A stretch of 57,069 nucleotides of DNA, taken from contig VEMX01000016.1 in assembly GCA_009711805.1 (NCBI GenBank), forward strand, positions 1 through 57,069. The letters are read 5' to 3'. The notes below the pieces were generated by a model. The model was not told the origin of the DNA. It saw nothing but the letters and a program-made list of their open reading frames with translations, and did not search any database. This DNA is from Balneolaceae bacterium. GTDB taxonomy: Bacteria; Bacteroidota; Rhodothermia; Balneolales; Balneolaceae. The position numbers were made by a program, and so were the translations under genes. Shown here in pieces: positions 1 to 57,069 of the stretch. The number at the start of each line of letters is the position of its first letter. Position 1 is the stretch's first letter.

Positions 1-127
1 CGGCGCATTAAAATCGTTGAACGACACCTCAATAATAGACCTATTCGAAAATTTGGGTACCTTTCCCCCATACAGCAAACCCTAAAACACCACGCAGCCT
101 CTGTTGCATTAGTGACTTGAACACAGC
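1..127 (+). mobile_element. 3' end of an IS30-family insertion sequence (truncated by window edge)
   Basis: Frame 1 reads through the C-terminal end of an IS30-family transposase (RRIKIVERHLNNRPIRKF..., stop at 118-120), matching the C-terminus of the remnant near 10.4 kb (RIKTAERHINNRAIRK). The terminal inverted repeat is at about 101-127; its reverse complement begins GCTGTGTTCAAGTCAC, close to the 5' end of the IS30 element that starts near 56948. The 5' part of this element lies outside the window. Positions 128 onward read as coding sequence of another gene, so the element interrupts it. Confidence 0.85.
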
Positions 128-745
128 CCGGAAAATGTCAATAGCTATCAACAATGGGACTTTGATAATTTTAAATTCATGTTGCATGAGCTTTTTCTCT
201 ATGCAATTGCCGCTCTTATTAAATATGAAAAATATGAAGGAGTTGCTTATCTATTAAGACATCAGTATTACGTTGAGCAAAAGCTGCATCATGGAAATGA
301 TCCAATGATGCCTTTTTATGAGTTCAGACTATATCTAAAGTCCTTAGAATATAGAAAAAAAAGACTGGAACTTAGCCGAACCTCTCTCCATGCTGATTTA
401 ATAAAATCACGGTCTGAAACTTCTGGGTTTACTTTTCAGCAGATTATGCAAGCTGATTTCCTACTCTATATTAGATGGTGTTTAGATGATCTTAGAAATT
501 CATCAGACAAATATTATCATGATTTTTGGTGGCCGGAAACACTAATATTTTCAAGTCGGCAGTATGGGCCATTCGAAATTTTCGCAAGATGTCAATCCAC
601 TCAATACTTTGAGAGACTAAAGAAAGCATTCGACATAGAAAAAAAAGATGAATTAATCTCTATCATTCAAGCAATCAGTGAAAAAACCTTATGGTACCCA
701 AATGGAATTTCCATAGGCTTAATCCATCGACGCTTATGGGACTAG
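128..745 (+). pseudogene. 5'-truncated gene fragment cut by IS30; unknown C-terminal domain
   Basis: An open frame continues from the IS30 boundary with no stop and without a convincing start (PENVNSYQQWDFDNF before the first Met at 179), so this is the C-terminal part of a larger protein. About 206 residues remain. It is mostly helical and rich in aromatic residues, with the patterns LIKYEKYEGVAYLL, SLHADLIKSR, QQIMQADFLLYIR, WWPETL and GPFEIFAR. From memory this resembles the C-terminal region of some bacterial TIR/SEFIR-type signalling or defence proteins, but I could not check that, so no function is assigned. The lost N-terminus would carry the effector domain if the idea is right. A small hypothetical gene follows 53 bp downstream. 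Confidence 0.55.
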
Positions 746-798
746 AAAAAATAGGCACGCTACCTTAAATACGGTTTTAAAATCCTGCATCTATATTT

Positions 799-1092
799 AT
801 GAGTGAAATAAAGAATTTGAGTAAGTTGAAATACCTGATCAATAAGAGTCAAAAAGAAGACCTTGAAGAAAAAGCTTCATGGTATCGAACCAATAAAAAT
901 ATTTCATTCAAAGTTTTAAATATAGTAGATGATATACCCCTAGTATCAATTCGGCAAGGCTATAATGACGCAGAAAGTTATCTAACAATAAAAGAATTGG
1001 TTGATTGCACAAAAGAATTGTTTCTGAAAACGGCTTCACTTGAAGTACACGTCAGGCCACTTCCTTCTCAAGTAAAAAAAGAGAGTAAATAA
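799..1092 (+). CDS. hypothetical protein, 97 aa
   Basis: Starts at ATG 799 after a 53-bp gap behind the truncated fragment, in the same orientation. The 97-residue product is charged, with an N-terminal helical stretch (KLKYLINKSQKEDLEEKAS) and a predicted beta-rich middle (FKVLNIVDDIPLVSIRQG). It has no signal peptide and no membrane segment. I do not recognise a family. No good ribosome-binding site is visible, so it may have been translated together with the gene now broken by IS30. Base composition is AT-rich compared with the core genes, in line with an accessory origin. Confidence 0.4.
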   Translation: MSEIKNLSKLKYLINKSQKEDLEEKASWYRTNKNISFKVLNIVDDIPLVSIRQGYNDAESYLTIKELVDCTKELFLKTASLEVHVRPLPSQVKKESK

Positions 1093-1099
1093 GGCAACA

Positions 1100-1200
1100 C
1101 TTGTCAGCTTCCCTATTATTCGTCCGGTCTAAAGTAGAAAAATTCTTACTTTTGGCTTATGAAAAAATCTCGATTTACCGAATCCCAAATCATCTCAGTT
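1100..1200 (+). mobile_element. relic of an IS3-family element (orfA start)
   Basis: Positions 1159-1200 encode MKKSRFTESQIISV, the conserved beginning of IS3-family OrfA transposases, but the frame is lost after about 14 codons. No OrfB and no matching right end is present. The left boundary is not defined. It is a short scar between the hypothetical gene and the nitroreductase gene. Confidence 0.55.
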
Positions 1201-1265
1201 TCAGCTACGTCTCCGTTCACGCATGGTAGAAGAAGATTTTTGTATCCTGATCAAGATGCGCCTCC

Positions 1266-1934
1266 CTATATATAAGACGCAATCACATCCAGGCTTTTCT
1301 TGGTGATGTCTGGTACCTCTACATTCTCATCAGGGTAGCCGACCACCAACAGCAGGAATGGTTTTTCGTGGGAAGGCCTTTCCAAAATCTCATTCAGAAA
1401 ACCCATGGGGCTTGGGGTATGGGTGAGAGTAGCCAGGCCGGCGTTGTGCAGGGCAGTAATAAGTATGCCGGTAGCAATACCCACCGATTCTTTCACATAA
1501 TAGTGCTTGTCTTTTTCACCATCTTCATCCAGGCTGTACTTTTGAGAAAAGATACCAATCAGGTAAGGGGCTTTTTCCAGAAAAGGTTTGTGTTCGTCTG
1601 TACCAAAAGGTTTGAGGTCTTCCAGCCAGTCTTCAGGAGCCCTGCGGTTATAAAACTCATGTTCTTCTTCCTCAGCCCCTTCCCGGATTTTCTTTTTGAT
1701 CTCCGGATTACTCACCACCGCAAAATGCCAGGGCTGTTTGTTGGCACCGTTAGGGGCTGTGCCTGCGGCAAGAAGACACTTTTCGATGACCTCACGGGGA
1801 ACGGGGCGGTCCGAAAACTCCCGGACGGTTCGCCGGCGTTTAACGAGCTCATAAAAATCGGAAGCGCGCTGCTTCATTTCTTCTTCCGAATATTCTTGAT
1901 AGGTTTCCAGGGGAATAAAATTAGTTTCTTGCAT
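1266..1934 (-). CDS. nitroreductase-family flavoprotein (iodotyrosine deiodinase-like subgroup)
   Basis: A 222-residue cytoplasmic FMN-dependent oxidoreductase. Family features: RRRTVREF at residues 33-40 (FMN phosphate contact), [14 protein letters not shown] at 58-71, and the [10 protein letters not shown] block at 171-180. This pattern fits the IYD/BluB-like branch of the nitroreductase family better than NfsA/NfsB. Length is normal and no signal peptide is present. The substrate cannot be read from sequence; relatives reduce nitro compounds, quinones or halogenated tyrosines with NAD(P)H. It stands alone, with repeats upstream and the IS3 relic downstream. The family call is firm, the subgroup likely. 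Confidence 0.85.
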
Positions 1935-2003
1935 TCTTCTTACGGTTCAATTTTTGTTACAGTGAATGAGGGAAATGTAATTTCAGAAGGCTTTGCTAAA
2001 CCA

Positions 2004-2363
2004 GTCTTTTGTCCAATATCTGCGTTATCGGCCGGTTGAAATGCCCGAATATGGAGTATATGCTGCGGTTTCATCCTTCTTCCGGCGTTGACGTTGAACA
2101 AAATCCTGGGGTTTTCAAAGGTCTCTTCTATAGATCGAATTTCGATATTACAACTTTATATAGGTTGTTATGATGATTGTATGATATCGGGAAGTGTATG
2201 AATATTTTATATTATTGACCAGAAAGCTTTTCAAAATCGGTCTTTTGTCCAATATCTGCCTTATCCGCCGGTTGAAATCCTCGAATATGGGGGTAATATG
2301 CTGTGGTTTCAACCTCCTTCTGGCTTTGATATTGAACAAAATCCCTGGGTTTTCAAAGTTCTC
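2004..2363. repeat. imperfect direct repeat, two ~122-bp copies 236 bp apart
   Basis: Copy one is about 2004-2125 and copy two about 2240-2363. Both begin GTCTTTTGTCCAATATCTGC and end with TTTTCAAAG-TCTC, with substitutions and small indels between. The second copy runs into the stop codon of the minus-strand gene ending at 2362. Open frames inside the repeat are short and not conserved between the copies, so I treat the 1935-2361 interval as non-coding. Confidence 0.75.
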
Positions 2364-4530
2364 AACCAATCATAAATTGATGCCACTGCTTCATTTTTTG
2401 CAGCCGTTCACGAAAGCGGGCCCTCAATTCCATGTCTTCCAACCGATTAATGTACTCCCGGGCCAGCTCAGAATGCCCCAGGAAAATGAGTTGGTCTATT
2501 TGCTGTTCATAGATGTCAAACCAGTCTGCATTCAGGTTTTCTGAGAGCAGCAGCTTGCTGTACTGAATGAGCAGAGAATCACGGTTAAGCTCCGCAGCTT
2601 TGGCCAGCGACAAGATCTTATTGGGGAGATTCAGCTGTTGGAATTGAATGTGGCCTGGTAACTGCTCTTTATATCTGCGATCTACATGTGCATGCCACAG
2701 CATGCTGTCGGCTCTCATCGGAAGGGAGTATTTAAAATTCCTGGCATCGGAAGCCTGAAGACGGGGGGCTATAGATTGTAATACCGAATCGGCGCGGGTA
2801 TAATCATCCAGGAGCATGAAAGCATCCGCCTGTAACAGTTTAGAGGTGAGTAAAGTATCTTGACTGCCAAAGCTTTGGGCCACTTGTAAAGCAGCTCCTT
2901 GCCTGAGCTGGGTACGCGCCCATTCCGCATGTACCAAGTTATTAACGGGATTGTGCCGGTAGAGTTGATCTATGGTTTCATAAGCTTTGGCAGTATCCCG
3001 ATCAGCGAGATGGTAGTGGTAGTCGTCCCATAGCCGAAGTTCCGTACTCACCGTATGGGGGCATTGCTTTTCAAATAATGAACGCTGGGCAAAAATAAGC
3101 TCGGAAACCACTTTGTCTACCGAATCGATGACGGTGTTTTCCAGCTGTTGGTGCCATCCGGATACCAGTTCTTCAAAAGAAACAGGATAATGATTTTCAA
3201 TATCTGCCCCGCTATAGGCCTGTTTAAAATAAGAGACGGGATACTCACTCAGCAGATATCTGACAAAAGAACCGGCAGTGGTATAGCTGACTGCACCGGC
3301 ATCAGCATAAAAACCAGATAAGGAAAGAGCAGATTTTAAATCCTTGGCCGATGGGTAGGTTGTTTCCGAGGCTACAATCTGATGGAGGGTAGATTGCCGG
3401 GAGGCATTTCCGGCAACAGATTCGGCAACACCTTCAATTAATCCAATACTCCAGCTTCCGTTAAATAGAGTGTTGCCAAATTGCTTGGATAGCACATGAA
3501 CCAACTCGTGCTCCAGGACGTCTCCCAATTGCTGTTTGGCGATGTGAAGCTGATCCTGACGCAACCAAATGGGGACATAGCTGGTGTATTTAGCTCCCAC
3601 CAGGTTCTTTTTTACCCAGGGATGAGGATAGAGGTAGCTTTCAATTTTTCGGTCTTCAGGCCATGCAAGGTCCAGTTGGGTGGCCACTTCCTCAAAGTAC
3701 CACTCGTGTTTTAAAGCCCAGTATTCAACTTCTTTGGGGGAGAAGTACTGCGCATCATAATAGAGATCGAAATGTTGAGTGGAATGGCTACTGCCCAAAC
3801 GGGTCTGTACATCTTCCTCCGGACTTATAACCCCCATTTCAGATAAGTTCAAATAGCTGATGCAGAGGCTGATGAGGGTGAAAGCGAGAATACTTTTATT
3901 CTTGAGGGATGAACTCCACGAAGGCAGAACCCAGAGCAGGATAATCCACAAAAAAGTGATGCTGCGGAAATACAGATAGCTACTGGATATAGAAACAGAT
4001 TCGTCATAAATGGGCCCCGGCCATACACCCCACACGTGATTATAAAAATAGACCTGGGGGAAATTCCAAAACTCCCACAACAAGATTCCTGCAGCACAAA
4101 AAAGAAGGGTTAGAACGGTAAAGGTTTTGGGGAATGGAATCCAAAGTTTTCTGTATAGCCTTCCTACTGCAGTTCCCAGCAATACACTGGGTACCGGTGT
4201 AAGCAACCAGAAGGCAGCTCCGTCAAAGGTAAAGCAGGATACCGCTATTGCATGAATAAGCAGCGGGAGGGCTGCCAGGTATATACATCCCAGGATATGA
4301 ATGGGAGCAGCCAGGTCGTTTTTTGTTTTATGGGAAGCAGCTGATAAACCAGCCCAGAAACAGCCGATAGTCCCAGCCAGCATGGCCGACTCAAAATGGA
4401 AATCCCGCAGAAGAGGAATAAACAGTAGAAGGATCCCTGCAACTATGGGTAAAATATATGTAGCCGTCTTTTTCAACAGTGATATAGCTTGGCGTTTCTG
4501 TGATGGATGACAAAGTAACAAAGCTATCAA
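2362..4530 (-). CDS. membrane protein with C-terminal gluzincin-type zinc protease-like domain
   Basis: A 722-residue protein. The N-terminal ~230 residues hold about six hydrophobic segments (roughly 25-43, 48-66, 75-100, 108-124, 136-153, 190-205, 212-228). A soluble part follows, with the zinc motif HELVH at 341-345 and a candidate third ligand Glu at 366 in GLIEGVAES, the spacing of gluzincin (MA-clan) metallopeptidases. The C-terminal ~200 residues are helical and TPR-like (AYETIDQLYRHNP, LLQADAFMLLDDYTRAD). I infer a membrane-anchored peptidase with the catalytic part facing the periplasm. No family name is claimed. It is a single gene with a terminator-bearing gap upstream. Confidence 0.6.
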   Translation of the reverse strand: MIALLLCHPSQKRQAISLLKKTATYILPIVAGILLLFIPLLRDFHFESAMLAGTIGCFWAGLSAASHKTKNDLAAPIHILGCIYLAALPLLIHAIAVSCFTFDGAAFWLLTPVPSVLLGTAVGRLYRKLWIPFPKTFTVLTLLFCAAGILLWEFWNFPQVYFYNHVWGVWPGPIYDESVSISSSYLYFRSITFLWIILLWVLPSWSSSLKNKSILAFTLISLCISYLNLSEMGVISPEEDVQTRLGSSHSTQHFDLYYDAQYFSPKEVEYWALKHEWYFEEVATQLDLAWPEDRKIESYLYPHPWVKKNLVGAKYTSYVPIWLRQDQLHIAKQQLGDVLEHELVHVLSKQFGNTLFNGSWSIGLIEGVAESVAGNASRQSTLHQIVASETTYPSAKDLKSALSLSGFYADAGAVSYTTAGSFVRYLLSEYPVSYFKQAYSGADIENHYPVSFEELVSGWHQQLENTVIDSVDKVVSELIFAQRSLFEKQCPHTVSTELRLWDDYHYHLADRDTAKAYETIDQLYRHNPVNNLVHAEWARTQLRQGAALQVAQSFGSQDTLLTSKLLQADAFMLLDDYTRADSVLQSIAPRLQASDARNFKYSLPMRADSMLWHAHVDRRYKEQLPGHIQFQQLNLPNKILSLAKAAELNRDSLLIQYSKLLLSENLNADWFDIYEQQIDQLIFLGHSELAREYINRLEDMELRARFRERLQKMKQWHQFMIG

Positions 4531-4590
4531 TTAAACACTGAAGCGATATGTATTTCTCTTTGGGTTCTGGCTGTAGATCACAGTAACTAT

Positions 4591-4624
4591 AAAAAAGCCG
4601 TAGCGGAAGCTAATCCGATACGGC
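4591..4624 (-). terminator. intrinsic terminator of the sigma/anti-sigma operon
   Basis: Read on the minus strand: GCCGTA, a partly self-complementary inner stretch, TACGGC, then TTTTTT. It lies 36-69 bp beyond the stop codon of the gene at 4660 and would end the three-gene operon. Confidence 0.7.
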
Positions 4625-4659
4625 CTGGATAGGGTGCCAAATACTAACTCAATGAATAA

Positions 4660-5844
4660 TTAGTACTCGGTAACTGTAACACTGTTCAAAGCTTGCTGAC
4701 GCGAAATACTGCCACGATCCATCTGATCAAGGATTGATTTTTTAATTTGGAAGTCGACCCGTTCCGGAAGATTGGCATTAATCCAGGTGTCGGAAATGTT
4801 TACAGAGGTAAGTATATGTTGATCTGATTGAACAGAACCGAGAGTGCGACCATAATCGATGAGATATTCAGTAACATCCGTTTTTAGCTGTTGATAGGCC
4901 TCATGCATCTTTTCCTGCATTTCTTCTTTAGATGGTGTTCGGTTGTCATCGTTTTCTTTCTTATCTGCGGTTGTCAAAGCCCGGGCTCTTCTTTCTGCTT
5001 CTCTGATAAAGAAAGTTTCTACATTAAATTTGCGATCGTTATATCGAACATCAACAGAGAATAAAGCACCGAAGTTATCCAGCATCAGATAATTAACATG
5101 TCCGCTTATCCGAAAAGCCTCTCTTGGCACTTCTTTAAGGGCTGTTTCAAAAATATTACTCATCACCTTGAGGTCGACGTACTTCTTGTTGTCTTGTGAT
5201 TTGGAAATTGTCAGGCGGTCTTCAAAAGCAGCGTCATCAATAGTTCCGCTCCGAAAGGCTCTGAGGTCTTTCTTTTGGGCCACAACAGAGATGACGGGCA
5301 GGGGTTTAACGTCGTCTTTATCAACCAGGTTTCCCACCTTGTCATACACTGATAAAATTGAAGAGCTTCCCGGTTTTGAGCCATAGATGACCAGAATATT
5401 TTCGTCATCATCAAGTTGGCCAATTGTTGAAGCATAGTCTTTTAGAAATTCGGCTATCCGTGCAATAATAGCCTCTTCGGTAACCTGCCTGGAAGAAGAG
5501 GAATCATCAGAATCATAGTAGAAGTGGATTTCGTTCTTCCCATTACTTTTGTCAACACTTATTGATGAGATGTACCGGCTGAGAATGCGGGGAATCTTAA
5601 AAATAATGCCATAGTCCGGCAGGTAGGTTCCTTCTACGTGATTTCCGCCAAAATCAGGATGCATAATGAAGTTACCCTTTCGGGTGTAGGATGAGTTTTG
5701 AACTTTAAAGAGTTCACTCAATACCTCCTCCATAATTTTAATATCCCGGTTCATCCGGTTTGAGTCATATTCTTGTGCGATGAGGGAGGGGGTCAGCAAA
5801 AGGCTTACCAGTCCAATCAGTATTAAGTTGTAAAGTTTCTTCAT
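4660..5844 (-). CDS. secreted protein of unknown function in a sigma/anti-sigma operon
   Basis: I place the start at ATG 5844, eight bases after a GGAG, giving 394 residues; an in-frame TTG four codons upstream is less likely. Residues 1-24 form a signal peptide (MKKLYNLILIGLVSLLLTPS...IAQ). The mature protein is polar and repeats a theme: a helix ending in IAEFLKDYASTIGQL in the first half and LKTDVTEYLIDYGRTLGSV in the second, each followed by a short beta segment, suggesting an internally duplicated alpha/beta module. I do not recognise a family. It is the third gene after an ECF sigma factor and its anti-sigma factor, so it may be a target or modulator of that envelope-stress circuit. Confidence 0.65.
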   Translation of the reverse strand: MKKLYNLILIGLVSLLLTPSLIAQEYDSNRMNRDIKIMEEVLSELFKVQNSSYTRKGNFIMHPDFGGNHVEGTYLPDYGIIFKIPRILSRYISSISVDKSNGKNEIHFYYDSDDSSSSRQVTEEAIIARIAEFLKDYASTIGQLDDDENILVIYGSKPGSSSILSVYDKVGNLVDKDDVKPLPVISVVAQKKDLRAFRSGTIDDAAFEDRLTISKSQDNKKYVDLKVMSNIFETALKEVPREAFRISGHVNYLMLDNFGALFSVDVRYNDRKFNVETFFIREAERRARALTTADKKENDDNRTPSKEEMQEKMHEAYQQLKTDVTEYLIDYGRTLGSVQSDQHILTSVNISDTWINANLPERVDFQIKKSILDQMDRGSISRQQALNSVTVTEY

Positions 5845-5862
5845 GAGTTTCTCCAATAGAGA

Positions 5863-6540
5863 TTAATCGTTTCTGCTAACAGTTTGTATTATTTCGCCTA
5901 ATACCTGATCTGTTTGTCTGAATCGGTCGTAGTAAGTTTCGTCGAGATTGGTGAGGCCGGTACTTATCAGCTTTAAATCGGAAGTGCGTTGTTGTTCCAC
6001 ATAGTCAGCAAAATTTATAAGTGTTTCTTCAAATTGCTTTTGCTGCTCTTCCTGAGCTGTTTCTACAAGCTGAGCTACCATTCGGGCATTATCCTCTTTA
6101 ACCTGGGTAATCAGTTGTTCCAGTTGATCGGCTGTAAACCCTTGTTGTACTGTTTGAGGTTCTCCAAACGAAAGATGAAAGCCATCACTTCCCATCTTTA
6201 CGTTCATTTTAGTTAAGGAGGCAATCGATATAAATAACAGCAGACACATACCCAGAGCAAAACCGGCTTTGGCTATTTTACTGCGGAGGATGAGGGAGTC
6301 AATAAAATTATTCCACCAGTTAAACCAGCTGTTTGTCTCGGGCTCTACCAGAACGATTTGCCCGGCCGGATCTTTAACCGGCAGGTGGGATAACATAGAG
6401 CGGACATTCGAAAGTTCCTCAAGTTCAGCTTTCAATGCGGGATTGGCATCTAAAAAGTTTTCCAGTTCTGTTTTTTGGTCTTCTTCGAGCTCATCATAAA
6501 GGTATTCCATGAAGAGCATTCGGGCTGTTTCCTTATTCAT
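5863..6540 (-). CDS. anti-sigma factor, single-pass membrane protein
   Basis: The start is ATG 6540, which overlaps the end of the sigma gene by eight bases (ATGAATAA); an upstream in-frame start is unlikely. The product of ~225 residues begins with a short helical cytoplasmic domain (LFMEYLYDELEEDQKTELEN, then ALKAELEELSNVR) typical of anti-sigma domains, without the His-Cys zinc motif. One transmembrane segment follows near residues 90-110 (AGFALGMCLLLFISIASL), then a long Gln/Glu-rich periplasmic coiled-coil tail. It should hold the sigma factor at the membrane until a signal arrives. Confidence 0.75.
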   Translation of the reverse strand: MNKETARMLFMEYLYDELEEDQKTELENFLDANPALKAELEELSNVRSMLSHLPVKDPAGQIVLVEPETNSWFNWWNNFIDSLILRSKIAKAGFALGMCLLLFISIASLTKMNVKMGSDGFHLSFGEPQTVQQGFTADQLEQLITQVKEDNARMVAQLVETAQEEQQKQFEETLINFADYVEQQRTSDLKLISTGLTNLDETYYDRFRQTDQVLGEIIQTVSRND

Positions 6541-7126
6541 AATCAAATACCTCTTTGTTGATATTCCAGGAATCAAACGTTTTTTTGAGGGCACTTAGCC
6601 CATAGTACAACCTGGATTTAACCGTGTTAATAGGTTCATCCAGTATTTCTGCAATTTCTCGGAAGGTGAGTCCTTCATATTCTTTCATTATAACCACCAC
6701 GCGCTGGTCTACCGGAAGCTGAAGTAAAGCTTTGTGTAGCAAAACCAAGGCTTCATTGCGAAGCACCGCTCCGTCAGCCGGGCTTGCGGTTTTGGTTTGC
6801 GGGGCTGTTTTAAGCGCTTCATAAGAAGTCGCTTTTTTTCTGCCGGCCCGCTTTAGTTCATCCAGGCACAAGTTATTTGCAATGCGATAAATCCAGGAAC
6901 CAAATTTATTAACATCATTCAGCGTATCCAGTTTATGATATGCTTTAATAAATGTTTTTTGAGTGATCTCGGCTGCATCATCGGAACTCGCAAAATACCG
7001 GTATGCAAAGTGATGGATACGATTTTGCCATCGCAAAACCAGCTTATTAAAAGCCTGTTGATCCCCACCTCGAAAATCCTGTACCAGCTGTGCGTCTTCC
7101 ATATTGTTTGCTTGTCCCGAATCCAT
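6533..7126 (-). CDS. RNA polymerase ECF sigma factor
   Basis: A 197-residue sigma-70 family protein of the extracytoplasmic-function class. Region 2 lies at about 22-92 (AFNKLVLRW ... FGSWIYRIANNLCLDELKR) and region 4 at about 131-187 (LPVDQRVVVIMKEYEGLTF, helix-turn-helix REIAEILDEPINTVKSRLYYG). Regions 1 and 3 are absent, as usual for ECF factors. A downstream Met at residue 9 is a possible alternative start. The next gene overlaps and encodes the anti-sigma factor. A candidate self-promoter lies directly upstream. Confidence 0.92.
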   Translation of the reverse strand: MDSGQANNMEDAQLVQDFRGGDQQAFNKLVLRWQNRIHHFAYRYFASSDDAAEITQKTFIKAYHKLDTLNDVNKFGSWIYRIANNLCLDELKRAGRKKATSYEALKTAPQTKTASPADGAVLRNEALVLLHKALLQLPVDQRVVVIMKEYEGLTFREIAEILDEPINTVKSRLYYGLSALKKTFDSWNINKEVFDYE

Positions 7127-7135
7127 GTCGGTAAT

Positions 7136-7163
7136 ATGACGAGTGTATTCGGAATATAGTTTT
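7136..7163 (-). promoter_or_regulatory. candidate ECF-type promoter of the sigma operon
   Basis: On the minus strand, AAAACT and CGTCAT are separated by exactly 16 bases, resembling the AAC / CGTC signature of many autoregulated ECF promoters. The -10 would end only nine bases before the ATG at 7126, which would favour the downstream Met at 7102 as the start, or a near-leaderless transcript. Motif-only evidence. Confidence 0.3.
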
Positions 7164-7213
7164 AAAAAGAGTTATTGAGAAAGGGGGAAGGCAGAAGTGG
7201 ATCGTTCAGTTAA

Positions 7214-7254
7214 GAATTATTCAATTAAGAATTAAGAATAGTTCAAATAGGAAT
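7214..7254. repeat. 41-bp dispersed repeat, copy 1
   Basis: Nearly the same 41-bp AT-rich sequence (starting GAATTATTCAATTAAG, ending AGGAAT) recurs in the same orientation at 21045-21085. Both sit just beyond gene ends and are followed by a pyrimidine-rich stretch. Confidence 0.7.
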
Positions 7255-7309
7255 AATTCCCCCTTTTCACTTTTGTCTCTCACTTCTGCTCCCTGTCAGA
7301 GGTTCTTCG

Positions 7310-8395
7310 TCAAAAAGAAAATTCAAGTTGTTTAAATACGTGCTCTTCGTTCAGGTTAAGGTTGGATAGGGTGATGCCGAGCAGGCGTACCTTTCGCTTG
7401 GGGATCTCTGTTTGTTCGAGGAGTTGGCGGGCTACCTTGGAAATGTCATCATACCGATTGGTGTAATGGGCTAAAGACTGGCTTCGGGTGATGGTATCGA
7501 AATTCTTGTATCGTACTTTCAGGGTAATGGTTTTGCCCGCAGCGTTAATTTTTTTCATCCCCTCTGATATTGTCTGGGCCAGTTCATCCAGGAAATTATG
7601 AATCCACTCTACTTCTGCTACGTCCTCCGAAAAAGTTCGCTCCTTGCCGTACGACTTCCGTACTCTGTGGGGTTTTACTTCCCTGGTATCTATACCGCGG
7701 ACAATTTTATAATAATACCTTCCGGATTTTCCGAAAGCCTTCACCAAATCTATTTCTGACCATTCCTTTAAATCAGCTCCGGTTTTGATGCCCACGGCAT
7801 GCATCTTTTTCTGCGTGGCCTTACCTACTCCAAAGAATTTTTTAATATCCAGCTCTTCCAGAAAGGCCTCTGCCTTTTTGGGGGGAATAAGCGTAAGGCC
7901 ATCAGGCTTGTCATAGTCGGAGGCCACTTTGGCCAGGAATTTATTGTGAGCTACTCCGGCAGAAGCGGTGAGATCGGTAGTTTCATATATGCGCTCTTTT
8001 ATCTCTTTGGCGATGAGGGTAGCCGAAGGAATGCCCTTGTGGTTCTCGGTTACATCCAGGTAAGCTTCATCCAGCGAAAGAGGTTCCACGAGATCGGTAT
8101 ACTCATAGAAAATTTCCCGGATTTGACGGGATGCTTTTTTATAAGCATCAAAATCACTTTTCACAAATATACCCCGTGGACAGAGCCGGGCGGCCTGTGA
8201 ACAGGGCATGGCCGAATGAACACCAAACTTGCGGGCTTCGTAACTGGCAGTGGAAACAACACCCCGGCCATTGGGCGAGCCGCCAATGATAACGGGTTTT
8301 CCCCGCAACTCAGGATTATCCCGCTGCGCAACAGCAGCATAAAAGGCATCCATATCTACATGAATGATTTTCTTTATGGGAATATCCAAAGCCAT
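7310..8395 (-). CDS. dinB: DNA polymerase IV (Y-family translesion polymerase)
   Basis: A 361-residue Y-family polymerase. The catalytic palm shows IIHVDMDAFYAAV (Asp14 and Asp16 region) and PLSLDEAYLDVT near residue 105 carrying the second acidic pair. Thumb HhH segments (KKFFGVGKATQKKMHAVGI) and a little-finger domain follow. The C-terminal end LEFSF may serve as a beta-clamp binding peptide. It bypasses lesions and extends mispaired ends. No recA or lexA neighbour is present, but a strong dyad covers the start codon (separate entry). The terminator-bearing gap on its 5' side separates it from the dipeptidase gene. Confidence 0.95.
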   Translation of the reverse strand: MALDIPIKKIIHVDMDAFYAAVAQRDNPELRGKPVIIGGSPNGRGVVSTASYEARKFGVHSAMPCSQAARLCPRGIFVKSDFDAYKKASRQIREIFYEYTDLVEPLSLDEAYLDVTENHKGIPSATLIAKEIKERIYETTDLTASAGVAHNKFLAKVASDYDKPDGLTLIPPKKAEAFLEELDIKKFFGVGKATQKKMHAVGIKTGADLKEWSEIDLVKAFGKSGRYYYKIVRGIDTREVKPHRVRKSYGKERTFSEDVAEVEWIHNFLDELAQTISEGMKKINAAGKTITLKVRYKNFDTITRSQSLAHYTNRYDDISKVARQLLEQTEIPKRKVRLLGITLSNLNLNEEHVFKQLEFSF

Positions 8396-8426
8396 AACAT
8401 AAATTACACATATAATTTGTGTTATG
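8393..8426 (-). promoter_or_regulatory. dyad symmetry overlapping the dinB start codon
   Basis: CATAACA and TGTTATG form the outer arms and AAATTA / TAATTT the inner arms, with one mismatched pair between and a 6-base centre. The minus-strand start codon ATG (8395-8393) lies in the outer arm. It could be a repressor operator or an mRNA hairpin that hides the start codon. Which of these it is cannot be told from sequence. Confidence 0.55.
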
Positions 8427-8448
8427 GAATTGTTTTTTGAAAACAGAA

Positions 8449-8472
8449 AAGGCCATGCACCTGCATGGCCTT
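8449..8472 (-). terminator. intrinsic terminator of the dipeptidase gene
   Basis: A perfect 10-bp stem (AAGGCCATGC / GCATGGCCTT) with a 4-base loop, followed on the minus strand by TTCTGTTTTC. It lies 64 bp beyond the stop of the gene at 8536. Confidence 0.75.
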
Positions 8473-8535
8473 CTATAATCAGTTGTTGAAAAATTAAACC
8501 CGGTTACTTTCCGGATAAAAACCCCGTCGGCTAAC

Positions 8536-9840
8536 TTATGATTCAGCCTGGATTTTTGTAGCTACGGCCTGAACGTCATCCAAAACACGCAGTAAGTTGC
8601 CGCTCCATAACTTGGAAATTTCTTCTTCTGTATAGCCGCGTTTAACCAGTTCCAGTGTTACGTTAAAGGTTTCGGATGCATCCTCCCAGCCATATACACC
8701 ACCGCCGCCGTCAAAGTCGGAGCTGATACCCACATGGTCGATGCCAATCAGGTCTACCATATAGTCGATATGATCCACCAGGTCAGTCACATCTACGGGA
8801 GGGGCCACCGGGTGTACTTCTTCTTCGATTCTTGGAGTTGCTGCATCTATTACTTCCTGGCGCTTGGCAAAATAGGCTTCAATCTCATCCTGAGGTAATT
8901 GGCGGACTTCTCCCCATCCCAACATTTCAAAATCCATTTCAGCGGCTACCTCTTCAATTATGTTATCTGCCGCTTCGCCATACTTATTGTTTTTTTCGGT
9001 ATTCAGGTAGCTTTTAAATGCCACGGTTTGTACAACACCGCCGTTTTCTTTCAAGAGCAACAATTCTTCATCAGTCAGGTTTCGGCTCACGTCATTCAGG
9101 GCCCTGGCCGAGGAGTGAGAAGCTATAACGGGGGCTTTTGAAAGCTTCATGGTTTCAATATTCGCCTCTTTGGAGGGGTGAGATAGATCAATCATGATTC
9201 CCCATTTGTTCATTTCAGCCACTGCTTCTCTTCCCAGGTCGCTTAGGCCGTTGTGTAGCCAGGTGCTGTCTCTGGTTCCGGTATTAGAATCGCTAAACTG
9301 GCTGTGGCCGTTATGAGATAGCGACATATAGCGGGCTCCACGCTCATAAAACTCCTGGATGTGGGAAAGGTCGGTACCTACCGGGTAGGCATTTTCTACG
9401 CCGATCATAGCTACTTTTTTACCTTCGCTATTAATCCGGCGAACATCATCAGAGGTAAGAGCCAGTTCAATCCGGTCTGGAGCATACTCTTCGGTTAAGC
9501 GGTGAATGGCTTTAAATTTGTCATCGGCATTTTCGTAAGCCTTGGCATATCCTTCTTCAGAGAGAGTATCCTGGCCGGTGTAAACAATAAACCAAGCTAT
9601 ATCCAGGCCGCCTTCTTCCATCTTGGGGAGGTTTACCTGGGTATTTAAATTCATCGTGTAGTTTTGTTCTTCCGTGAAATTGGAAGTGCTGATATCGGCA
9701 TGAGTGTCCAAAGTGATCACCCGCTCATGGATTTGGCGGGCTCGTTCCATGAGCTGTTCTTCGGTCTCTTTTTCCTGTTGTCCCGTGCAGCTAACCAGGG
9801 CCAAAGAGAATAAAGTGATTACCGTAAGTATGTGTTTCAT
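8536..9840 (-). CDS. membrane dipeptidase (peptidase family M19), lipoprotein
   Basis: The start is ATG 9840, which gives a lipoprotein signal MKHILTVITLFSLALVSC with lipobox Cys18; the longer upstream frame would spoil it. The mature enzyme has the M19 zinc signature: HxD in LDTHADIS (His47, Asp49), HNGHSQFSDSNTG, VIASHSSARAL and GIDHVGISSDFDG. Family members are binuclear zinc hydrolases that cleave dipeptides, including D-amino-acid-containing ones from peptidoglycan. The lipid anchor places it in the envelope, facing the periplasm or cell surface. It is a single gene with its own terminator. Confidence 0.92.
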   Translation of the reverse strand: MKHILTVITLFSLALVSCTGQQEKETEEQLMERARQIHERVITLDTHADISTSNFTEEQNYTMNLNTQVNLPKMEEGGLDIAWFIVYTGQDTLSEEGYAKAYENADDKFKAIHRLTEEYAPDRIELALTSDDVRRINSEGKKVAMIGVENAYPVGTDLSHIQEFYERGARYMSLSHNGHSQFSDSNTGTRDSTWLHNGLSDLGREAVAEMNKWGIMIDLSHPSKEANIETMKLSKAPVIASHSSARALNDVSRNLTDEELLLLKENGGVVQTVAFKSYLNTEKNNKYGEAADNIIEEVAAEMDFEMLGWGEVRQLPQDEIEAYFAKRQEVIDAATPRIEEEVHPVAPPVDVTDLVDHIDYMVDLIGIDHVGISSDFDGGGGVYGWEDASETFNVTLELVKRGYTEEEISKLWSGNLLRVLDDVQAVATKIQAES

Positions 9841-10051
9841 TGTAAAGAGTTTTGATTCAGAATGAGAGATGCAGATCATCATATATCAATTTGTTGATCC
9901 TTGGGTTATTTGTAATAGTGATTATAGTGAATTAAAACCTCAGATAAGGATTAAAGAGTGGCTTTTACGAATCTTAAAATATCTTCTGATGGAACTAAGA
10001 AGGGTTAAGAGTGTTTTTAGAAAATGAACCGGATACCAAAAAGGAGGAGAT

Positions 10052-10315
10052 ATGACATTGGCAACATTATTGGGTTATATGGTGATTGGCCTGACCATTG
10101 GTTGGTTAAGCAACTTGGTATATGGTGAGCGGGGAGTGAATATATTACTCAGTCTGGGCTTTGGAATTGCAGGAGCTTTGGTTGGATCGCTGATTGTGTA
10201 CAGTGCGGGTTTAGCCGGTGCAGGGTTTTTTGCAGGCATAGGGGCAATTGGTGTATTGTTTACAGTAAACGTATTCAGGCAGGATGAACCCTTGGTCGAT
10301 GGGGCCTCTTTGTAG
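10052..10315 (+). CDS. GlsB/YeaQ/YmgE-type small membrane protein
   Basis: An 87-residue, glycine-rich, three-helix membrane protein (LGYMVIGLTIGWLSN, ILLSLGFGIAGALVGSLIV, AGAGFFAGIGAIGVLFTV) of the transglycosylase-associated family linked to stress responses in other bacteria. A strong AAGGAGG lies just before the ATG. The last 15 codons and the stop fall within a 62-bp sequence repeated at 11836-11897, where it is followed by a terminator. So the native 3' flank of this gene was probably displaced by the insertion at 10330-11835. Confidence 0.85.
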   Translation: MTLATLLGYMVIGLTIGWLSNLVYGERGVNILLSLGFGIAGALVGSLIVYSAGLAGAGFFAGIGAIGVLFTVNVFRQDEPLVDGASL

Positions 10316-10329
10316 GGTCAGACTTTAAT
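10268..10329 (+). repeat. 62-bp direct repeat flanking an insertion, left copy
   Basis: Positions 10268-10329 recur exactly at 11836-11897 (offset 1568), from AACGTATTCAGG to GACTTTAAT. It covers the 3' end of the GlsB-like gene plus 14 bp after its stop codon. Confidence 0.95.
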
Positions 10330-10333
10330 CAAA

Positions 10334-11070
10334 GCTGTGTTCAACCCATTAATGCAACAGAGGCTGCGCGGTGTTTTAGGGTTTGTTGAATGGGTGAAAG
10401 ATAATCAACTTTCGTATAGCTCTATTGTTGATGTGTCGTTCGGCGGTTTTAATGCGTTGCTCAGATACTTCCCGCAGATCCGTACCCTTAGGAAAGAACT
10501 GGCGAATCACTCCAATTCTGTTTTCCACCGTGCCTTTATCTTGTGAGATATAAGGGTGGGTAAAGTACACATCGGCGTCTAATTTGCCGGTGATCGCCTG
10601 GTGGTTGGCAAAGGCCTTATCATTATCGAGCGTCAGGGTTTTAATAAACGCTTTCGGAATCTTTCCCAGCATCTGCTCAATAGCTGTTTCGGTGTGATCG
10701 GCCTGGCGGCTGGTACCCTTTTTCAGGCGGGTGTGCACCTTGCACGATCGGTGTGATTGATGGGCCTTGCCTGTCATCAGGTCCCCTTCCAAGCCTCCAA
10801 GGCGTGTGCACTCCTCGCGATGGCACTGTTGGTTTTTTGTGGGAGCACAGTTACCGGGGCGATTTGCAGACTTTGTTCGAGTCTCTGCTACCTCCTCGGT
10901 CTGACGGCTCCAAGCCCGTCTGACCGATGGGTGAATTCGAACTCCTGTGCCTTATCCATCGATCAGACGGAACGTTGCAGGATTTGGAGGTACTGGGCAA
11001 GTCCAACCGTCAGATCGTGTCCAGGTTTTTTTGATATTTCGTTGTGTTGCACTTATTACTTGAATTCAGC
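10334..11070 (-). mobile_element. IS30-family remnant, internally rearranged, 737 bp
   Basis: The ends read GCTGTGTTCAAC at 10334 and TTGAATTCAGC at 11060-11070, inverted repeats like those of the IS30 copies at the window edges, and AAA occurs on both sides (10331-10333, 11071-11073) as a possible 3-bp target duplication. Minus-strand 10376-10792 encodes the DDE catalytic part (EGDLMTGK, TLDNDKAFANH, TVENRIGVIRQFFPKG). The C-terminus is frameshifted relative to the copy at position 1, and the N-terminal DNA-binding half is missing. Full elements of this family are about 1.1 kb, so several hundred bases are lost. A REP-like hairpin sits in the replaced part. Inactive. Confidence 0.85.
10897..10926. 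repeat. REP-like hairpin inside the IS30 remnant
   Basis: CGGTCTGACGG and CCGTCTGACCG form an 11-bp stem with one central T-T mismatch and an 8-base loop. The same stem, with the same mismatch, occurs at 56458 and 56718. Confidence 0.75.
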
Positions 11071-11233
11071 AAAGAATTCCCCGGCGACTTTGCTTCGGGG
11101 TGGTTTATTATATCCAATATTATAAGTGAAGATTAAATAATTCGATAATTTTCATCTAATCCATGTTCCATCCTCAATTGCTTTTTACTCCCTTCCTTAC
11201 GATAATGAAATAGTTATGAATCAATAAAATGTA

Positions 11234-11554
11234 TTGTCTGATTTTTTAGATAAAATAAAAAAGCTCATTAAAGAAGAAGAGGTTCGAATATCCGAACATG
11301 GTTACGATGAGTTATCTGAAGATAACCTGACAATTACTGGGATTATTAGTGGAATAGCTTCAGTAAAAGTGGTAGAAGAGTATCCTGATTATCCAAAAGG
11401 AAGCTGTATATTGGTTTTACAACAAGATAAAGAAGGAAACCCCGTTCATGTTTTATGGGGAGTACCCAAAGGATTTGAAAAACCGGCAGTTTTAATTACT
11501 GCATACCGACCTGATCCAGAAAGGTGGGGCAAAGATTATTTAAAAAGAGTTTAA
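11234..11554 (+). CDS. DUF4258-type putative toxin of a toxin-antitoxin pair
   Basis: A 106-residue protein starting at TTG 11234; an in-frame stop lies at 11225 and there is no early ATG. The pattern RISEHGYDELSEDNLTI, then VVEEYPDYPKGSCILVL and HVLWGVPK, ending RPDPERW, fits DUF4258, a RelE-like small domain often found as the toxin of type II pairs. The partner begins two bases after its stop. The pair sits in an insertion with an IS30 remnant. Activity is inferred from family and context only. Confidence 0.7.
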   Translation: MSDFLDKIKKLIKEEEVRISEHGYDELSEDNLTITGIISGIASVKVVEEYPDYPKGSCILVLQQDKEGNPVHVLWGVPKGFEKPAVLITAYRPDPERWGKDYLKRV

Positions 11555-11556
11555 GC

Positions 11557-11763
11557 ATGAAGAAAAAAACAAAATATATTCACTCAGGTAATTACGTAGC
11601 TGAAGTTGAAGTAGACCTAATTACAACGGAAGGCGAATGGTCTCCGTATTTAAGCCTTAAAGAAGCCAAGAAGTTGGACAATGTTAGAGAAGCTCTTAGC
11701 AATAAAAATTTAAAGGAGGCCTCTAAATATGGGAAAGTTTACAAAATGGAGCCAATACGTTAA
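11557..11763 (+). CDS. putative antitoxin partner of the DUF4258 protein
   Basis: The start is ATG 11557, two bases after the upstream stop, giving 68 residues (MKKKTKYIHSGNYVAEVEV ...). The pattern EVEVDLITTEGEWSPYLSL, then AKKLDNVREAL and a Lys-rich end is typical of the small proteins found next to DUF4258 toxins. An in-frame upstream start would overlap the toxin gene and is less likely. No DNA-binding domain is obvious. The toxin-first order is the usual one for this pair type. Confidence 0.65.
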   Translation: MKKKTKYIHSGNYVAEVEVDLITTEGEWSPYLSLKEAKKLDNVREALSNKNLKEASKYGKVYKMEPIR

Positions 11764-11835
11764 ATAACTCCCAGAACCAAATTGTGATAAAGAGACCAAA
11801 TCAAAGTGGGAAGTTGGAGCTCAGGAACGAGGATC

Positions 11836-11897
11836 AACGTATTCAGGCAGGATGAACCCTTGGTCGATGGGGCCTCTTTGTAGGGTCAGACTTTAAT
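11836..11897 (+). repeat. 62-bp direct repeat flanking an insertion, right copy
   Basis: Identical to 10268-10329. It is followed after about 20 bp by an intrinsic terminator that probably belonged to the GlsB-like gene before the insertion. Confidence 0.95.
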
Positions 11898-11916
11898 AAT
11901 CTTACTTAGCTATTTT

Positions 11917-11945
11917 AAAAACCCCGAACAATTGGGGTTTTTTTG
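11917..11945 (+). terminator. intrinsic terminator
   Basis: AAAAACCCC, an 8-9 base loop, GGGGTTTTTTT. On the plus strand it is placed correctly to end the GlsB-like gene in its uninterrupted form. Confidence 0.85.
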
Positions 11946-12019
11946 TGGGAACAAATTGAAAGGTCTTTGTATAAGCATTCATACTCACCTTCTGCTAAAT
12001 TGCTAATCTTTCAAATATA

Positions 12020-12418
12020 ATGACCAATAAAGACCGTAAAATTCAATTATTCCTTCAAATATTCTTTCTACTTGCTGCAATCTATCTTATATCAGATACT
12101 CTTACTGCATTATATTCCAGCCGCTTTCCGAACGATGTTTTTGAGTTTCACAATCAAAGTATACCGGCATTTATACTCGCATCAGGATTTATAGCCGGAG
12201 GGCTAAGTTTGATAAGTTGCATCACGCTGTGGCTGCGTGTAAATTGGGCCTACGCTTTTACCCTGTTTTCATCCGGTTTCATTTTTTGTTACCAGTTGAC
12301 GGGGATGGGGCAAGCTATCTTCCGAAACCCTTATGAAACCATTCCCATGGTCATCATTCTGATTGTACTGCTGCAAAGTTTTCCCTTTCAAATTCGACAA
12401 AGTACCAGGCATATGTAA
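12020..12418 (+). CDS. hypothetical four-helix membrane protein
   Basis: A 132-residue integral membrane protein with four hydrophobic segments (about 9-28, 48-68, 75-92, 105-122) and short loops. I recognise no motif or family. The next gene begins 30 bp downstream in the same direction, so the two may be cotranscribed. Confidence 0.6.
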   Translation: MTNKDRKIQLFLQIFFLLAAIYLISDTLTALYSSRFPNDVFEFHNQSIPAFILASGFIAGGLSLISCITLWLRVNWAYAFTLFSSGFIFCYQLTGMGQAIFRNPYETIPMVIILIVLLQSFPFQIRQSTRHM

Positions 12419-12448
12419 CCTCAGCTGGCTCAGTTCGTTGAAACAGCC

Positions 12449-13174
12449 ATGGAAAAGGTTTCGCAAAAAGATATTGAGTGGCTGTTAAATGATTCGGTAA
12501 ACCAATCGGCTGGTACAAAACCCACCTCATCAAAAAAGAAAAAGAATCTATTCTTCCGGCTGTTGATGTGGGGAGGTATGCTGCTATCCATGTTAGTGCT
12601 TCCCTTTTTCTTACTCATACGGCTTTCGGTGTATCTGAACCTCGAACATCAGTGGAATGGATGGTTGGCCTTAGCGGCCGGGGGTGGGGCTACGGTAGTT
12701 CTGTTATTGGTATACTTCCTGATGGTATTCAGAAAGGCAAAAAATAAGAAACGCATTTTTCGTTTGGGTGGCAGTATTGCCAGTGTGGTTGTGCTCGGTT
12801 TTTGTTTGTATGGGTTGATGTACTTATCGTCGGTTAATTCTAAGAGTGACAACATCCGGGAAGTATACCGCTCATTGCATCCCATACTTAGAGTGGCTGT
12901 TGCCACCACTACCCTGGCCGATGGTGAGTTGGTGGTAACCGATATAGGCCGCCAACCGGATGATTACACCTCCATGGGGTTGGCTGTAAACAATACTTCT
13001 CTTCACTATAAACAGAATGATGGTTTTGTACATGCCATAGATTTACGAACCATTGACAGGAGTGAGTGGCGCAATAAAATACTCGAGTACTCCCTCTCAG
13101 CTATGGGGTTTAACACTCTTCGCCATGTAGGCACGGCCGACCATTTGCATGTGTCGCTTCCTTTTGTGGAATGA
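12449..13174 (+). CDS. membrane protein with M15-like (DD-peptidase-like) C-terminal domain
   Basis: A 241-residue protein with a Lys-rich cytoplasmic N-terminus, three hydrophobic segments (about 35-58, 71-92, 108-127) and a C-terminal domain of ~110 residues. That domain shows TSLHYKQNDGFVHAIDLR (His186, His195, Asp198) and GTADHLHVSLP (His232, His234), an arrangement like the SxH...D and HxH zinc ligands of M15/M74 D,D-peptidases. I infer a membrane-tethered peptidoglycan peptidase-like domain facing the periplasm. This rests on motif spacing only; a non-catalytic relative is possible. Confidence 0.5.
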   Translation: MEKVSQKDIEWLLNDSVNQSAGTKPTSSKKKKNLFFRLLMWGGMLLSMLVLPFFLLIRLSVYLNLEHQWNGWLALAAGGGATVVLLLVYFLMVFRKAKNKKRIFRLGGSIASVVVLGFCLYGLMYLSSVNSKSDNIREVYRSLHPILRVAVATTTLADGELVVTDIGRQPDDYTSMGLAVNNTSLHYKQNDGFVHAIDLRTIDRSEWRNKILEYSLSAMGFNTLRHVGTADHLHVSLPFVE

Positions 13175-13252
13175 TGATAAGCTGCCCCTTGTATATGAGT
13201 TATATAATTGCGAACATTTGTATCCCCAATAAATAAATGGAGCCCAAGGGAA

Positions 13253-14659
13253 ATGTCTACATATAAATTTTATGAGCAGGTAAACAAAAATTTTGATAAA
13301 GCTGCAAAATACACACGCTTCGACAAAGGCTTGCTTGCCCAAATCAAGATATGTAATACCGTTTATCATGTAACCTTTCCAGTTCGCAGAGATAACGGAG
13401 ATATTGAAGTAATTGAAGGATGGCGCGTTGAGCACAGCCACCATAAACTACCCACCAAAGGCGGTATAAGGTATAGCCACAAGGTTGATGAAGATGAAAC
13501 CATGGCGTTGGCTTCCCTGATGTCTTATAAATGTGCTATTGTAGATGTTCCTTTTGGAGGTGCCAAAGGCGGTATTAAAATAAGCACCCGCGATTATACC
13601 GAATCGGAACTGGAAAGAATAACGCGGCGGTATACCTACGAACTCATCAAAAAAGGATTTATTGGCCCCGGCGTGGACGTGCCTGCTCCTGATTACGGGA
13701 CCGGAGCACGGGAAATGGGATGGATTTTAGATACCTACCGCCAAATGAAAGACGATTTGAATGCCGAAGCCTGCGTGACAGGTAAACCGATACAGATGGG
13801 AGGTATCAGGGGGAGAACAGAAGCTACCGGCCGCGGAGTGTATTTTGGAATTCGCGAGGCCTGTAATGTCAAAAAAGACATGGATATGGTGGGCTTGGAT
13901 ACCGGTGTGGAAGGCAAAACATTTATTATACAGGGACTTGGTAATGTAGGATATCACGCCTCTAAGTATATGGAAGAAGCGGGTGCCAAGCTGATTGGTG
14001 TGGCCGAGTATGAAGGTTCTATTTATGATGAAAACGGCATTGACCTTGAAAAACTGGTTGCTTTCCGGAAAGAAACAGGGAGTATTATCGGTTTCGAAAA
14101 CACTACTACTCTCAAAAAAAGAGATGACGCTCTTATCGCAGAATGCGATATCTTGATACCGGCCGCCTTGGAAAGCCAAATTACAGGCGATAATGCCGCA
14201 GACGTAAAAGCCAAAATTATTGCAGAGGCGGCCAACGGCCCTACCACAGCCGATGCTCACGAAATGTTGTTAGAAAAGGGAGTTCTTATCATTCCCGATA
14301 CCTACCTGAATGCCGGAGGTGTAGTAGTTTCTTACTTCGAGTGGTTGAAGGATATTCAGCACGTTCGCTATGGAAGAATGAGCAAACGTTTTGATGAAAC
14401 AAGTTTCAAAAAAATTCTGGAAGTGATTGAGAATATCTCAGATCGCAAGTTCACTGAAGAAGAATTGGAAAACCTGGCCCATGGAGCCGGCGAATATGAT
14501 TTGGTGGATTCAGGTTTGGAAGAAACCATGATAACAGCCTACCAGCAAGTTGCCGATATCAGGAAAGAATATAAGTTGGATGATCTGAGAACGGCAGCCT
14601 TTATTAACGCTATCAATAAGATTGGTATCATGTACGAACACATGGGCATTTTCCCTTGA
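13253..14659 (+). CDS. Glu/Leu/Phe/Val dehydrogenase, probably glutamate dehydrogenase
   Basis: I choose ATG 13253 (468 residues) because the family alignment starts near MSTYKFYEQVNK; a TTG at 13208 would add 15 unlikely residues. The N-terminal domain has GWRVEHSHHKLPTKGGIRY (Lys69) and SYKCAIVDVPFGGAKGGI (Lys93, Lys105), the substrate and catalytic lysines of glutamate dehydrogenases. The C-terminal Rossmann domain has GLGNVGYHAS. It interconverts glutamate with 2-oxoglutarate and ammonia; the catabolic NAD-linked form is likely but cofactor choice is not settled. It is a single gene ended by a clear terminator. Confidence 0.92.
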   Translation: MSTYKFYEQVNKNFDKAAKYTRFDKGLLAQIKICNTVYHVTFPVRRDNGDIEVIEGWRVEHSHHKLPTKGGIRYSHKVDEDETMALASLMSYKCAIVDVPFGGAKGGIKISTRDYTESELERITRRYTYELIKKGFIGPGVDVPAPDYGTGAREMGWILDTYRQMKDDLNAEACVTGKPIQMGGIRGRTEATGRGVYFGIREACNVKKDMDMVGLDTGVEGKTFIIQGLGNVGYHASKYMEEAGAKLIGVAEYEGSIYDENGIDLEKLVAFRKETGSIIGFENTTTLKKRDDALIAECDILIPAALESQITGDNAADVKAKIIAEAANGPTTADAHEMLLEKGVLIIPDTYLNAGGVVVSYFEWLKDIQHVRYGRMSKRFDETSFKKILEVIENISDRKFTEEELENLAHGAGEYDLVDSGLEETMITAYQQVADIRKEYKLDDLRTAAFINAINKIGIMYEHMGIFP

Positions 14660-14765
14660 TACAAAAAGGCCGCATCTGATTTATATGTTATCTATCTAAA
14701 GAAGATCTGGTGTGGTTGCCGGTATTCAGGCACAACTTATAGTGCTAATTTATTTTATTCATTTG

Positions 14766-14800
14766 AAGGGGTTGCTTTAACCGGCAACCCTTTTTTGTTT
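14766..14800 (+). terminator. intrinsic terminator after the glutamate dehydrogenase gene
   Basis: AAGGGGTTGC and GGCAACCC form the stem around a TTTAACC loop, followed by TTTTTT. It lies about 107 bp beyond the stop codon. Confidence 0.8.
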
Positions 14801-14880
14801 TCAGTTGTTGGAAGTTTGTGATGGATGATTAAGGGTTTTTGAAAAGCCCATTTTTTATATTTTTCTTTAAGTAGTTATTT

Positions 14881-14901
14881 TTTTAACCTTAAAGGTTAAA
14901 A
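14881..14901. promoter_or_regulatory. AT-rich palindrome upstream of the first DUF3857 gene
   Basis: TTTTAACCTT and AAGGTTAAAA flank a single central A, a perfect 10-bp dyad that ends 28 bp before the ATG at 14930. The position suits an operator. Alternatively it is a member of the AACCT-type hairpin family seen near 19.1 kb. Confidence 0.45.
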
Positions 14902-14929
14902 ATATATAATTGAAAATTCAAAAAACACT

Positions 14930-16948
14930 ATGACAAGACTTGTACTTGTTGTCATTCTCATGGCCAGTGTTAATGTGTTAGATGCATTGGCTCAGGTCCC
15001 AGAAATGAAATGGAAAGAGATAAATAAAGCCAATCTGAAAATGAAACAATTTGAAGCAGATAGCAATGCATCTGCTGTTGTTCTCTTTGATAAAGGGCAT
15101 GTTTGGTTCGACAAAGAAATAGAGTTACAAATGGAGCGGCATGTGCGAATAAAAATTCTGGATAAAAAGGGATTTGATCAGGCTAGCATAAGTTTATCAT
15201 ACAGAGATGATCTTGACCAGGATATTTCCAAAATACAAGGATATACTTATTACCTGGAGGGAGATAAGATTAAGAGAGAAGAATTACAGGGAGGGGGTAT
15301 TTTTGAGGATGAAATAAGTGACGTTTTGAAAGTGAAAAAATTTACGATGCCTCATGTTCAACCTGGAGTAATTATCGAATATAAATATAAAAAGGAAATT
15401 GGGTCTGCTTATTTAATGCCCGATTGGACATTTCAAAGGGAGATTCCGGTAATATGGAGTAAGTATACAGCCAAAATTCCAAATTGGTTTTCCTATTCAC
15501 AATACCTGAAAGGCAAACATCCTTACTACAGCAATAATTCGGAGACGAACTGGGAGTCAAAATTATTCAGGATACGGGTAGGATCAAATGCAGGCAGGCA
15601 ACGGGATCGAACGATAAGGGAGTCGATAAAAATGCGGTCTTACGAATGGATGATGAAAGACATCCCGGCACTCGAAAAACAGCCGTATGTGTCAACGATT
15701 GAAAATTACAGAGCCAAGCTATTATTACAGCTTGTTTCAGTACGTTTTCCCCAGCAGGACCCCAGTTATCACTTAATGACCTGGAATCAACTTATTGATG
15801 AGTTACTTGAGCATGATAAATTCGGAGAGCGGTTGGAAAGCTCAGACCAACTGATGAAATATGCGAAAACTGTTACAGATTCTATTGCCGACACTACAAA
15901 GAAAATACAGACCTTATACAGGGCTGTGGCCAATGGGATAAACTGGAATGACAGCTATGGTATCTTAGCTGAACGGTCATTAGAAGATGTTTTTGAATCA
16001 AAGCACGGTTCAGGGGTAGAGATCAATGTATTGCTGGTACAATTGCTCAGAGAAATAGGCCTGAATGCTGATCCGGTGATACTGAGTACTCAAGATCATG
16101 GACATGTATTGAAACTATTCCCCTTAACGCAGCAATTTAACCATGTTATTTGTGTAGTCGAACATAAGGGAAAACATTACTTGCTGGATGCGAATAATCC
16201 TGATAGAGAATTTGGCTTGTTGGCTGCAAATGACCTGAATGGAGAAGGGCTGGTTATCGATAAAGAAAATGCAAGATGGATTACTCTTGAAAATCGGAGC
16301 CAAACAAAAAAGGTGATCTCAATAACAGCTGAAATTAAGAATGATGGTTCAATAAAGGGGGAAGTTTCAGAATCAAATACCGGGTATGAAGCAATTGATA
16401 AACGCAAAATTATAAAAGAAGATGGTGCTGAAGAATATGCACGAGAACATTTGCTGGAAAACCTGTTAGAAGTAAAAGTGGATACCATAGAAACATCCAA
16501 TTTAAATTCTCCGGAACTACCGCTAAAAACAAAATCAAGCTTTACAGGCAGGGGAGATGTAAAAATGATGGATGATTACCTATACATTAACCCGAATTTC
16601 TTATTGAAGTATACTGATAACCCATTCAAGGATGTGGACAGGAAATATCCAGTAACTTTTCCCTACACTTTTAAAGAAAATTTTATAGTAAACCTGAAAA
16701 TACCGGAGGGATATATCATTGATGAACTGCCAAAATCCAGAATATTAAGGTTGCCGGGGAAAGCGGGTGAATTTAGATGGATAACTCAGAAAAATGGCGA
16801 TCGTATCACAATTGTCAATAGCATAAAGCTTGATAAGAGATACTTTGAAGTAAAAGAATATGAATATTTACAACAGTTCTATACCCAGTTGGTAAAAGTA
16901 CACCAAAGCCCCCTTGTGTTTAAAAAAAGTGTAGAGAGCGGAAAATAA
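14930..16948 (+). CDS. DUF3857 protein with degenerate transglutaminase domain
   Basis: A 672-residue secreted protein. The signal peptide MTRLVLVVILMASVNVLDALA ends before Gln. A DUF3857 beta domain follows (about 60-230; YKYKKEIGSAYLMPDWTFQ, RSYEWMMKDIPAL), then a transglutaminase-like fold at about 300-420. Where active enzymes have the catalytic Cys (KYGDCK), this one has KHGSGVEIN around residues 358-365, so Cys is missing, although the His region (FNHVICVVE) remains. I read it as a non-catalytic member. The next gene is a paralogue with Cys and His intact, which suggests a paired function in the periplasm or at the outer membrane. Confidence 0.8.
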   Translation: MTRLVLVVILMASVNVLDALAQVPEMKWKEINKANLKMKQFEADSNASAVVLFDKGHVWFDKEIELQMERHVRIKILDKKGFDQASISLSYRDDLDQDISKIQGYTYYLEGDKIKREELQGGGIFEDEISDVLKVKKFTMPHVQPGVIIEYKYKKEIGSAYLMPDWTFQREIPVIWSKYTAKIPNWFSYSQYLKGKHPYYSNNSETNWESKLFRIRVGSNAGRQRDRTIRESIKMRSYEWMMKDIPALEKQPYVSTIENYRAKLLLQLVSVRFPQQDPSYHLMTWNQLIDELLEHDKFGERLESSDQLMKYAKTVTDSIADTTKKIQTLYRAVANGINWNDSYGILAERSLEDVFESKHGSGVEINVLLVQLLREIGLNADPVILSTQDHGHVLKLFPLTQQFNHVICVVEHKGKHYLLDANNPDREFGLLAANDLNGEGLVIDKENARWITLENRSQTKKVISITAEIKNDGSIKGEVSESNTGYEAIDKRKIIKEDGAEEYAREHLLENLLEVKVDTIETSNLNSPELPLKTKSSFTGRGDVKMMDDYLYINPNFLLKYTDNPFKDVDRKYPVTFPYTFKENFIVNLKIPEGYIIDELPKSRILRLPGKAGEFRWITQKNGDRITIVNSIKLDKRYFEVKEYEYLQQFYTQLVKVHQSPLVFKKSVESGK

Positions 16949-16952
16949 TCCG

Positions 16953-16990
16953 GGGTAGCAGAATGGTATAAAGACCGCATTGCTACTATT
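16953..16990 (+). other. hairpin between the two DUF3857 genes
   Basis: GTAGCA and TGCTAC pair across about 25 bases (inner AATG / CATT also pair), followed by a TATTTCTTT stretch. It may be a weak terminator or attenuator between the two genes. Confidence 0.4.
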
Positions 16991-17041
16991 TCTTTACCTA
17001 ATACTTATTCATTACCCTAACACCATACATATCCTGTTGCC

Positions 17042-18970
17042 ATGTTTAAAACTACTCTGTTTTGTTTATTTCTGATGGTCTGCATCAGCTGTAATAAATC
17101 ATATTTTACACCAGGTATTACCCCGGAACAGCTTGCCTATAAGGCTATTAATACTGATAAATACGATGTTCCTGTTCATGCGGTGGTACAAGATTATGAG
17201 GTAACGTTCGATGTGAAGGATAAAGGAAATGCTGTTAAAAAAGTCCGCCGGATTGTAACGGTTTTGGACGAAGATGGCCGGAACGAAGGGCAATTGAAGT
17301 TATATTACGATAAGTTCAGAAAAGTGAAGTCGGTTAAAGCTGCAATCTACAATGAGAAGGGGAGGCAGGTTAAGGTTTTGAATGAGTATGACCAAGCTGA
17401 ATATAGTTCTACAAGTTCCTATTCGCTTTATGATGAACACAGAGTGAAGGTGTTTAATCTGATGCATGACCGTTATCCATATACGGTGGTGTATGATTAT
17501 ACAGTAGAATATAATGGCTTAATATCCTGGCCAAGCTGGTATCCCCTTAACAAGGATGAATATGTTCAATCATCATCATTTACAATTCAGATGCCGCCGG
17601 ACATGAAAGTCAGGTATAATGTACAAAATATGCCTATAGAGCCGGATATTTCAAGGAGGGGCGAAAAGAAAATCTACCGTTGGTCTATTGAAAATATTGA
17701 ACCCATTGAAGTAGAATACTATGGCCCGAACATTGTTGAACAAATCCCCATGCTACAAACAGCTCCTGATAGTTTTAGCGTGGAGGGGGTTGTCGGAAGC
17801 ATGAAAAGTTGGAAAAATTTGGGGCAATGGTATTATGATCTTACCATAGGTCGTGATGAACTTCCTGAGGACGCTAAACAAGAAATTGATATTCTTTTGG
17901 AAGGGATAGATGCCAAAAAAGATAAGGTAAAAGCTGTTTATGAGCACTTGCAGAATGAAACCAGGTATGTAAGTGTACAATTGGGAATTGGGGGCTGGCA
18001 ACCATTTAGTGCCGACTATGTTTATAGCAACAAATATGGCGATTGCAAGGCGTTGACGAACTACCTGCAGTCTATGTTAGCATACGCAGATATTAAGTCA
18101 TACCCAGTGTTGATAAGAAGTGGGGCAAATGAGCCGAAGGTTGATCCCGGTTTCAGCAGCAACCAATTTAACCATGTGATTTTAATGGTGCCTATGGAGA
18201 AGGATACCTTGTGGCTGGAAGCCACCAGCAAAGTATATCCTTTTAATTATATCGGACTTGGTAATGCAAGCAAAAATGCTCTGGTTGTAACCCCTTCTGG
18301 CGGAAAACTTATTCGAACTCCAGGCTTCACAAAAAATCAAAATATAACCGAACATAATATTACGGTTGATTTTGATGCGAACGGTACTGCTCAGCTTAAT
18401 GTGAAGATGAATGTTAATGGTGCAAGCACAGGATTGATAATCAACAGCCTGGCATACAAATCGTCCAAAAAGCGACTGAAGTGGTTGAGAAATCGCATCG
18501 ACTTGCCCTCATTCGAAATTACATCTTCAGATTTTAACGAAATTGATCACAAAAAAGATGATTTAAACTTTGAATATAATCTGACATCTGACCATTACGG
18601 GACCAAAACAGGAAGTCGGTTTTTTATTCCTCTCAATAAATTAAATAAATGGAATCTGCGCCTACCTCAAAATAAGGATCGTAAACAACCAGTGGATTTG
18701 AAATTTCCATTCACAGAAGTTGATCATTATATGATTAATCTACCAAAGGGATTGGATATTGAGGCAATTCCCAGATCCAATTCATATGAAATTGAGTACG
18801 GGACAATATCATATGAAGTAAGGAAGGTTGATAAATCAAAGATACAGGTTAAACGGGTATTGAAAATCAATCAACCCAAAGTTCCGGCAGAGGATTACGG
18901 AAAAATGGTAAAACTATTTGACAAAATCGTAGCCATGGATAAACAGACGATTATTCTCAAGCAAAACTGA
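17042..18970 (+). CDS. DUF3857 / transglutaminase-like lipoprotein with intact catalytic residues
   Basis: A 642-residue lipoprotein with signal MFKTTLFCLFLMVCISC and lipobox Cys. The DUF3857 domain spans about 60-230, with the core transglutaminase-like fold at about 285-400: NKYGDCKALTNYL holds Cys335, NQFNHVIL holds His378, and TLWLEATS supplies the likely third member. A C-terminal beta region follows. Substrates of this family are unknown; protein crosslinking, proteolysis or peptide cleavage are all possible. It lies 93 bp after a paralogue that has lost Cys. Confidence 0.82.
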   Translation: MFKTTLFCLFLMVCISCNKSYFTPGITPEQLAYKAINTDKYDVPVHAVVQDYEVTFDVKDKGNAVKKVRRIVTVLDEDGRNEGQLKLYYDKFRKVKSVKAAIYNEKGRQVKVLNEYDQAEYSSTSSYSLYDEHRVKVFNLMHDRYPYTVVYDYTVEYNGLISWPSWYPLNKDEYVQSSSFTIQMPPDMKVRYNVQNMPIEPDISRRGEKKIYRWSIENIEPIEVEYYGPNIVEQIPMLQTAPDSFSVEGVVGSMKSWKNLGQWYYDLTIGRDELPEDAKQEIDILLEGIDAKKDKVKAVYEHLQNETRYVSVQLGIGGWQPFSADYVYSNKYGDCKALTNYLQSMLAYADIKSYPVLIRSGANEPKVDPGFSSNQFNHVILMVPMEKDTLWLEATSKVYPFNYIGLGNASKNALVVTPSGGKLIRTPGFTKNQNITEHNITVDFDANGTAQLNVKMNVNGASTGLIINSLAYKSSKKRLKWLRNRIDLPSFEITSSDFNEIDHKKDDLNFEYNLTSDHYGTKTGSRFFIPLNKLNKWNLRLPQNKDRKQPVDLKFPFTEVDHYMINLPKGLDIEAIPRSNSYEIEYGTISYEVRKVDKSKIQVKRVLKINQPKVPAEDYGKMVKLFDKIVAMDKQTIILKQN

Positions 18971-19092
18971 ATTATAAAGGTAAACAGGGAATGTTATTGC
19001 AAATGAAGACTTTTGCCTGCGGGGGACAAGGAGGGAGGTATTTGAGCCGGGACTCAGCCTGATTGAAGTTGGGAGAACTAAATGGGCTCTTC

Positions 19093-19164
19093 TTAAACCT
19101 CCAAGGTTTAAACTCTACTGATTAGATTAGATCAATTTGTATAAATAAAAAACCTGGGAGGTTT
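19093..19164. repeat. inverted pair of AACCT-type REP-like hairpins
   Basis: TTAAACCT-CCA-AGGTTTAA at 19093-19111 and AAACCT-GGG-AGGTTT at 19150-19164. Each is a perfect short hairpin, and the second resembles the first in inverted orientation. Such paired palindromes are typical of REP/BIME elements. They lie in the gap between the second DUF3857 gene and the symporter; the rest of 18971-19295 shows nothing coding. Confidence 0.65.
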
Positions 19165-19295
19165 AATTCCGGACGCATATGATGGAGTGGAGCAGTTAGC
19201 TATCAGTTTTTCCTGAGCTGAATGAGCCGGATTTGCTTCGAAGAGGTTAAACCGAAATGCTCCTTTGCTCTATGGCCAATATCAATATACTATTA

Positions 19296-19464
19296 ACCTG
19301 TTTGCCGGTTAGAAGTACTATTTAGAGAACCTACGAGCGTCCGCAGGTCCTCGTAGCGTTCGGCTTTCCAGCGAGAATCCCGTAACGCTCGCAGGACCTA
19401 CGGACGCTGCGAGGTTACTCCCTTTCAATACTGTTTTAAGCTAATCTCCAACCGGTAAACGCGT
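19296..19464. mobile_element. 169-bp MITE, copy 1
   Basis: The ends ACCTGTTTGCCGGTT and AACCGGTAAACGCGT are imperfect inverted repeats. The body is almost identical to the inverted copy at 47765-47933, also 169 bp. It encodes no protein. The interior is a large imperfect palindrome whose two arms each form their own hairpin. No clear target duplication is left here, in line with an older copy. Confidence 0.85.
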
Positions 19465-19548
19465 ATATTATCAATCAGTCTTTAGCAGCTCGTTTCCTTC
19501 GATAACACCAAGGTGGATTTTAAAGGATGTTTTTTAGACTTTCTGCCC

Positions 19549-21039
19549 ATGAATGAATTGAGTTCAATATCGGTAGAAGGAAGCGGCTATGTCTTGGGGG
19601 CATTTGTCGGCTACCTGATTCTTCTGTTTGGGATTGGCATCTATTCCGCACGTTTTTCTTCCGAAGGTATTTCGGAATTTTTTATTGGCGGGCGAAAAAT
19701 GAATCGTTTTGTAATTGCTCTTTCTGCTGTAGTTTCGGGACGCAGTGCCTGGTTGTTGTTGGGAGTTACAGGGATGGCGTATTCCCAGGGGGCTTCTGCA
19801 CTATGGGCGGTGGCTGGGTATATAACGATTGAGTGGTTCCTGTTCATCTACTATGCCAAACGCTTACGAACCTTTTCCGAAAAATACGATTGCATTACCG
19901 TACCTGACTTTTTTGCCGAGCGCTTTGATGATAAAAACGGGAGCCTGCGTATTCTGCTCGTCGTTATCTTTTTGGTGTTTATGGTGAGCTATATATCTGC
20001 ACAGTTTGTGGCGGGCGGGAAAGCCTTTTCATCCAGCTTTGGGATAGAACAAAATACCGGCATTATACTTTCTGCGGTTATTATTCTGCTTTACACGGTG
20101 TTGGGTGGGTTTATGGCTGTGAGCTTAACGGATACCATGCAGGCCTTTTTGATGATTTTTGCCCTGGTATTTCTACCTGTTATGGCGATTTATGATATGG
20201 GGGGATGGGGCGTGGTGATGGATCAACTGTCTGCCCAAAATATAGGTTTTGTTGATCCGCTGGCATTGGGATTTGGTGCTTTCATTGGGTTCATCGGTAT
20301 AGGCCTGGGATCACCGGGAAATCCGCATATCCTGTCTCGCTATATGGCGATTGATGATGCAAAGCAGCTTAAAGTGGCAGCGGTAGTGGGCACATTCTGG
20401 AATGTACTGATGGCAGCTGGAGCTATTCTTATTGGTTTGGTTGGCCGGGCTTATTTTCCAGAGGTAGATATGCTGCCGGCTTCTGATACCGAGAACCTGT
20501 ATCCACTATTGGCTCAACACCAGTTACATCCTGTACTATTTGGAATTGTGGTGGCCTCAATTTTTGCGGCTATTATGTCTACGGCGGATTCCCAGCTGTT
20601 GGTAGCTGCATCCAGTGTAGTTCGGGATTTATATGACAAACTGATCAAGAAAGACGAAGAAATTCCCCAAAAAACACTGGTACTTTACAGCCGCATAGTG
20701 GTGGTGATTCTTGTAATCCTGGCGTTAGTATTTGGATTGGTTGCTCAGAATATTGTTTTTTGGCTGGTGCTTTTTGCCTGGGCCGGACTGGGTGCTGCCA
20801 TTGGTCCCACTTCCATTATGGCGCTTTATTGGAAAAAGACAACTAAGACCGGGGTTATAGCCGGGCTGTTGACGGGAACAGCTGTTACGATCATTTGGTA
20901 TTTTATTCCCGTTCTGAAGAACAACCTTTATGAACTTGTTCCTGCATTTATACTCAGCCTGTTGGTTACCTGGGCTGTTAGTAAAATCACCCAATCCCCC
21001 GAAAAGACCGAAGAGCATTTTGAGGAGATGAATTGTTGA
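19549..21039 (+). CDS. sodium:proline symporter-like transporter (SSS family, PutP type)
   Basis: I choose ATG 19549 (496 residues, MNELSSISVEGSG), because the hydrophobic core starts soon after; a frame from 19513 adds 12 unlikely residues. About 13 transmembrane segments are visible. PutP-like motifs include FIGGRKMNRFVIALSAVVSG, SAWLLLGVTGMAY, VPDFFAERFDD, the sodium-site helix IFAAIMSTADSQLLVAASS (Ser344, Thr345) and YSRIVVVILV. It probably couples Na+ entry to uptake of proline or another small solute; an osmolyte role is plausible. The exact substrate is not proven. Confidence 0.85.
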   Translation: MNELSSISVEGSGYVLGAFVGYLILLFGIGIYSARFSSEGISEFFIGGRKMNRFVIALSAVVSGRSAWLLLGVTGMAYSQGASALWAVAGYITIEWFLFIYYAKRLRTFSEKYDCITVPDFFAERFDDKNGSLRILLVVIFLVFMVSYISAQFVAGGKAFSSSFGIEQNTGIILSAVIILLYTVLGGFMAVSLTDTMQAFLMIFALVFLPVMAIYDMGGWGVVMDQLSAQNIGFVDPLALGFGAFIGFIGIGLGSPGNPHILSRYMAIDDAKQLKVAAVVGTFWNVLMAAGAILIGLVGRAYFPEVDMLPASDTENLYPLLAQHQLHPVLFGIVVASIFAAIMSTADSQLLVAASSVVRDLYDKLIKKDEEIPQKTLVLYSRIVVVILVILALVFGLVAQNIVFWLVLFAWAGLGAAIGPTSIMALYWKKTTKTGVIAGLLTGTAVTIIWYFIPVLKNNLYELVPAFILSLLVTWAVSKITQSPEKTEEHFEEMNC

Positions 21040-21044
21040 ATTGG

Positions 21045-21085
21045 GAATTATTCAATTAAGAATTAAGAATAATTCAATTAGGAAT
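21045..21085. repeat. 41-bp dispersed repeat, copy 2
   Basis: Matches 7214-7254 in the same orientation with a few substitutions. It starts six bases after the symporter stop codon. Confidence 0.7.
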
Positions 21086-21277
21086 GGGTGTTCAATAACA
21101 ACTTCTGCCTTTTCCCTTTTCACATGTTGGCCATATTGTTCATTTGAGGTATGGCATTGAGCTTCGCTCTGCGTCTCCCTCCCTTGAACAAAGTGGATGA
21201 ACAGGGACTCGCTATCAACGCTGTCATCCCGAATGCCCCACCAGAGCTATAGGTATCGGTAGTATCACAGAGGGATC

Positions 21278-21513
21278 TTAACCCGAATTATTCACGAATG
21301 GATGCAAAATGGCGATCTATATACTTGAATATATTACCGTTGAATTGCTTTATGTAATAGCCCAATTTTGAGGTACGGATTAGGCAGCGAAATTTCCCCG
21401 TACGCTGCGTTCAAGTGAAAATTGGGGTACTCAGGGTACCACAGTACCCTTCCGTTCCCATTTCCACTTCGCCTTGCCTACGATTAAATATCTTGGTGAA
21501 TAATCCGGGTTAA
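21278..21513. repeat. 236-bp segment bounded by 18-bp inverted repeats
   Basis: TTAACCCGAATTATTCAC at 21278-21295 matches the reverse complement of 21496-21513 in 17 of 18 positions. The inside is non-coding and includes a second dyad (GGGTACT ... AGTACCC, 21425-21449). It could be a degenerate MITE. No target duplication was found. The rest of the 21040-21781 gap shows no convincing gene. Confidence 0.5.
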
Positions 21514-21596
21514 ACTCTGAACTACCTGCCATTTTGATATTTGAAACCCTTCTCTATCGGATAATCTCGCACTCAGGATGACAGCCTTATATACTG

Positions 21597-21629
21597 GGAC
21601 GAGGGACGGTGGTCTATCGTCCCCCGTCC
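21597..21629. repeat. REP-like hairpin with single mismatch
   Basis: GGACGAGGGACG and CGTCCCCCGTCC pair over 12 bp with one A-C mismatch around a 9-base loop. A strong hairpin with one conserved-looking mismatch is typical of REP elements. It has no T-tract, so a terminator is unlikely. Confidence 0.55.
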
Positions 21630-21781
21630 ATCATTGAAGCTGTAAACAATTTCCGAGCTGCAGCCGCCGGTGCCACAAAGAACGAACCTTTGTTCCTGTT
21701 TATGTAAAAACCTCATGGTTTAGCCGAAGAGTTGTTGGAGGCATTTATGTCAAGGTTATCAAGGAGATTCGCGCATCAAGG

Positions 21782-22387
21782 TTAAACCTTCATCTTGGGT
21801 AACTCCAGTTTGTAATAGATAGAAACCCACCGGATTCCGGTAATAGAAACGATTGTAAACAGGTAGTTCACATTCTTATCTATGTTTATCAGGGTACCGC
21901 AATAAAAAACCAGGGCCCCAAGCAGGCAGGCTGTGGCGTATATTTCTTTTCGAAAAATGAGGGGGACTTCCCGGCACAACACATCACGGATAATACCCCC
22001 TACCACGGCCGAGGTCATCCCCATAATGGCAGCCATAAAAGGGTTTAACCCCATTCCAAGGGCCTTTTCCATTCCACTGATGGTGAACAAGGCAATGCCA
22101 ATGGTATCGAATAAGAACAAGGTTTTGGTAAATTCGGAAATGCGGTTTCGTGTGATGAAGGTAAACGGAATAGCAGCCAGAATCACTATAGGATAGGTCA
22201 TGTCGGCCATCCAGGTAACGGGGTAGCTCCCCAACAAAATATCACGGGTGGTACCCCCGCCTATGGCAGTGGCAAAACCAACTACAGCCGCCCCAAATAA
22301 ATCCATATCCTTGCGGGCCGCCATGCGAATTCCACTTATGGCAAATACAAAAGTACCGAGGATATCCAGAATGGTGATTATGTCCAT
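21782..22387 (-). CDS. TRIC-family (UPF0126) membrane protein
   Basis: A 201-residue protein made of two repeated units of about three helices, with the family motifs GFATAIGGGTTRDILLG near residues 37-53 and GMTSAVVGGIIRDVLC near 122-137. These glycine-rich GGG(T)xRD segments are the hallmark of bacterial homologues of trimeric intracellular cation channels. A cation channel in the inner membrane is the expected role; bacterial physiology is poorly known. It lies downstream of mrp in the same orientation but behind a strong hairpin. Confidence 0.88.
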   Translation of the reverse strand: MDIITILDILGTFVFAISGIRMAARKDMDLFGAAVVGFATAIGGGTTRDILLGSYPVTWMADMTYPIVILAAIPFTFITRNRISEFTKTLFLFDTIGIALFTISGMEKALGMGLNPFMAAIMGMTSAVVGGIIRDVLCREVPLIFRKEIYATACLLGALVFYCGTLINIDKNVNYLFTIVSITGIRWVSIYYKLELPKMKV

Positions 22388-22415
22388 GGCGGTTTATTGA
22401 AAGCTATACAGATAC

Positions 22416-22449
22416 TTCCCGGAAGGACTGCAAAACAGTCTTCCGGGAA
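22416..22449 (-). other. strong hairpin between mrp and the TRIC gene
   Basis: TTCCCGGAAG-G-ACTG pairs with CAGTCTTCCGGGAA around a CAAAA loop, a 14-bp stem with one bulged G. No clear T-tract follows on either strand, so it may be a factor-dependent terminator, an mRNA-stabilising 3' structure or a REP-like element. Confidence 0.5.
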
Positions 22450-22483
22450 TGTACAGACTTATATGACTGAAATAATCGCTGGC

Positions 22484-23599
22484 TTAGGGCCGGAATTTGA
22501 TTTCCACCTTCTCGGTGGCATCCTGCTCTTTCAAACGCAACTCCAGTTGGTGTTGTATGTTCTCGGTAGCCTCAATCAGGGCTGATGCCGCTTTTGATGG
22601 GTTCTCCTCAAGGGTAGCAGGTTTACCACTGTCGCCGCCTTCGCGTACGGTTTGCTGAAGGGGAATTTCTCCAAGTACCGCGACATTTAGCTCTTTGGCC
22701 AATTGTTTGGCACCGCCTTCTCCAAAGATGTGGTATTTCTTATCCGGCATATCCGGTGGGGTGAAGTAGGCCATATTCTCTACAATACCAAGTACAGGTA
22801 CTTTCACTTTCTGGAACATGGCTACTCCTTTACGGGCATCATCAAGAGCCACCGTCTGTGGGGTAGATACAATCACAGCACCGGTTAAGGGCACCGTTTG
22901 TACAATGGTAAGCTGGATGTCGCCGGTTCCGGGAGGCAGATCCAGGATTAAAAAGTCGAGCTCGCCCCATTCTACATCCGTCATAAACTGTTTGATGGCA
23001 CTGGTTGCCATAGGACCGCGCCATACCATGGCCTGGTCTACATCCACCAAAAAGCCCATAGAAACTAATTTGATCCCAAATTTCTCATGGGGCACCAGTT
23101 TTTTCTGTGTGGTGATATTGGGCCGGTCATGAATGTTAAACATGGTTGGGATACTCGGGCCATATACATCAGTGTCCAGCAACCCTACTTTATGACCTTG
23201 CTTGGCCAACGTAGCAGCAATATTAACGGCTACAGTAGATTTACCCACTCCGCCTTTACCAGAGGCTACAGCAATAATATTTTTAACTCCGGGGAGAATT
23301 TGTGGCTGTTCCTGTTGGGGCTGCTGTTCTTGCTGTGCGCGTTTCTTGGATAGATTGACGGCTGTTTGCACATCTACGATCGCTTCCTTATCGATGAATT
23401 TGTAGATAGCTTCTTCACAGTTCTTTATGATTTGCTGAGCCAGCTCGTCGTTCTGTTCGCCCATCTCGAGGGTAAAAGAAATGTATTTGTCCTGCGAGAT
23501 GATATCCTGGACCATATCCAGGGAAATCAGGTCACGTTCCAATTGGGGATGCAATACATGAGATAGGGCTGATTTAACCTGCTCTTTATTTATGGACAT
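22484..23599 (-). CDS. Mrp/NBP35-type P-loop ATPase, iron-sulfur carrier family
   Basis: A 371-residue protein. An N-terminal MIP18/DUF59-like domain (1-85) is followed by a Gln-rich linker (88-101) and the MinD-like ATPase domain with GKGGVGKS at 114-121, LLDTDVYGPSIP and LDLPPGTGDIQLT. The CxxC pair that binds the bridging Fe-S cluster in E. coli Mrp/ApbC is absent: the matching stretch reads ENMAYFTPPDMPDKKYHIFG, and Cys61 is the only cysteine. Relatives I recall from Bacteroidota look the same. The role in Fe-S cluster delivery is inferred from family. Confidence 0.9.
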   Translation of the reverse strand: MSINKEQVKSALSHVLHPQLERDLISLDMVQDIISQDKYISFTLEMGEQNDELAQQIIKNCEEAIYKFIDKEAIVDVQTAVNLSKKRAQQEQQPQQEQPQILPGVKNIIAVASGKGGVGKSTVAVNIAATLAKQGHKVGLLDTDVYGPSIPTMFNIHDRPNITTQKKLVPHEKFGIKLVSMGFLVDVDQAMVWRGPMATSAIKQFMTDVEWGELDFLILDLPPGTGDIQLTIVQTVPLTGAVIVSTPQTVALDDARKGVAMFQKVKVPVLGIVENMAYFTPPDMPDKKYHIFGEGGAKQLAKELNVAVLGEIPLQQTVREGGDSGKPATLEENPSKAASALIEATENIQHQLELRLKEQDATEKVEIKFRP

Positions 23600-23822
23600 A
23601 TTAAAATGTACCTGTGTTCTTTTTTCGAAAATGATGAATACCCGTCAAAGATAAGGATTATGAAAGAGGGATGAAGGAAAGTTATAGCAAGTTTATTTCT
23701 ATTGCGGAGATCATCAATTTAAATGAACACCTGTTCTATTTGTCGGATAAATCAGTGTACCTTCAGGATGGTAAGAATACAATTCAGGAGTTGATGAATT
23801 CTGAATCAAGCTACTTTTTTGG

Positions 23823-24401
23823 TCATAATTTATCCCAAACTCTGTCTATATGTTTTTTTTGAAGAATCATATATAATCCCAATGCTCCCGTAGTTTGTAC
23901 TATAACCTCTTCAGAATTAATTTTTGGACTTATACTCTCATTTAAGCCTTGTGTAGACTTATAATCATATTCTCTTTTTGTAATAATGAATTGTGGTATT
24001 GTTAATTTTTTTTGGGGGTTTATCTTTTCCCAATAATAATTCTGAAAACCTACATTTGCTAAGCCGTTACCAATAGATATTTCATCAAAATTATGAATTT
24101 TTTTTAAGTGACTTAAACCCTCTTCAATATTTATCTCACTCGAAATGCCAATCGTAGTAAACCCATAATTTTGCTCTACAGCAATACTATCAATTTTATG
24201 AGCCAACTTTAAAAATAATGTTGGTATGCTTTCATCATTTGCTGCAACACATGATGAACTTCCTATATATACCAATACAAGTTCTGATCGTTGCGAAAAG
24301 TAATTAGGGATTGAGTTTTTTGAAGGAAACAACGTGCAATTTGAAAAACCTCCTAAAATTGCAAAAAAAATAAAGGCTCCTAAAGTAGGTAGTTTTTTCA
24401 T
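23823..24401 (-). CDS. thioredoxin-like lipoprotein, cassette copy A
   Basis: The start is ATG 24401, with AGG just upstream, four bases after the propeller stop; an earlier ATG at 24419 would overlap. The product is ~192 residues with a lipoprotein signal MKKLPTLGAFIFFAILGGFSNC. The mature part begins with a beta strand and SSSC motif (ELVLVYIGSSSCVAANDESIP), aligned with CSSC in the second copy at 26.1 kb, suggesting a thioredoxin-like fold with a reduced active site. It keeps the downstream helix and strands that copy B lost. Family unnamed. It is paired with a six-bladed propeller lipoprotein. Confidence 0.6.
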   Translation of the reverse strand: MKKLPTLGAFIFFAILGGFSNCTLFPSKNSIPNYFSQRSELVLVYIGSSSCVAANDESIPTLFLKLAHKIDSIAVEQNYGFTTIGISSEINIEEGLSHLKKIHNFDEISIGNGLANVGFQNYYWEKINPQKKLTIPQFIITKREYDYKSTQGLNESISPKINSEEVIVQTTGALGLYMILQKKHIDRVWDKL

Positions 24402-24405
24402 TAAC

Positions 24406-25644
24406 CTAATCAATCTCATAAATAATTACTTTTGGTAAAGTAAAAGAGTTAAAATTTGTTTCCTCTTCTGTTAGAAGAACTGCTTTATTTTGATTGGCGT
24501 CCATATATCTACTTTTAAAAGAATCTGAATAGAATAATTCACCATTCGAAGAATTAATAAAGACCGTATGCGGTTTCATATCGGATACAGTATTTTTACT
24601 GTTTATCAGTTTTTCTAACGATTGACTTGTAAATTGATTTCCAAATTGTATTACAGAAAACCCTCCCTTGTAATTTTGTAATGGGAATAAATGATTATAG
24701 CTTTGATTATTAGTTGCACCAAATCTTATTCCTGCATTTGGAGAATTGATATTAACTTCTTCAATGCCGCTATATTTAAACTTAGCTATTCTTGAAGTCC
24801 ATTTAAGTTTTCCATCAACACTATAGCCAAACAGATATGCAAAATGTTTCAAAACAGTCACTATTGTTCCTGCCTGTTCATCACAGCTCATCATCGTGTT
24901 TGAAAGCATTGCATCCAGAACAGGAGATCCAGAATAGGAGGTATATAATTGCCCAAATGAATTTACTATTTCTCCAGTATTCATATCAAACTCATGAACT
25001 GGTTTTGTAGTTTGTATATTGGCGAAAGCCCCTTCCTTCCTGGAAGTTGAGTCTGCCTTGACGTATTGAAACCCTTGAATAAATAATTTATTCTCAAGCA
25101 TACAAAGATCATAAGACATATTAAGCCTATGTATTATTGTATTGCTGGGTTCGAACCTATTTCCGTCATTAATTTTAAAGACATCAATTTCGTGTCGATC
25201 AAGAACATATAATTCTGAAAAATCAGAGTTAAATTCAAAAGTCCGCATACTCGAGAATTCCCCGGGGCCATTTCCCCCTCTTCCAATACTATATTCAAAT
25301 TCACCAACAGGAGAATAAACCAAAATAGTATTCGCCTGTTGCTTTAGAACATATAGGTTCCCCGCATTATCAATTCTTATCTCTTGAACATCATATATTT
25401 GAATGCTCAACGAATCTGTTTGTTTGGATTTAAAAGAATGAAGAATATTTTCTTGATTAAAATCCTTAACCAACTCCTCAGCACTTAGGTATGCATCAGA
25501 TTGAATATCAAGAGCATAATCTAATGGTTCAAATTGTGCTAATTTTTCACTGGAGGGATGCCTATTTTTGCTTGATGAATTTGAGCAACTAAAAAAGATC
25601 AAACTAACAACAACATAAATGTAACAGCTACGATTTTTAATCAA
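24406..25644 (-). CDS. six-bladed beta-propeller (NHL-like) lipoprotein, cassette copy A
   Basis: About 412 residues if it starts at TTG 25644, which overlaps the end of the Cys-rich peptide frame; GTG 25653 or ATG 25674 are alternatives. Signal: IKNRSCYIYVVVSLIFFSC, a lipobox ending at Cys. The propeller contains QEIRIDNAGNLYVLKQQANTI, YSPVGEFEYSIGRGGNGPGEF and LYVLDRHEIDVFKIN, the strand pattern of six-bladed propellers common in Bacteroidota. It is similar in sequence order to the frameshifted copy B (IGRxGxGPGEF, CDE...GTI). A binding or surface-sensing role is likely; the ligand is unknown. Confidence 0.75.
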   Translation of the reverse strand: MIKNRSCYIYVVVSLIFFSCSNSSSKNRHPSSEKLAQFEPLDYALDIQSDAYLSAEELVKDFNQENILHSFKSKQTDSLSIQIYDVQEIRIDNAGNLYVLKQQANTILVYSPVGEFEYSIGRGGNGPGEFSSMRTFEFNSDFSELYVLDRHEIDVFKINDGNRFEPSNTIIHRLNMSYDLCMLENKLFIQGFQYVKADSTSRKEGAFANIQTTKPVHEFDMNTGEIVNSFGQLYTSYSGSPVLDAMLSNTMMSCDEQAGTIVTVLKHFAYLFGYSVDGKLKWTSRIAKFKYSGIEEVNINSPNAGIRFGATNNQSYNHLFPLQNYKGGFSVIQFGNQFTSQSLEKLINSKNTVSDMKPHTVFINSSNGELFYSDSFKSRYMDANQNKAVLLTEEETNFNSFTLPKVIIYEID

Positions 25645-25913
25645 ATATTCCACATGTACTTGTATAACATCCATTATCACTATTAGCTCCTCCATCATGT
25701 ACGCAACTTACATGATCCTCATCAGGATATGCACATAGATTATAACACCTTTTAAAATACCACGGTCCAAAACAAACAGTCATATTCGAACAGATTCCTC
25801 CATTACAGCTCCCTTCTATTGAAGCATCGGCTGTAGAAATTAAGCTTTTATTTGCATTCACCGAATGAAGCTAACAGTAAGATCGAAAACGCTAGTATAA
25901 ACCTTTTACCCAT
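25637..25913 (-). pseudogene. cysteine-rich secreted peptide (NVEALA-like neighbourhood), frameshifted
   Basis: Minus-strand frame from ATG 25913 gives a signal peptide (MGKRFILAFSILLLASF) and then runs out of frame at about 25861. A one-base shift at a GG joins it to VNANKSLISTADASIEG followed by an eight-cysteine tail ending at 25637 (SCNGGICSN, VCFGPWYFKRCYNLC, HVSCVHDGG, GCYTSTCGIFD). The joined product would be ~90 residues with a perfect VNA signal-peptidase site. A short secreted Cys-rich peptide next to six-bladed propeller genes recalls the NVEALA peptides of Bacteroides. Either a real frameshift or a sequencing error. Confidence 0.6.
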
Positions 25914-26234
25914 ATCTTTGTCTTTTTTGATGCTTTTCCCTAAATAATAAGTAATTAATTCAAAGTCAAAGATTAACTTTATTAGCTTATTCATCAAAAC
26001 AAACAGAGCCCATTCAGATACTAATCCAGGAATTTTTTCATTACTGGCAAATGGACACGAAGAACAACCAATGAAAATTAAAGCTAATTGATCTTCCCCG
26101 GTTGATCTTATTTCATAGGTTGGCTCTTTTTTAGAAAATGGATCCACCCATATCATTTTCATCCCTATGGCAATTGCCCCTCCCAAAACAAAACACCCCA
26201 GCACAACCAATATAAAGTTGACTTTATTTTTCAT
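25914..26234 (-). pseudogene. truncated thioredoxin-like membrane-anchored protein, cassette copy B
   Basis: Starts at ATG 26234, overlapping the propeller stop (ATGA). The N-terminus is a membrane anchor (NFILVVLGCFVLGGAIAIG), then DQLALIFIGCSSCPFASNEKIPGL with a CxxC motif aligned with copy A. After IPGL the similarity stops abruptly; the frame goes on through AT-rich sequence (LMNKLIKLIFDFELITYYL) into the peptide gene start and ends at 25848. So about 120 residues of the fold are deleted. Probably non-functional, but the anchor and CxxC are left. Confidence 0.6.
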
Positions 26235-27464
26235 CGGTCATAAGTATAGATTTCCAGCAAGTATTTTTGTTCGTTCTCATCATAATCAGCAGCTATTACT
26301 TGTTCACCTCTTCTTGCCACAATAAACATGGAGTGGGTATCTGAGTATAGAACTTCTCCCGTTTGGGTATCTACAATCAGGTTCCGGTAATTTTCACTTC
26401 GGGGAGGAAGAGCTTTTTTAGTTTGCTCATCGGCTCTCTGTGGGGGCAGCTCAAGAAGCTGTACAAGTGCCTTGTGATCGGTATGAATCTCTCTGAACCG
26501 GTAATAAGCATCGAATATTTGCTTATTGGCATACTGAACAAGGTTAGAGTACCCTCCCGGCTTAAATTTTTCAAGTGTCTCTGCAGGACGAAAACCCAAC
26601 AATTTACTGCCCCAAGTCTGCCGGCCAGAGGACGTATAACTAAAGAGGAAGGGTAATAATTATGGTTTGCCCACGTTCATCACAGTTGAGAATTGTAGCC
26701 GACATTATTCCTGTCCACCCTCCAAAACCAGACATAGAAGTATACTGATACCCAAAATTATGTTGCTGCTCAAAGTTTTTAAGATCGAATACCGCTATCG
26801 GCTTGGTTGCCCTCACCGAATTATACCCTTCTATTTGCGCTGCTTTGCTTCGGAGATCTCTGATGGAATCAATCTCGGCAGTAGAAATAGTAAATCCTGA
26901 AATGTACAGGCTGCTATCTAATAAACATAGATCTATTGCTTCCTCATTTAGTCGATGAAAAAAGGTGTCTCTATACTCAAAGTTGTTCCCGCTGCGTTCA
27001 AAAACTTCAACCTTTAGCTGATCCAGGGCATATAACCGCTCATATTGTGCATCAAAATCAAAAGTAGTTAAATCGAGAAATTCTCCCGGTCCGCGGCCCC
27101 ATCTACCAATAGAAGTAAAAAACGTTCCGTCAGGATTATACACATCAATTTTATTACGATCGGTATTAACCACATAAATATACCCCTCCGGGTCAATATC
27201 AATCTTGTTCGGTAAACGAATATACTCCCGTTCAACGTTTTTCTCATCCCCGATTACCGCTGACAACGATAGATGATCCTTGTACATGAATGGCAATAAG
27301 GAATCGGACGATGGTTCATCAAGTGATATAGTCCAATCCATCTCTGCATCCTTCGGCAATCGCTCGGGCAAAGGGTGCCACACTTCTTTATTTCCCCAGG
27401 AAGAGCAGCCACTGATTAGGTAAAGAAAGAAAACTAAGACCCCTAAATAATGTCTTTTTTTCAT
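26231..27464 (-). pseudogene. six-bladed beta-propeller lipoprotein, cassette copy B, frameshifted
   Basis: From ATG 27464 the frame encodes a lipoprotein signal (MKKRHYLGVLVFFLYLISGC) and the propeller (IDIDPEGYIYVVNTDRNKIDVY, IGRWGRGPGEF, LNCDERGQTIIIT), stopping at 26640. A one-base shift near 26640 restores an open frame (LFSYTSSGRQTWGSKLLGF...) that runs to 26231, so a single frameshift and perhaps a small deletion splits one gene of ~410 codons. It is the homologue of copy A. An IS256 element sits 57 bp upstream and may have removed its promoter. Confidence 0.75.
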
Positions 27465-27521
27465 TAGATATTAGACTAATGGTTATGCAACTTTAGTTTT
27501 TGGCGGTCAAGTCCTAAATTC

Positions 27522-28915
27522 TGTGTAAAAACAAGAATGGGTTATGCTGCAAGATTAAAGGAGATTCGGTTATCGGTTAGGGATATATGATGTTTCTCGC
27601 ACATGGTTTGGCGCAGCGTTTTTAGTAGAATCAGATCATGCTCGTCCATGGTTACCCGTTGCCATCGTCTGGCTGCCCGAATAAGGGTACCATAAACCAA
27701 TTTCATGGCTCCTTTTTCATTGACATGACTGGGAATAATTTTAGTTCGCCGTTTTTGTTCGACAAAACTACGTTCGATCAGGTTGGTGGTACGAATACTT
27801 CGGCGATGCCCATGTGGATAGTTCAGGTGAACCAAGCAGGCCGGCAGATCATCATTAAAACATTTAACCATTCCGGGATACTGCTCGCCATAATCGGTAA
27901 TAAACGCTTTCGATAACCCGTGGGCAGTTTCAAGGTCCGGGGCATAATAGATGGCCTTCAGACGTGCCTTAATGGGATCGGTGATCTGTTTATCCCGGGG
28001 CAGTTTATTCATAACATTGCGCATTTTATGGGCAATACACCGCCCGCGATCAGCCAGGGGAAAACTTCGGGCAATCGCTGAGGCAATGCCACCTGCTCCA
28101 TCACTGACAACCAGCAAGGGATGAGCCAGCCCACGTTCTTTCAAATCTTCAAAAAACGTTTGCCAACATTCTTTGGATTCACTGGCCACGGCCTCCAAAC
28201 CCAAAAGGACTTTCCGACCATCGGAACAGATTCCCCAGGCGCATAATATGGTTTGTCCGCCGGTGTACTTGCGCACCGACTCATACACTCCGTCTACAAA
28301 CAGATAGACCACATCATACTCACTCAAATCCTGCTGGCTCCACCGTTGATATTCGGTATAAAGCTCCTCGGAGAGCTGACTGGTCAGGTTGCGTGAAAGA
28401 ATGGGAGTTCCTTGCCCGTCAACCAGGGTTTCCTCGATATCACGCGTGGAGAGTCCTCGCACGTACATCTCGGCCGAGAGCTTTACCAGCCGATCTTCAA
28501 TACGATCAATACGGGATAAAAGCTTACTCTCGAAAGGTTCTTGATTGTCTCGAATACGCGGACGTTGCAAGGTAATCGGCCCCTGTGTTGTTTTAAAAGT
28601 AACCGGTGTATACCCGTTGCGGTAACCGTTATGCTCTTGTTCTTCTCGGCCCCGCTCATACCAGCCCCGGCCTAAAAATTCATCCACTTCTCCCTCACTG
28701 GCCTCTTGCAAAATACGTTCGGCTCCAAGACGGATCAGCTCAGTTAACAGATCATCACTTGACGGGCTTCCATCAAGAAGTTCTTCAATGGCTTTGTTCA
28801 CTCGTTCAGATGGTTTAACTTTCTTACTCATGGGTGTTGTTCTATTGGTTTTTGGTTTTCTGTTGCAAGACAACCAAATCTAACCTTTAGACAGCACCTA
28901 TTCTATTTTTACACA
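27522..28915 (-). mobile_element. IS256-family insertion sequence
   Basis: Inverted repeats TGTGTAAAAACAAGAAT at the left and, reversed, TGTGTAAAAATAGAATA at the right bound 1394 bp holding one transposase gene. No matching target duplication is seen in the flanks, so the element may be old or the flanks rearranged. Confidence 0.85.
27542..28831 (-). CDS. IS256-family transposase (mutator-type DDE)
   Basis: I choose ATG 28831 (MSKKVKPSERVNKAIEELL), giving ~429 residues; an upstream in-frame start at 28873 is possible. Features: the N-terminal DNA-binding region with GRGWYERGREEQEHNGYRNGY, LRRPR-type segment TLQRPRIRDNQEPF, then the catalytic acids in YLFVDGVYESV, LVVSDGAGG and TNLIERSFVEQKRRTKIIP. 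The full family length and lack of stops suggest it could still be active. It is flanked by the inverted repeats described for the element. Confidence 0.93.
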   Translation of the reverse strand: MSKKVKPSERVNKAIEELLDGSPSSDDLLTELIRLGAERILQEASEGEVDEFLGRGWYERGREEQEHNGYRNGYTPVTFKTTQGPITLQRPRIRDNQEPFESKLLSRIDRIEDRLVKLSAEMYVRGLSTRDIEETLVDGQGTPILSRNLTSQLSEELYTEYQRWSQQDLSEYDVVYLFVDGVYESVRKYTGGQTILCAWGICSDGRKVLLGLEAVASESKECWQTFFEDLKERGLAHPLLVVSDGAGGIASAIARSFPLADRGRCIAHKMRNVMNKLPRDKQITDPIKARLKAIYYAPDLETAHGLSKAFITDYGEQYPGMVKCFNDDLPACLVHLNYPHGHRRSIRTTNLIERSFVEQKRRTKIIPSHVNEKGAMKLVYGTLIRAARRWQRVTMDEHDLILLKTLRQTMCEKHHISLTDNRISFNLAA

Positions 28916-29033
28916 AGTATAGGGACATCACCGTTTTTGGCTAATGAGGATACAAATTTTTTTAGTTCATTCATCAAAACATATAAATCAGTACCTTCAG
29001 GCTGAATAAAATTCAATAACACTAAAAAGATCG

Positions 29034-30134
29034 ATGTCACAAAAAACGCCTTTTTACTCTGCACACGAAAAAGCCGGTGCTAAACTGGTTGATTTTGCTG
29101 GCTTTCAAATGCCGGTTCAATACGAAGGAATTAAAACCGAACACCAAGCAGTTCGCGAAGCTGTAGGGGTGTTTGATGTTTCCCATATGGGAGAGTTTTA
29201 TATCCACGGTCCCGAAGCTTTGGATTTGGTACAGAAAGTGACGGTGAACGATGCGTCGAAGCTTGTGCCAGGCAAGGCGCAATATTCCTGCATGTGTTAT
29301 GAGGATGGAGGTATTGTAGATGATTTGATTGTATACAAACTGTTTGAGGAAAATCAGTACATCCTGGTGGTAAATGCCTCCAACATTGAGAAAGACTTTG
29401 ACTGGATCAACCAAAACAACACCTTTGATGCAGAAGTAGTGAACCAATCTGACGACACCTGCCTGCTGGCTGTTCAGGGACCCAAGTCTTTGGATACCCT
29501 CCAGAAGCTCACGGATCTTGGTTTGAGTGAAATTGGATTCTATAGTTTTAAGATGGGCAAACTCGGAGACTTCGAAAATGTTGTTTTCTCTGCAACCGGC
29601 TACACCGGCGAAAAAGGCTTTGAGCTTTACTTCGACAAAAATACTGTTGACCCCACAGCTGTGTGGAATGCCATAATAGAGGCCGGCAAAGAATTTGACA
29701 TAAAGCCCTGTGGGTTGGGTGCCCGCGACACGCTGCGGTTGGAAATGGGATATGCCTTGTACGGAAATGATATCACCAAAGACACCCATCCACTGGAAGC
29801 CCGGTTGGGGTGGATTACTAAATTTGACAAAGGTGACTTTGTAGGCAAAGAAGCGCTGCTTAAGAAAAAGGAAGCAGGAAATGAGCGCCGCCTGGTAGGT
29901 TTTGTAGTAGAAGGAAAACGAAATATTCCCCGTAACGGCTATGAAATCTTGAATGAAGAAGGGGAGGTTATTGGGAATGTTACCAGCGGAACAATGTCAA
30001 TATCACTTGGTAAAGGTGTAGGTATGGGCTATGTTAGGAGTGAATATGCAGCTGAAAGTACTACTATCAATATTTCTATTCGGAAAAGAGTCGCAAAAGC
30101 AACTGTAACCAGGCCTCCATTCATTAAGAAGTAG
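29034..30134 (+). CDS. gcvT: aminomethyltransferase, T-protein of the glycine cleavage system
   Basis: A 366-residue cytoplasmic protein. The folate-binding core shows KLVDFAGFQMPVQY near residues 16-29, VGVFDVSHMGEFYIHG at 45-60 and GLGARDTLRLEMGYALYGND at about 228-247. It moves the methylene group of aminomethyl-lipoyl H-protein to tetrahydrofolate. gcvH and gcvP are not in the window. It is the first gene of a run with comB and ftsK, 21 bp before comB. IS256 lies 118 bp upstream, close to its promoter region. Confidence 0.95.
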   Translation: MSQKTPFYSAHEKAGAKLVDFAGFQMPVQYEGIKTEHQAVREAVGVFDVSHMGEFYIHGPEALDLVQKVTVNDASKLVPGKAQYSCMCYEDGGIVDDLIVYKLFEENQYILVVNASNIEKDFDWINQNNTFDAEVVNQSDDTCLLAVQGPKSLDTLQKLTDLGLSEIGFYSFKMGKLGDFENVVFSATGYTGEKGFELYFDKNTVDPTAVWNAIIEAGKEFDIKPCGLGARDTLRLEMGYALYGNDITKDTHPLEARLGWITKFDKGDFVGKEALLKKKEAGNERRLVGFVVEGKRNIPRNGYEILNEEGEVIGNVTSGTMSISLGKGVGMGYVRSEYAAESTTINISIRKRVAKATVTRPPFIKK

Positions 30135-30155
30135 AGCAAGGCCGATTTTTAAAAT

Positions 30156-30893
30156 ATGAAAGACTTACAAACAGTAGACGTTTTCTTTTCGGTTCAGTCG
30201 TTTAGTGAAGAGGCTATCCGTGGAAAAACGGCCATTATAATTGATATTTTGAGGGCATCCTCTTCAATTGTGACGGCAATTAGTAACGGTGCCAAGAAGG
30301 TGATAGCCGTTGAAGATATGAGTGATGCCGTTAAAATTGCCCATACCATGGACCCCAATGATTATTTGCTGTGCGGGGAAAAGAATGGGGTTAAAATTGA
30401 AGGATATCAGTTGGGAAATTCCCCGCTGGAATACAGCCGGGAAGTAGTTGAGGGAAGAACATTAATCCTAAACACTACCAATGGAACCAAAGCCATTAAA
30501 AAATCTACCCTGGCACAACAGATATATGTAGGGGCTTTTCTGAATCAGAAAAGTATACTGGATGTAATGAAACAAGTGGATAACGAGATAGTATTGGTGT
30601 GTTCGGGCTGGGAAGGCCGGCTGGCTTTAGAGGATACTTTGTTTGCCGGGTCGTTGGTGTATCACCTGTTTAACGGCAAGCTTCCCGACACGGCCAAAGA
30701 TGGTGCAAAAGTTGCATTTGGTCTTTACGAAAAATTTGGTGATGATTTAGCTGGTGCTATTAGAGGAAGCGATCATGCAAAAAGACTCTCAGAACTGGTA
30801 CCGGAAGGCGATGTTCCTTTTTGCTGTGATGTTGATAAATTTAATGTGCTGCCTGGAATGAAGGATGGGATACTAACCGATCTTAATGGCTAA
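30156..30893 (+). CDS. comB: 2-phosphosulfolactate phosphatase family protein
   Basis: A 245-residue Mg-dependent phosphatase of the ComB family. Typical segments: TAIIIDILRASSSIVTAISNGA near 28-49, CGEKNGVKIEGYQLGNSP near 84-101, ILNTTNGTKAI near 111-121 and VCSGWEGRLALEDTLFAG near 158-175. In methanogens and Bacillus the family makes sulfolactate from phosphosulfolactate. No ComA or ComC homologue is present here, so the real substrate in this organism is unclear. The end overlaps the ftsK start by eight bases, so the two are translationally coupled. Confidence 0.88.
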   Translation: MKDLQTVDVFFSVQSFSEEAIRGKTAIIIDILRASSSIVTAISNGAKKVIAVEDMSDAVKIAHTMDPNDYLLCGEKNGVKIEGYQLGNSPLEYSREVVEGRTLILNTTNGTKAIKKSTLAQQIYVGAFLNQKSILDVMKQVDNEIVLVCSGWEGRLALEDTLFAGSLVYHLFNGKLPDTAKDGAKVAFGLYEKFGDDLAGAIRGSDHAKRLSELVPEGDVPFCCDVDKFNVLPGMKDGILTDLNG

Positions 30894-33402
30894 GAAAAAA
30901 TCAAATACATCTACAAAATCTCAGGGACTGGATTCTGCCCGGAAGGTTGAAATAATTGGCATTATTGTGATGTCTATTGCCATACTGCTTGGCATAAGTA
31001 TTATTTCATACACTCCGGAAGATTATCAGTTTGCCAAGAGTATCTCTTTCCTGGATTTATTTAACCCGGATGCCTCCTCACGGCTGGTGAAAAATTGGCT
31101 GGGTCCCGTTGGGGCATACCTCTCACATTTCCTGGTACATGGGCTGTTTGGATATACGAGCATCATCCTGGCGCTGGTTATTGGTTATCACGGATGGAAT
31201 ACCTTCAGGCACCGTAGCTTTAAAGAGCTGGGCTGGCTCACCGTTCTGAGTTTGTGGGGAATGGTTTTGCTCTCTACCTTTATTGGGTGGCTGAATATCA
31301 ACGCTGATGTCCCACAAGATTCTCTGTGGAGCGGGTCTGCCGGGATAGCCATCTCACAGGTACTTCAGAACATCACTGGAATAGGTTCCATATTCATTCT
31401 TTCGGTCTTGTTGATCATCACCATCCTCATGTTCATTGACCGGGATTTGCAGACTACCGTAGATAATGTGAAAAAATGGATAGAGAACCTTCGGGATAAA
31501 CTGGAAGAACGAAAAGTTGCCCGGGAACTTCGTAAAGAACAAAAAGCCCAGGAAAAGGAAGAGCGCATAGCAGAAAAGAAGGAAGCAAAGAAGAAGGAGC
31601 AGGAGGCAGAGGAAGCCAAAGAGAAAAGAAATAAAATTAAGACCAAAGAGCAGAAAACGGAAGAAAAACCCAGGCCTTCCATAGATGATATTGTAAATAA
31701 GTCGGAAGAGGAAGACCGCCGGCGACTGGAAGAGAGGAAAAAAGAAATTCAATCGCTTGATACACGTCAGCGGGCTTCGCTGGAGAAAGAAGAAGTTATC
31801 GATGAAGAAGAAGAAAATGAAGATGACATTGAAGTCTCAGTATTTGTGGGGAAAGGAGAAGAAGAAGCCGGCGAGAAAGATCTGGACAAAATAAACCGCG
31901 ATAAAGCTAAGGAAGTACCGGTTATCAAATACAAGTTCCCGACCATAGAGCTGCTCGACTCCCCGCCCAATGAAGGCAATGAAGTGAACCTTGAGGAGAT
32001 TAAGGACAACAAACGCATTATACTGGATAAGCTAAAACGCCACAAAATTGAGATTGTAGGTATTAATGCTATTGTTGGTCCCACCGTAACATTGTACGAA
32101 ATGGAACCGGCGCCTGATGTGAAGATCAGTAAGATTGAAAGCTATTCCAACGACCTTAAGATGGCTACGGCATCCAAAGGATTAAGGATGCTGGCTCCCA
32201 TCCCCGGTAAATCAGCGGTGGGCATAGAGGTGCCCAATAACACCCGCGAAACGGTTTTTATTAAACAGGTGATCAATACCAGGAAATTTGTAGAAACGGA
32301 CTACACCCTGCCGGTCGCTTTTGGTAAAACGATCGAAAATGAAGTATTCATGATCGATCTCACCAAGATGCCCCACTTACTGATGGCAGGTGCCACGGGT
32401 TCAGGGAAGTCGGTAGGTATTAACACTATTATTACCTGCCTGTTGTATAAGTGTCATCCCGACAACCTTAAGTTTGTGATGATTGATCCCAAGAAGATTG
32501 AGCTGTCACTGTATCGCAATATCCAGAACCACTATCTGGCTATGTTGCCAGACTCTGACGAACCTATCGTCACAGACACATCCAAAGCGCAGGAAACGCT
32601 GGAAAGTCTCTGTAAAGAGATGGATGAACGCTATGACCTGCTGAAAATGGCGATGGTACGGGATATTAAAGCCTATAATGAGAAGTTTGAGTCGGGAGAA
32701 CTGGAAGAGGAACTGGGACACCGGCACCTGCCCTATATTGTAGTTATTATTGATGAGCTTGCCGACTTGATGATGACAGCCGGTAAACAAATTGAAGAGC
32801 CTATTGCGCGATTAGCCCAGCTTGCCCGGGCTATTGGTATTCACCTGGTGGTGGCCACGCAGCGTCCGTCTGTGAATGTGATTACGGGTACCATAAAAGC
32901 CAATTTCCCAGCGCGTATCGCCTATCAGGTGGCTTCTAAAGTGGATTCCAGGACCATTCTGGATATGGGAGGTGCCGACCAGCTGGTGGGGATGGGAGAT
33001 ATGCTCTTTACCAATGGGTCTGGGCTCACCCGCATCCAAAATGCGTTTGTATCTACAGAAGAAGTGGAAGAAATAAATAGCTTTATTGGTCGCCAGGCAG
33101 GATATAAGGAACCATTTCACCTGCCCATCATAAAAGATGATACTGCAGAGATACCTGATCCGTTAGATGACATAGACGAATATTTTGAAGCCGCTGCTAA
33201 ACTGGTGATACTTCATAATCAGGGCTCGGTATCATTGCTTCAGAGAAAACTGAAAATTGGATACAATAGGGCCGGCCGAATTATAGATCAATTATTTAAT
33301 GCAGGAATTGTTGGACCATACCAAGGAAGTACCGCACGAGATGTGCTTATCAACGAAGAAGAAGAACTCCAGGAAATTTTGGACGGACTCGATGATTTAT
33401 AA
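30886..33402 (+). CDS. ftsK: FtsK/SpoIIIE DNA translocase
   Basis: An 838-residue protein. The N-terminus has four membrane segments (about 25-45, 78-98, 113-133, 158-180). A highly charged Lys/Glu linker (~200-330) leads to the motor domain with Walker A GATGSGKS at 502-509, Walker B PYIVVIIDELADLMM and ATQRPSVNVITGTIKANFP. The C-terminal gamma winged-helix (LHNQGSVSLLQRKLKIGYNRAGRI) reads KOPS-like sites. It pumps chromosome ends through the septum at division. It starts inside comB, and the LolA-like gene starts inside its end. Confidence 0.96.
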   Translation: MAKKKSNTSTKSQGLDSARKVEIIGIIVMSIAILLGISIISYTPEDYQFAKSISFLDLFNPDASSRLVKNWLGPVGAYLSHFLVHGLFGYTSIILALVIGYHGWNTFRHRSFKELGWLTVLSLWGMVLLSTFIGWLNINADVPQDSLWSGSAGIAISQVLQNITGIGSIFILSVLLIITILMFIDRDLQTTVDNVKKWIENLRDKLEERKVARELRKEQKAQEKEERIAEKKEAKKKEQEAEEAKEKRNKIKTKEQKTEEKPRPSIDDIVNKSEEEDRRRLEERKKEIQSLDTRQRASLEKEEVIDEEEENEDDIEVSVFVGKGEEEAGEKDLDKINRDKAKEVPVIKYKFPTIELLDSPPNEGNEVNLEEIKDNKRIILDKLKRHKIEIVGINAIVGPTVTLYEMEPAPDVKISKIESYSNDLKMATASKGLRMLAPIPGKSAVGIEVPNNTRETVFIKQVINTRKFVETDYTLPVAFGKTIENEVFMIDLTKMPHLLMAGATGSGKSVGINTIITCLLYKCHPDNLKFVMIDPKKIELSLYRNIQNHYLAMLPDSDEPIVTDTSKAQETLESLCKEMDERYDLLKMAMVRDIKAYNEKFESGELEEELGHRHLPYIVVIIDELADLMMTAGKQIEEPIARLAQLARAIGIHLVVATQRPSVNVITGTIKANFPARIAYQVASKVDSRTILDMGGADQLVGMGDMLFTNGSGLTRIQNAFVSTEEVEEINSFIGRQAGYKEPFHLPIIKDDTAEIPDPLDDIDEYFEAAAKLVILHNQGSVSLLQRKLKIGYNRAGRIIDQLFNAGIVGPYQGSTARDVLINEEEELQEILDGLDDL

Positions 33403-34006
33403 CTACCGTAAAACGCTACTGGTAGTAGTTTTACTTTTTGTATCGTTTCCCCTGGCAGCCCAAACACCTAATTTTGACAAACTGAAGCAAAAGTTTGACT
33501 CTGGACAGGTCTTCGAAGCATTATACACCCATGAGTTTACCGACTCCTACACCGGCGAAGTAAATGTAAGTGAAGGCAACATCTGGATAGAGAAAGAAGG
33601 ATATAAACTAAAGAGTGAAGATCAGACGCTGGTGGTAGACGGGGAGACCTCCAAAGTATATGAAGGTGCAAGAAACCGTTTGATCATAAGTGAGTACGAT
33701 CCCGAAACCGATGACTTTGCACCTTCCCGTATGTTAAATGGGGTAGATTCTACCTATACCATCTCTGAAACCAGCAATGGAAATACAAGTGAAGTCACTT
33801 TAAAATCCGATGATGCTTTTGCCATATTCCGTAAAGTTGAAATTCTGCTCAACCAAGACCAGTACCCGTTGGAAATTACAGCTTATGATGTGTCTGATAA
33901 TGTAATTGTGACTACCTTTCGGGGTGGAAGTTTTGTAGAAATGAACGAATCCATCTTTAGCTTGAAAGTGCCGGGCAATGCAGAAGTAGTAGATATGCGG
34001 TACTGA
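33392..34006 (+). CDS. LolA-like outer-membrane lipoprotein carrier / outer-membrane sorting protein
   Basis: The start is ATG 33392, overlapping the ftsK stop by 11 bases, which gives a clean signal peptide (YRKTLLVVVLLFVSFPLAAQ); an upstream frame inside ftsK is rejected. The product is ~204 residues, with the LolA-type concave beta-sheet pattern: FEALYTHEFTDSYTGE, GNIWIEKEGYKLKSED, TLVVDGETSKVYE, NRLIISEYDPETDDF and KVEILLNQDQYPLEI. It should carry lipoproteins across the periplasm. LolA after FtsK is a frequent order in this group of bacteria, which supports the call. Confidence 0.82.
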   Translation: MIYNYRKTLLVVVLLFVSFPLAAQTPNFDKLKQKFDSGQVFEALYTHEFTDSYTGEVNVSEGNIWIEKEGYKLKSEDQTLVVDGETSKVYEGARNRLIISEYDPETDDFAPSRMLNGVDSTYTISETSNGNTSEVTLKSDDAFAIFRKVEILLNQDQYPLEITAYDVSDNVIVTTFRGGSFVEMNESIFSLKVPGNAEVVDMRY

Positions 34007-34097
34007 TGTTGTTATTGGCAAACAGTACATTTGTTAATGCACTCAAAAAAATAATACCAACGCCGGTAACAATAAACGAATAACGGTTTCCAGATTT

Positions 34098-35117
34098 ATG
34101 CAACCCAAAAAGGCATTGAAAGTTTTCATAAGCGTTGCGCTCGGAGCGCTTTTCTTGTGGTTGGCGTTTAAAGAAGTTGAATTCTCGGAAGTGATGGAGG
34201 CCGCCCGGAATATGTCGTATGGATGGATACTCCCATTCACAGGCCTGACCCTCCTTGCACATTACATCAGAGCGGAGCGGTGGCGTATGCTCTTCACCAA
34301 CAAAGATAAAACCCCATCACGTCTTACATTATATACCGGGGTGATGTTTGGATACCTCACAAATATTGTGCTGCCCCGTGTGGGAGAAGTGGCCCGCCCG
34401 GTGTATGTAGCCCGGCAGGTAGACGAAAAAAACAGCAAGCTAATAGGTACTATCGTTCTTGAGCGGGTTATAGATGTGATAAGCATGCTTTTGATTATGG
34501 TATTTGTAGGGGTCTTCCTGGTGTCAGATCCACAGGTGCTTTCCCGGTTGTTTGGGGTTGACTTCACAGACTCTGAAATTCAATTAGATTTAATGCTGAC
34601 TCTTCTAACCTACGGAGCCATTGGGCTCATTGCGGTTGGGGTATTGTATCAGCTGTTAAAAGTAGCGGCAAAGAAATCTGAAAAGACAGCGGTGCTTTTT
34701 GATAAAGCAAGAAAAACAGGACGCACATTTATGGATGGAATACTGGCTATCCGTGAGCTCAAAAACTGGCCATTGTTTATATTGTATACTGTTCTGATAT
34801 GGTGTTGCTATATCATGATGACTTATATTCCCTTTTGGATGTTTGACATGCAGGAAGTATTTGGCCTGGGAGTTACAGAAGCGTTAGTACTTACGATGGT
34901 ATCGGCGGTGGGAATCTCAATTCCAACACCGGGAGGTGTAGGTACCTATCATCTGTTTATTACAAAAAGTTTGTTTGTCTTATTTGCCGTACCCGAGACT
35001 ATTGGACTTGCTTATGCAACGGTGGCTCATGCAGCAACACTGGTAGTTATCATTGCATGTACTCCTGTTCTGCTGGCCGTTGACAAGTTTTATTTATTGA
35101 AGAGAAAAACCGGATGA
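34098..35117 (+). CDS. YbhN/AglD-type flippase-like membrane protein (UPF0104)
   Basis: A 339-residue protein with about eight transmembrane segments of the lysylphosphatidylglycerol-synthase membrane-domain superfamily. Family motifs: RAERWRMLF near 55-63, GYLTNIVLPRVGEVARPVY near 85-103, ERVIDVISMLLIM and ISIPTPGGVGTYHLFITKSL near 273-292. There is no C-terminal synthase domain, so it is the stand-alone version thought to flip lipid or glycolipid. The substrate is unknown. It follows the LolA-like gene by 91 bp. Confidence 0.8.
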   Translation: MQPKKALKVFISVALGALFLWLAFKEVEFSEVMEAARNMSYGWILPFTGLTLLAHYIRAERWRMLFTNKDKTPSRLTLYTGVMFGYLTNIVLPRVGEVARPVYVARQVDEKNSKLIGTIVLERVIDVISMLLIMVFVGVFLVSDPQVLSRLFGVDFTDSEIQLDLMLTLLTYGAIGLIAVGVLYQLLKVAAKKSEKTAVLFDKARKTGRTFMDGILAIRELKNWPLFILYTVLIWCCYIMMTYIPFWMFDMQEVFGLGVTEALVLTMVSAVGISIPTPGGVGTYHLFITKSLFVLFAVPETIGLAYATVAHAATLVVIIACTPVLLAVDKFYLLKRKTG

Positions 35118-35281
35118 AGATGACATTCCCTTCATAACGGAAGTTTATACCAACCGGGATTTTAAAACGGCTGTAAAATAAGAGGAAAGGAACAAGAACC
35201 GGTTACAGAGGTTCACCTTTTTAACAATCATCGCCTAAAACCTTCCTTTAAAATTTAGTACATTCCATAAATTTTGAATTT

Positions 35282-37006
35282 ATGATAAAAACGAAGTTTC
35301 TATTTTTAATTTTTCTGGGCTCTGTAGTCCCTCTATGCGCTTTCGGGCAAGGTGGAACAGATGATACTCAGAATTCCCTCTTGCCAGAGATTAACCCACA
35401 GGATATTGAGATCAGAAGCGAGTTTCGAGCTCGTTTTCCAGGGCTTAGGCGCCAACCAATACTGGGCTTTAATCCAAAACCCCGGGTGTTTCAGATAGAC
35501 CCCAACCGGATTCCTTTTATGGAATCTCGTGATGATGCTGTGGCGGCTATCTCCGTTTCCAGTTTAAGCAGGCCCGAACCGCCTGCTCGTAGTATTCTCT
35601 CCACGCCAGGCAGAAAAAGTTTGTATGCAAGAGCCGGTTATGGTTCTTTTGTAACTCCTGAATTCGAAGCCTATGGTTTTTTAACACTGGATGAGCAAAG
35701 CCTGATATCGGGAAATACAAGTCTTCGGGCATCAGATGGTCACCTTAATGGACAGGATAGCGGGTTCAGAGATGTTGAACTGAATGCCACTTATATCAGG
35801 AAAATGAAAAAGGACTTAAAATTGTCGGTAGATGTAGGAGGCTTCAGTACGTTTAATCATCTCTTTAAACTGGAAAGTCCCTTTCTTCAAAATAGCATAG
35901 GTAAAACCCCTGAAAAACTAAACTTAGGATTTGGAACCGAAGTTAGGTTAGAGCAGATTACCAATGCGCTTGAGGGTTGGAGCGCTTCTGTAGGCGGAAA
36001 CTTGTTTGGAAGTGATTTTGAGGCAGGGAATTCAACCTATTCAGGAAAGCAAAATGAGCTAACCTATCGCACCTCATTATCGAAATACTGGGCAGGCAAG
36101 CGGATGTATGAGACATTCAATATCTCAGGAAGCCTGGACGGAGGAACATATGACGTCTCTGGCAGCAGCAGTCAACAATGGGTAGATGCCAAAGCTTCTG
36201 CAGAATATAGACGATTATTTAACTTTAGTACTCATCTACGGGCCAAGGCTGGTGTGGAATATGTGTCTGACCCGTTTTCAAACAAAGTATATATTGTTCC
36301 GGAAATTGAGTTAAAACATAATCTTAAGGATGCTATTATTGTTTCAGGAAATGTATATGCACGTCCCCAAATTCAATCCGTACAGGCTCATAATCAATAC
36401 AATAGGTTTTTGAACAACCAACTGCAGCTGCAACATTCATACGCTATTGGTGCCCGGGCAGAAGTGGGGTTCCAGCCTATGAAGGGGAATAGGATTTTTG
36501 GCGGTATCAGCTATGAACATACAAGAGATTATGCCTATTACCAGCGAAACAAGCAGACTGTTGGCGGTACATCCATGAATGAGTTTTATGGAGTTAATTA
36601 TGGTGATGTTGACATCATCGAATTATTTGTAGGTATCACCCAGCAGCTGATTCCGGAAAAATTCTGGTTCGATGCCCGCCTATATGGACGAAACCCAAAC
36701 CTGAATGGAGGAGGAGACATCCCTTATGAAGAGCGGTTGGGACTGAATGGCTCCATGTCTTATAAACCGGTTCAAAAACTTACGGTGAATTCCTGGACTG
36801 AATACACAGGTAAAAGAGAAGACCCGGCTTCTGGCGGTGATTTAGGCGCATATATGTTGGTGAACGGAGGGGCAGAGTATCAAATTACAGATCGGTTTGG
36901 AGCTTATATAAAGGTGCTCAATATATTAGGGCAGAAGTATGAAAGATGGGATGGATATGAAGAGCGTCCATTCCAGGTATTTGGAGGGTTAACGGTAAAA
37001 CTATAG
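35282..37006 (+). CDS. outer-membrane beta-barrel protein
   Basis: A 574-residue secreted protein with signal peptide (MIKTKFLFLIFLGSVVPLCAFG). A Pro/Arg-rich region of ~90 residues follows, then many alternating amphipathic strands ending in aromatic residues, finishing with RPFQVFGGLTVKL, a barrel-type C-terminus ending in a hydrophobic residue. It resembles TonB-receptor barrels without plug or carboxypeptidase-like domain. It is the first gene of a tight operon with HU-like, SPOR and ExbB-ExbD-TonB genes (4 bp gap to the next), suggesting a partner of that system in the outer membrane. Confidence 0.7.
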   Translation: MIKTKFLFLIFLGSVVPLCAFGQGGTDDTQNSLLPEINPQDIEIRSEFRARFPGLRRQPILGFNPKPRVFQIDPNRIPFMESRDDAVAAISVSSLSRPEPPARSILSTPGRKSLYARAGYGSFVTPEFEAYGFLTLDEQSLISGNTSLRASDGHLNGQDSGFRDVELNATYIRKMKKDLKLSVDVGGFSTFNHLFKLESPFLQNSIGKTPEKLNLGFGTEVRLEQITNALEGWSASVGGNLFGSDFEAGNSTYSGKQNELTYRTSLSKYWAGKRMYETFNISGSLDGGTYDVSGSSSQQWVDAKASAEYRRLFNFSTHLRAKAGVEYVSDPFSNKVYIVPEIELKHNLKDAIIVSGNVYARPQIQSVQAHNQYNRFLNNQLQLQHSYAIGARAEVGFQPMKGNRIFGGISYEHTRDYAYYQRNKQTVGGTSMNEFYGVNYGDVDIIELFVGITQQLIPEKFWFDARLYGRNPNLNGGGDIPYEERLGLNGSMSYKPVQKLTVNSWTEYTGKREDPASGGDLGAYMLVNGGAEYQITDRFGAYIKVLNILGQKYERWDGYEERPFQVFGGLTVKL

Positions 37007-37010
37007 AGGT

Positions 37011-37208
37011 ATGACAAAAGAATTTTTAGAGACATTTGGGATTGTGATACGGGATCAGATTATTATGAAAAATTCGGTTGAGGTACGAGGTTTGGGTAAT
37101 TTTAAGCCCATACACCTCAGCCAACAGCAAGAGAAAAGAGCGGATGGTACCAATGTTATGACTCCGCCCAAAGACGCTATTGAATTTGAAGCGGTTAAAA
37201 AGGGGTAG
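37011..37208 (+). CDS. short HU/IHF-family DNA-binding protein
   Basis: A 65-residue protein, shorter than the usual ~90 of HU. It keeps the HU signature (MKNSVEVRGLGNFKPIHL, then GTNVMTPPKDAIEFEAVK), where GLGNF corresponds to GFGxF and the PPK motif ends the beta-arm. The N-terminal helical region is shortened to about 20 residues (MTKEFLETFGIVIRDQI). It lies four bases after the barrel gene and two bases before another gene with an HU-like N-terminus. A direct DNA role is likely but not certain in this context. Confidence 0.72.
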   Translation: MTKEFLETFGIVIRDQIIMKNSVEVRGLGNFKPIHLSQQQEKRADGTNVMTPPKDAIEFEAVKKG

Positions 37209-37210
37209 TT

Positions 37211-38773
37211 ATGTATATAGATCACGAAAAACTTGTTGAGTTGCTTTCAGAAGCTTCCGGCATAGAAAAAGAAAAAATAGAGAAACAGCTTAAAGAGCTG
37301 GTAGGTGAGATTCATGAGGCCATAGATGAAGGCGAGGCTTACGAAGTAGATGGTTTCGGTATCTTTAGTCAAATTGGTGAAAACCTGGTTTTTATGCCAA
37401 ATAAAGACCTGGAAACCGAGATCAACTATAAATATGTAGGGATGGAGCCGATTGAAGTAGAGGATACTTCAACAGCTGCAAAAGAAACCGCCGGTGAAGA
37501 AGATGAATATGAAGATCCATTTGGGATAATTGGGGAAAGCCCGGAAGAAGAGACGCCGCTGAGTACGGAGTTGGCTGAAGAAGATAAGAAAGAAACGAAA
37601 TCCGTTGAAGAAATAGCCGATGCCCAGGAAGAGGAAGACCAAATTGCAGCCGATACGGAAGAAGAGGCCGAGGCTAAAGAAAAACCTGGTTCCGATAAGT
37701 GGGGAATTGACTCATACCAGGATGATACCTCGGAAGATGTGTTTTCAGGTTTACTCGGGGATACGCCGGATGATATTTTGGAAGAAGACGATTTAGTATC
37801 AGAGGAAGCGGAAAGTGAAGGCACGGAATCCGAACAAGAAAAAGAAAGTAAGGTCCCCGATTCAGACCTTGCCGCCGAAGAAGAAGACGAGAAAATTGAA
37901 CCAGAACCGGAAGATCCTTTTGCAGAGCTGGCAACGGATGAAGATGATGCTGAAGGCGAAGGCAAAAAGGAAGAGACAGAGCAGGATGAGGTTGTGCCGG
38001 TAATCACGAACCTATCATCGAAGAAAGAGCCGAAGAAAAAAGAAACAAAAGAAAAAAAGACGGATAGAAAGCAGAGGAAGGCGCCCAAAAAAGAAAAACA
38101 AGAAAAGAAGCAAGCCTCTCCTGCACTATTGGTGGCAGTTATAATCCTGGTTCTTTTTGGAGGGGCAGCCGCACTCGGCTACTTTGGTATTGTGCACATA
38201 CCGGGTATTACCCCGGAAACAACAACAACTGCCCAGTCACAGCCGGCCCGGCAAAGTCCGGAAGCTCAGGCCTCAACTCCTGTGGCAGAAGAGGCAAACA
38301 ACCAGGAAGCGGAATCGCAGCAAGCAGAAGAAGAGAAACCGCCCGTGCAGGATGAAACTGCTGAAGAAGGAATTAACAACCAAAACCCGCCAGAACAAGA
38401 TGCGGCTATGGGCGAAGATCAACCCAGTGAAGAACACCCTCAACAACAGTCAACGATTGAAACAAAGATGGCCGATGTAGTACCTGAAGGCCAAACCAAA
38501 TATGGCTTAAGAGGAGAACCCGTTCAGGCAGCCAATAATGGTTATACCATTGTTCTGTTTTCTTTAAGCAACGAAGAAAATGCAAACGCAAAGTATCAGG
38601 AGCTCAAAGAAATGGGATACAGGGCAATACTTGATGCCCGGCCATCGTCTCAATATGGAACTCTTTGGCGTATCAGTATCGGGCAGTTTCAAACAATTAC
38701 CGATGCAGCTATAGCCTCCGATGAACTGGGCGAACCTTACGCATCCAATTACTTTATAACAGAAATTAATTAA
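37211..38773 (+). CDS. HU-like / SPOR-domain membrane protein with acidic linker
   Basis: A 520-residue protein in four parts. Residues ~1-80 are HU-like (LVELLSEASGIEKEKIEKQL, EVDGFGIFSQIGENLVFMP). A very acidic low-complexity region runs to ~270, then a Lys-rich stretch (KKEPKKKETKEKKTDRK) before one transmembrane helix at about 299-320 (PALLVAVIILVLFGGAAALG). A Gln/Glu/Pro linker and a C-terminal SPOR domain (about 437-520; GYTIVLFSL, RISIGQFQTITDA) follow. SPOR domains bind denuded septal peptidoglycan, so the protein should sit at the divisome with its SPOR end in the periplasm and the HU-like end inside. Confidence 0.82.
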   Translation: MYIDHEKLVELLSEASGIEKEKIEKQLKELVGEIHEAIDEGEAYEVDGFGIFSQIGENLVFMPNKDLETEINYKYVGMEPIEVEDTSTAAKETAGEEDEYEDPFGIIGESPEEETPLSTELAEEDKKETKSVEEIADAQEEEDQIAADTEEEAEAKEKPGSDKWGIDSYQDDTSEDVFSGLLGDTPDDILEEDDLVSEEAESEGTESEQEKESKVPDSDLAAEEEDEKIEPEPEDPFAELATDEDDAEGEGKKEETEQDEVVPVITNLSSKKEPKKKETKEKKTDRKQRKAPKKEKQEKKQASPALLVAVIILVLFGGAAALGYFGIVHIPGITPETTTTAQSQPARQSPEAQASTPVAEEANNQEAESQQAEEEKPPVQDETAEEGINNQNPPEQDAAMGEDQPSEEHPQQQSTIETKMADVVPEGQTKYGLRGEPVQAANNGYTIVLFSLSNEENANAKYQELKEMGYRAILDARPSSQYGTLWRISIGQFQTITDAAIASDELGEPYASNYFITEIN

Positions 38774-38791
38774 CATAAATACATCATCTAC

Positions 38792-39505
38792 ATGATCCAA
38801 TTGCTGATATTTCTGCAGGAAACAACTGCAGCAACCGACTCACTTGCCCTTGCCATGCAAGGTGAAAGCACTACTTTTTTTGATCTTCTGGTGGAAGGAG
38901 GGATTTTGATGATCCCCATATTCGTTCTCTTTGCCATAGCCATCTATGTTATTGTTGAACGATGGAGTGCATTAAATCGCTCACATGTAGAACCCCAGCA
39001 ATTTTTACACAGGATTGAGGGGCTGCTCAAATCGGGTAAAAACGGCCAGCGCAATGCCATGGATTACTGCGATGAATTTGATAAACCTATTGCCCGTATT
39101 ATAAAAAGCGGAATTAAAAGACTGGGACGTCCCATCCGCGATATTGAAGACGCTATCGACAATGCCGGGAAGAAGGAGATTTTCTTTCTCGAAAAAAGAA
39201 TGAACTGGTTGGCAACTATTGCAGGTGTAGCACCATTGCTTGGCTTTACCGGAACGGTGACAGGGATGATCGAGGCTTTTATGGACATCCAGTCTATGCA
39301 GGGAAGTGTAAATCCAAGTGAGTTGGCAGGAGGTATTTGGGAGGCCTTAATTACGACTGCTGCCGGACTAATCGTTGGATTGATAGCCTTTGGATTCTAC
39401 AACTTCCTGCTGGGTAAAATAAACCGGTCTATTTTTGAATTGGAAAATGCATCAGCCGACTTCCTGGATTTGCTGCAGTCGCCGGTTCCTAAAAAGGGGG
39501 AATAA
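38792..39505 (+). CDS. MotA/TolQ/ExbB proton channel family protein
   Basis: A 237-residue inner-membrane protein with three helices: about 31-52 (GGILMIPIFVLFAIAIYVIVE), 131-160 and 180-205. The ExbB/TolQ family core is LATIAGVAPLLGFTGTVTGMI followed by GGIWEALITTAAGLIVGLIAF. With the next two genes (ExbD/TolR and TonB/TolA-like) it forms a proton-driven energy transducer. Because the operon carries SPOR and barrel genes and no Pal or TolB, it could serve either the outer-membrane receptor role or the cell-constriction role. Confidence 0.9.
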   Translation: MIQLLIFLQETTAATDSLALAMQGESTTFFDLLVEGGILMIPIFVLFAIAIYVIVERWSALNRSHVEPQQFLHRIEGLLKSGKNGQRNAMDYCDEFDKPIARIIKSGIKRLGRPIRDIEDAIDNAGKKEIFFLEKRMNWLATIAGVAPLLGFTGTVTGMIEAFMDIQSMQGSVNPSELAGGIWEALITTAAGLIVGLIAFGFYNFLLGKINRSIFELENASADFLDLLQSPVPKKGE

Positions 39506-39508
39506 AAT

Positions 39509-39931
39509 ATGAGCATGGATTTTAGAAAAGGAGACAAAAGTTTAAAGCCGTTATCTCTGTTTTCACAGTCATCGTTGACGGATATTGTATTGCTGTTGCT
39601 CATTTTCTTTCTGCTCACCTCGTCGTTCGTAACTAACTTCGGGATACAGGTAACAGTCCCCAAAGCAGAAAGCAGTGCAACGGTGAAACCACAGTATGTA
39701 TCGGTAGCGGTTACCAAAGAGGGAACGTACTATGTGGACGGAGATATGACGGCCCGGGGATCGCTTGCTTCGGCCATACGAACAGCAGTAAATAATAAGA
39801 AGGCGAATGGCCCCGTTTCAATTGTGCTTAGAGCTGATAAAGACGCTATAGTGGATGATGCTGTGCGAGTAATGAATATTGGCAAGAGTCTCGAATTAAA
39901 AGTACTTATGGCAACCGAACAAGGTTCCTGA
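39509..39931 (+). CDS. ExbD/TolR-type biopolymer transport protein
   Basis: A 140-residue protein with one helix at about 23-43 (LTDIVLLLLIFFLLTSSFV) carrying the conserved Asp in SLTDIVLLLL, thought to carry protons, and a periplasmic domain ending in VDDAVRVMNIGKSLELKVLMAT. The start at 39509 is three bases after the ExbB stop. The conserved LTxxSFV and Asp identify the ExbD/TolR fold; subtype cannot be decided from the sequence. Confidence 0.88.
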   Translation: MSMDFRKGDKSLKPLSLFSQSSLTDIVLLLLIFFLLTSSFVTNFGIQVTVPKAESSATVKPQYVSVAVTKEGTYYVDGDMTARGSLASAIRTAVNNKKANGPVSIVLRADKDAIVDDAVRVMNIGKSLELKVLMATEQGS

Positions 39932-39935
39932 TCCA

Positions 39936-40757
39936 ATGAGTAAACAAAACTTCACAAAAGATGATAGCCTGGCACTTACGGTCACCCTGACGGTGAATAT
40001 ACTGTTTCTGTTATTTTCACTCTGGTTTACCATTGATATGGGGCAAAATCTGCGTCCCGCTTTCCTGGAAGTTGAATTCGGGGAATTCCAGTCCGGAAAG
40101 CCTGCAGAGTTTTCGGAAGTGAAGGACGAACAAGTTGCTAAACGCCCCAACCCATCTGAAGTAGAACCTGAGGAGCCCAAAGAAGAAGCCCCGGTTCCTG
40201 AAGAAGAACCTCAGAAAGCTGCAGAGGATAATACCAAACCTGTAGATCTCCCCGATGAACAAGAGGAAGTAGAAGAGGATCCTGTTGAAACTACTGAAAC
40301 AGAAAAAGTGGATCCGACTAAGGAGAATACTGAAGAGGCTAAAAAGGAAGTTGAAATACCTCCGGTAGCCGAAAAGGAAGAAACAACAGAAGAAGGAGCT
40401 AAAGAAAGCGGTGACCAGGAAGGAGCTGTTGGCGATAAGGATGCCGACCAGGGAACAGGGAACCAAGAGGATAAAACATCCCCCTATGAGTTGAAATGGG
40501 ATGGAGAAATTGACCGCGCCCCCATGGTTCAGCCACTTCCAAAGAACACGGCCAATATGGAAGGGGTTATCACTGTGCGTTTTGAAGTACGCCCCGATGG
40601 CAGCGTAGGACGAGTTATACCCCTGAAAAAAATGAACCCCGAATTGGAACGAGAAGTGATGAGTACATTGAGATCATGGAGATTTTCCCGTTTACCCAGC
40701 GGAGTGCCCCAGCAAGCTCAGTGGGGAACCATAACGTTCCGTTTTGTATTTGACTAA
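39936..40757 (+). CDS. TonB/TolA-type energy transducer
   Basis: A 273-residue protein with one N-terminal helix (LALTVTLTVNILFLLFSLWF, ~13-32), a long Glu/Pro/Lys-rich linker of ~150 residues that spans the periplasm, and a C-terminal TonB-like domain (about 190-273; MEGVITVRFEVRPDGSVGRV, MSTLRSWRFSRLP, WGTITFRFVFD). The linker is unusually acidic compared with the classical Pro-Lys linker of TonB. It starts four bases after the ExbD gene, completing the ExbB-ExbD-TonB triad. Confidence 0.85.
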   Translation: MSKQNFTKDDSLALTVTLTVNILFLLFSLWFTIDMGQNLRPAFLEVEFGEFQSGKPAEFSEVKDEQVAKRPNPSEVEPEEPKEEAPVPEEEPQKAAEDNTKPVDLPDEQEEVEEDPVETTETEKVDPTKENTEEAKKEVEIPPVAEKEETTEEGAKESGDQEGAVGDKDADQGTGNQEDKTSPYELKWDGEIDRAPMVQPLPKNTANMEGVITVRFEVRPDGSVGRVIPLKKMNPELEREVMSTLRSWRFSRLPSGVPQQAQWGTITFRFVFD

Positions 40758-40789
40758 ACCAATGATTTTATAATTGAAAAAACAGATCT

Positions 40790-42199
40790 ATGTCAACATT
40801 AAAATTGAAAAATTATAGCCTGCTTCTTGTATTAATTATTCCATTTCTGACTCTCTCCTGTAAGAAAAGCTCAACAGGCCCCGACAACGAACAGGGACCG
40901 TATTTTAATGTAAATCAGTGGATGAATGTGAATATGGATTTCTATTATTTTTGGAATGATGAGGTACCGGAGGAAGTGGACGGAACTATTTTACCCCAAA
41001 CATATTTCAATAGCATGCTCAATTCTGAGGATGAGTTTTCTTTTATGTCGGATGATGCAGAAGCACTACTTAATGATTTACAAGGCTCTTCCTTCTCGGC
41101 TGGTTTTTCGGCAGCTTTTGGGGCGTTTAGTGGTACCGATGATATCTTTATAATTGTTGAATATGTATACCCGGGTACACCTGCCGATGAAGCCGGATTT
41201 AAACGAGGGGATATTATATTAGCCATTAACGGGCAACGCCTGAACCGGGATAATTATGTGGATCTCTATTACCAGGAATCGGATGCCACCTATCTTCTCG
41301 GAGCCTATGATGCTGAATCAGATGCCATATCAGAAACGGATTCAACGGTTATGGTCTCAAAAAGTCAGCTTGTGCTAAATCCGGTGGTGCATACATCGGT
41401 TATTGAAAAAGGAAACAGCAAAATCGGCTATATGTTTTATGCGAAATTCCTTAATGGTGCTAATGACAGCTTTATTGAGGTTGTAGATCAGACGTTGGAA
41501 GATTTTCAGTCCCAGGGAGTAAACGAGCTTATTATAGACCTAAGATATAACGGGGGAGGGACTATCGCTTCTGCCGTTAATATAGCAAACTCTATTGCCC
41601 CGGTTTCGACCACAGCGAACGAAGATATATTTGTGAAATATCAATACAACAGTGCTCTTCATAATAAATTATTGGAGGAGGAAGGGGCTGATTCTCCCAA
41701 CCTGGTTCTTCGTTTTTCTGAAGATCCGGTAAACCTGGGCCTGGATCGTGTATTTTTTCTAACCACCTCCGGATCGGCCTCGGCCAGTGAGCTTCTAATT
41801 AATGGCCTGGCTCCCTATATGGATGTGGTAACTGTAGGCACCCCCACCTTTGGCAAGTTCTATGGCTCGTTTGTGTTAACCGGCCAAAGCGTCACCCCAT
41901 CCCATTCCTATGCTATAGTGCCCGTGGTTCTGAAGTATGCCAATGCCAATGGAGTTACCGATTTCCGCGATGGCCTTGCTCCCGATTACGAGGTGCAAGA
42001 AGATATTGTACAGGCGGTAGCTCTCGGTGATACTACCGATCCCATGATCGGGAAGGTACTCGAAATTGTCACAGGTGATCAGACCGCAAAAACCGTTCGC
42101 CGAACTCTGCCCTATAGACTATTGGATGATCCTGTTGAGCTGAAAAAAGGAAATATATTTAAAGTGAAAAAACCGCGAAGCAAGCCCAGCAAGTTTTAA
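40790..42199 (+). CDS. S41-family peptidase lipoprotein with PDZ domain
   Basis: A 469-residue protein with signal MSTLKLKNYSLLLVLIIPFLTLSC and lipobox Cys24. A PDZ domain lies at about 105-155 (YPGTPADEAGFKRGDIILAING). The S41 core has ELIIDLRYNGGGTIASAVNI, the serine motif TSGSASASELL (Ser in 327-333) and GKFYG with Lys356, the expected Ser/Lys dyad spacing. It is a C-terminal-processing-type protease of the envelope. It follows the TonB gene by 32 bp and probably belongs to the same transcript. Confidence 0.88.
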   Translation: MSTLKLKNYSLLLVLIIPFLTLSCKKSSTGPDNEQGPYFNVNQWMNVNMDFYYFWNDEVPEEVDGTILPQTYFNSMLNSEDEFSFMSDDAEALLNDLQGSSFSAGFSAAFGAFSGTDDIFIIVEYVYPGTPADEAGFKRGDIILAINGQRLNRDNYVDLYYQESDATYLLGAYDAESDAISETDSTVMVSKSQLVLNPVVHTSVIEKGNSKIGYMFYAKFLNGANDSFIEVVDQTLEDFQSQGVNELIIDLRYNGGGTIASAVNIANSIAPVSTTANEDIFVKYQYNSALHNKLLEEEGADSPNLVLRFSEDPVNLGLDRVFFLTTSGSASASELLINGLAPYMDVVTVGTPTFGKFYGSFVLTGQSVTPSHSYAIVPVVLKYANANGVTDFRDGLAPDYEVQEDIVQAVALGDTTDPMIGKVLEIVTGDQTAKTVRRTLPYRLLDDPVELKKGNIFKVKKPRSKPSKF

Positions 42200-42296
42200 A
42201 CCAAATTACATCTTTTTGTAGAACTCTTAGTTCCTGTTGACTACATTCGCTTAACTACGTTAAGTGAAAAAGAACTAACTAAGGAATCGAGGTTTT

Positions 42297-45200
42297 ATGG
42301 AAACAATAAAAAAAGCGGGACTGCTCTTCATTCTCCTGCTCACTGCTTCTGTGTTCACCGAAGCAAAAGCTCAGATATTTGGCCATGGGGAGGAAACATC
42401 CTCACCGGCCTATGAAGCCAGTACACTAAAAGACTTGAACTATAGAAATATCGGCCCTTTTCGTGGCGGCCGCTCAGTTGCTGTAGCAGGTCACGATGCA
42501 AAACCCTACACATTTTATACTGGTTTTGCCGGTGGGGGAGTATACAAGACAACCGATGGAGGAAACTCCTGGGCCAATATCTCCGATGAATATTTTAAAA
42601 CGGGTTCAGTAGGCGCCATTACCGTAGCGCCGTCCGATCCCAATGTAATTTATGCGGGAATGGGAGAAACGGATATTCGCGGAAACATGTCGGGTGGAGA
42701 CGGAATGTACCGCTCTACTGATGCCGGAAAAAGTTGGGAATACCTTGGATTGGGGCAAAGTCAGTTTATTGGAGATATAGAAGTGCATCCTGAAAACCCG
42801 GATGTTGTTTGGGTAGCAGCTATGGGACAACTCTTTGGCACGGACGGTAATCCTGAACGGGGAGTATTTAAATCCACCGACGGGGGAAAGACCTGGAATA
42901 AAGTGCTGTATCGTGATGAGAAAACCGGAGCGGTTGATATAGCAGTAGACCCCAATAATCCCCGAATTCTTTTTGCTGCTTTATGGGAAGCCTACCGAAA
43001 TCCCTGGCAAATGAGTAGCGGCGGCGATGGCAGCGGTCTGTTCAGAAGTAAAGACGGCGGTGAGACATGGGAAGAAATATCTCAAAACCCAGGCATGCCC
43101 AAAGGGTTACTGGGTAAAATTGGCGTTTCTGTTTCGCCGGTAAACTCAAACCGGGTATACGCTATTGTAGAAAACCTAAATGGAGGGCTGTTTCGCTCCG
43201 AAGATGGAGGAGATGGCTGGAGCCGGGTAAACACCAACCGCAATATCCGCCAGCGCGCCTGGTACTATACCAAAGTGATTGCAGATTCCCAGAACGAGGA
43301 TGGCGTATATGTACTGAATGTTGGTTTCTACCATTCGTCTGACGCCGGAAAATCCTTTAGAAGAATTGGAACCCCTCACGGCGATCATCACGATTTATGG
43401 ATTGATCCCGACAATAACCAACGTATGATTATTGGCGATGACGGAGGCGGTCAGGTAACTTATAACGGAGGAGAATCCTGGTCTTCCTATCATACTTCTG
43501 CGACCGCTCAAATTTACCAGGTTACAACCGACAACCAATTTCCCTATATGATATATGGGGCACAGCAGGACAACAGTACTTTTGCTATTAAAAGCAGAAC
43601 TTCAGGCTTTGGTATTGATGAAAGTGATTGGTGGCCGGTAGCTGGCGGAGAAAGCGGATACATAGCTCCCGACCCGGATGAGCCGAGTGTTTCTTATGGA
43701 GGAAGTTATGGCGGTTATCTCAATCGTTATGACAGTGAGCTGGGTCTTAGTGACCGCATTGATGTTTGGCCTGACAATCCCATGGGAGCCGGCGCTGAAA
43801 ACCTGAAATATCGATTCCAGTGGACATTCCCAATCTATATATCACCCCATAACTCAGATGTGATGTATGCGACTTCGCAGTATGTACACCGCACTACAGA
43901 CGAGGGAATGAGCTGGGAGGTCATAAGTGATGATCTTACCAGGAACGATAAATCCAAGCAGGTAGAGTCCGGCGGCCCTATCACCAAAGATGATACCTCG
44001 GTAGAGTATTACAATACGATATTTTCATTTATAGAATCTCCGGTTGAGCCTGGAATCCTCTGGGCGGGTTCCGATGGCGGTCTGATCCATATAAGCCGGG
44101 ATAACGGTGATACATGGGAGGAAGTGACGCCCGAAGACATGCCCGAAGCTATGATCAGTATTATTGATGCTTCCTACTTTGATGGGGGAACAGCCTATGT
44201 GGCAGCCAACCGGTATAAGTTTAACGACTTCCAGCCCATGCTGTACAAAACGACAGATTACGGCCGCAGCTGGAGCCGAATCAACGATGGTATTCCTGAT
44301 ATGGATTTCACCAGGGCAATACGGGAAGATCCAAACCGCGAAGGCTTACTCTATGCGGGAACCGAAACAGGGGTTTATGTTTCTTTTAATGCCGGGGAAA
44401 ACTGGCAGCCGCTTCAGCTGAATCTACCACCCGTTGCAGTAACCGACTTAGCCGTGCATAAGCGGGAAAAAGACTTGGTGGTAGCAACCCAGGGACGTTC
44501 GTTTTGGGTATTGGATGACTTGCCGGTGCTCCATCAACTGAACGATGATATTGCCGGTAGTAATCATCTGTTTAATCCAGAGCATGTATATCTGTTTGGA
44601 AGAGGGGGAGGAACTCCACCGCCAGGCTCTACCATTGGGCAGAACCCGGAACCGGGAGTAGTGGTATTTTATAACCTCAGTGAAGATGTAGACCAGGAAG
44701 TGCTCCTAAACTTTTATGAAAGTGACGGGGACCTGATTAAGTCATACTCCAGTAAGGAAGATGAGGAAGGGCAGCCTGTTAAAGAAGAAACCGATTTCTA
44801 CCAGGAAGAAGAAGTCCGTCCTTCGTCAGTACTTTCAGACAAAGCCGGGCTGAACAAATTTTCCTGGGATATGGAGTACCCCGGCGTAACCGATCTTAAT
44901 GGCCGTCAGATTTTATGGGCGGGCAACACCCGGGGACCCGAAGCTGTACCTGGCACCTATACCGTTAAACTATATATCGGTGATGAGGAAGCAGGTAGCC
45001 GGGAGTTTGAAGTACTCAAAGATCCAAGACTCACAGAGGTGACACAGGAAGACCTGGAAGAGCAGTTTAACCTGGTACAAACCATTAATGCTAAGCTGGA
45101 TACCACGCATAAAGCGATTAACCATATCCGGAAGTTGAGATCAGAAATCAATGAGTTGATGGAAGAAAGCGGTGATAATGAAGAAGCCAGGGAGCTGGCT

Positions 45201-45491
45201 TCAGAAATTAAGAAAGCACTCTCGGAGATCGAGAATGAGCTCATGCAGACCAAGGCAGAAGCGACCCAGGATGTGTTAAACTACCCCATTAAGCTGAATA
45301 ACAAGCTGGCTTCATTAAAGAGTACGGTTGCTACCGGTTACGGCCGGCCAACCGAACAGCAGTATGAAGTATATGAAGACCTGGCTGCCAAGGTTGATGT
45401 GCAGTTAGAACGCTTCAATAAAATACTGAAAGGGGAGTACGGCACGTTTAAAGGAGAGATTGAAAACCCCTCGGTGCCTATTGAAAACTAA
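42297..45491 (+). CDS. large secreted VPS10/BNR-repeat (sialidase-like propeller) protein
   Basis: A 1064-residue exported protein with a signal peptide ending at EAKAQ (~residue 26). Residues ~45-760 contain many Asp-box/BNR repeats (YKTTDGGNSWANI, YRSTDAGKSWEYL, FKSTDGGKTWNKV, FRSKDGGETWEEI), as in VPS10 and sialidase-type ten-bladed propellers. The C-terminus (~930-1050) is a helical coiled-coil region (LDTTHKAINHIRKLRSEINELME). Hydrolase activity often assigned to such proteins is not shown by any catalytic motif I can see. It lies last in the envelope gene run and is followed by a strong terminator. Confidence 0.85.
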   Translation: METIKKAGLLFILLLTASVFTEAKAQIFGHGEETSSPAYEASTLKDLNYRNIGPFRGGRSVAVAGHDAKPYTFYTGFAGGGVYKTTDGGNSWANISDEYFKTGSVGAITVAPSDPNVIYAGMGETDIRGNMSGGDGMYRSTDAGKSWEYLGLGQSQFIGDIEVHPENPDVVWVAAMGQLFGTDGNPERGVFKSTDGGKTWNKVLYRDEKTGAVDIAVDPNNPRILFAALWEAYRNPWQMSSGGDGSGLFRSKDGGETWEEISQNPGMPKGLLGKIGVSVSPVNSNRVYAIVENLNGGLFRSEDGGDGWSRVNTNRNIRQRAWYYTKVIADSQNEDGVYVLNVGFYHSSDAGKSFRRIGTPHGDHHDLWIDPDNNQRMIIGDDGGGQVTYNGGESWSSYHTSATAQIYQVTTDNQFPYMIYGAQQDNSTFAIKSRTSGFGIDESDWWPVAGGESGYIAPDPDEPSVSYGGSYGGYLNRYDSELGLSDRIDVWPDNPMGAGAENLKYRFQWTFPIYISPHNSDVMYATSQYVHRTTDEGMSWEVISDDLTRNDKSKQVESGGPITKDDTSVEYYNTIFSFIESPVEPGILWAGSDGGLIHISRDNGDTWEEVTPEDMPEAMISIIDASYFDGGTAYVAANRYKFNDFQPMLYKTTDYGRSWSRINDGIPDMDFTRAIREDPNREGLLYAGTETGVYVSFNAGENWQPLQLNLPPVAVTDLAVHKREKDLVVATQGRSFWVLDDLPVLHQLNDDIAGSNHLFNPEHVYLFGRGGGTPPPGSTIGQNPEPGVVVFYNLSEDVDQEVLLNFYESDGDLIKSYSSKEDEEGQPVKEETDFYQEEEVRPSSVLSDKAGLNKFSWDMEYPGVTDLNGRQILWAGNTRGPEAVPGTYTVKLYIGDEEAGSREFEVLKDPRLTEVTQEDLEEQFNLVQTINAKLDTTHKAINHIRKLRSEINELMEESGDNEEARELASEIKKALSEIENELMQTKAEATQDVLNYPIKLNNKLASLKSTVATGYGRPTEQQYEVYEDLAAKVDVQLERFNKILKGEYGTFKGEIENPSVPIEN

Positions 45492-45529
45492 TAAACAGTA
45501 GATTAGCAGTTATTCAATTCATATAGTTG

Positions 45530-45565
45530 ATCCCGGTCTTGGAGTACAAGGCCGGGATTTTTTAT
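45530..45565 (+). terminator. intrinsic terminator after the VPS10/BNR gene
   Basis: ATCCCGG-T-CTTG and CAAG-G-CCGGGAT form a 12-bp stem around GAGTA, followed by TTTTTT. It ends the plus-strand run begun at 35282. Confidence 0.92.
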
Positions 45566-45786
45566 TGAGATATTAATGGTTCGGCCAGGCACATTGCTGC
45601 AGGGGATGATTTGTAGAATACCCATTGGCTTTTAGCCTTATTCCTCCCTTTGGATATCTTTGGTACAACCATTAGGTTTTTTAAAATTCAGCCACTTTTT
45701 ACAAGACATCTTGGTGAACATCCTTTATAATTACTCATTTGAAAGGTATTATGTAGAAACAAAAGGCTATCCAAAAGTTCAGGAAA

Positions 45787-46680
45787 ATGGGAAATGGCAA
45801 TCGAGGAAAAACCTCTGCACTTTATGTCTGGAATGGCATGATGGTTTTCTGGGGGGCATCGTTTGATACTGATCCTCATTCCCATAAAAATACCCTCCAA
45901 CTGGTTTTTGATATAGATAAAGAATTCAAATTGAGAGATCATTCTACAGAGTGGGCTCGTTATTCTGCTGCTATCATCAAAGCCTCCCACATCCACCAAC
46001 TGGACAGCAACGGTAGTATCCAGTTATTTATCTATCTTGACAAGGAAAGTACCTATGCTCAAAAACTGACCAATAAATATTTGTTAGATAGACCGTTCCG
46101 TGAACTTCCGAATTCCGATATCCGGGAATTCAGCAATGAATTTTTTAAACGGCTTGTAGCGACAGAAAACTGTGGGAAATTATTCAGGAAATGCATGATG
46201 ATTCTTCGGCATCTTATAAACCGAGAGCAAACCATAAATATCGACAAGCGGATTCAAAAAGCGATTTCTTTTATAACAGAGGCACCTGTCAAGCAATTTA
46301 AGGTTGAGGATGTGGCCAACCATGTTTCGTTGTCAGAAAGTCACTTACGCCACCTTTTTAAAGAACAGGTAGGCCAACCCATTCAAAACTTCATTTTATG
46401 GATGCGGGTCGTGGACTCTCTCAACCTTGTATTAGAAGGCAAACAATTAACCCAAACAGCCCATGAGGTGGGTTTTTGGGATAGCTCACATATGAATCGA
46501 TCTTACAAAAAGTTACTCGGAGTTTCGCCAGGCTCCATAAAAAAGCATGAAGATGATTATAGGATTATCACCTGTGACAGGGACAATTTCTATACCTTCA
46601 AAACAGAAATATTACAAAACTGGAATAGTGAAACTCCCTTAAAGATCGTTGATGAGCTCGATCAGATCAAAAATGAATAA
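45787..46680 (+). CDS. AraC-family transcriptional regulator
   Basis: A 297-residue protein whose start is uncertain; ATG 45787 or an ATG about 17 codons later (MMVFWGASFDTDPHSHKN). The N-terminal sensor domain has a HSHK-type cupin-like His motif. The C-terminal double helix-turn-helix spans about 160-255 (VKQFKVEDVANHVSLSESHLRHLFKEQ, then LTQTAHEVGFWDSSHMNRSYKKLLGVSP), the classical AraC signature. The VOC and SnoaL-like genes follow closely in the same direction, so they may be its targets or partners. Confidence 0.88.
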   Translation: MGNGNRGKTSALYVWNGMMVFWGASFDTDPHSHKNTLQLVFDIDKEFKLRDHSTEWARYSAAIIKASHIHQLDSNGSIQLFIYLDKESTYAQKLTNKYLLDRPFRELPNSDIREFSNEFFKRLVATENCGKLFRKCMMILRHLINREQTINIDKRIQKAISFITEAPVKQFKVEDVANHVSLSESHLRHLFKEQVGQPIQNFILWMRVVDSLNLVLEGKQLTQTAHEVGFWDSSHMNRSYKKLLGVSPGSIKKHEDDYRIITCDRDNFYTFKTEILQNWNSETPLKIVDELDQIKNE

Positions 46681-46698
46681 AAATTACAACAAAAAACC

Positions 46699-47097
46699 AT
46701 GTTTAATAAACTAACTCATTTTGCCATTTATGTAGAGGATATTGATAGAGCCTCAACGTTTTATAATGAAGTCTTCAATTGGAAATTTAACCAATCCGAT
46801 CAACCTGATTTTCTTCAAATAACAGAGCCGGATACAACTGAAGAAAAACCGATTGGTGCCTTACAGCATCGGAAATATTCCGTTGCTTCTGAAAAGGTAA
46901 TTGGGCTTGAGTGTACTTTTACTGTAGAAGACATTGAGGCAGTTGTTAGAAAGATAAAAGATGCCGGAGGGGAAATCTTAATGCCTAAGACAGACATTCC
47001 AAAAGTTGGTTGGATTACTAAATTCAAAGACACAGAAGAAAATATTGTTTGTGCTATGCAATATCTCGATCATATCCAAGCTACTATGAACTCTTAA
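46699..47097 (+). CDS. VOC-family (glyoxalase/bleomycin-resistance-like) protein
   Basis: A 132-residue protein with the vicinal-oxygen-chelate fold: LTHFAIYVEDIDRASTFYNEVF at the N-terminus, CTFTVEDIEAVVRKIKDAGG in the middle and WITKFKDTEENIVCAMQY at the end. Its metal ligands are partly visible (His7, Glu in TEENI). It lies 18 bp after the AraC gene. The substrate is unknown; it could be a binding or isomerase-type member. Confidence 0.82.
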   Translation: MFNKLTHFAIYVEDIDRASTFYNEVFNWKFNQSDQPDFLQITEPDTTEEKPIGALQHRKYSVASEKVIGLECTFTVEDIEAVVRKIKDAGGEILMPKTDIPKVGWITKFKDTEENIVCAMQYLDHIQATMNS

Positions 47098-47109
47098 ATT
47101 ATTGTTGTT

Positions 47110-47583
47110 ATGTATCGTTTATGTATTTGCTTAACCGTTATCACTGTAATGATTGGTGGCTGTCAGCCAAAATCCTCACAATCTTCGAATGAGATTACAG
47201 AATCTGTTAATAGCCTGCTTAATGACTATCAAGCTTTCATGAGTTCCGGTAATGTAGACAGCCTTGTGAACCTCTATTCAAATGATCCACGGTTTCATTG
47301 GGTAGAAGATGGCAAAACAGCTTACAGTTCTCCGAAAGAAATCGAAAAAGGTCTTAAAGGATTACAGCGAATATATTCTCAATCACATCTGGAACTCAGC
47401 AATACAAAAGTCACTCCTCTTCCACCAGATTATGCTTTAATAACAACGCATTTCAAACAGTCTTTAGCGGATAGCACTGGTATTGGATTTTCTTTTTCGG
47501 GAATAATGACAATAACAGCGGTCAAGGAACATAGTGGCTGGAAATTTTTAATTGGCCATGTATCGTCACCTAAACAAAGGTAA
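47110..47583 (+). CDS. SnoaL/DUF4440-like (NTF2-fold) lipoprotein
   Basis: A 157-residue protein with lipoprotein signal MYRLCICLTVITVMIGGC. The mature part has the NTF2-like cone pattern: LLNDYQAFMSSGNVDSLVNLY, NDPRFHWVEDGKTAYSS and the last strands SFSGIMTITAVKEHSGWKFL. Members often bind small ligands in a pocket; here it is surface-anchored. It lies 12 bp after the VOC gene and completes an AraC-VOC-SnoaL cluster. Confidence 0.75.
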   Translation: MYRLCICLTVITVMIGGCQPKSSQSSNEITESVNSLLNDYQAFMSSGNVDSLVNLYSNDPRFHWVEDGKTAYSSPKEIEKGLKGLQRIYSQSHLELSNTKVTPLPPDYALITTHFKQSLADSTGIGFSFSGIMTITAVKEHSGWKFLIGHVSSPKQR

Positions 47584-47764
47584 AACATCTAACACGGCTC
47601 TGCCTTTGGTTTTTTGCTAACTCAGAAATTTGTCTCCTTACTTAACTGGCAATCCCCGTGCAGCTTATACGCGAGGTCGACTTCAAACTATCCTTTTTCA
47701 TAACCTGCTGTGTTCAACCAATTTTATGACACAAAGAACTATTCTCTTCTTAACTATTATTCTA

Positions 47765-47933
47765 ACCCGTTTACCGGTTGGAGATTAGCTTAAAACAGTA
47801 TTGAAAGGGAGTAACCTCGCAGCGTCCGTAGGTCCTGCGAGCGTTACGGGATTCTCGCTGGAAAGCCGAACGCTACGAGGACCTGCGGACGCTCGTAGGT
47901 TCTCTAAATGGTACTTCTAACCGGTAAACGGGT
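47765..47933. mobile_element. 169-bp MITE, copy 2, with perfect 8-bp target duplication
   Basis: Perfect 15-bp inverted repeats ACCCGTTTACCGGTT and AACCGGTAAACGGGT bound 169 bp. TTATTCTA stands directly on both sides (47757-47764 and 47934-47941), a perfect 8-bp target duplication. The body is the inverted equivalent of 19296-19464. It has no coding capacity, so it would need a transposase in trans. Inside are two hairpins (CTACGAG / CTCGTAG and CTCGCAG / CTGCGAG). Confidence 0.95.
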
Positions 47934-47941
47934 TTATTCTA

Positions 47942-48523
47942 ATATGTATCGGCTTGACCCAAAAGTAATAAAAGCTCAGGCAGGCGAATTTTACCCGGCG
48001 ATGGTCATTCAGAGCGATAGCGAAGAATCCTCTCATGTTCTGTTCCCACACCGTTTGTCGATACCAATCTCTCCCCCGGTGAACCCCTTCCTGACTCTAC
48101 CCCGATTACCGGGGCTTTCTTCCAGGGACTACGCCTTGCAAGGAAGGAGACGCTTATAAGAGCTCAGGGATTGATTTAAGCTTCCATCTCGAAAAAAGTT
48201 ATCTTCAAAGCCCAAATACCATGTACAGCCAAAATACTGCCCCGGATTGTATTCGGGGCTCTTTGCTGTCGTACCTACGGTACTGAATATCGCCTGATGC
48301 AAGTCGGAGACTTGCTGAGCCGGGGTTCTTAAGTCAGTGCTCGTTCTGCATTTGTATTCGAATAATAGTTTCGAGGCTCGCTGTAAGACTTAAAAGAAAA
48401 ATTTTTTGCGCTTCATATCTTAGATGAGGATATCCTTCACTTGCTTCCCTTCCCTTTCATCTGTAAACAATTTCAACCATTGTCACCTGCAGTTTATGTA
48501 CTCGGTCGTTAAGTGTACTTCAG
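47942..48523. other. non-coding interval with hairpins
   Basis: No convincing gene. Hairpins are seen at 48100-48114 (CCCCG / CGGGG, followed by CTTTCTT), 48239-48259 (GCCCCG / CGGGGC) and 48299-48315 (GCAAGTC-GGA-GACTTGC, REP-like). Short frames inside, such as 47908-48159, look spurious. Confidence 0.5.
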
Positions 48524-49255
48524 TCAATCAGCTTTTTTCATTGCCTTACTAATAAATTGCATGGTCTCATTGTCTACAAATCCATGAGAGGTTTCTTCGG
48601 TATCTTCGTTATTGTACATCTTAGAAAGTGATTTTCGGATTTCTTTATTTCCTCCGGTAAATTCTTGAATTAACCCTTCCCAGCGAGCAGCAAGTTCTTG
48701 CATTCTTTCACTGTTCGGATCGGTATCCTTCTCCATTTCTATTCTAACTTCTTCTATGAGTTCTTTCCATTCCTGTTGTACTTCTTTAATTCGTTCTTCA
48801 CCAACTTTTTCTTTTCGTTTTTCTAAATATTCCAATTGATCCTTCGTATAGTATTTTTCGTATTTAGTCATAGCATTTAAGGTTTTTAAAAGTTCATCTG
48901 CAGAGAGAACCTCCGAAGACTTTAGAAGGTTCGCGATTGTTCTCAGGCGACGGTAGAGTTCTTTTCCAAGTTCTATTTCGATCCGTACTTCCTTCATTTG
49001 CCGATATATAATCTTCTCCAAATTATAATCCTCATTTCCCAGGCATTCTTTGATCTCATTAAGTTGTAATCCAAGAAATTTGAGAGATCTTATTTTTTGG
49101 AGTCGCCTCAGCTCATCTTGCCCATACAGCCGGTATCCCGACCTGCTGCGTTCTGTGGGTTTTAACAGTTCAAGCTCGTCATAATACCGAATGGTTCTGT
49201 TAGTCAAGCCGGTCTTTTCGGCAAGTTCCCCGATCTTTAACAGTCGGTTGGGCAT
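48524..49255 (-). CDS. MerR-family regulator with TipAS-like C-terminal domain
   Basis: A 243-residue protein. The N-terminal MerR domain has KIGELAEKTGLTNRTIRYYDE followed by LLKPTERSRSGYRLYGQDE, and LKFLGLQLNEIKECL continues the dimerisation helix. The C-terminal half (about 125-243) is helical (YTKDQLEYLEKRKEKVGEERI, ARWEGLIQEFTGGNKEIRKSL, HGFVDNETMQFISKA), the shape of TipAS drug-binding domains. It is expected to bind a hydrophobic ligand and twist its promoter. A promoter with a 19-base spacer lies upstream and the reductase gene is divergent. Confidence 0.88.
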   Translation of the reverse strand: MPNRLLKIGELAEKTGLTNRTIRYYDELELLKPTERSRSGYRLYGQDELRRLQKIRSLKFLGLQLNEIKECLGNEDYNLEKIIYRQMKEVRIEIELGKELYRRLRTIANLLKSSEVLSADELLKTLNAMTKYEKYYTKDQLEYLEKRKEKVGEERIKEVQQEWKELIEEVRIEMEKDTDPNSERMQELAARWEGLIQEFTGGNKEIRKSLSKMYNNEDTEETSHGFVDNETMQFISKAMKKAD

Positions 49256-49285
49256 GATTTTTTATTTTATTATTGTTCAGTCAAT

Positions 49286-49316
49286 AAGATAAGACCTTAC
49301 GTCGCGTCAGAGTCAA
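49286..49316 (-). promoter_or_regulatory. MerR-type promoter with 19-base spacer and central operator
   Basis: On the minus strand, TTGACT and TATCTT are separated by exactly 19 bases. The spacer contains CTGACG-CGA-CGTAAG, a dyad matching in 5 of 6 positions. An over-long spacer with a dyad inside is the hallmark of MerR-controlled promoters, so the gene at 48524-49255 likely controls itself. Confidence 0.75.
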
Positions 49317-49461
49317 GAAAAAATTTAAAAATATGATTCAAGGCCATGTCTTTTCCTCGATAGGTCGATGAACCGGGGATACGGACTCCGAATGCCTGGG
49401 ACAAGTTTATACGCGCAGTCGTTATAGGTTCAACCACTATTTAGATATATAGGGTTCTTTT

Positions 49462-50223
49462 ATGAAGCTCATTGTACTTTATTTGCTCTATTCCCTTACC
49501 CTTTTGTTTGCCTTGAGACGAAGGGGGCTTCAATCAGGTATTAAGACAGAACATAAGACCGACGGCAATAATGACAATAATGAAAAACCAAAACGAATTT
49601 TGGTGATTGGTGCTACAGGTGGAACAGGGCAGGAGCTTGTACGACAATTGCTGGAAAGAGACTATGAGGTTACGGCTTTTGTGCGGAAGCCGGCGAAATT
49701 AAAGGTCGAGCATCCAAAATTGATGATTGTTCAAGGCAATGTGTTGGATTACGATTCCGTAGAGAAGGCTGTTCGCGGGCATGACGCAGTGCTTTCGGCC
49801 CTGGGACACAAGAGGTTTTTTTATCCCACACAGATTCTTTCGGAAGGTACCCAAAACCTGCTTCGGGCGATGGAAAAGTGTAATGTGTTGCGTTTCGTCT
49901 GCGAGACTTCTTTGGGGATTGGTAACAGTGCAGGACGATTTGGGCTTTACTACACATTCTTCACTATCCCGGTAATTCTGCCTTTTTATTTTTGGGATAA
50001 AGCTCTTCAGGAAAAGCTGATTGCGCAGAGTAATACCAAATGGACCATTGTCCGCCCAGGCGTGCTGACTAATAACCCTAAACAGGGTGAATACCGTCAT
50101 GGCCCGGATATTGGCAGCTATATTTGGACTGTGCGTATCCCACGGGCCGATGTGGCAAAATTCATGATCCGTCAGATAACTGACGATACTTATCTCAAAA
50201 TGGCGGTGGCAGTAGCCAGGTAA
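49462..50223 (+). CDS. NAD(P)-binding NmrA/SDR-like protein with N-terminal membrane anchor
   Basis: A 253-residue protein. The N-terminus is hydrophobic ([18 protein letters not shown], then Arg-rich), indicating a membrane anchor. The Rossmann domain starts at about 44 with [19 protein letters not shown] (GATGGTG dinucleotide motif), then [15 protein letters not shown] and [11 protein letters not shown] near 190-200. This is an atypical SDR or NmrA-like oxidoreductase or sensor. It is divergent from the MerR-TipAS gene (206 bp apart), as expected for a controlled target, but the MerR-type promoter found faces the other way. Confidence 0.8.
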
Positions 50224-50436
50224 ATTCCATTACAAATAATAGCAGAGCCAATTTTTCCATCGCACCGTATTCTTCCTCATAACGTTTTATTGAGGCCCTG
50301 GTTCATTCTGATCACTGATACATTTCATTCCGGTATTACAATGAGACAATCCTCTTTTCACCAAATCCATGTGCTAACTAATTAAAAAAATAACTACGTT
50401 GCGCATCTACACAAGCAAGACTCCCAGACACACTAA

Positions 50437-50787
50437 TTGGGTAAGTACCCCGAAATTGAAGAAGTAGAGATCATAAACAAATTTGAAGAAACAATTTTTA
50501 TCGGAGGGCTTTATGAAGTTGAACTATCCAATCTTATTGATCCAGTCCCTATTATTGAATTAAACCAAGCCAGCAATTTGGTAAAAATCGAACCCAACGA
50601 AGCTCAATCATTCCCGATGGAAGAAATTGCGGAATATTACCGGGGCGCAGATTTCCGTATTTTTATCTATGCTTTTGGGGTGCCGGAAGTTGAAGATCCT
50701 ACAAAGTGGGTTCAACTGACATCAATAGTTACGGTAGAGAATAAGGAATTGATTAACAATAACGCTTTGGTTCAAATCACCAAATAA
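50437..50787 (+). CDS. hypothetical protein, 116 aa, TTG start or 5'-truncated
   Basis: The open frame from TTG 50437 is directly preceded by an in-frame TAA, so it has either a TTG start or no own start. It encodes a beta-rich, acidic protein (IINKFEETIFIGGLYEVEL, FRIFIYAFGVPEVEDP, LTSIVTVENKEL). No family recognised. It might be the C-terminal remnant of a longer gene, since no ribosome-binding site is visible. Confidence 0.4.
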   Translation: MGKYPEIEEVEIINKFEETIFIGGLYEVELSNLIDPVPIIELNQASNLVKIEPNEAQSFPMEEIAEYYRGADFRIFIYAFGVPEVEDPTKWVQLTSIVTVENKELINNNALVQITK

Positions 50788-50909
50788 AGCGGTTATATAG
50801 CATCCTTAAAAGAATTTTTCCGAAAATCTGAATTATTTCAGCCTAAACGGGCTATTCATTTAGCCGGATGTTTCTTCTTCAATGATGCCTCTTAAACACT
50901 ATCCCTCTG

Positions 50910-53384
50910 TCATTCTATCTTCACCATCTCGGACTTCCAGATTTCATCATTGTAATCCTTGATCGTGCGGTCGCTGGAGAATTTACCAATCCGGGCTACA
51001 TTCAGGATAGCTTTTCGGCTCCACTCATCCGTATTGGTGAAGAGTTCAGCCACTTCATCCTGCTTGTTTACATAAGCTTCGAAATCTGCCAGCACCATGA
51101 AGTAATCTCCCTGATGGAGCAAAGCATCAGTAATAGGATGAAACAGCTTTTTGTTTTGGGGACTGAAAAACCCTTCCCGGATCTGATCAATGGCTTTCTT
51201 CAGTTCTGCGTTAGCATTATAATAGTCCCAGGGATTGTAGCCTTCATGCCGCAGCTGCTCAATATCATGCACTTCCAGGCCGAAGATAAAGATATTGTCA
51301 TCGCCTACTTCCTCCTTAATTTCGATGTTGGCGCCGTCAAGCGTTCCGATGGTAAGGGCTCCGTTCAGGGCAAACTTCATATTACCGGTACCTGAGGCTT
51401 CCATTCCCGCTGTTGAGATTTGTTCAGACAGGTTAGCCGCAGGAATCATCTTCTCTGCAAGGGTAACACTGTAATTTTGAAGGAACACGCATTTTAACTT
51501 CCCATTTACTTCCGGGTCGTTATTAACCACTTCAGCAATGCTGTTAATCAATTTAATATGGAGCTTGGCCATGGTATAGCCGGGGGCTGCTTTTCCTCCA
51601 AAAATCACGGTTCTTGGGGTGATATCCAGCGTGGGATCTTCTTTTAGGCGGTTATATAGGGTGATTACATGCAGGGCCGCCATCAATTGTCGTTTGTACT
51701 CATGTATTCGTTTAATCTGAATGTCGAAGAGGGAATGTGGATCCACTTCTATATCCATTGTATCCTTGATGTAGCGGGCCAGGCGTTCTTTATTACTGAG
51801 CTTTATATCGGAAAACTCTTTTTGGAAGTTGGCGTCCTCAGCAAAATCAATAAGCGTTTCAAGCTGTTCCAGGTCGGTAACCCAGTCTTCGCCAATTTTC
51901 CCGGTAATTAATGCTGATAAGTCTGGGTTGCACTGTCTGAGCCAGCGCCTTGGTGTAATGCCATTGGTCTTATTGGTGAACTTATCGGGGTACATTTCAT
52001 CGAAATCCCGAAACATAGATTCCTTAAGCAGGCGCGAATGCAGGGCAGCCACCCCATTTACCTTGCGGGAACCCACAATGCCCAGGTTGGCCATGTGAAC
52101 CACCGGATTTTCACTATCCCCAACAATCGACATACGTTTGATGCGGTTTTTATCCTCTCCGAATTTAACCTTCACCTTATCGAGGAACCGTCGGTTGATC
52201 TCATATATTATACTCAGATGGCGGGGCAGTAAACTGCGCATCAGCGAAACCGGCCATTTCTCCAGGGCTTCCGGAAGCAAGGTGTGATTAGTATAAGCCA
52301 TGGTTTGCACGGTGATGTCCCATGCGGCTTCCCAGCTAAGCCCTTCTTCGTCCAGCAGTACCCGCATCAATTCCGGAATAGCCAGGTTCGGATGGGTGTC
52401 GTTACATTGAATGGCTACTTTTTTGGGAAGTTTGGTCCAGTCATCATTATGTTTACGGAAGCGTCTCAGTATATCCTGCATAGAGGCTGAAACGAGAAAA
52501 TATTCTTGTTTAAGACGCAGTTCCTGCCCCACAAAAACTTTATCGTTGGGATACAGGACCCGCGAAATATTTTGCTCAAGCTGATTGTCGCGTACAGCAT
52601 CTATATACTGTCCCTGGTTAAAACTCTCCAGGTCAATGGATGCGTCAGATTCAGCTTTCCACAGACGCAGGTTGTTTACAATATCGTTTTTATAACCGGG
52701 GATGGGGGTGTCGTAGGCAACCGCTTGTACTACCCTGGTGTTTTCCCAGGCGTATGTCAGGTTGCCTTTTTCATTGGTGGCAGTTCTTTGGTTGCCATAA
52801 AAATCGACCTGGTACTGTAGCTTGGGACGGATGGTATCCCAGGGGTTTCCATACTTAAGCCAGAGATCCGGCCGTTCAATCTGGAAGCCGTTTTCAATCG
52901 TTTGATAAAAAATGCCGTAATCGTAGCGTATGCCGTATCCCATAGCAGGAATACCCAGGGTAGCCATGGAGTCAAGAAAGCAGGCGGCTAACCGGCCCAG
53001 CCCACCATTACCAAGCCCGGCATCCCATTCGGCATCGCGGATATCTCCGTAGGATAGGTCTACATCTTCCAGGGCCTCTGCTACTATATCACGGATACCA
53101 AGGTTCACCAGCATATTATCCATAAGGCGGCCAATCAGGTACTCCATAGAGAGATAGTACACCCGCTTTACATCTTGTTTATAATATTGTTGCTGGGTGT
53201 CAATCCACCGGTCGTGGAGGCGGTCAAGAATGGTAAGCGCCACACTTTTATAATTGTCCCAGTTGGTTCGGGAGTAATGGTCTTTGGCTAAAGTATGCCG
53301 AAGATGCAGTTTAATGTCTTCTCTAAGAGAGTCTTTATCCATTCCCGACCGGATATTCACTCCATTTATTTTCTTTGTACTCAT
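50910..53384 (-). CDS. glgP: glycogen/starch/alpha-glucan phosphorylase
   Basis: An 824-residue cytoplasmic enzyme of GT35. Typical features: VYYLSMEYLIGRLMDNML and GNGGLGRLAACFLDSMATLGIPAMGYGIRY in the N-terminal half, and the pyridoxal-phosphate region EASGTGNMKFALNGALTIGTLDG with Lys670 as the likely Schiff-base residue. It releases glucose-1-phosphate from glycogen using phosphate. Length and motifs are complete. It lies 94 bp downstream of ispE in the same direction; no other glycogen gene is in the window. Confidence 0.96.
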   Translation of the reverse strand: MSTKKINGVNIRSGMDKDSLREDIKLHLRHTLAKDHYSRTNWDNYKSVALTILDRLHDRWIDTQQQYYKQDVKRVYYLSMEYLIGRLMDNMLVNLGIRDIVAEALEDVDLSYGDIRDAEWDAGLGNGGLGRLAACFLDSMATLGIPAMGYGIRYDYGIFYQTIENGFQIERPDLWLKYGNPWDTIRPKLQYQVDFYGNQRTATNEKGNLTYAWENTRVVQAVAYDTPIPGYKNDIVNNLRLWKAESDASIDLESFNQGQYIDAVRDNQLEQNISRVLYPNDKVFVGQELRLKQEYFLVSASMQDILRRFRKHNDDWTKLPKKVAIQCNDTHPNLAIPELMRVLLDEEGLSWEAAWDITVQTMAYTNHTLLPEALEKWPVSLMRSLLPRHLSIIYEINRRFLDKVKVKFGEDKNRIKRMSIVGDSENPVVHMANLGIVGSRKVNGVAALHSRLLKESMFRDFDEMYPDKFTNKTNGITPRRWLRQCNPDLSALITGKIGEDWVTDLEQLETLIDFAEDANFQKEFSDIKLSNKERLARYIKDTMDIEVDPHSLFDIQIKRIHEYKRQLMAALHVITLYNRLKEDPTLDITPRTVIFGGKAAPGYTMAKLHIKLINSIAEVVNNDPEVNGKLKCVFLQNYSVTLAEKMIPAANLSEQISTAGMEASGTGNMKFALNGALTIGTLDGANIEIKEEVGDDNIFIFGLEVHDIEQLRHEGYNPWDYYNANAELKKAIDQIREGFFSPQNKKLFHPITDALLHQGDYFMVLADFEAYVNKQDEVAELFTNTDEWSRKAILNVARIGKFSSDRTIKDYNDEIWKSEMVKIE

Positions 53385-53478
53385 AGTGATGAATTTCTAT
53401 GTATAACTGAAGCAGCCTGTTTCTCTCAGTGTATATACTGCAGGCTACATATCAAAAAAATATTGTTTGTTTATGATA

Positions 53479-54354
53479 CTAACCTTGTTTGCGATAAATG
53501 CCCGTATCAGGCGTAAACTTTGGACGTGTCAGGTTGGCCTGAAATCCAAGGTCATGAAACGACTCATATGCATTAATTGCAACAAAATCCTGTTGAAAAA
53601 CACCAAAAACACTGGAACCGCTTCCACTCATTGAGGCATAGGCTGCTCCAAATTCGTAGAGTTGATCCTTCAGATTTCCCACTAAATTATGACGGGGAAA
53701 TACAGCGGTCTCAAGGTCATTCATCAGCAGGTACTGCCATTCGTCGGGATCTTCCCCGGTGAGTATTTTATCCAGAGAAAAGTCTGGTTCGGGATTGGGC
53801 TGGCAAAAACGATAAGCTTCTTCGGTGCTGCTTTCAATTTCCGGAAAAACGGTGACGATCCACGCATCCGGTTGTATATCCAACGGGCGGATATCTGTCC
53901 CGGTTCCGGTTCCTATACCGGGCTGCCCTTTGATGAAGAAAGGCACATCAGCCCCTATTTGGGCACCCAGTTCCAGCAGGTCTGCTTCATTAAGGCCAAG
54001 GTTGGCAATTTTGTTCATCATTCTGAGGGTAGTGGCGGCATTGCTACTGCCTCCTCCAAGCCCTGCACCTGCCGGGATATTCTTTATCACTTTAATGTAA
54101 TATTGGTCACGTAATCCGGCTTTCTTCTGCAATAATTTAACGGCTTGGGTAATCAGGTTGGAATCGCCTATGGGGATGCGTTCGTTCGTCATCTCCAGGT
54201 CCATCCTGGGAGCTGACTTTACCTCAAAACGATCGTTCCATTCCAGAAAACAAAAGCCCGTTTCAATCTTGTGATATCCGTTGGGAAGCCGTTCCAGCAC
54301 ATTAAGGCCAAGGTTAATTTTTGCATATGCATTAGAAATCCATAAGTCAGGCAT
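53479..54354 (-). CDS. ispE: 4-diphosphocytidyl-2-C-methyl-D-erythritol kinase
   Basis: A 291-residue GHMP kinase of the MEP isoprenoid pathway. The N-terminal AYAKINLGLNVLERLPNGYH holds Lys12, the GHMP glycine-rich loop PAGAGLGGGSSNAA is at 94-107, and GADVPFF holds Asp135, the expected catalytic pair. The C-terminal ASMSGSGSSVFGVF is the second GHMP motif. The start overlaps the preceding nucleotidyltransferase gene by eight bases, so the two are translationally coupled. Confidence 0.95.
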   Translation of the reverse strand: MPDLWISNAYAKINLGLNVLERLPNGYHKIETGFCFLEWNDRFEVKSAPRMDLEMTNERIPIGDSNLITQAVKLLQKKAGLRDQYYIKVIKNIPAGAGLGGGSSNAATTLRMMNKIANLGLNEADLLELGAQIGADVPFFIKGQPGIGTGTGTDIRPLDIQPDAWIVTVFPEIESSTEEAYRFCQPNPEPDFSLDKILTGEDPDEWQYLLMNDLETAVFPRHNLVGNLKDQLYEFGAAYASMSGSGSSVFGVFQQDFVAINAYESFHDLGFQANLTRPKFTPDTGIYRKQG

Positions 54355-55771
54355 TGTTCAGAAACTTGTCTTTATTATTCATCATGTATTCGAAAGCGGC
54401 ATCGTGTTCATTGGGAATTTCGCCGTTCAATATGGCCTCTTTTACCGCATCTTTAATATCGCCCACGGTTCGGGAGGGTTTAATGTTCAGGGCTTCCATA
54501 ATTTCATCTCCTGAAAGCGGATTCTTCCATTTACGCAGCCGGTCCTTTTCTTCTACTTCTTCAATTCTTTTTTCAACATAATCGAAGTTCTTGTTGTACT
54601 GATCTACTTTGGAGTCATTCTTACTGGTGATGTCGGCCCGGCAAAGCAGCATCAGGTCGTCAATGTCGTCCCCGGCTTCATAAATCAAACGGCGGATAGC
54701 ACTGTCAGAGACTTCTTCGGAGACCAGGGCAATAGGACGCAAATGAAGGCGCACTAGTTTTCTAACATATCGCATGCGTTCGTCAAGGGGTAATCCCAGG
54801 CGGCGAAATATTTTGGGCGTCCATTTGGCACCCAGGGCGTCGTGGCCATGGAATGTCCAGCCAACTTCTGGATGAAATCGCTGAGTGGGTGGTTTGGCAA
54901 TATCGTGCATAATAGCGGCCCATCGCAGCCAGAGGTCACCCCCCAGTTTTACCACATTGTCGAGCACTTTGAGGGTGTGCCAGAAATTATCTTTATGGCG
55001 GCGTCCATCTACTTCCTTCACTCCGTGCAGTTTATGCATTTCCGGGAAAAATTCCTCCAAAAGCCCGGTTTTAAACAACATAGTAAAACCCAGCGAAGGG
55101 TTGGGGCTCCGGATAATCTTATTCAGTTCTTCTATAATCCGTTCTTTGGATATAATGTTGATGCGTGAGGACATTTCAGTAATTGCTTCAAAAGTGTCTT
55201 CATATATGCGAAAATCAAGCTGGGAGGCAAAACGGATGGCCCGCATCATGCGCAGGGGGTCGTCACTAAAGGTTTGGTGAGGATCTACGGGCGTGCGAAT
55301 TAGTTTATTTTTGAGATCTTTCATCCCGTTAAAAGGATCGTTGAGTTCTCCGTAGTTTTCCTCGTTCAGCGACCACGACAAGGCGTTAATAGTGAGGTCG
55401 CGGCGCAGTTGGTCATCTTCGAGAGTGCCATCTTCAACAATTGGTTTACGGGAATTTCTGCGATAGCTTTCTTTGCGTGCCCCCACAAACTCGAGTTCCA
55501 GCTCTCCGGATTTGACCTGAGCGGTTCCAAACTGTTTATAAACGGCCAGAGAGGAGCCTTTAATGCGGCGGGATACTTCCTTTGCCAGGGAAATTCCAGA
55601 TCCAACTGTAACAAAATCGATGTCAATTGATCCTTTTTTTAGCCGGTTCAAATAATAGTCGCGAACATAGCCGCCTATTACATATACAGGCTTACCAAGG
55701 GATGCCGCAGCAGCACTAATAATGCGAAATGCTTTCTGATGTTCTTTTGGTATGTTGTCTATATCTTTCAA
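54347..55771 (-). CDS. CCA-adding-type tRNA nucleotidyltransferase with HD domain
   Basis: A 474-residue protein. The N-terminal polymerase-beta-like domain has VIGGYVRDYYL at 31-41 and the acidic pair Asp50 and Asp52 (SIDIDFV), followed by RRDLTINALSW at 123-133 and the ERxxxE-type segment ISKERIIEELNKII at 208-221. A C-terminal HD domain shows His289-Asp290 (IMHDIAKP). This arrangement fits bacterial CCA-adding enzymes or the closely related poly(A) polymerase. It probably repairs tRNA 3' ends. CCA versus A-adding specificity is not settled by sequence. Confidence 0.88.
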   Translation of the reverse strand: MKDIDNIPKEHQKAFRIISAAAASLGKPVYVIGGYVRDYYLNRLKKGSIDIDFVTVGSGISLAKEVSRRIKGSSLAVYKQFGTAQVKSGELELEFVGARKESYRRNSRKPIVEDGTLEDDQLRRDLTINALSWSLNEENYGELNDPFNGMKDLKNKLIRTPVDPHQTFSDDPLRMMRAIRFASQLDFRIYEDTFEAITEMSSRINIISKERIIEELNKIIRSPNPSLGFTMLFKTGLLEEFFPEMHKLHGVKEVDGRRHKDNFWHTLKVLDNVVKLGGDLWLRWAAIMHDIAKPPTQRFHPEVGWTFHGHDALGAKWTPKIFRRLGLPLDERMRYVRKLVRLHLRPIALVSEEVSDSAIRRLIYEAGDDIDDLMLLCRADITSKNDSKVDQYNKNFDYVEKRIEEVEEKDRLRKWKNPLSGDEIMEALNIKPSRTVGDIKDAVKEAILNGEIPNEHDAAFEYMMNNKDKFLNNA

Positions 55772-55885
55772 GGCTCCAAAGATAGGAATGTTAACAGTTG
55801 CTTTCAGACAGAAGCTGAGATATTTTTTACAGGGTATTTAGACAGCAAAGGTAAAGATCATAAACAATCATATAAAGAAAAGACC

Positions 55886-56281
55886 ATGCCTGAGAAGTGG
55901 ATAATTGCAACCAATGGGACAAAGTATGCGAGTGAAGCTGTAAAATATGCGGCGCATTTGTATAAAGAACTTAAAGCAAATCCTGAAATCAACATATTGG
56001 TAGTTGCTATTGACGAGAGTGGCAGTGATGGAGCTAAGGCTATTCTTGAAATGGCAAAATATACCTTTGAAGATATCGCAGGTACTGAACTTCCGCTCAC
56101 TGCGATGTTGGAGACAGGAGAGCCGGGTAAAGTAATTGCAGAACAGATGGAAAAACTAAAGGGAGATCATCTCTTTATTGGAGGGGCCGATTTTAAATGG
56201 GACATCAATGTCGACGGCCCGGGCGGGGTGAGTAATTACCTGATTGAAAATGTTTCCGGACGGATTACCCTTATTAAGTAA
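55886..56281 (+). CDS. universal stress protein family, UspA-like
   Basis: The start is ATG 55886 (131 residues, MPEKWIIATNGTKYASEAVKYA); a longer frame from 55739 overlaps the neighbouring gene and has no family support. The USP fold is seen: first strand WIIATNG, INILVVAIDESG, HLFIGGADFKW and a C-terminal glycine-rich segment (GPGGVSNYLIENVSGRITLI), where a GxxGxxx-type ATP site would lie. It is divergent from the nucleotidyltransferase gene. Stress protection is the family role; the ATP-binding status is uncertain. Confidence 0.8.
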   Translation: MPEKWIIATNGTKYASEAVKYAAHLYKELKANPEINILVVAIDESGSDGAKAILEMAKYTFEDIAGTELPLTAMLETGEPGKVIAEQMEKLKGDHLFIGGADFKWDINVDGPGGVSNYLIENVSGRITLIK

Positions 56282-56410
56282 GGGAATAGGTTTTTGTTTA
56301 AGTGAACATCATCTAAATGGATGATCTGTGATCTATATTTTTGTCAGGTAACTTCAGCTTCCCGTGAAAAGGCGAGAGATGGAGAAGTGGCCATCCTTAT
56401 GTAAAGGGAA

Positions 56411-56590
56411 GGATCTTCTCTTGATCTGCTTCGATTTGTAGTGTTTTAAGTTTATTACGGTCTGACGGCTACAGTCCGTCTGACCGATTAGTTGTACCTC
56501 CGGAAGTGTGCTCGTGAAATCCATGAGACGGCGTTGGAGCCGGCAGATGGAGGAGTATAATTGGGAATGAAAATTTATGCCCTTTTCCCC
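56411..56590. repeat. 180-bp direct repeat, unit 1, carrying a REP-like hairpin pair
   Basis: Nearly identical to 56671-56850, at a period of 260 bp. Inside, 56458-56486 forms an 11-bp hairpin (CGGTCTGACGG / CCGTCTGACCG, one T-T mismatch), and a weaker, related hairpin (GACGGC / GCCGGC-type) follows near 56527-56548. Two opposed hairpins per unit resemble a BIME. The 56282-56410 interval holds nothing recognisable. Confidence 0.85.
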
Positions 56591-56670
56591 GCCCCCTTCT
56601 GGCTGGGAGTCGGGAGCCAGGGGATACACTGTAATCAGAACGAGCTCCCGTGGGGATGTCTGCGGCAGAA

Positions 56671-56850
56671 GGATCTTCTCTCGACTTGCTTCGATTTGTA
56701 GTGTTTTAAGTTTATTACGGTCTGACGGCTACAGTCCGTCTGACCGATTAGTTATACCCCCGGAAGTGTGCTCGTGAAATCCATGAGACGGCGTTGGAGC
56801 CGGCAGATAGAGGAGTATAATTGGGGATGAAAATTTGTGCTCTTTTCCCC
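56671..56850. repeat. 180-bp direct repeat, unit 2
   Basis: Same content as unit 1 with a handful of substitutions; the main hairpin is at 56718-56746. The 80-bp spacer between units is not shared with the sequence after unit 2. Confidence 0.85.
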
Positions 56851-56947
56851 GATCCCATCGCCGAAGGCACCATACTTGAGAAAGGCGTTATCCAGGTTTA
56901 GCAAACCATATGTTGAAACCCGCTCTGATAATCATTACAGTACCCGA

Positions 56948-57069
56948 GTTCAAGTCATAAGTGCAACACGAAAAAATAACCCTGAGGGGATCCCCCCAGG
57001 GTTTTCGGCCAAGCGTGGTATATTCGTGTTATCATGCAAAAATACAACCAACTTGACCTACAAGATCGT
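56948..57069 (+). mobile_element. 5' end of an IS30-family insertion sequence (truncated by window edge)
   Basis: The inverted repeat GTTCAAGTCATAAGTGCAAC begins at 56948 and matches, in 18 of 22 positions, the reversed right end seen at the window start. ATG at 57034 opens a transposase beginning MQKYNQLDLQDR, the expected IS30 N-terminus, cut by the window after 12 codons. A terminator-like hairpin precedes it. Confidence 0.8.
56978..57005 (+). terminator. hairpin upstream of the IS30 transposase
   Basis: AACCCT-GA-GGGG and CCCC-CC-AGGGTT, followed by TTTT, within the IS30 left end. It could block outside transcription from entering the transposase gene, a common feature of insertion sequences. 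Confidence 0.65.

Follow-up and report, generated by a model that had tools for sequence, protein, structure and literature searches.

The window analysed here is a stretch of 57,069 nucleotides from a Balneolaceae bacterium (contig VEMX01000016.1). All five genes proposed in a preliminary description of this DNA were found on the minus strand between 27464 and 23823, with junctions that overlap or touch. They encode two beta-propellers, two thioredoxin-like proteins and a Cys-rich peptide. In the order of transcription, the locus and its upstream neighbor are composed of the following features:

27504..28933, minus strand: IS256-family insertion element (transposase at 27542-28873)
26231..27464, minus strand: upstream six-bladed propeller lipoprotein, frame-broken (PF17170, E 4e-12; tblastn with a paralogue, two frames)
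25848..26234, minus strand: upstream thioredoxin-like protein, membrane anchored and truncated (thiol profile matches at 26013-26219 and 26019-26234)
25848..25913, minus strand: leader-like hydrophobic signal segment of the peptide gene (three-frame translation)
25637..25861, minus strand: Cys-rich peptide, mature part with 8 Cys (match at 25649-25849, E 8.7e-7, to a peptide profile that included this peptide itself)
24406..25698, minus strand: downstream six-bladed propeller lipoprotein, intact (PF17170, E 5e-10; AF2 model)
23823..24419, minus strand: downstream thioredoxin-like partner, 198 aa, with invariant C57 (alignment; AF2 model, pLDDT 83)

Both propellers had been described as lipoproteins, and a lipobox-like Cys is present in each. 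Their assignment as six-bladed propellers was also borne out, as both match PF17170 (DUF5128) at 39.6 and 46.3 bits against a curated cut-off of 22.9. The AF2 model of the downstream propeller (pLDDT 83, pTM 0.82) was found by fold comparison (Z 18-20) to resemble NHL propellers (Z 20), the Bacteroides DUF4221 protein 3s9j (Z 18.2) and BF0058 (4raa, Z 18.3). The true start of this protein probably lies downstream of the first ATG of the ORF. Two conserved internal cysteines, C199 and C272, are found in its sequence, and its relatives keep this pair or carry a C-x4-C pair elsewhere. PF17170 recognizes 48 propellers in the organism's own genome; a scan of the genome contigs with the propeller as query returned one weak relative only.

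The locus was initially read as a duplicated cassette with the peptide between the copies. Two adjacent paralogous cassettes are indeed present, but the propellers are 35% identical and no closer to each other than to a propeller on another contig (C3), which rules out a recent local duplication. The canonical order in relatives is peptide, propeller and thiol protein. The peptide does lie between the copies but belongs to the downstream cassette as its first gene. The IS256 element (PF00872, E 1e-73; NF033543, E 4e-88), which is bounded by 28-nt imperfect inverted repeats, lies some 40 bp ahead of the upstream propeller, at the position of the peptide gene in relatives. The upstream propeller ORF (27464-26640) ends in a stop, and homology resumes in another frame to 26231 (tblastn). 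Homology of the upstream thiol protein to its family is confined to the first ~70 residues (model positions 5-70), beyond which the sequence is unrelated. The peptide had been called a small secreted peptide with eight cysteines. Its eight cysteines are present, but its leader (25913-25848; MGKRFILAFSILLLASFG...), a typical one, ends in a stop and lies in a different frame from the mature part. No signal peptide is encoded in the frame of the Cys-rich ORF itself, so that the gene as sequenced does not encode a secreted protein; in relatives the leader is in frame. This frame break is either a mutation or an assembly error. The conserved unit is confirmed, but its local copy is partly decayed.

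The thiol partner was proposed to carry a CSSC/SSSC motif. These letters are correct but the catalytic register is not. Only the last Cys is invariant among 15 relatives; where relatives have WCVPC or DCGPC, it corresponds to the first Cys of those motifs. CSSC was rejected as the catalytic motif for this reason. In the proper register the window copies read SSC-VA-A and SSC-PF-A, in which the first Cys alone is invariant, and helix 1 does not begin with a CxxC redox pair (alignment with 15 relatives). In the downstream partner, the second active-site Cys is replaced by Ala. The AF2 model has a thioredoxin-like fold, matched by Foldseek to TlpA/ResA/tryparedoxin (prob 1.00) and by VIA-align at Z 8.8-9.1 with an rmsd of 3.3-3.5 over 117-122 residues. 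The fold is shared with TlpA/ResA/CcmG and tryparedoxin; in contrast to these proteins, the window copies read C-x-x-A/S, and one has an extra upstream Cys. Some family members retain WCxPC-like motifs and reach PF13905. The window's thiol proteins themselves match no Pfam family, and a phmmer search of PDB with a CxxC family member gave weak matches only.

In its mature part, the window peptide follows a framework of six cysteines, C-x(2-4)-C-x(n)-C-x(n)-C-x(n)-C-x(3,4)-C, to which it adds two. This framework begins CExDxC and is shared by 26 otherwise dissimilar peptides. The precursors are 70-100 residues long with a Sec-type leader, and the framework is the sole fixed feature of the mature part. 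The 26 peptides belong to no Pfam or NCBIfam family, and searches of PDB, Pfam and NCBIfam returned nothing convincing; judged by these comparisons, the framework is new. Ratios of dN to dS for orthologous peptides (0.013/0.095, 0.023/0.061 and 0.20/2.33) point to purifying rather than diversifying selection, on a small number of pairs. An acidic C-terminal residue ends 34 of 64 peptides and could serve as a recognition tail.

Is this grouping of genes a coincidence? In the organism's own genome, a small secreted Cys-rich ORF lies on the same strand within 700 bp of 22 of 50 propellers. The ORFs within this distance number 25 on the same strand (21 of them upstream) and 2 on the opposite strand; 6 others were found elsewhere in 366 kb (binomial p 3e-21 for same-strand enrichment). 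Searching from the thiol protein gave 45 matching frames; some of these are split genes, and five of the loci were peptide-selected. Within 2.8 kb of these frames, a propeller was found at 38, a peptide at 32 and both at 30. With a profile of the 26 peptides, relatives were detected in 27 genomes out of 245 from the class. A propeller was present at 29 of the 30 fetched peptide-first loci, including 16/16 independent loci outside the training set, and a thiol partner at 15/30, counted within only 1.5 kb. The possibility that relatives carry the propeller with neither peptide nor CxxC partner, which would make the unit coincidental, was thus not borne out. The grouping is decisively beyond chance. 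A spurious Cys-rich ORF among unrelated lipoproteins might be suspected in the window, where the ORF has no in-frame leader and two neighbors are broken. For the family as a whole, the strand enrichment, the peptide-first loci and the low peptide dN/dS refute this explanation, which is extremely improbable.

A likeness to the NVEALA loci of Bacteroidales had been suggested. It holds for the architecture, a peptide before a six-bladed propeller, but not for membership. NVEALA loci (PF14055; propellers of PF17170, PF15869 and PF13970) likewise encode a small precursor with a hydrophobic leader and a Cys-containing tail. The NVEALA peptide lies directly before a six-bladed propeller in at least 19/24 loci, with a 20th (L192) recognized by Pfam. 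In the Bacteroidales-type genome G273, one such locus also has an S26 signal peptidase and a CTSC lipoprotein, four parts that match contig C63 of the present genome. An S26 signal peptidase occurs in the cassettes of C63, C10 and G013 as well. The peptides described here differ in having the six-Cys framework and no NVEALA motif. PF14055 has 0 matches in the organism's genome and none among the 26 peptides, and the sequences are unrelated, which rules out membership of the NVEALA family. Homology between the Bacteroidales-type CTSC protein and the thiol family was likewise rejected, as hhalign found no significant match (prob 1%).

The unit comprises a peptide precursor, a lipid-anchored propeller and a thioredoxin-fold protein, anchored in the membrane or by a lipid, whose single invariant Cys is at the nucleophile position. 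The precursor would be exported by Sec and cleaved by signal peptidase I, for which some loci encode a dedicated S26 enzyme. The thioredoxin-like protein may help to make or rearrange disulfide bonds in the peptide, in the propeller's own Cys pair or in both, and the propeller would bind the peptide, once matured, outside the inner membrane. As the best explanation, held tentatively and at somewhat less than an even chance, the peptides may be bacteriocin-like secreted effectors, with the propeller as a lipoprotein of the producer that binds or carries them or confers immunity. It is favored because the same propeller family follows four double-glycine precursors and joins a C39-exporter cluster. 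The four precursors, found in the organism's own genome, are Cys-rich, are each followed by a PF17170 propeller and resemble the 'putative bacteriocin' families TIGR04149, NF047798 and NF047792 at or below cut-offs. The leader MN(A/S)IKLLSR has 4 genome-wide matches, 4/4 beside propellers. The C76 cluster brings together a double-glycine precursor, a Cys-rich ORF and a propeller with a CxxC protein and a C39 ABC exporter. The organism's four double-glycine precursors resemble the six-Cys peptides in being Cys-rich and propeller-linked; their leader and export route differ from the Sec type. Class II bacteriocin operons similarly combine a disulfide peptide, a thioredoxin-like protein and a partner (PMC4919988; PMC5465099; PMC4094520). 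PedC of pediocin is a thiol-disulfide oxidoreductase that raises its potency (PMC4919988), and the lipoprotein NisI serves as an immunity factor (PMC4094520). These operons have a double-glycine leader and a known immunity fold, whereas the present system has a Sec-type leader, a propeller and a Gram-negative-type envelope.

Several observations count against the bacteriocin-like reading. Peptides exported by Sec end in the periplasm. A dedicated outer-membrane exporter was not found in most cassettes, and most Sec-type cassettes, the window's included (no C39 type), have no ABC exporter; at the double-glycine loci C21 and C86, only C39 fragments adjoin. Purifying selection on the peptides points the same way, as does the thiol partner's lack of a second Cys in the active site, which an oxidant or reductant should have. 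In the window itself, both the peptide and the upstream propeller also look non-functional. The preliminary description had suggested peptide maturation, export or signalling; compared with these, a bacteriocin-like role agrees slightly better with the genome at large. Signalling, with the peptide as a secreted pheromone or cue and the propeller as its receptor at the surface or in the periplasm, linked to nearby small AraC-type regulators or to other receptors, is rather unlikely but has points in its favor. In a raw listing, small stand-alone AraC-type HTH genes adjoin several propeller cassettes (L071, twice; L078, L086, L088, L089, L132 and L053). Peptide and propeller numbers are matched one-to-one or two-to-two at L025, L140 and L141, and the purifying selection would also suit a signal. 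However, no part of the propeller spans the membrane or lies in the cytoplasm to relay one, and neither a sensor kinase nor a TonB-type anti-sigma partner is a recurrent neighbor.

The propeller and the thioredoxin-fold protein might instead act as chaperone and disulfide isomerase for a structural or surface Cys-rich peptide, with no role in killing or signalling. The anchored thioredoxin-like fold, the dedicated signal peptidase of some loci and the candidate recognition tail are consistent with such an assembly unit. Its patchy spread through the class is unlike a structural component, and many peptide-linked propellers are accompanied by another kind of thiol protein or by none at all, which means that disulfide handling is not a constant part; the explanation is unlikely. 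It is more doubtful still that the thiol protein serves the propeller, making or guarding the C199 and C272 pair, while peptide and propeller form a separate pair. At least two internal Cys are found in 8/9 propellers linked to the thiol family against 7/41 others in the organism's own genome (Fisher p 9e-5), the pair or its C-x4-C counterpart is kept in relatives, and the thiol family is absent where peptides adjoin propellers without internal Cys. Against this, some cassettes with Cys-free propellers contain other CxxC proteins (thB, C9 and C35 types), and a thiol partner is thus common even there.

More broadly, the six-bladed propeller lipoproteins of Bacteroidota may be general cognate partners of secreted disulfide-rich peptides, a proposal that falls just short of an even chance. 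The propeller would be constant and the precursor would come in at least three unrelated types (six-Cys Sec, NVEALA and double-glycine). If true, this would provide a function for DUF5128, TolB-like and DUF4221 lipoproteins, which reach dozens of copies per genome. Propeller families are abundant in Bacteroidota and include solved but unexplained structures such as 4raa and 3s9j; their steady link to small secreted Cys-rich peptides offers a testable hypothesis for the propellers and the NVEALA peptides. Should the peptides be bacteriocins or signals, they would represent a large, still untapped reservoir of peptide ligands paired with their partners, which standard gene callers and family libraries have missed. 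MacB/FtsX permeases, a family abundant in general, were also observed near three loci (C48, C46 and G013).

Two cassettes, each with a 6-bladed propeller lipoprotein and a thioredoxin-like (thiol) protein, lie side by side on the minus strand of the window, from 27464 to 23823:

From 27464, minus strand: upstream propeller lipoprotein, 6-bladed (PF17170, E 4e-12)
Minus strand, second gene of the upstream cassette: upstream thioredoxin-like protein
25861-25637, minus strand: Cys-rich ORF, first gene of the downstream cassette
24406-25698, minus strand: downstream propeller (PF17170, E 5e-10)
To 23823, minus strand, last gene of the downstream cassette: downstream thioredoxin-like protein
Ending some 40 bp ahead of the upstream propeller: IS256 element (inverted repeats of 28 nt, imperfect)

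The preliminary description of a two-copy cassette holds in that two propeller/thiol sets adjoin, and the downstream propeller and thiol protein are both intact. However, the upstream propeller has a frame break near 26650, with homology to its paralogues reaching 26231 in another frame, and the upstream thiol protein has about 70 homologous residues followed by unrelated sequence. The secreted Cys-rich peptide placed between the copies was likewise recovered in part: the ORF is present, but it has no in-frame signal peptide, and a typical leader lies directly ahead in a different frame. The frameshifts are either mutations or assembly errors.

The genome carries 48 matches to PF17170. A heuristic, mechanical rule (ORFs of 45-130 aa with a hydrophobic N-terminus and at least four Cys behind it) was run around 50 propellers (366 kb). 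Within 700 bp of a propeller, 25 such ORFs were found on the same strand (21 of them upstream) compared with 2 on the opposite strand, and 6 lay away from propellers in the 366 kb (same-strand excess, binomial p 3e-21). Such an ORF accompanies 22/50 propellers. Intact full sets of peptide, propeller and thiol genes are found on contigs C3, C48, C63, C94 and C57; the thiol gene of contig C57 has an internal stop, and contig C63 has a signal peptidase I gene between peptide and propeller. Peptide and propeller also occur together on contigs C35, C9, C2, C10 and C50, but with other CxxC proteins. On contig C50, a single operon (L088:3365-5556) holds an ABC transporter ATPase and a propeller together with two 6-Cys peptides, whose framework is a different one.

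The expected co-occurrence across genomes was borne out. A profile from 26 peptides found relatives in 27/245 genomes of the class, and a propeller was present in 29 of the 30 loci fetched, a thiol gene in 15/30 (searched for within only 1.5 kb). Because training of the profile had used peptides next to propellers, the fair count is that of independent loci outside the training set, where a propeller was present in 16/16; by our own estimate, density alone (~50 propellers per 4.08 Mb) predicts ~5%. Within the phylum, 23 of 296 genomes have members of the thiol-partner profile, and most of the 23 belong to the same class. Among 45 matching thiol frames, which include five loci picked by peptide and count split genes twice, a propeller lay within 2.8 kb of 38, a Cys-rich peptide of 32 and both of 30. 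Cross-genome p-values were avoided because genomes share ancestry. In one other genome (G013, L053:3903-7297), one propeller and one thiol gene are preceded by a tandem run of three 6-Cys peptide genes, whose leaders are similar and whose mature parts differ; this locus also holds a signal peptidase and, on the opposite strand, a separate 4-Cys peptide.

Beyond the leader, only a six-Cys framework is conserved in the peptides, C-x(2-4)-C ... C ... C ... C-x(3,4)-C, frequently starting CExDxC. No match to the 6-Cys peptides was found among Pfam and NCBIfam families or solved structures. Orthologous peptides from three genomes have low dN/dS (0.013/0.095, 0.023/0.061 and 0.20/2.33) and are therefore real genes under purifying selection. 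The C-terminal residue is Asp or Glu in 34/64 peptides from this genome and its relatives, far above chance though the sequences are not independent, and acidic ends are frequently PE, PD, ME or QE, as if a free acidic C-terminus were a recognised feature.

The downstream propeller was modelled by AF2 as a propeller fold (pLDDT 83, pTM 0.82), matching NHL propellers (Z 20) and the Bacteroides structures 3s9j (DUF4221) and 4raa (BF0058), both at Z 18. The thiol protein model (pLDDT 83) matches TlpA/ResA and tryparedoxin folds, and divergent family members reach PF13905. The single invariant Cys among 15 members is residue C57 of the downstream copy. Full-motif members have WCVPC or DCGPC, with the equivalent of C57 as its first Cys; this places the thioredoxin register at C57-x-x-60. 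Both window copies have Ala at position 60. CSSC, earlier read as the thiol motif, includes a non-conserved extra Cys three residues upstream of C57. The partner can thus be described as thioredoxin-like and, in many cases, monothiol; such a makeup suggests that it acts by mixed disulfides or as an isomerase and not by simple oxidation.

The likeness drawn to NVEALA loci applies to gene order, but the peptides themselves all fall outside the NVEALA family. In G273, a genome of inferred Bacteroidales type, NVEALA genes immediately precede 6-bladed propellers, which fall into three Pfam families. One of these loci runs from an NVEALA gene through a propeller and an S26 signal peptidase to a CTSC lipoprotein, the same four parts as on contig C63. 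A propeller lies within 1.5 kb of at least 19 of 24 NVEALA matches, with a twentieth (locus L192) by Pfam. Because neither the two peptide types nor their two thiol proteins are detectably related, the loci reflect either convergent recruitment or very deep divergence, with the propeller constant.

Around the demonstrated architecture, conservation, selection and predicted folds, a mechanism can be proposed in which the precursor would be exported by Sec and cut by signal peptidase I, the thioredoxin-like protein would handle disulfides and the propeller would bind. Our favoured reading, held tentatively and least certain as to purpose, is that the peptide could be a bacteriocin-like effector and the propeller an immunity or carrier lipoprotein. 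Contig C76 (L193:416-5833) is a complete bacteriocin-like cluster, with a C39-peptidase ABC exporter, a CQFC thioredoxin-like protein, a double-glycine precursor (Gly/Ala-rich core), an AraC-type HTH gene, a Cys-rich ORF and a propeller. Genome-wide there are four instances of the leader pattern MN(A/S)IKLLSR, always beside a propeller; the precursors that carry it are Cys-rich, have leaders ending in GG (one AG) and show similarity, at or below cut-off, to TIGR04149 and to bacteriocin-like models of NCBIfam. The same propeller family follows the peptide whatever the export route, suggesting that its role concerns the mature peptide and not one route. Among Gram-positive bacteriocins, thiol proteins are known as accessory factors and lipoproteins as immunity factors (PMC4919988, PMC5465099, PMC4094520). 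On contigs C21 (L083) and C86 (L084), the four Cys-rich, bacteriocin-like precursors of double-glycine type (one AG) each lie immediately 5' of a PF17170 propeller, and fragments of a C39 peptidase are found close by.

A signalling role ranks below the bacteriocin-like reading and seems unlikely, even with small stand-alone AraC-type HTH genes, candidate regulators of the unit, recurring beside propeller cassettes in the fetched loci:

L053: 3554-3880
L071: 2621-2860 and 17142-17462
L078: 3594-3902
L086: 2629-3045
L088: 2843-3226
L089: 2416-2691
L132: 2501-2947

Structural assembly, also ranked below the bacteriocin-like reading, is a slightly weaker candidate still. That the thiol protein serves the propeller only is the least probable of these, although two internal Cys (C199, C272) are conserved in thiol-linked propellers, relatives included, and track the thiol gene: in this genome at least two internal Cys are present in 8/9 thiol-linked propellers versus 7/41 others (Fisher p 9e-5). 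The client of the thiol protein may be the propeller, the peptide or both. In thiol-linked propellers (24406-25698 in the window, and relatives), the Pro of an HP motif ~10 residues past the lipobox Cys is also invariant.
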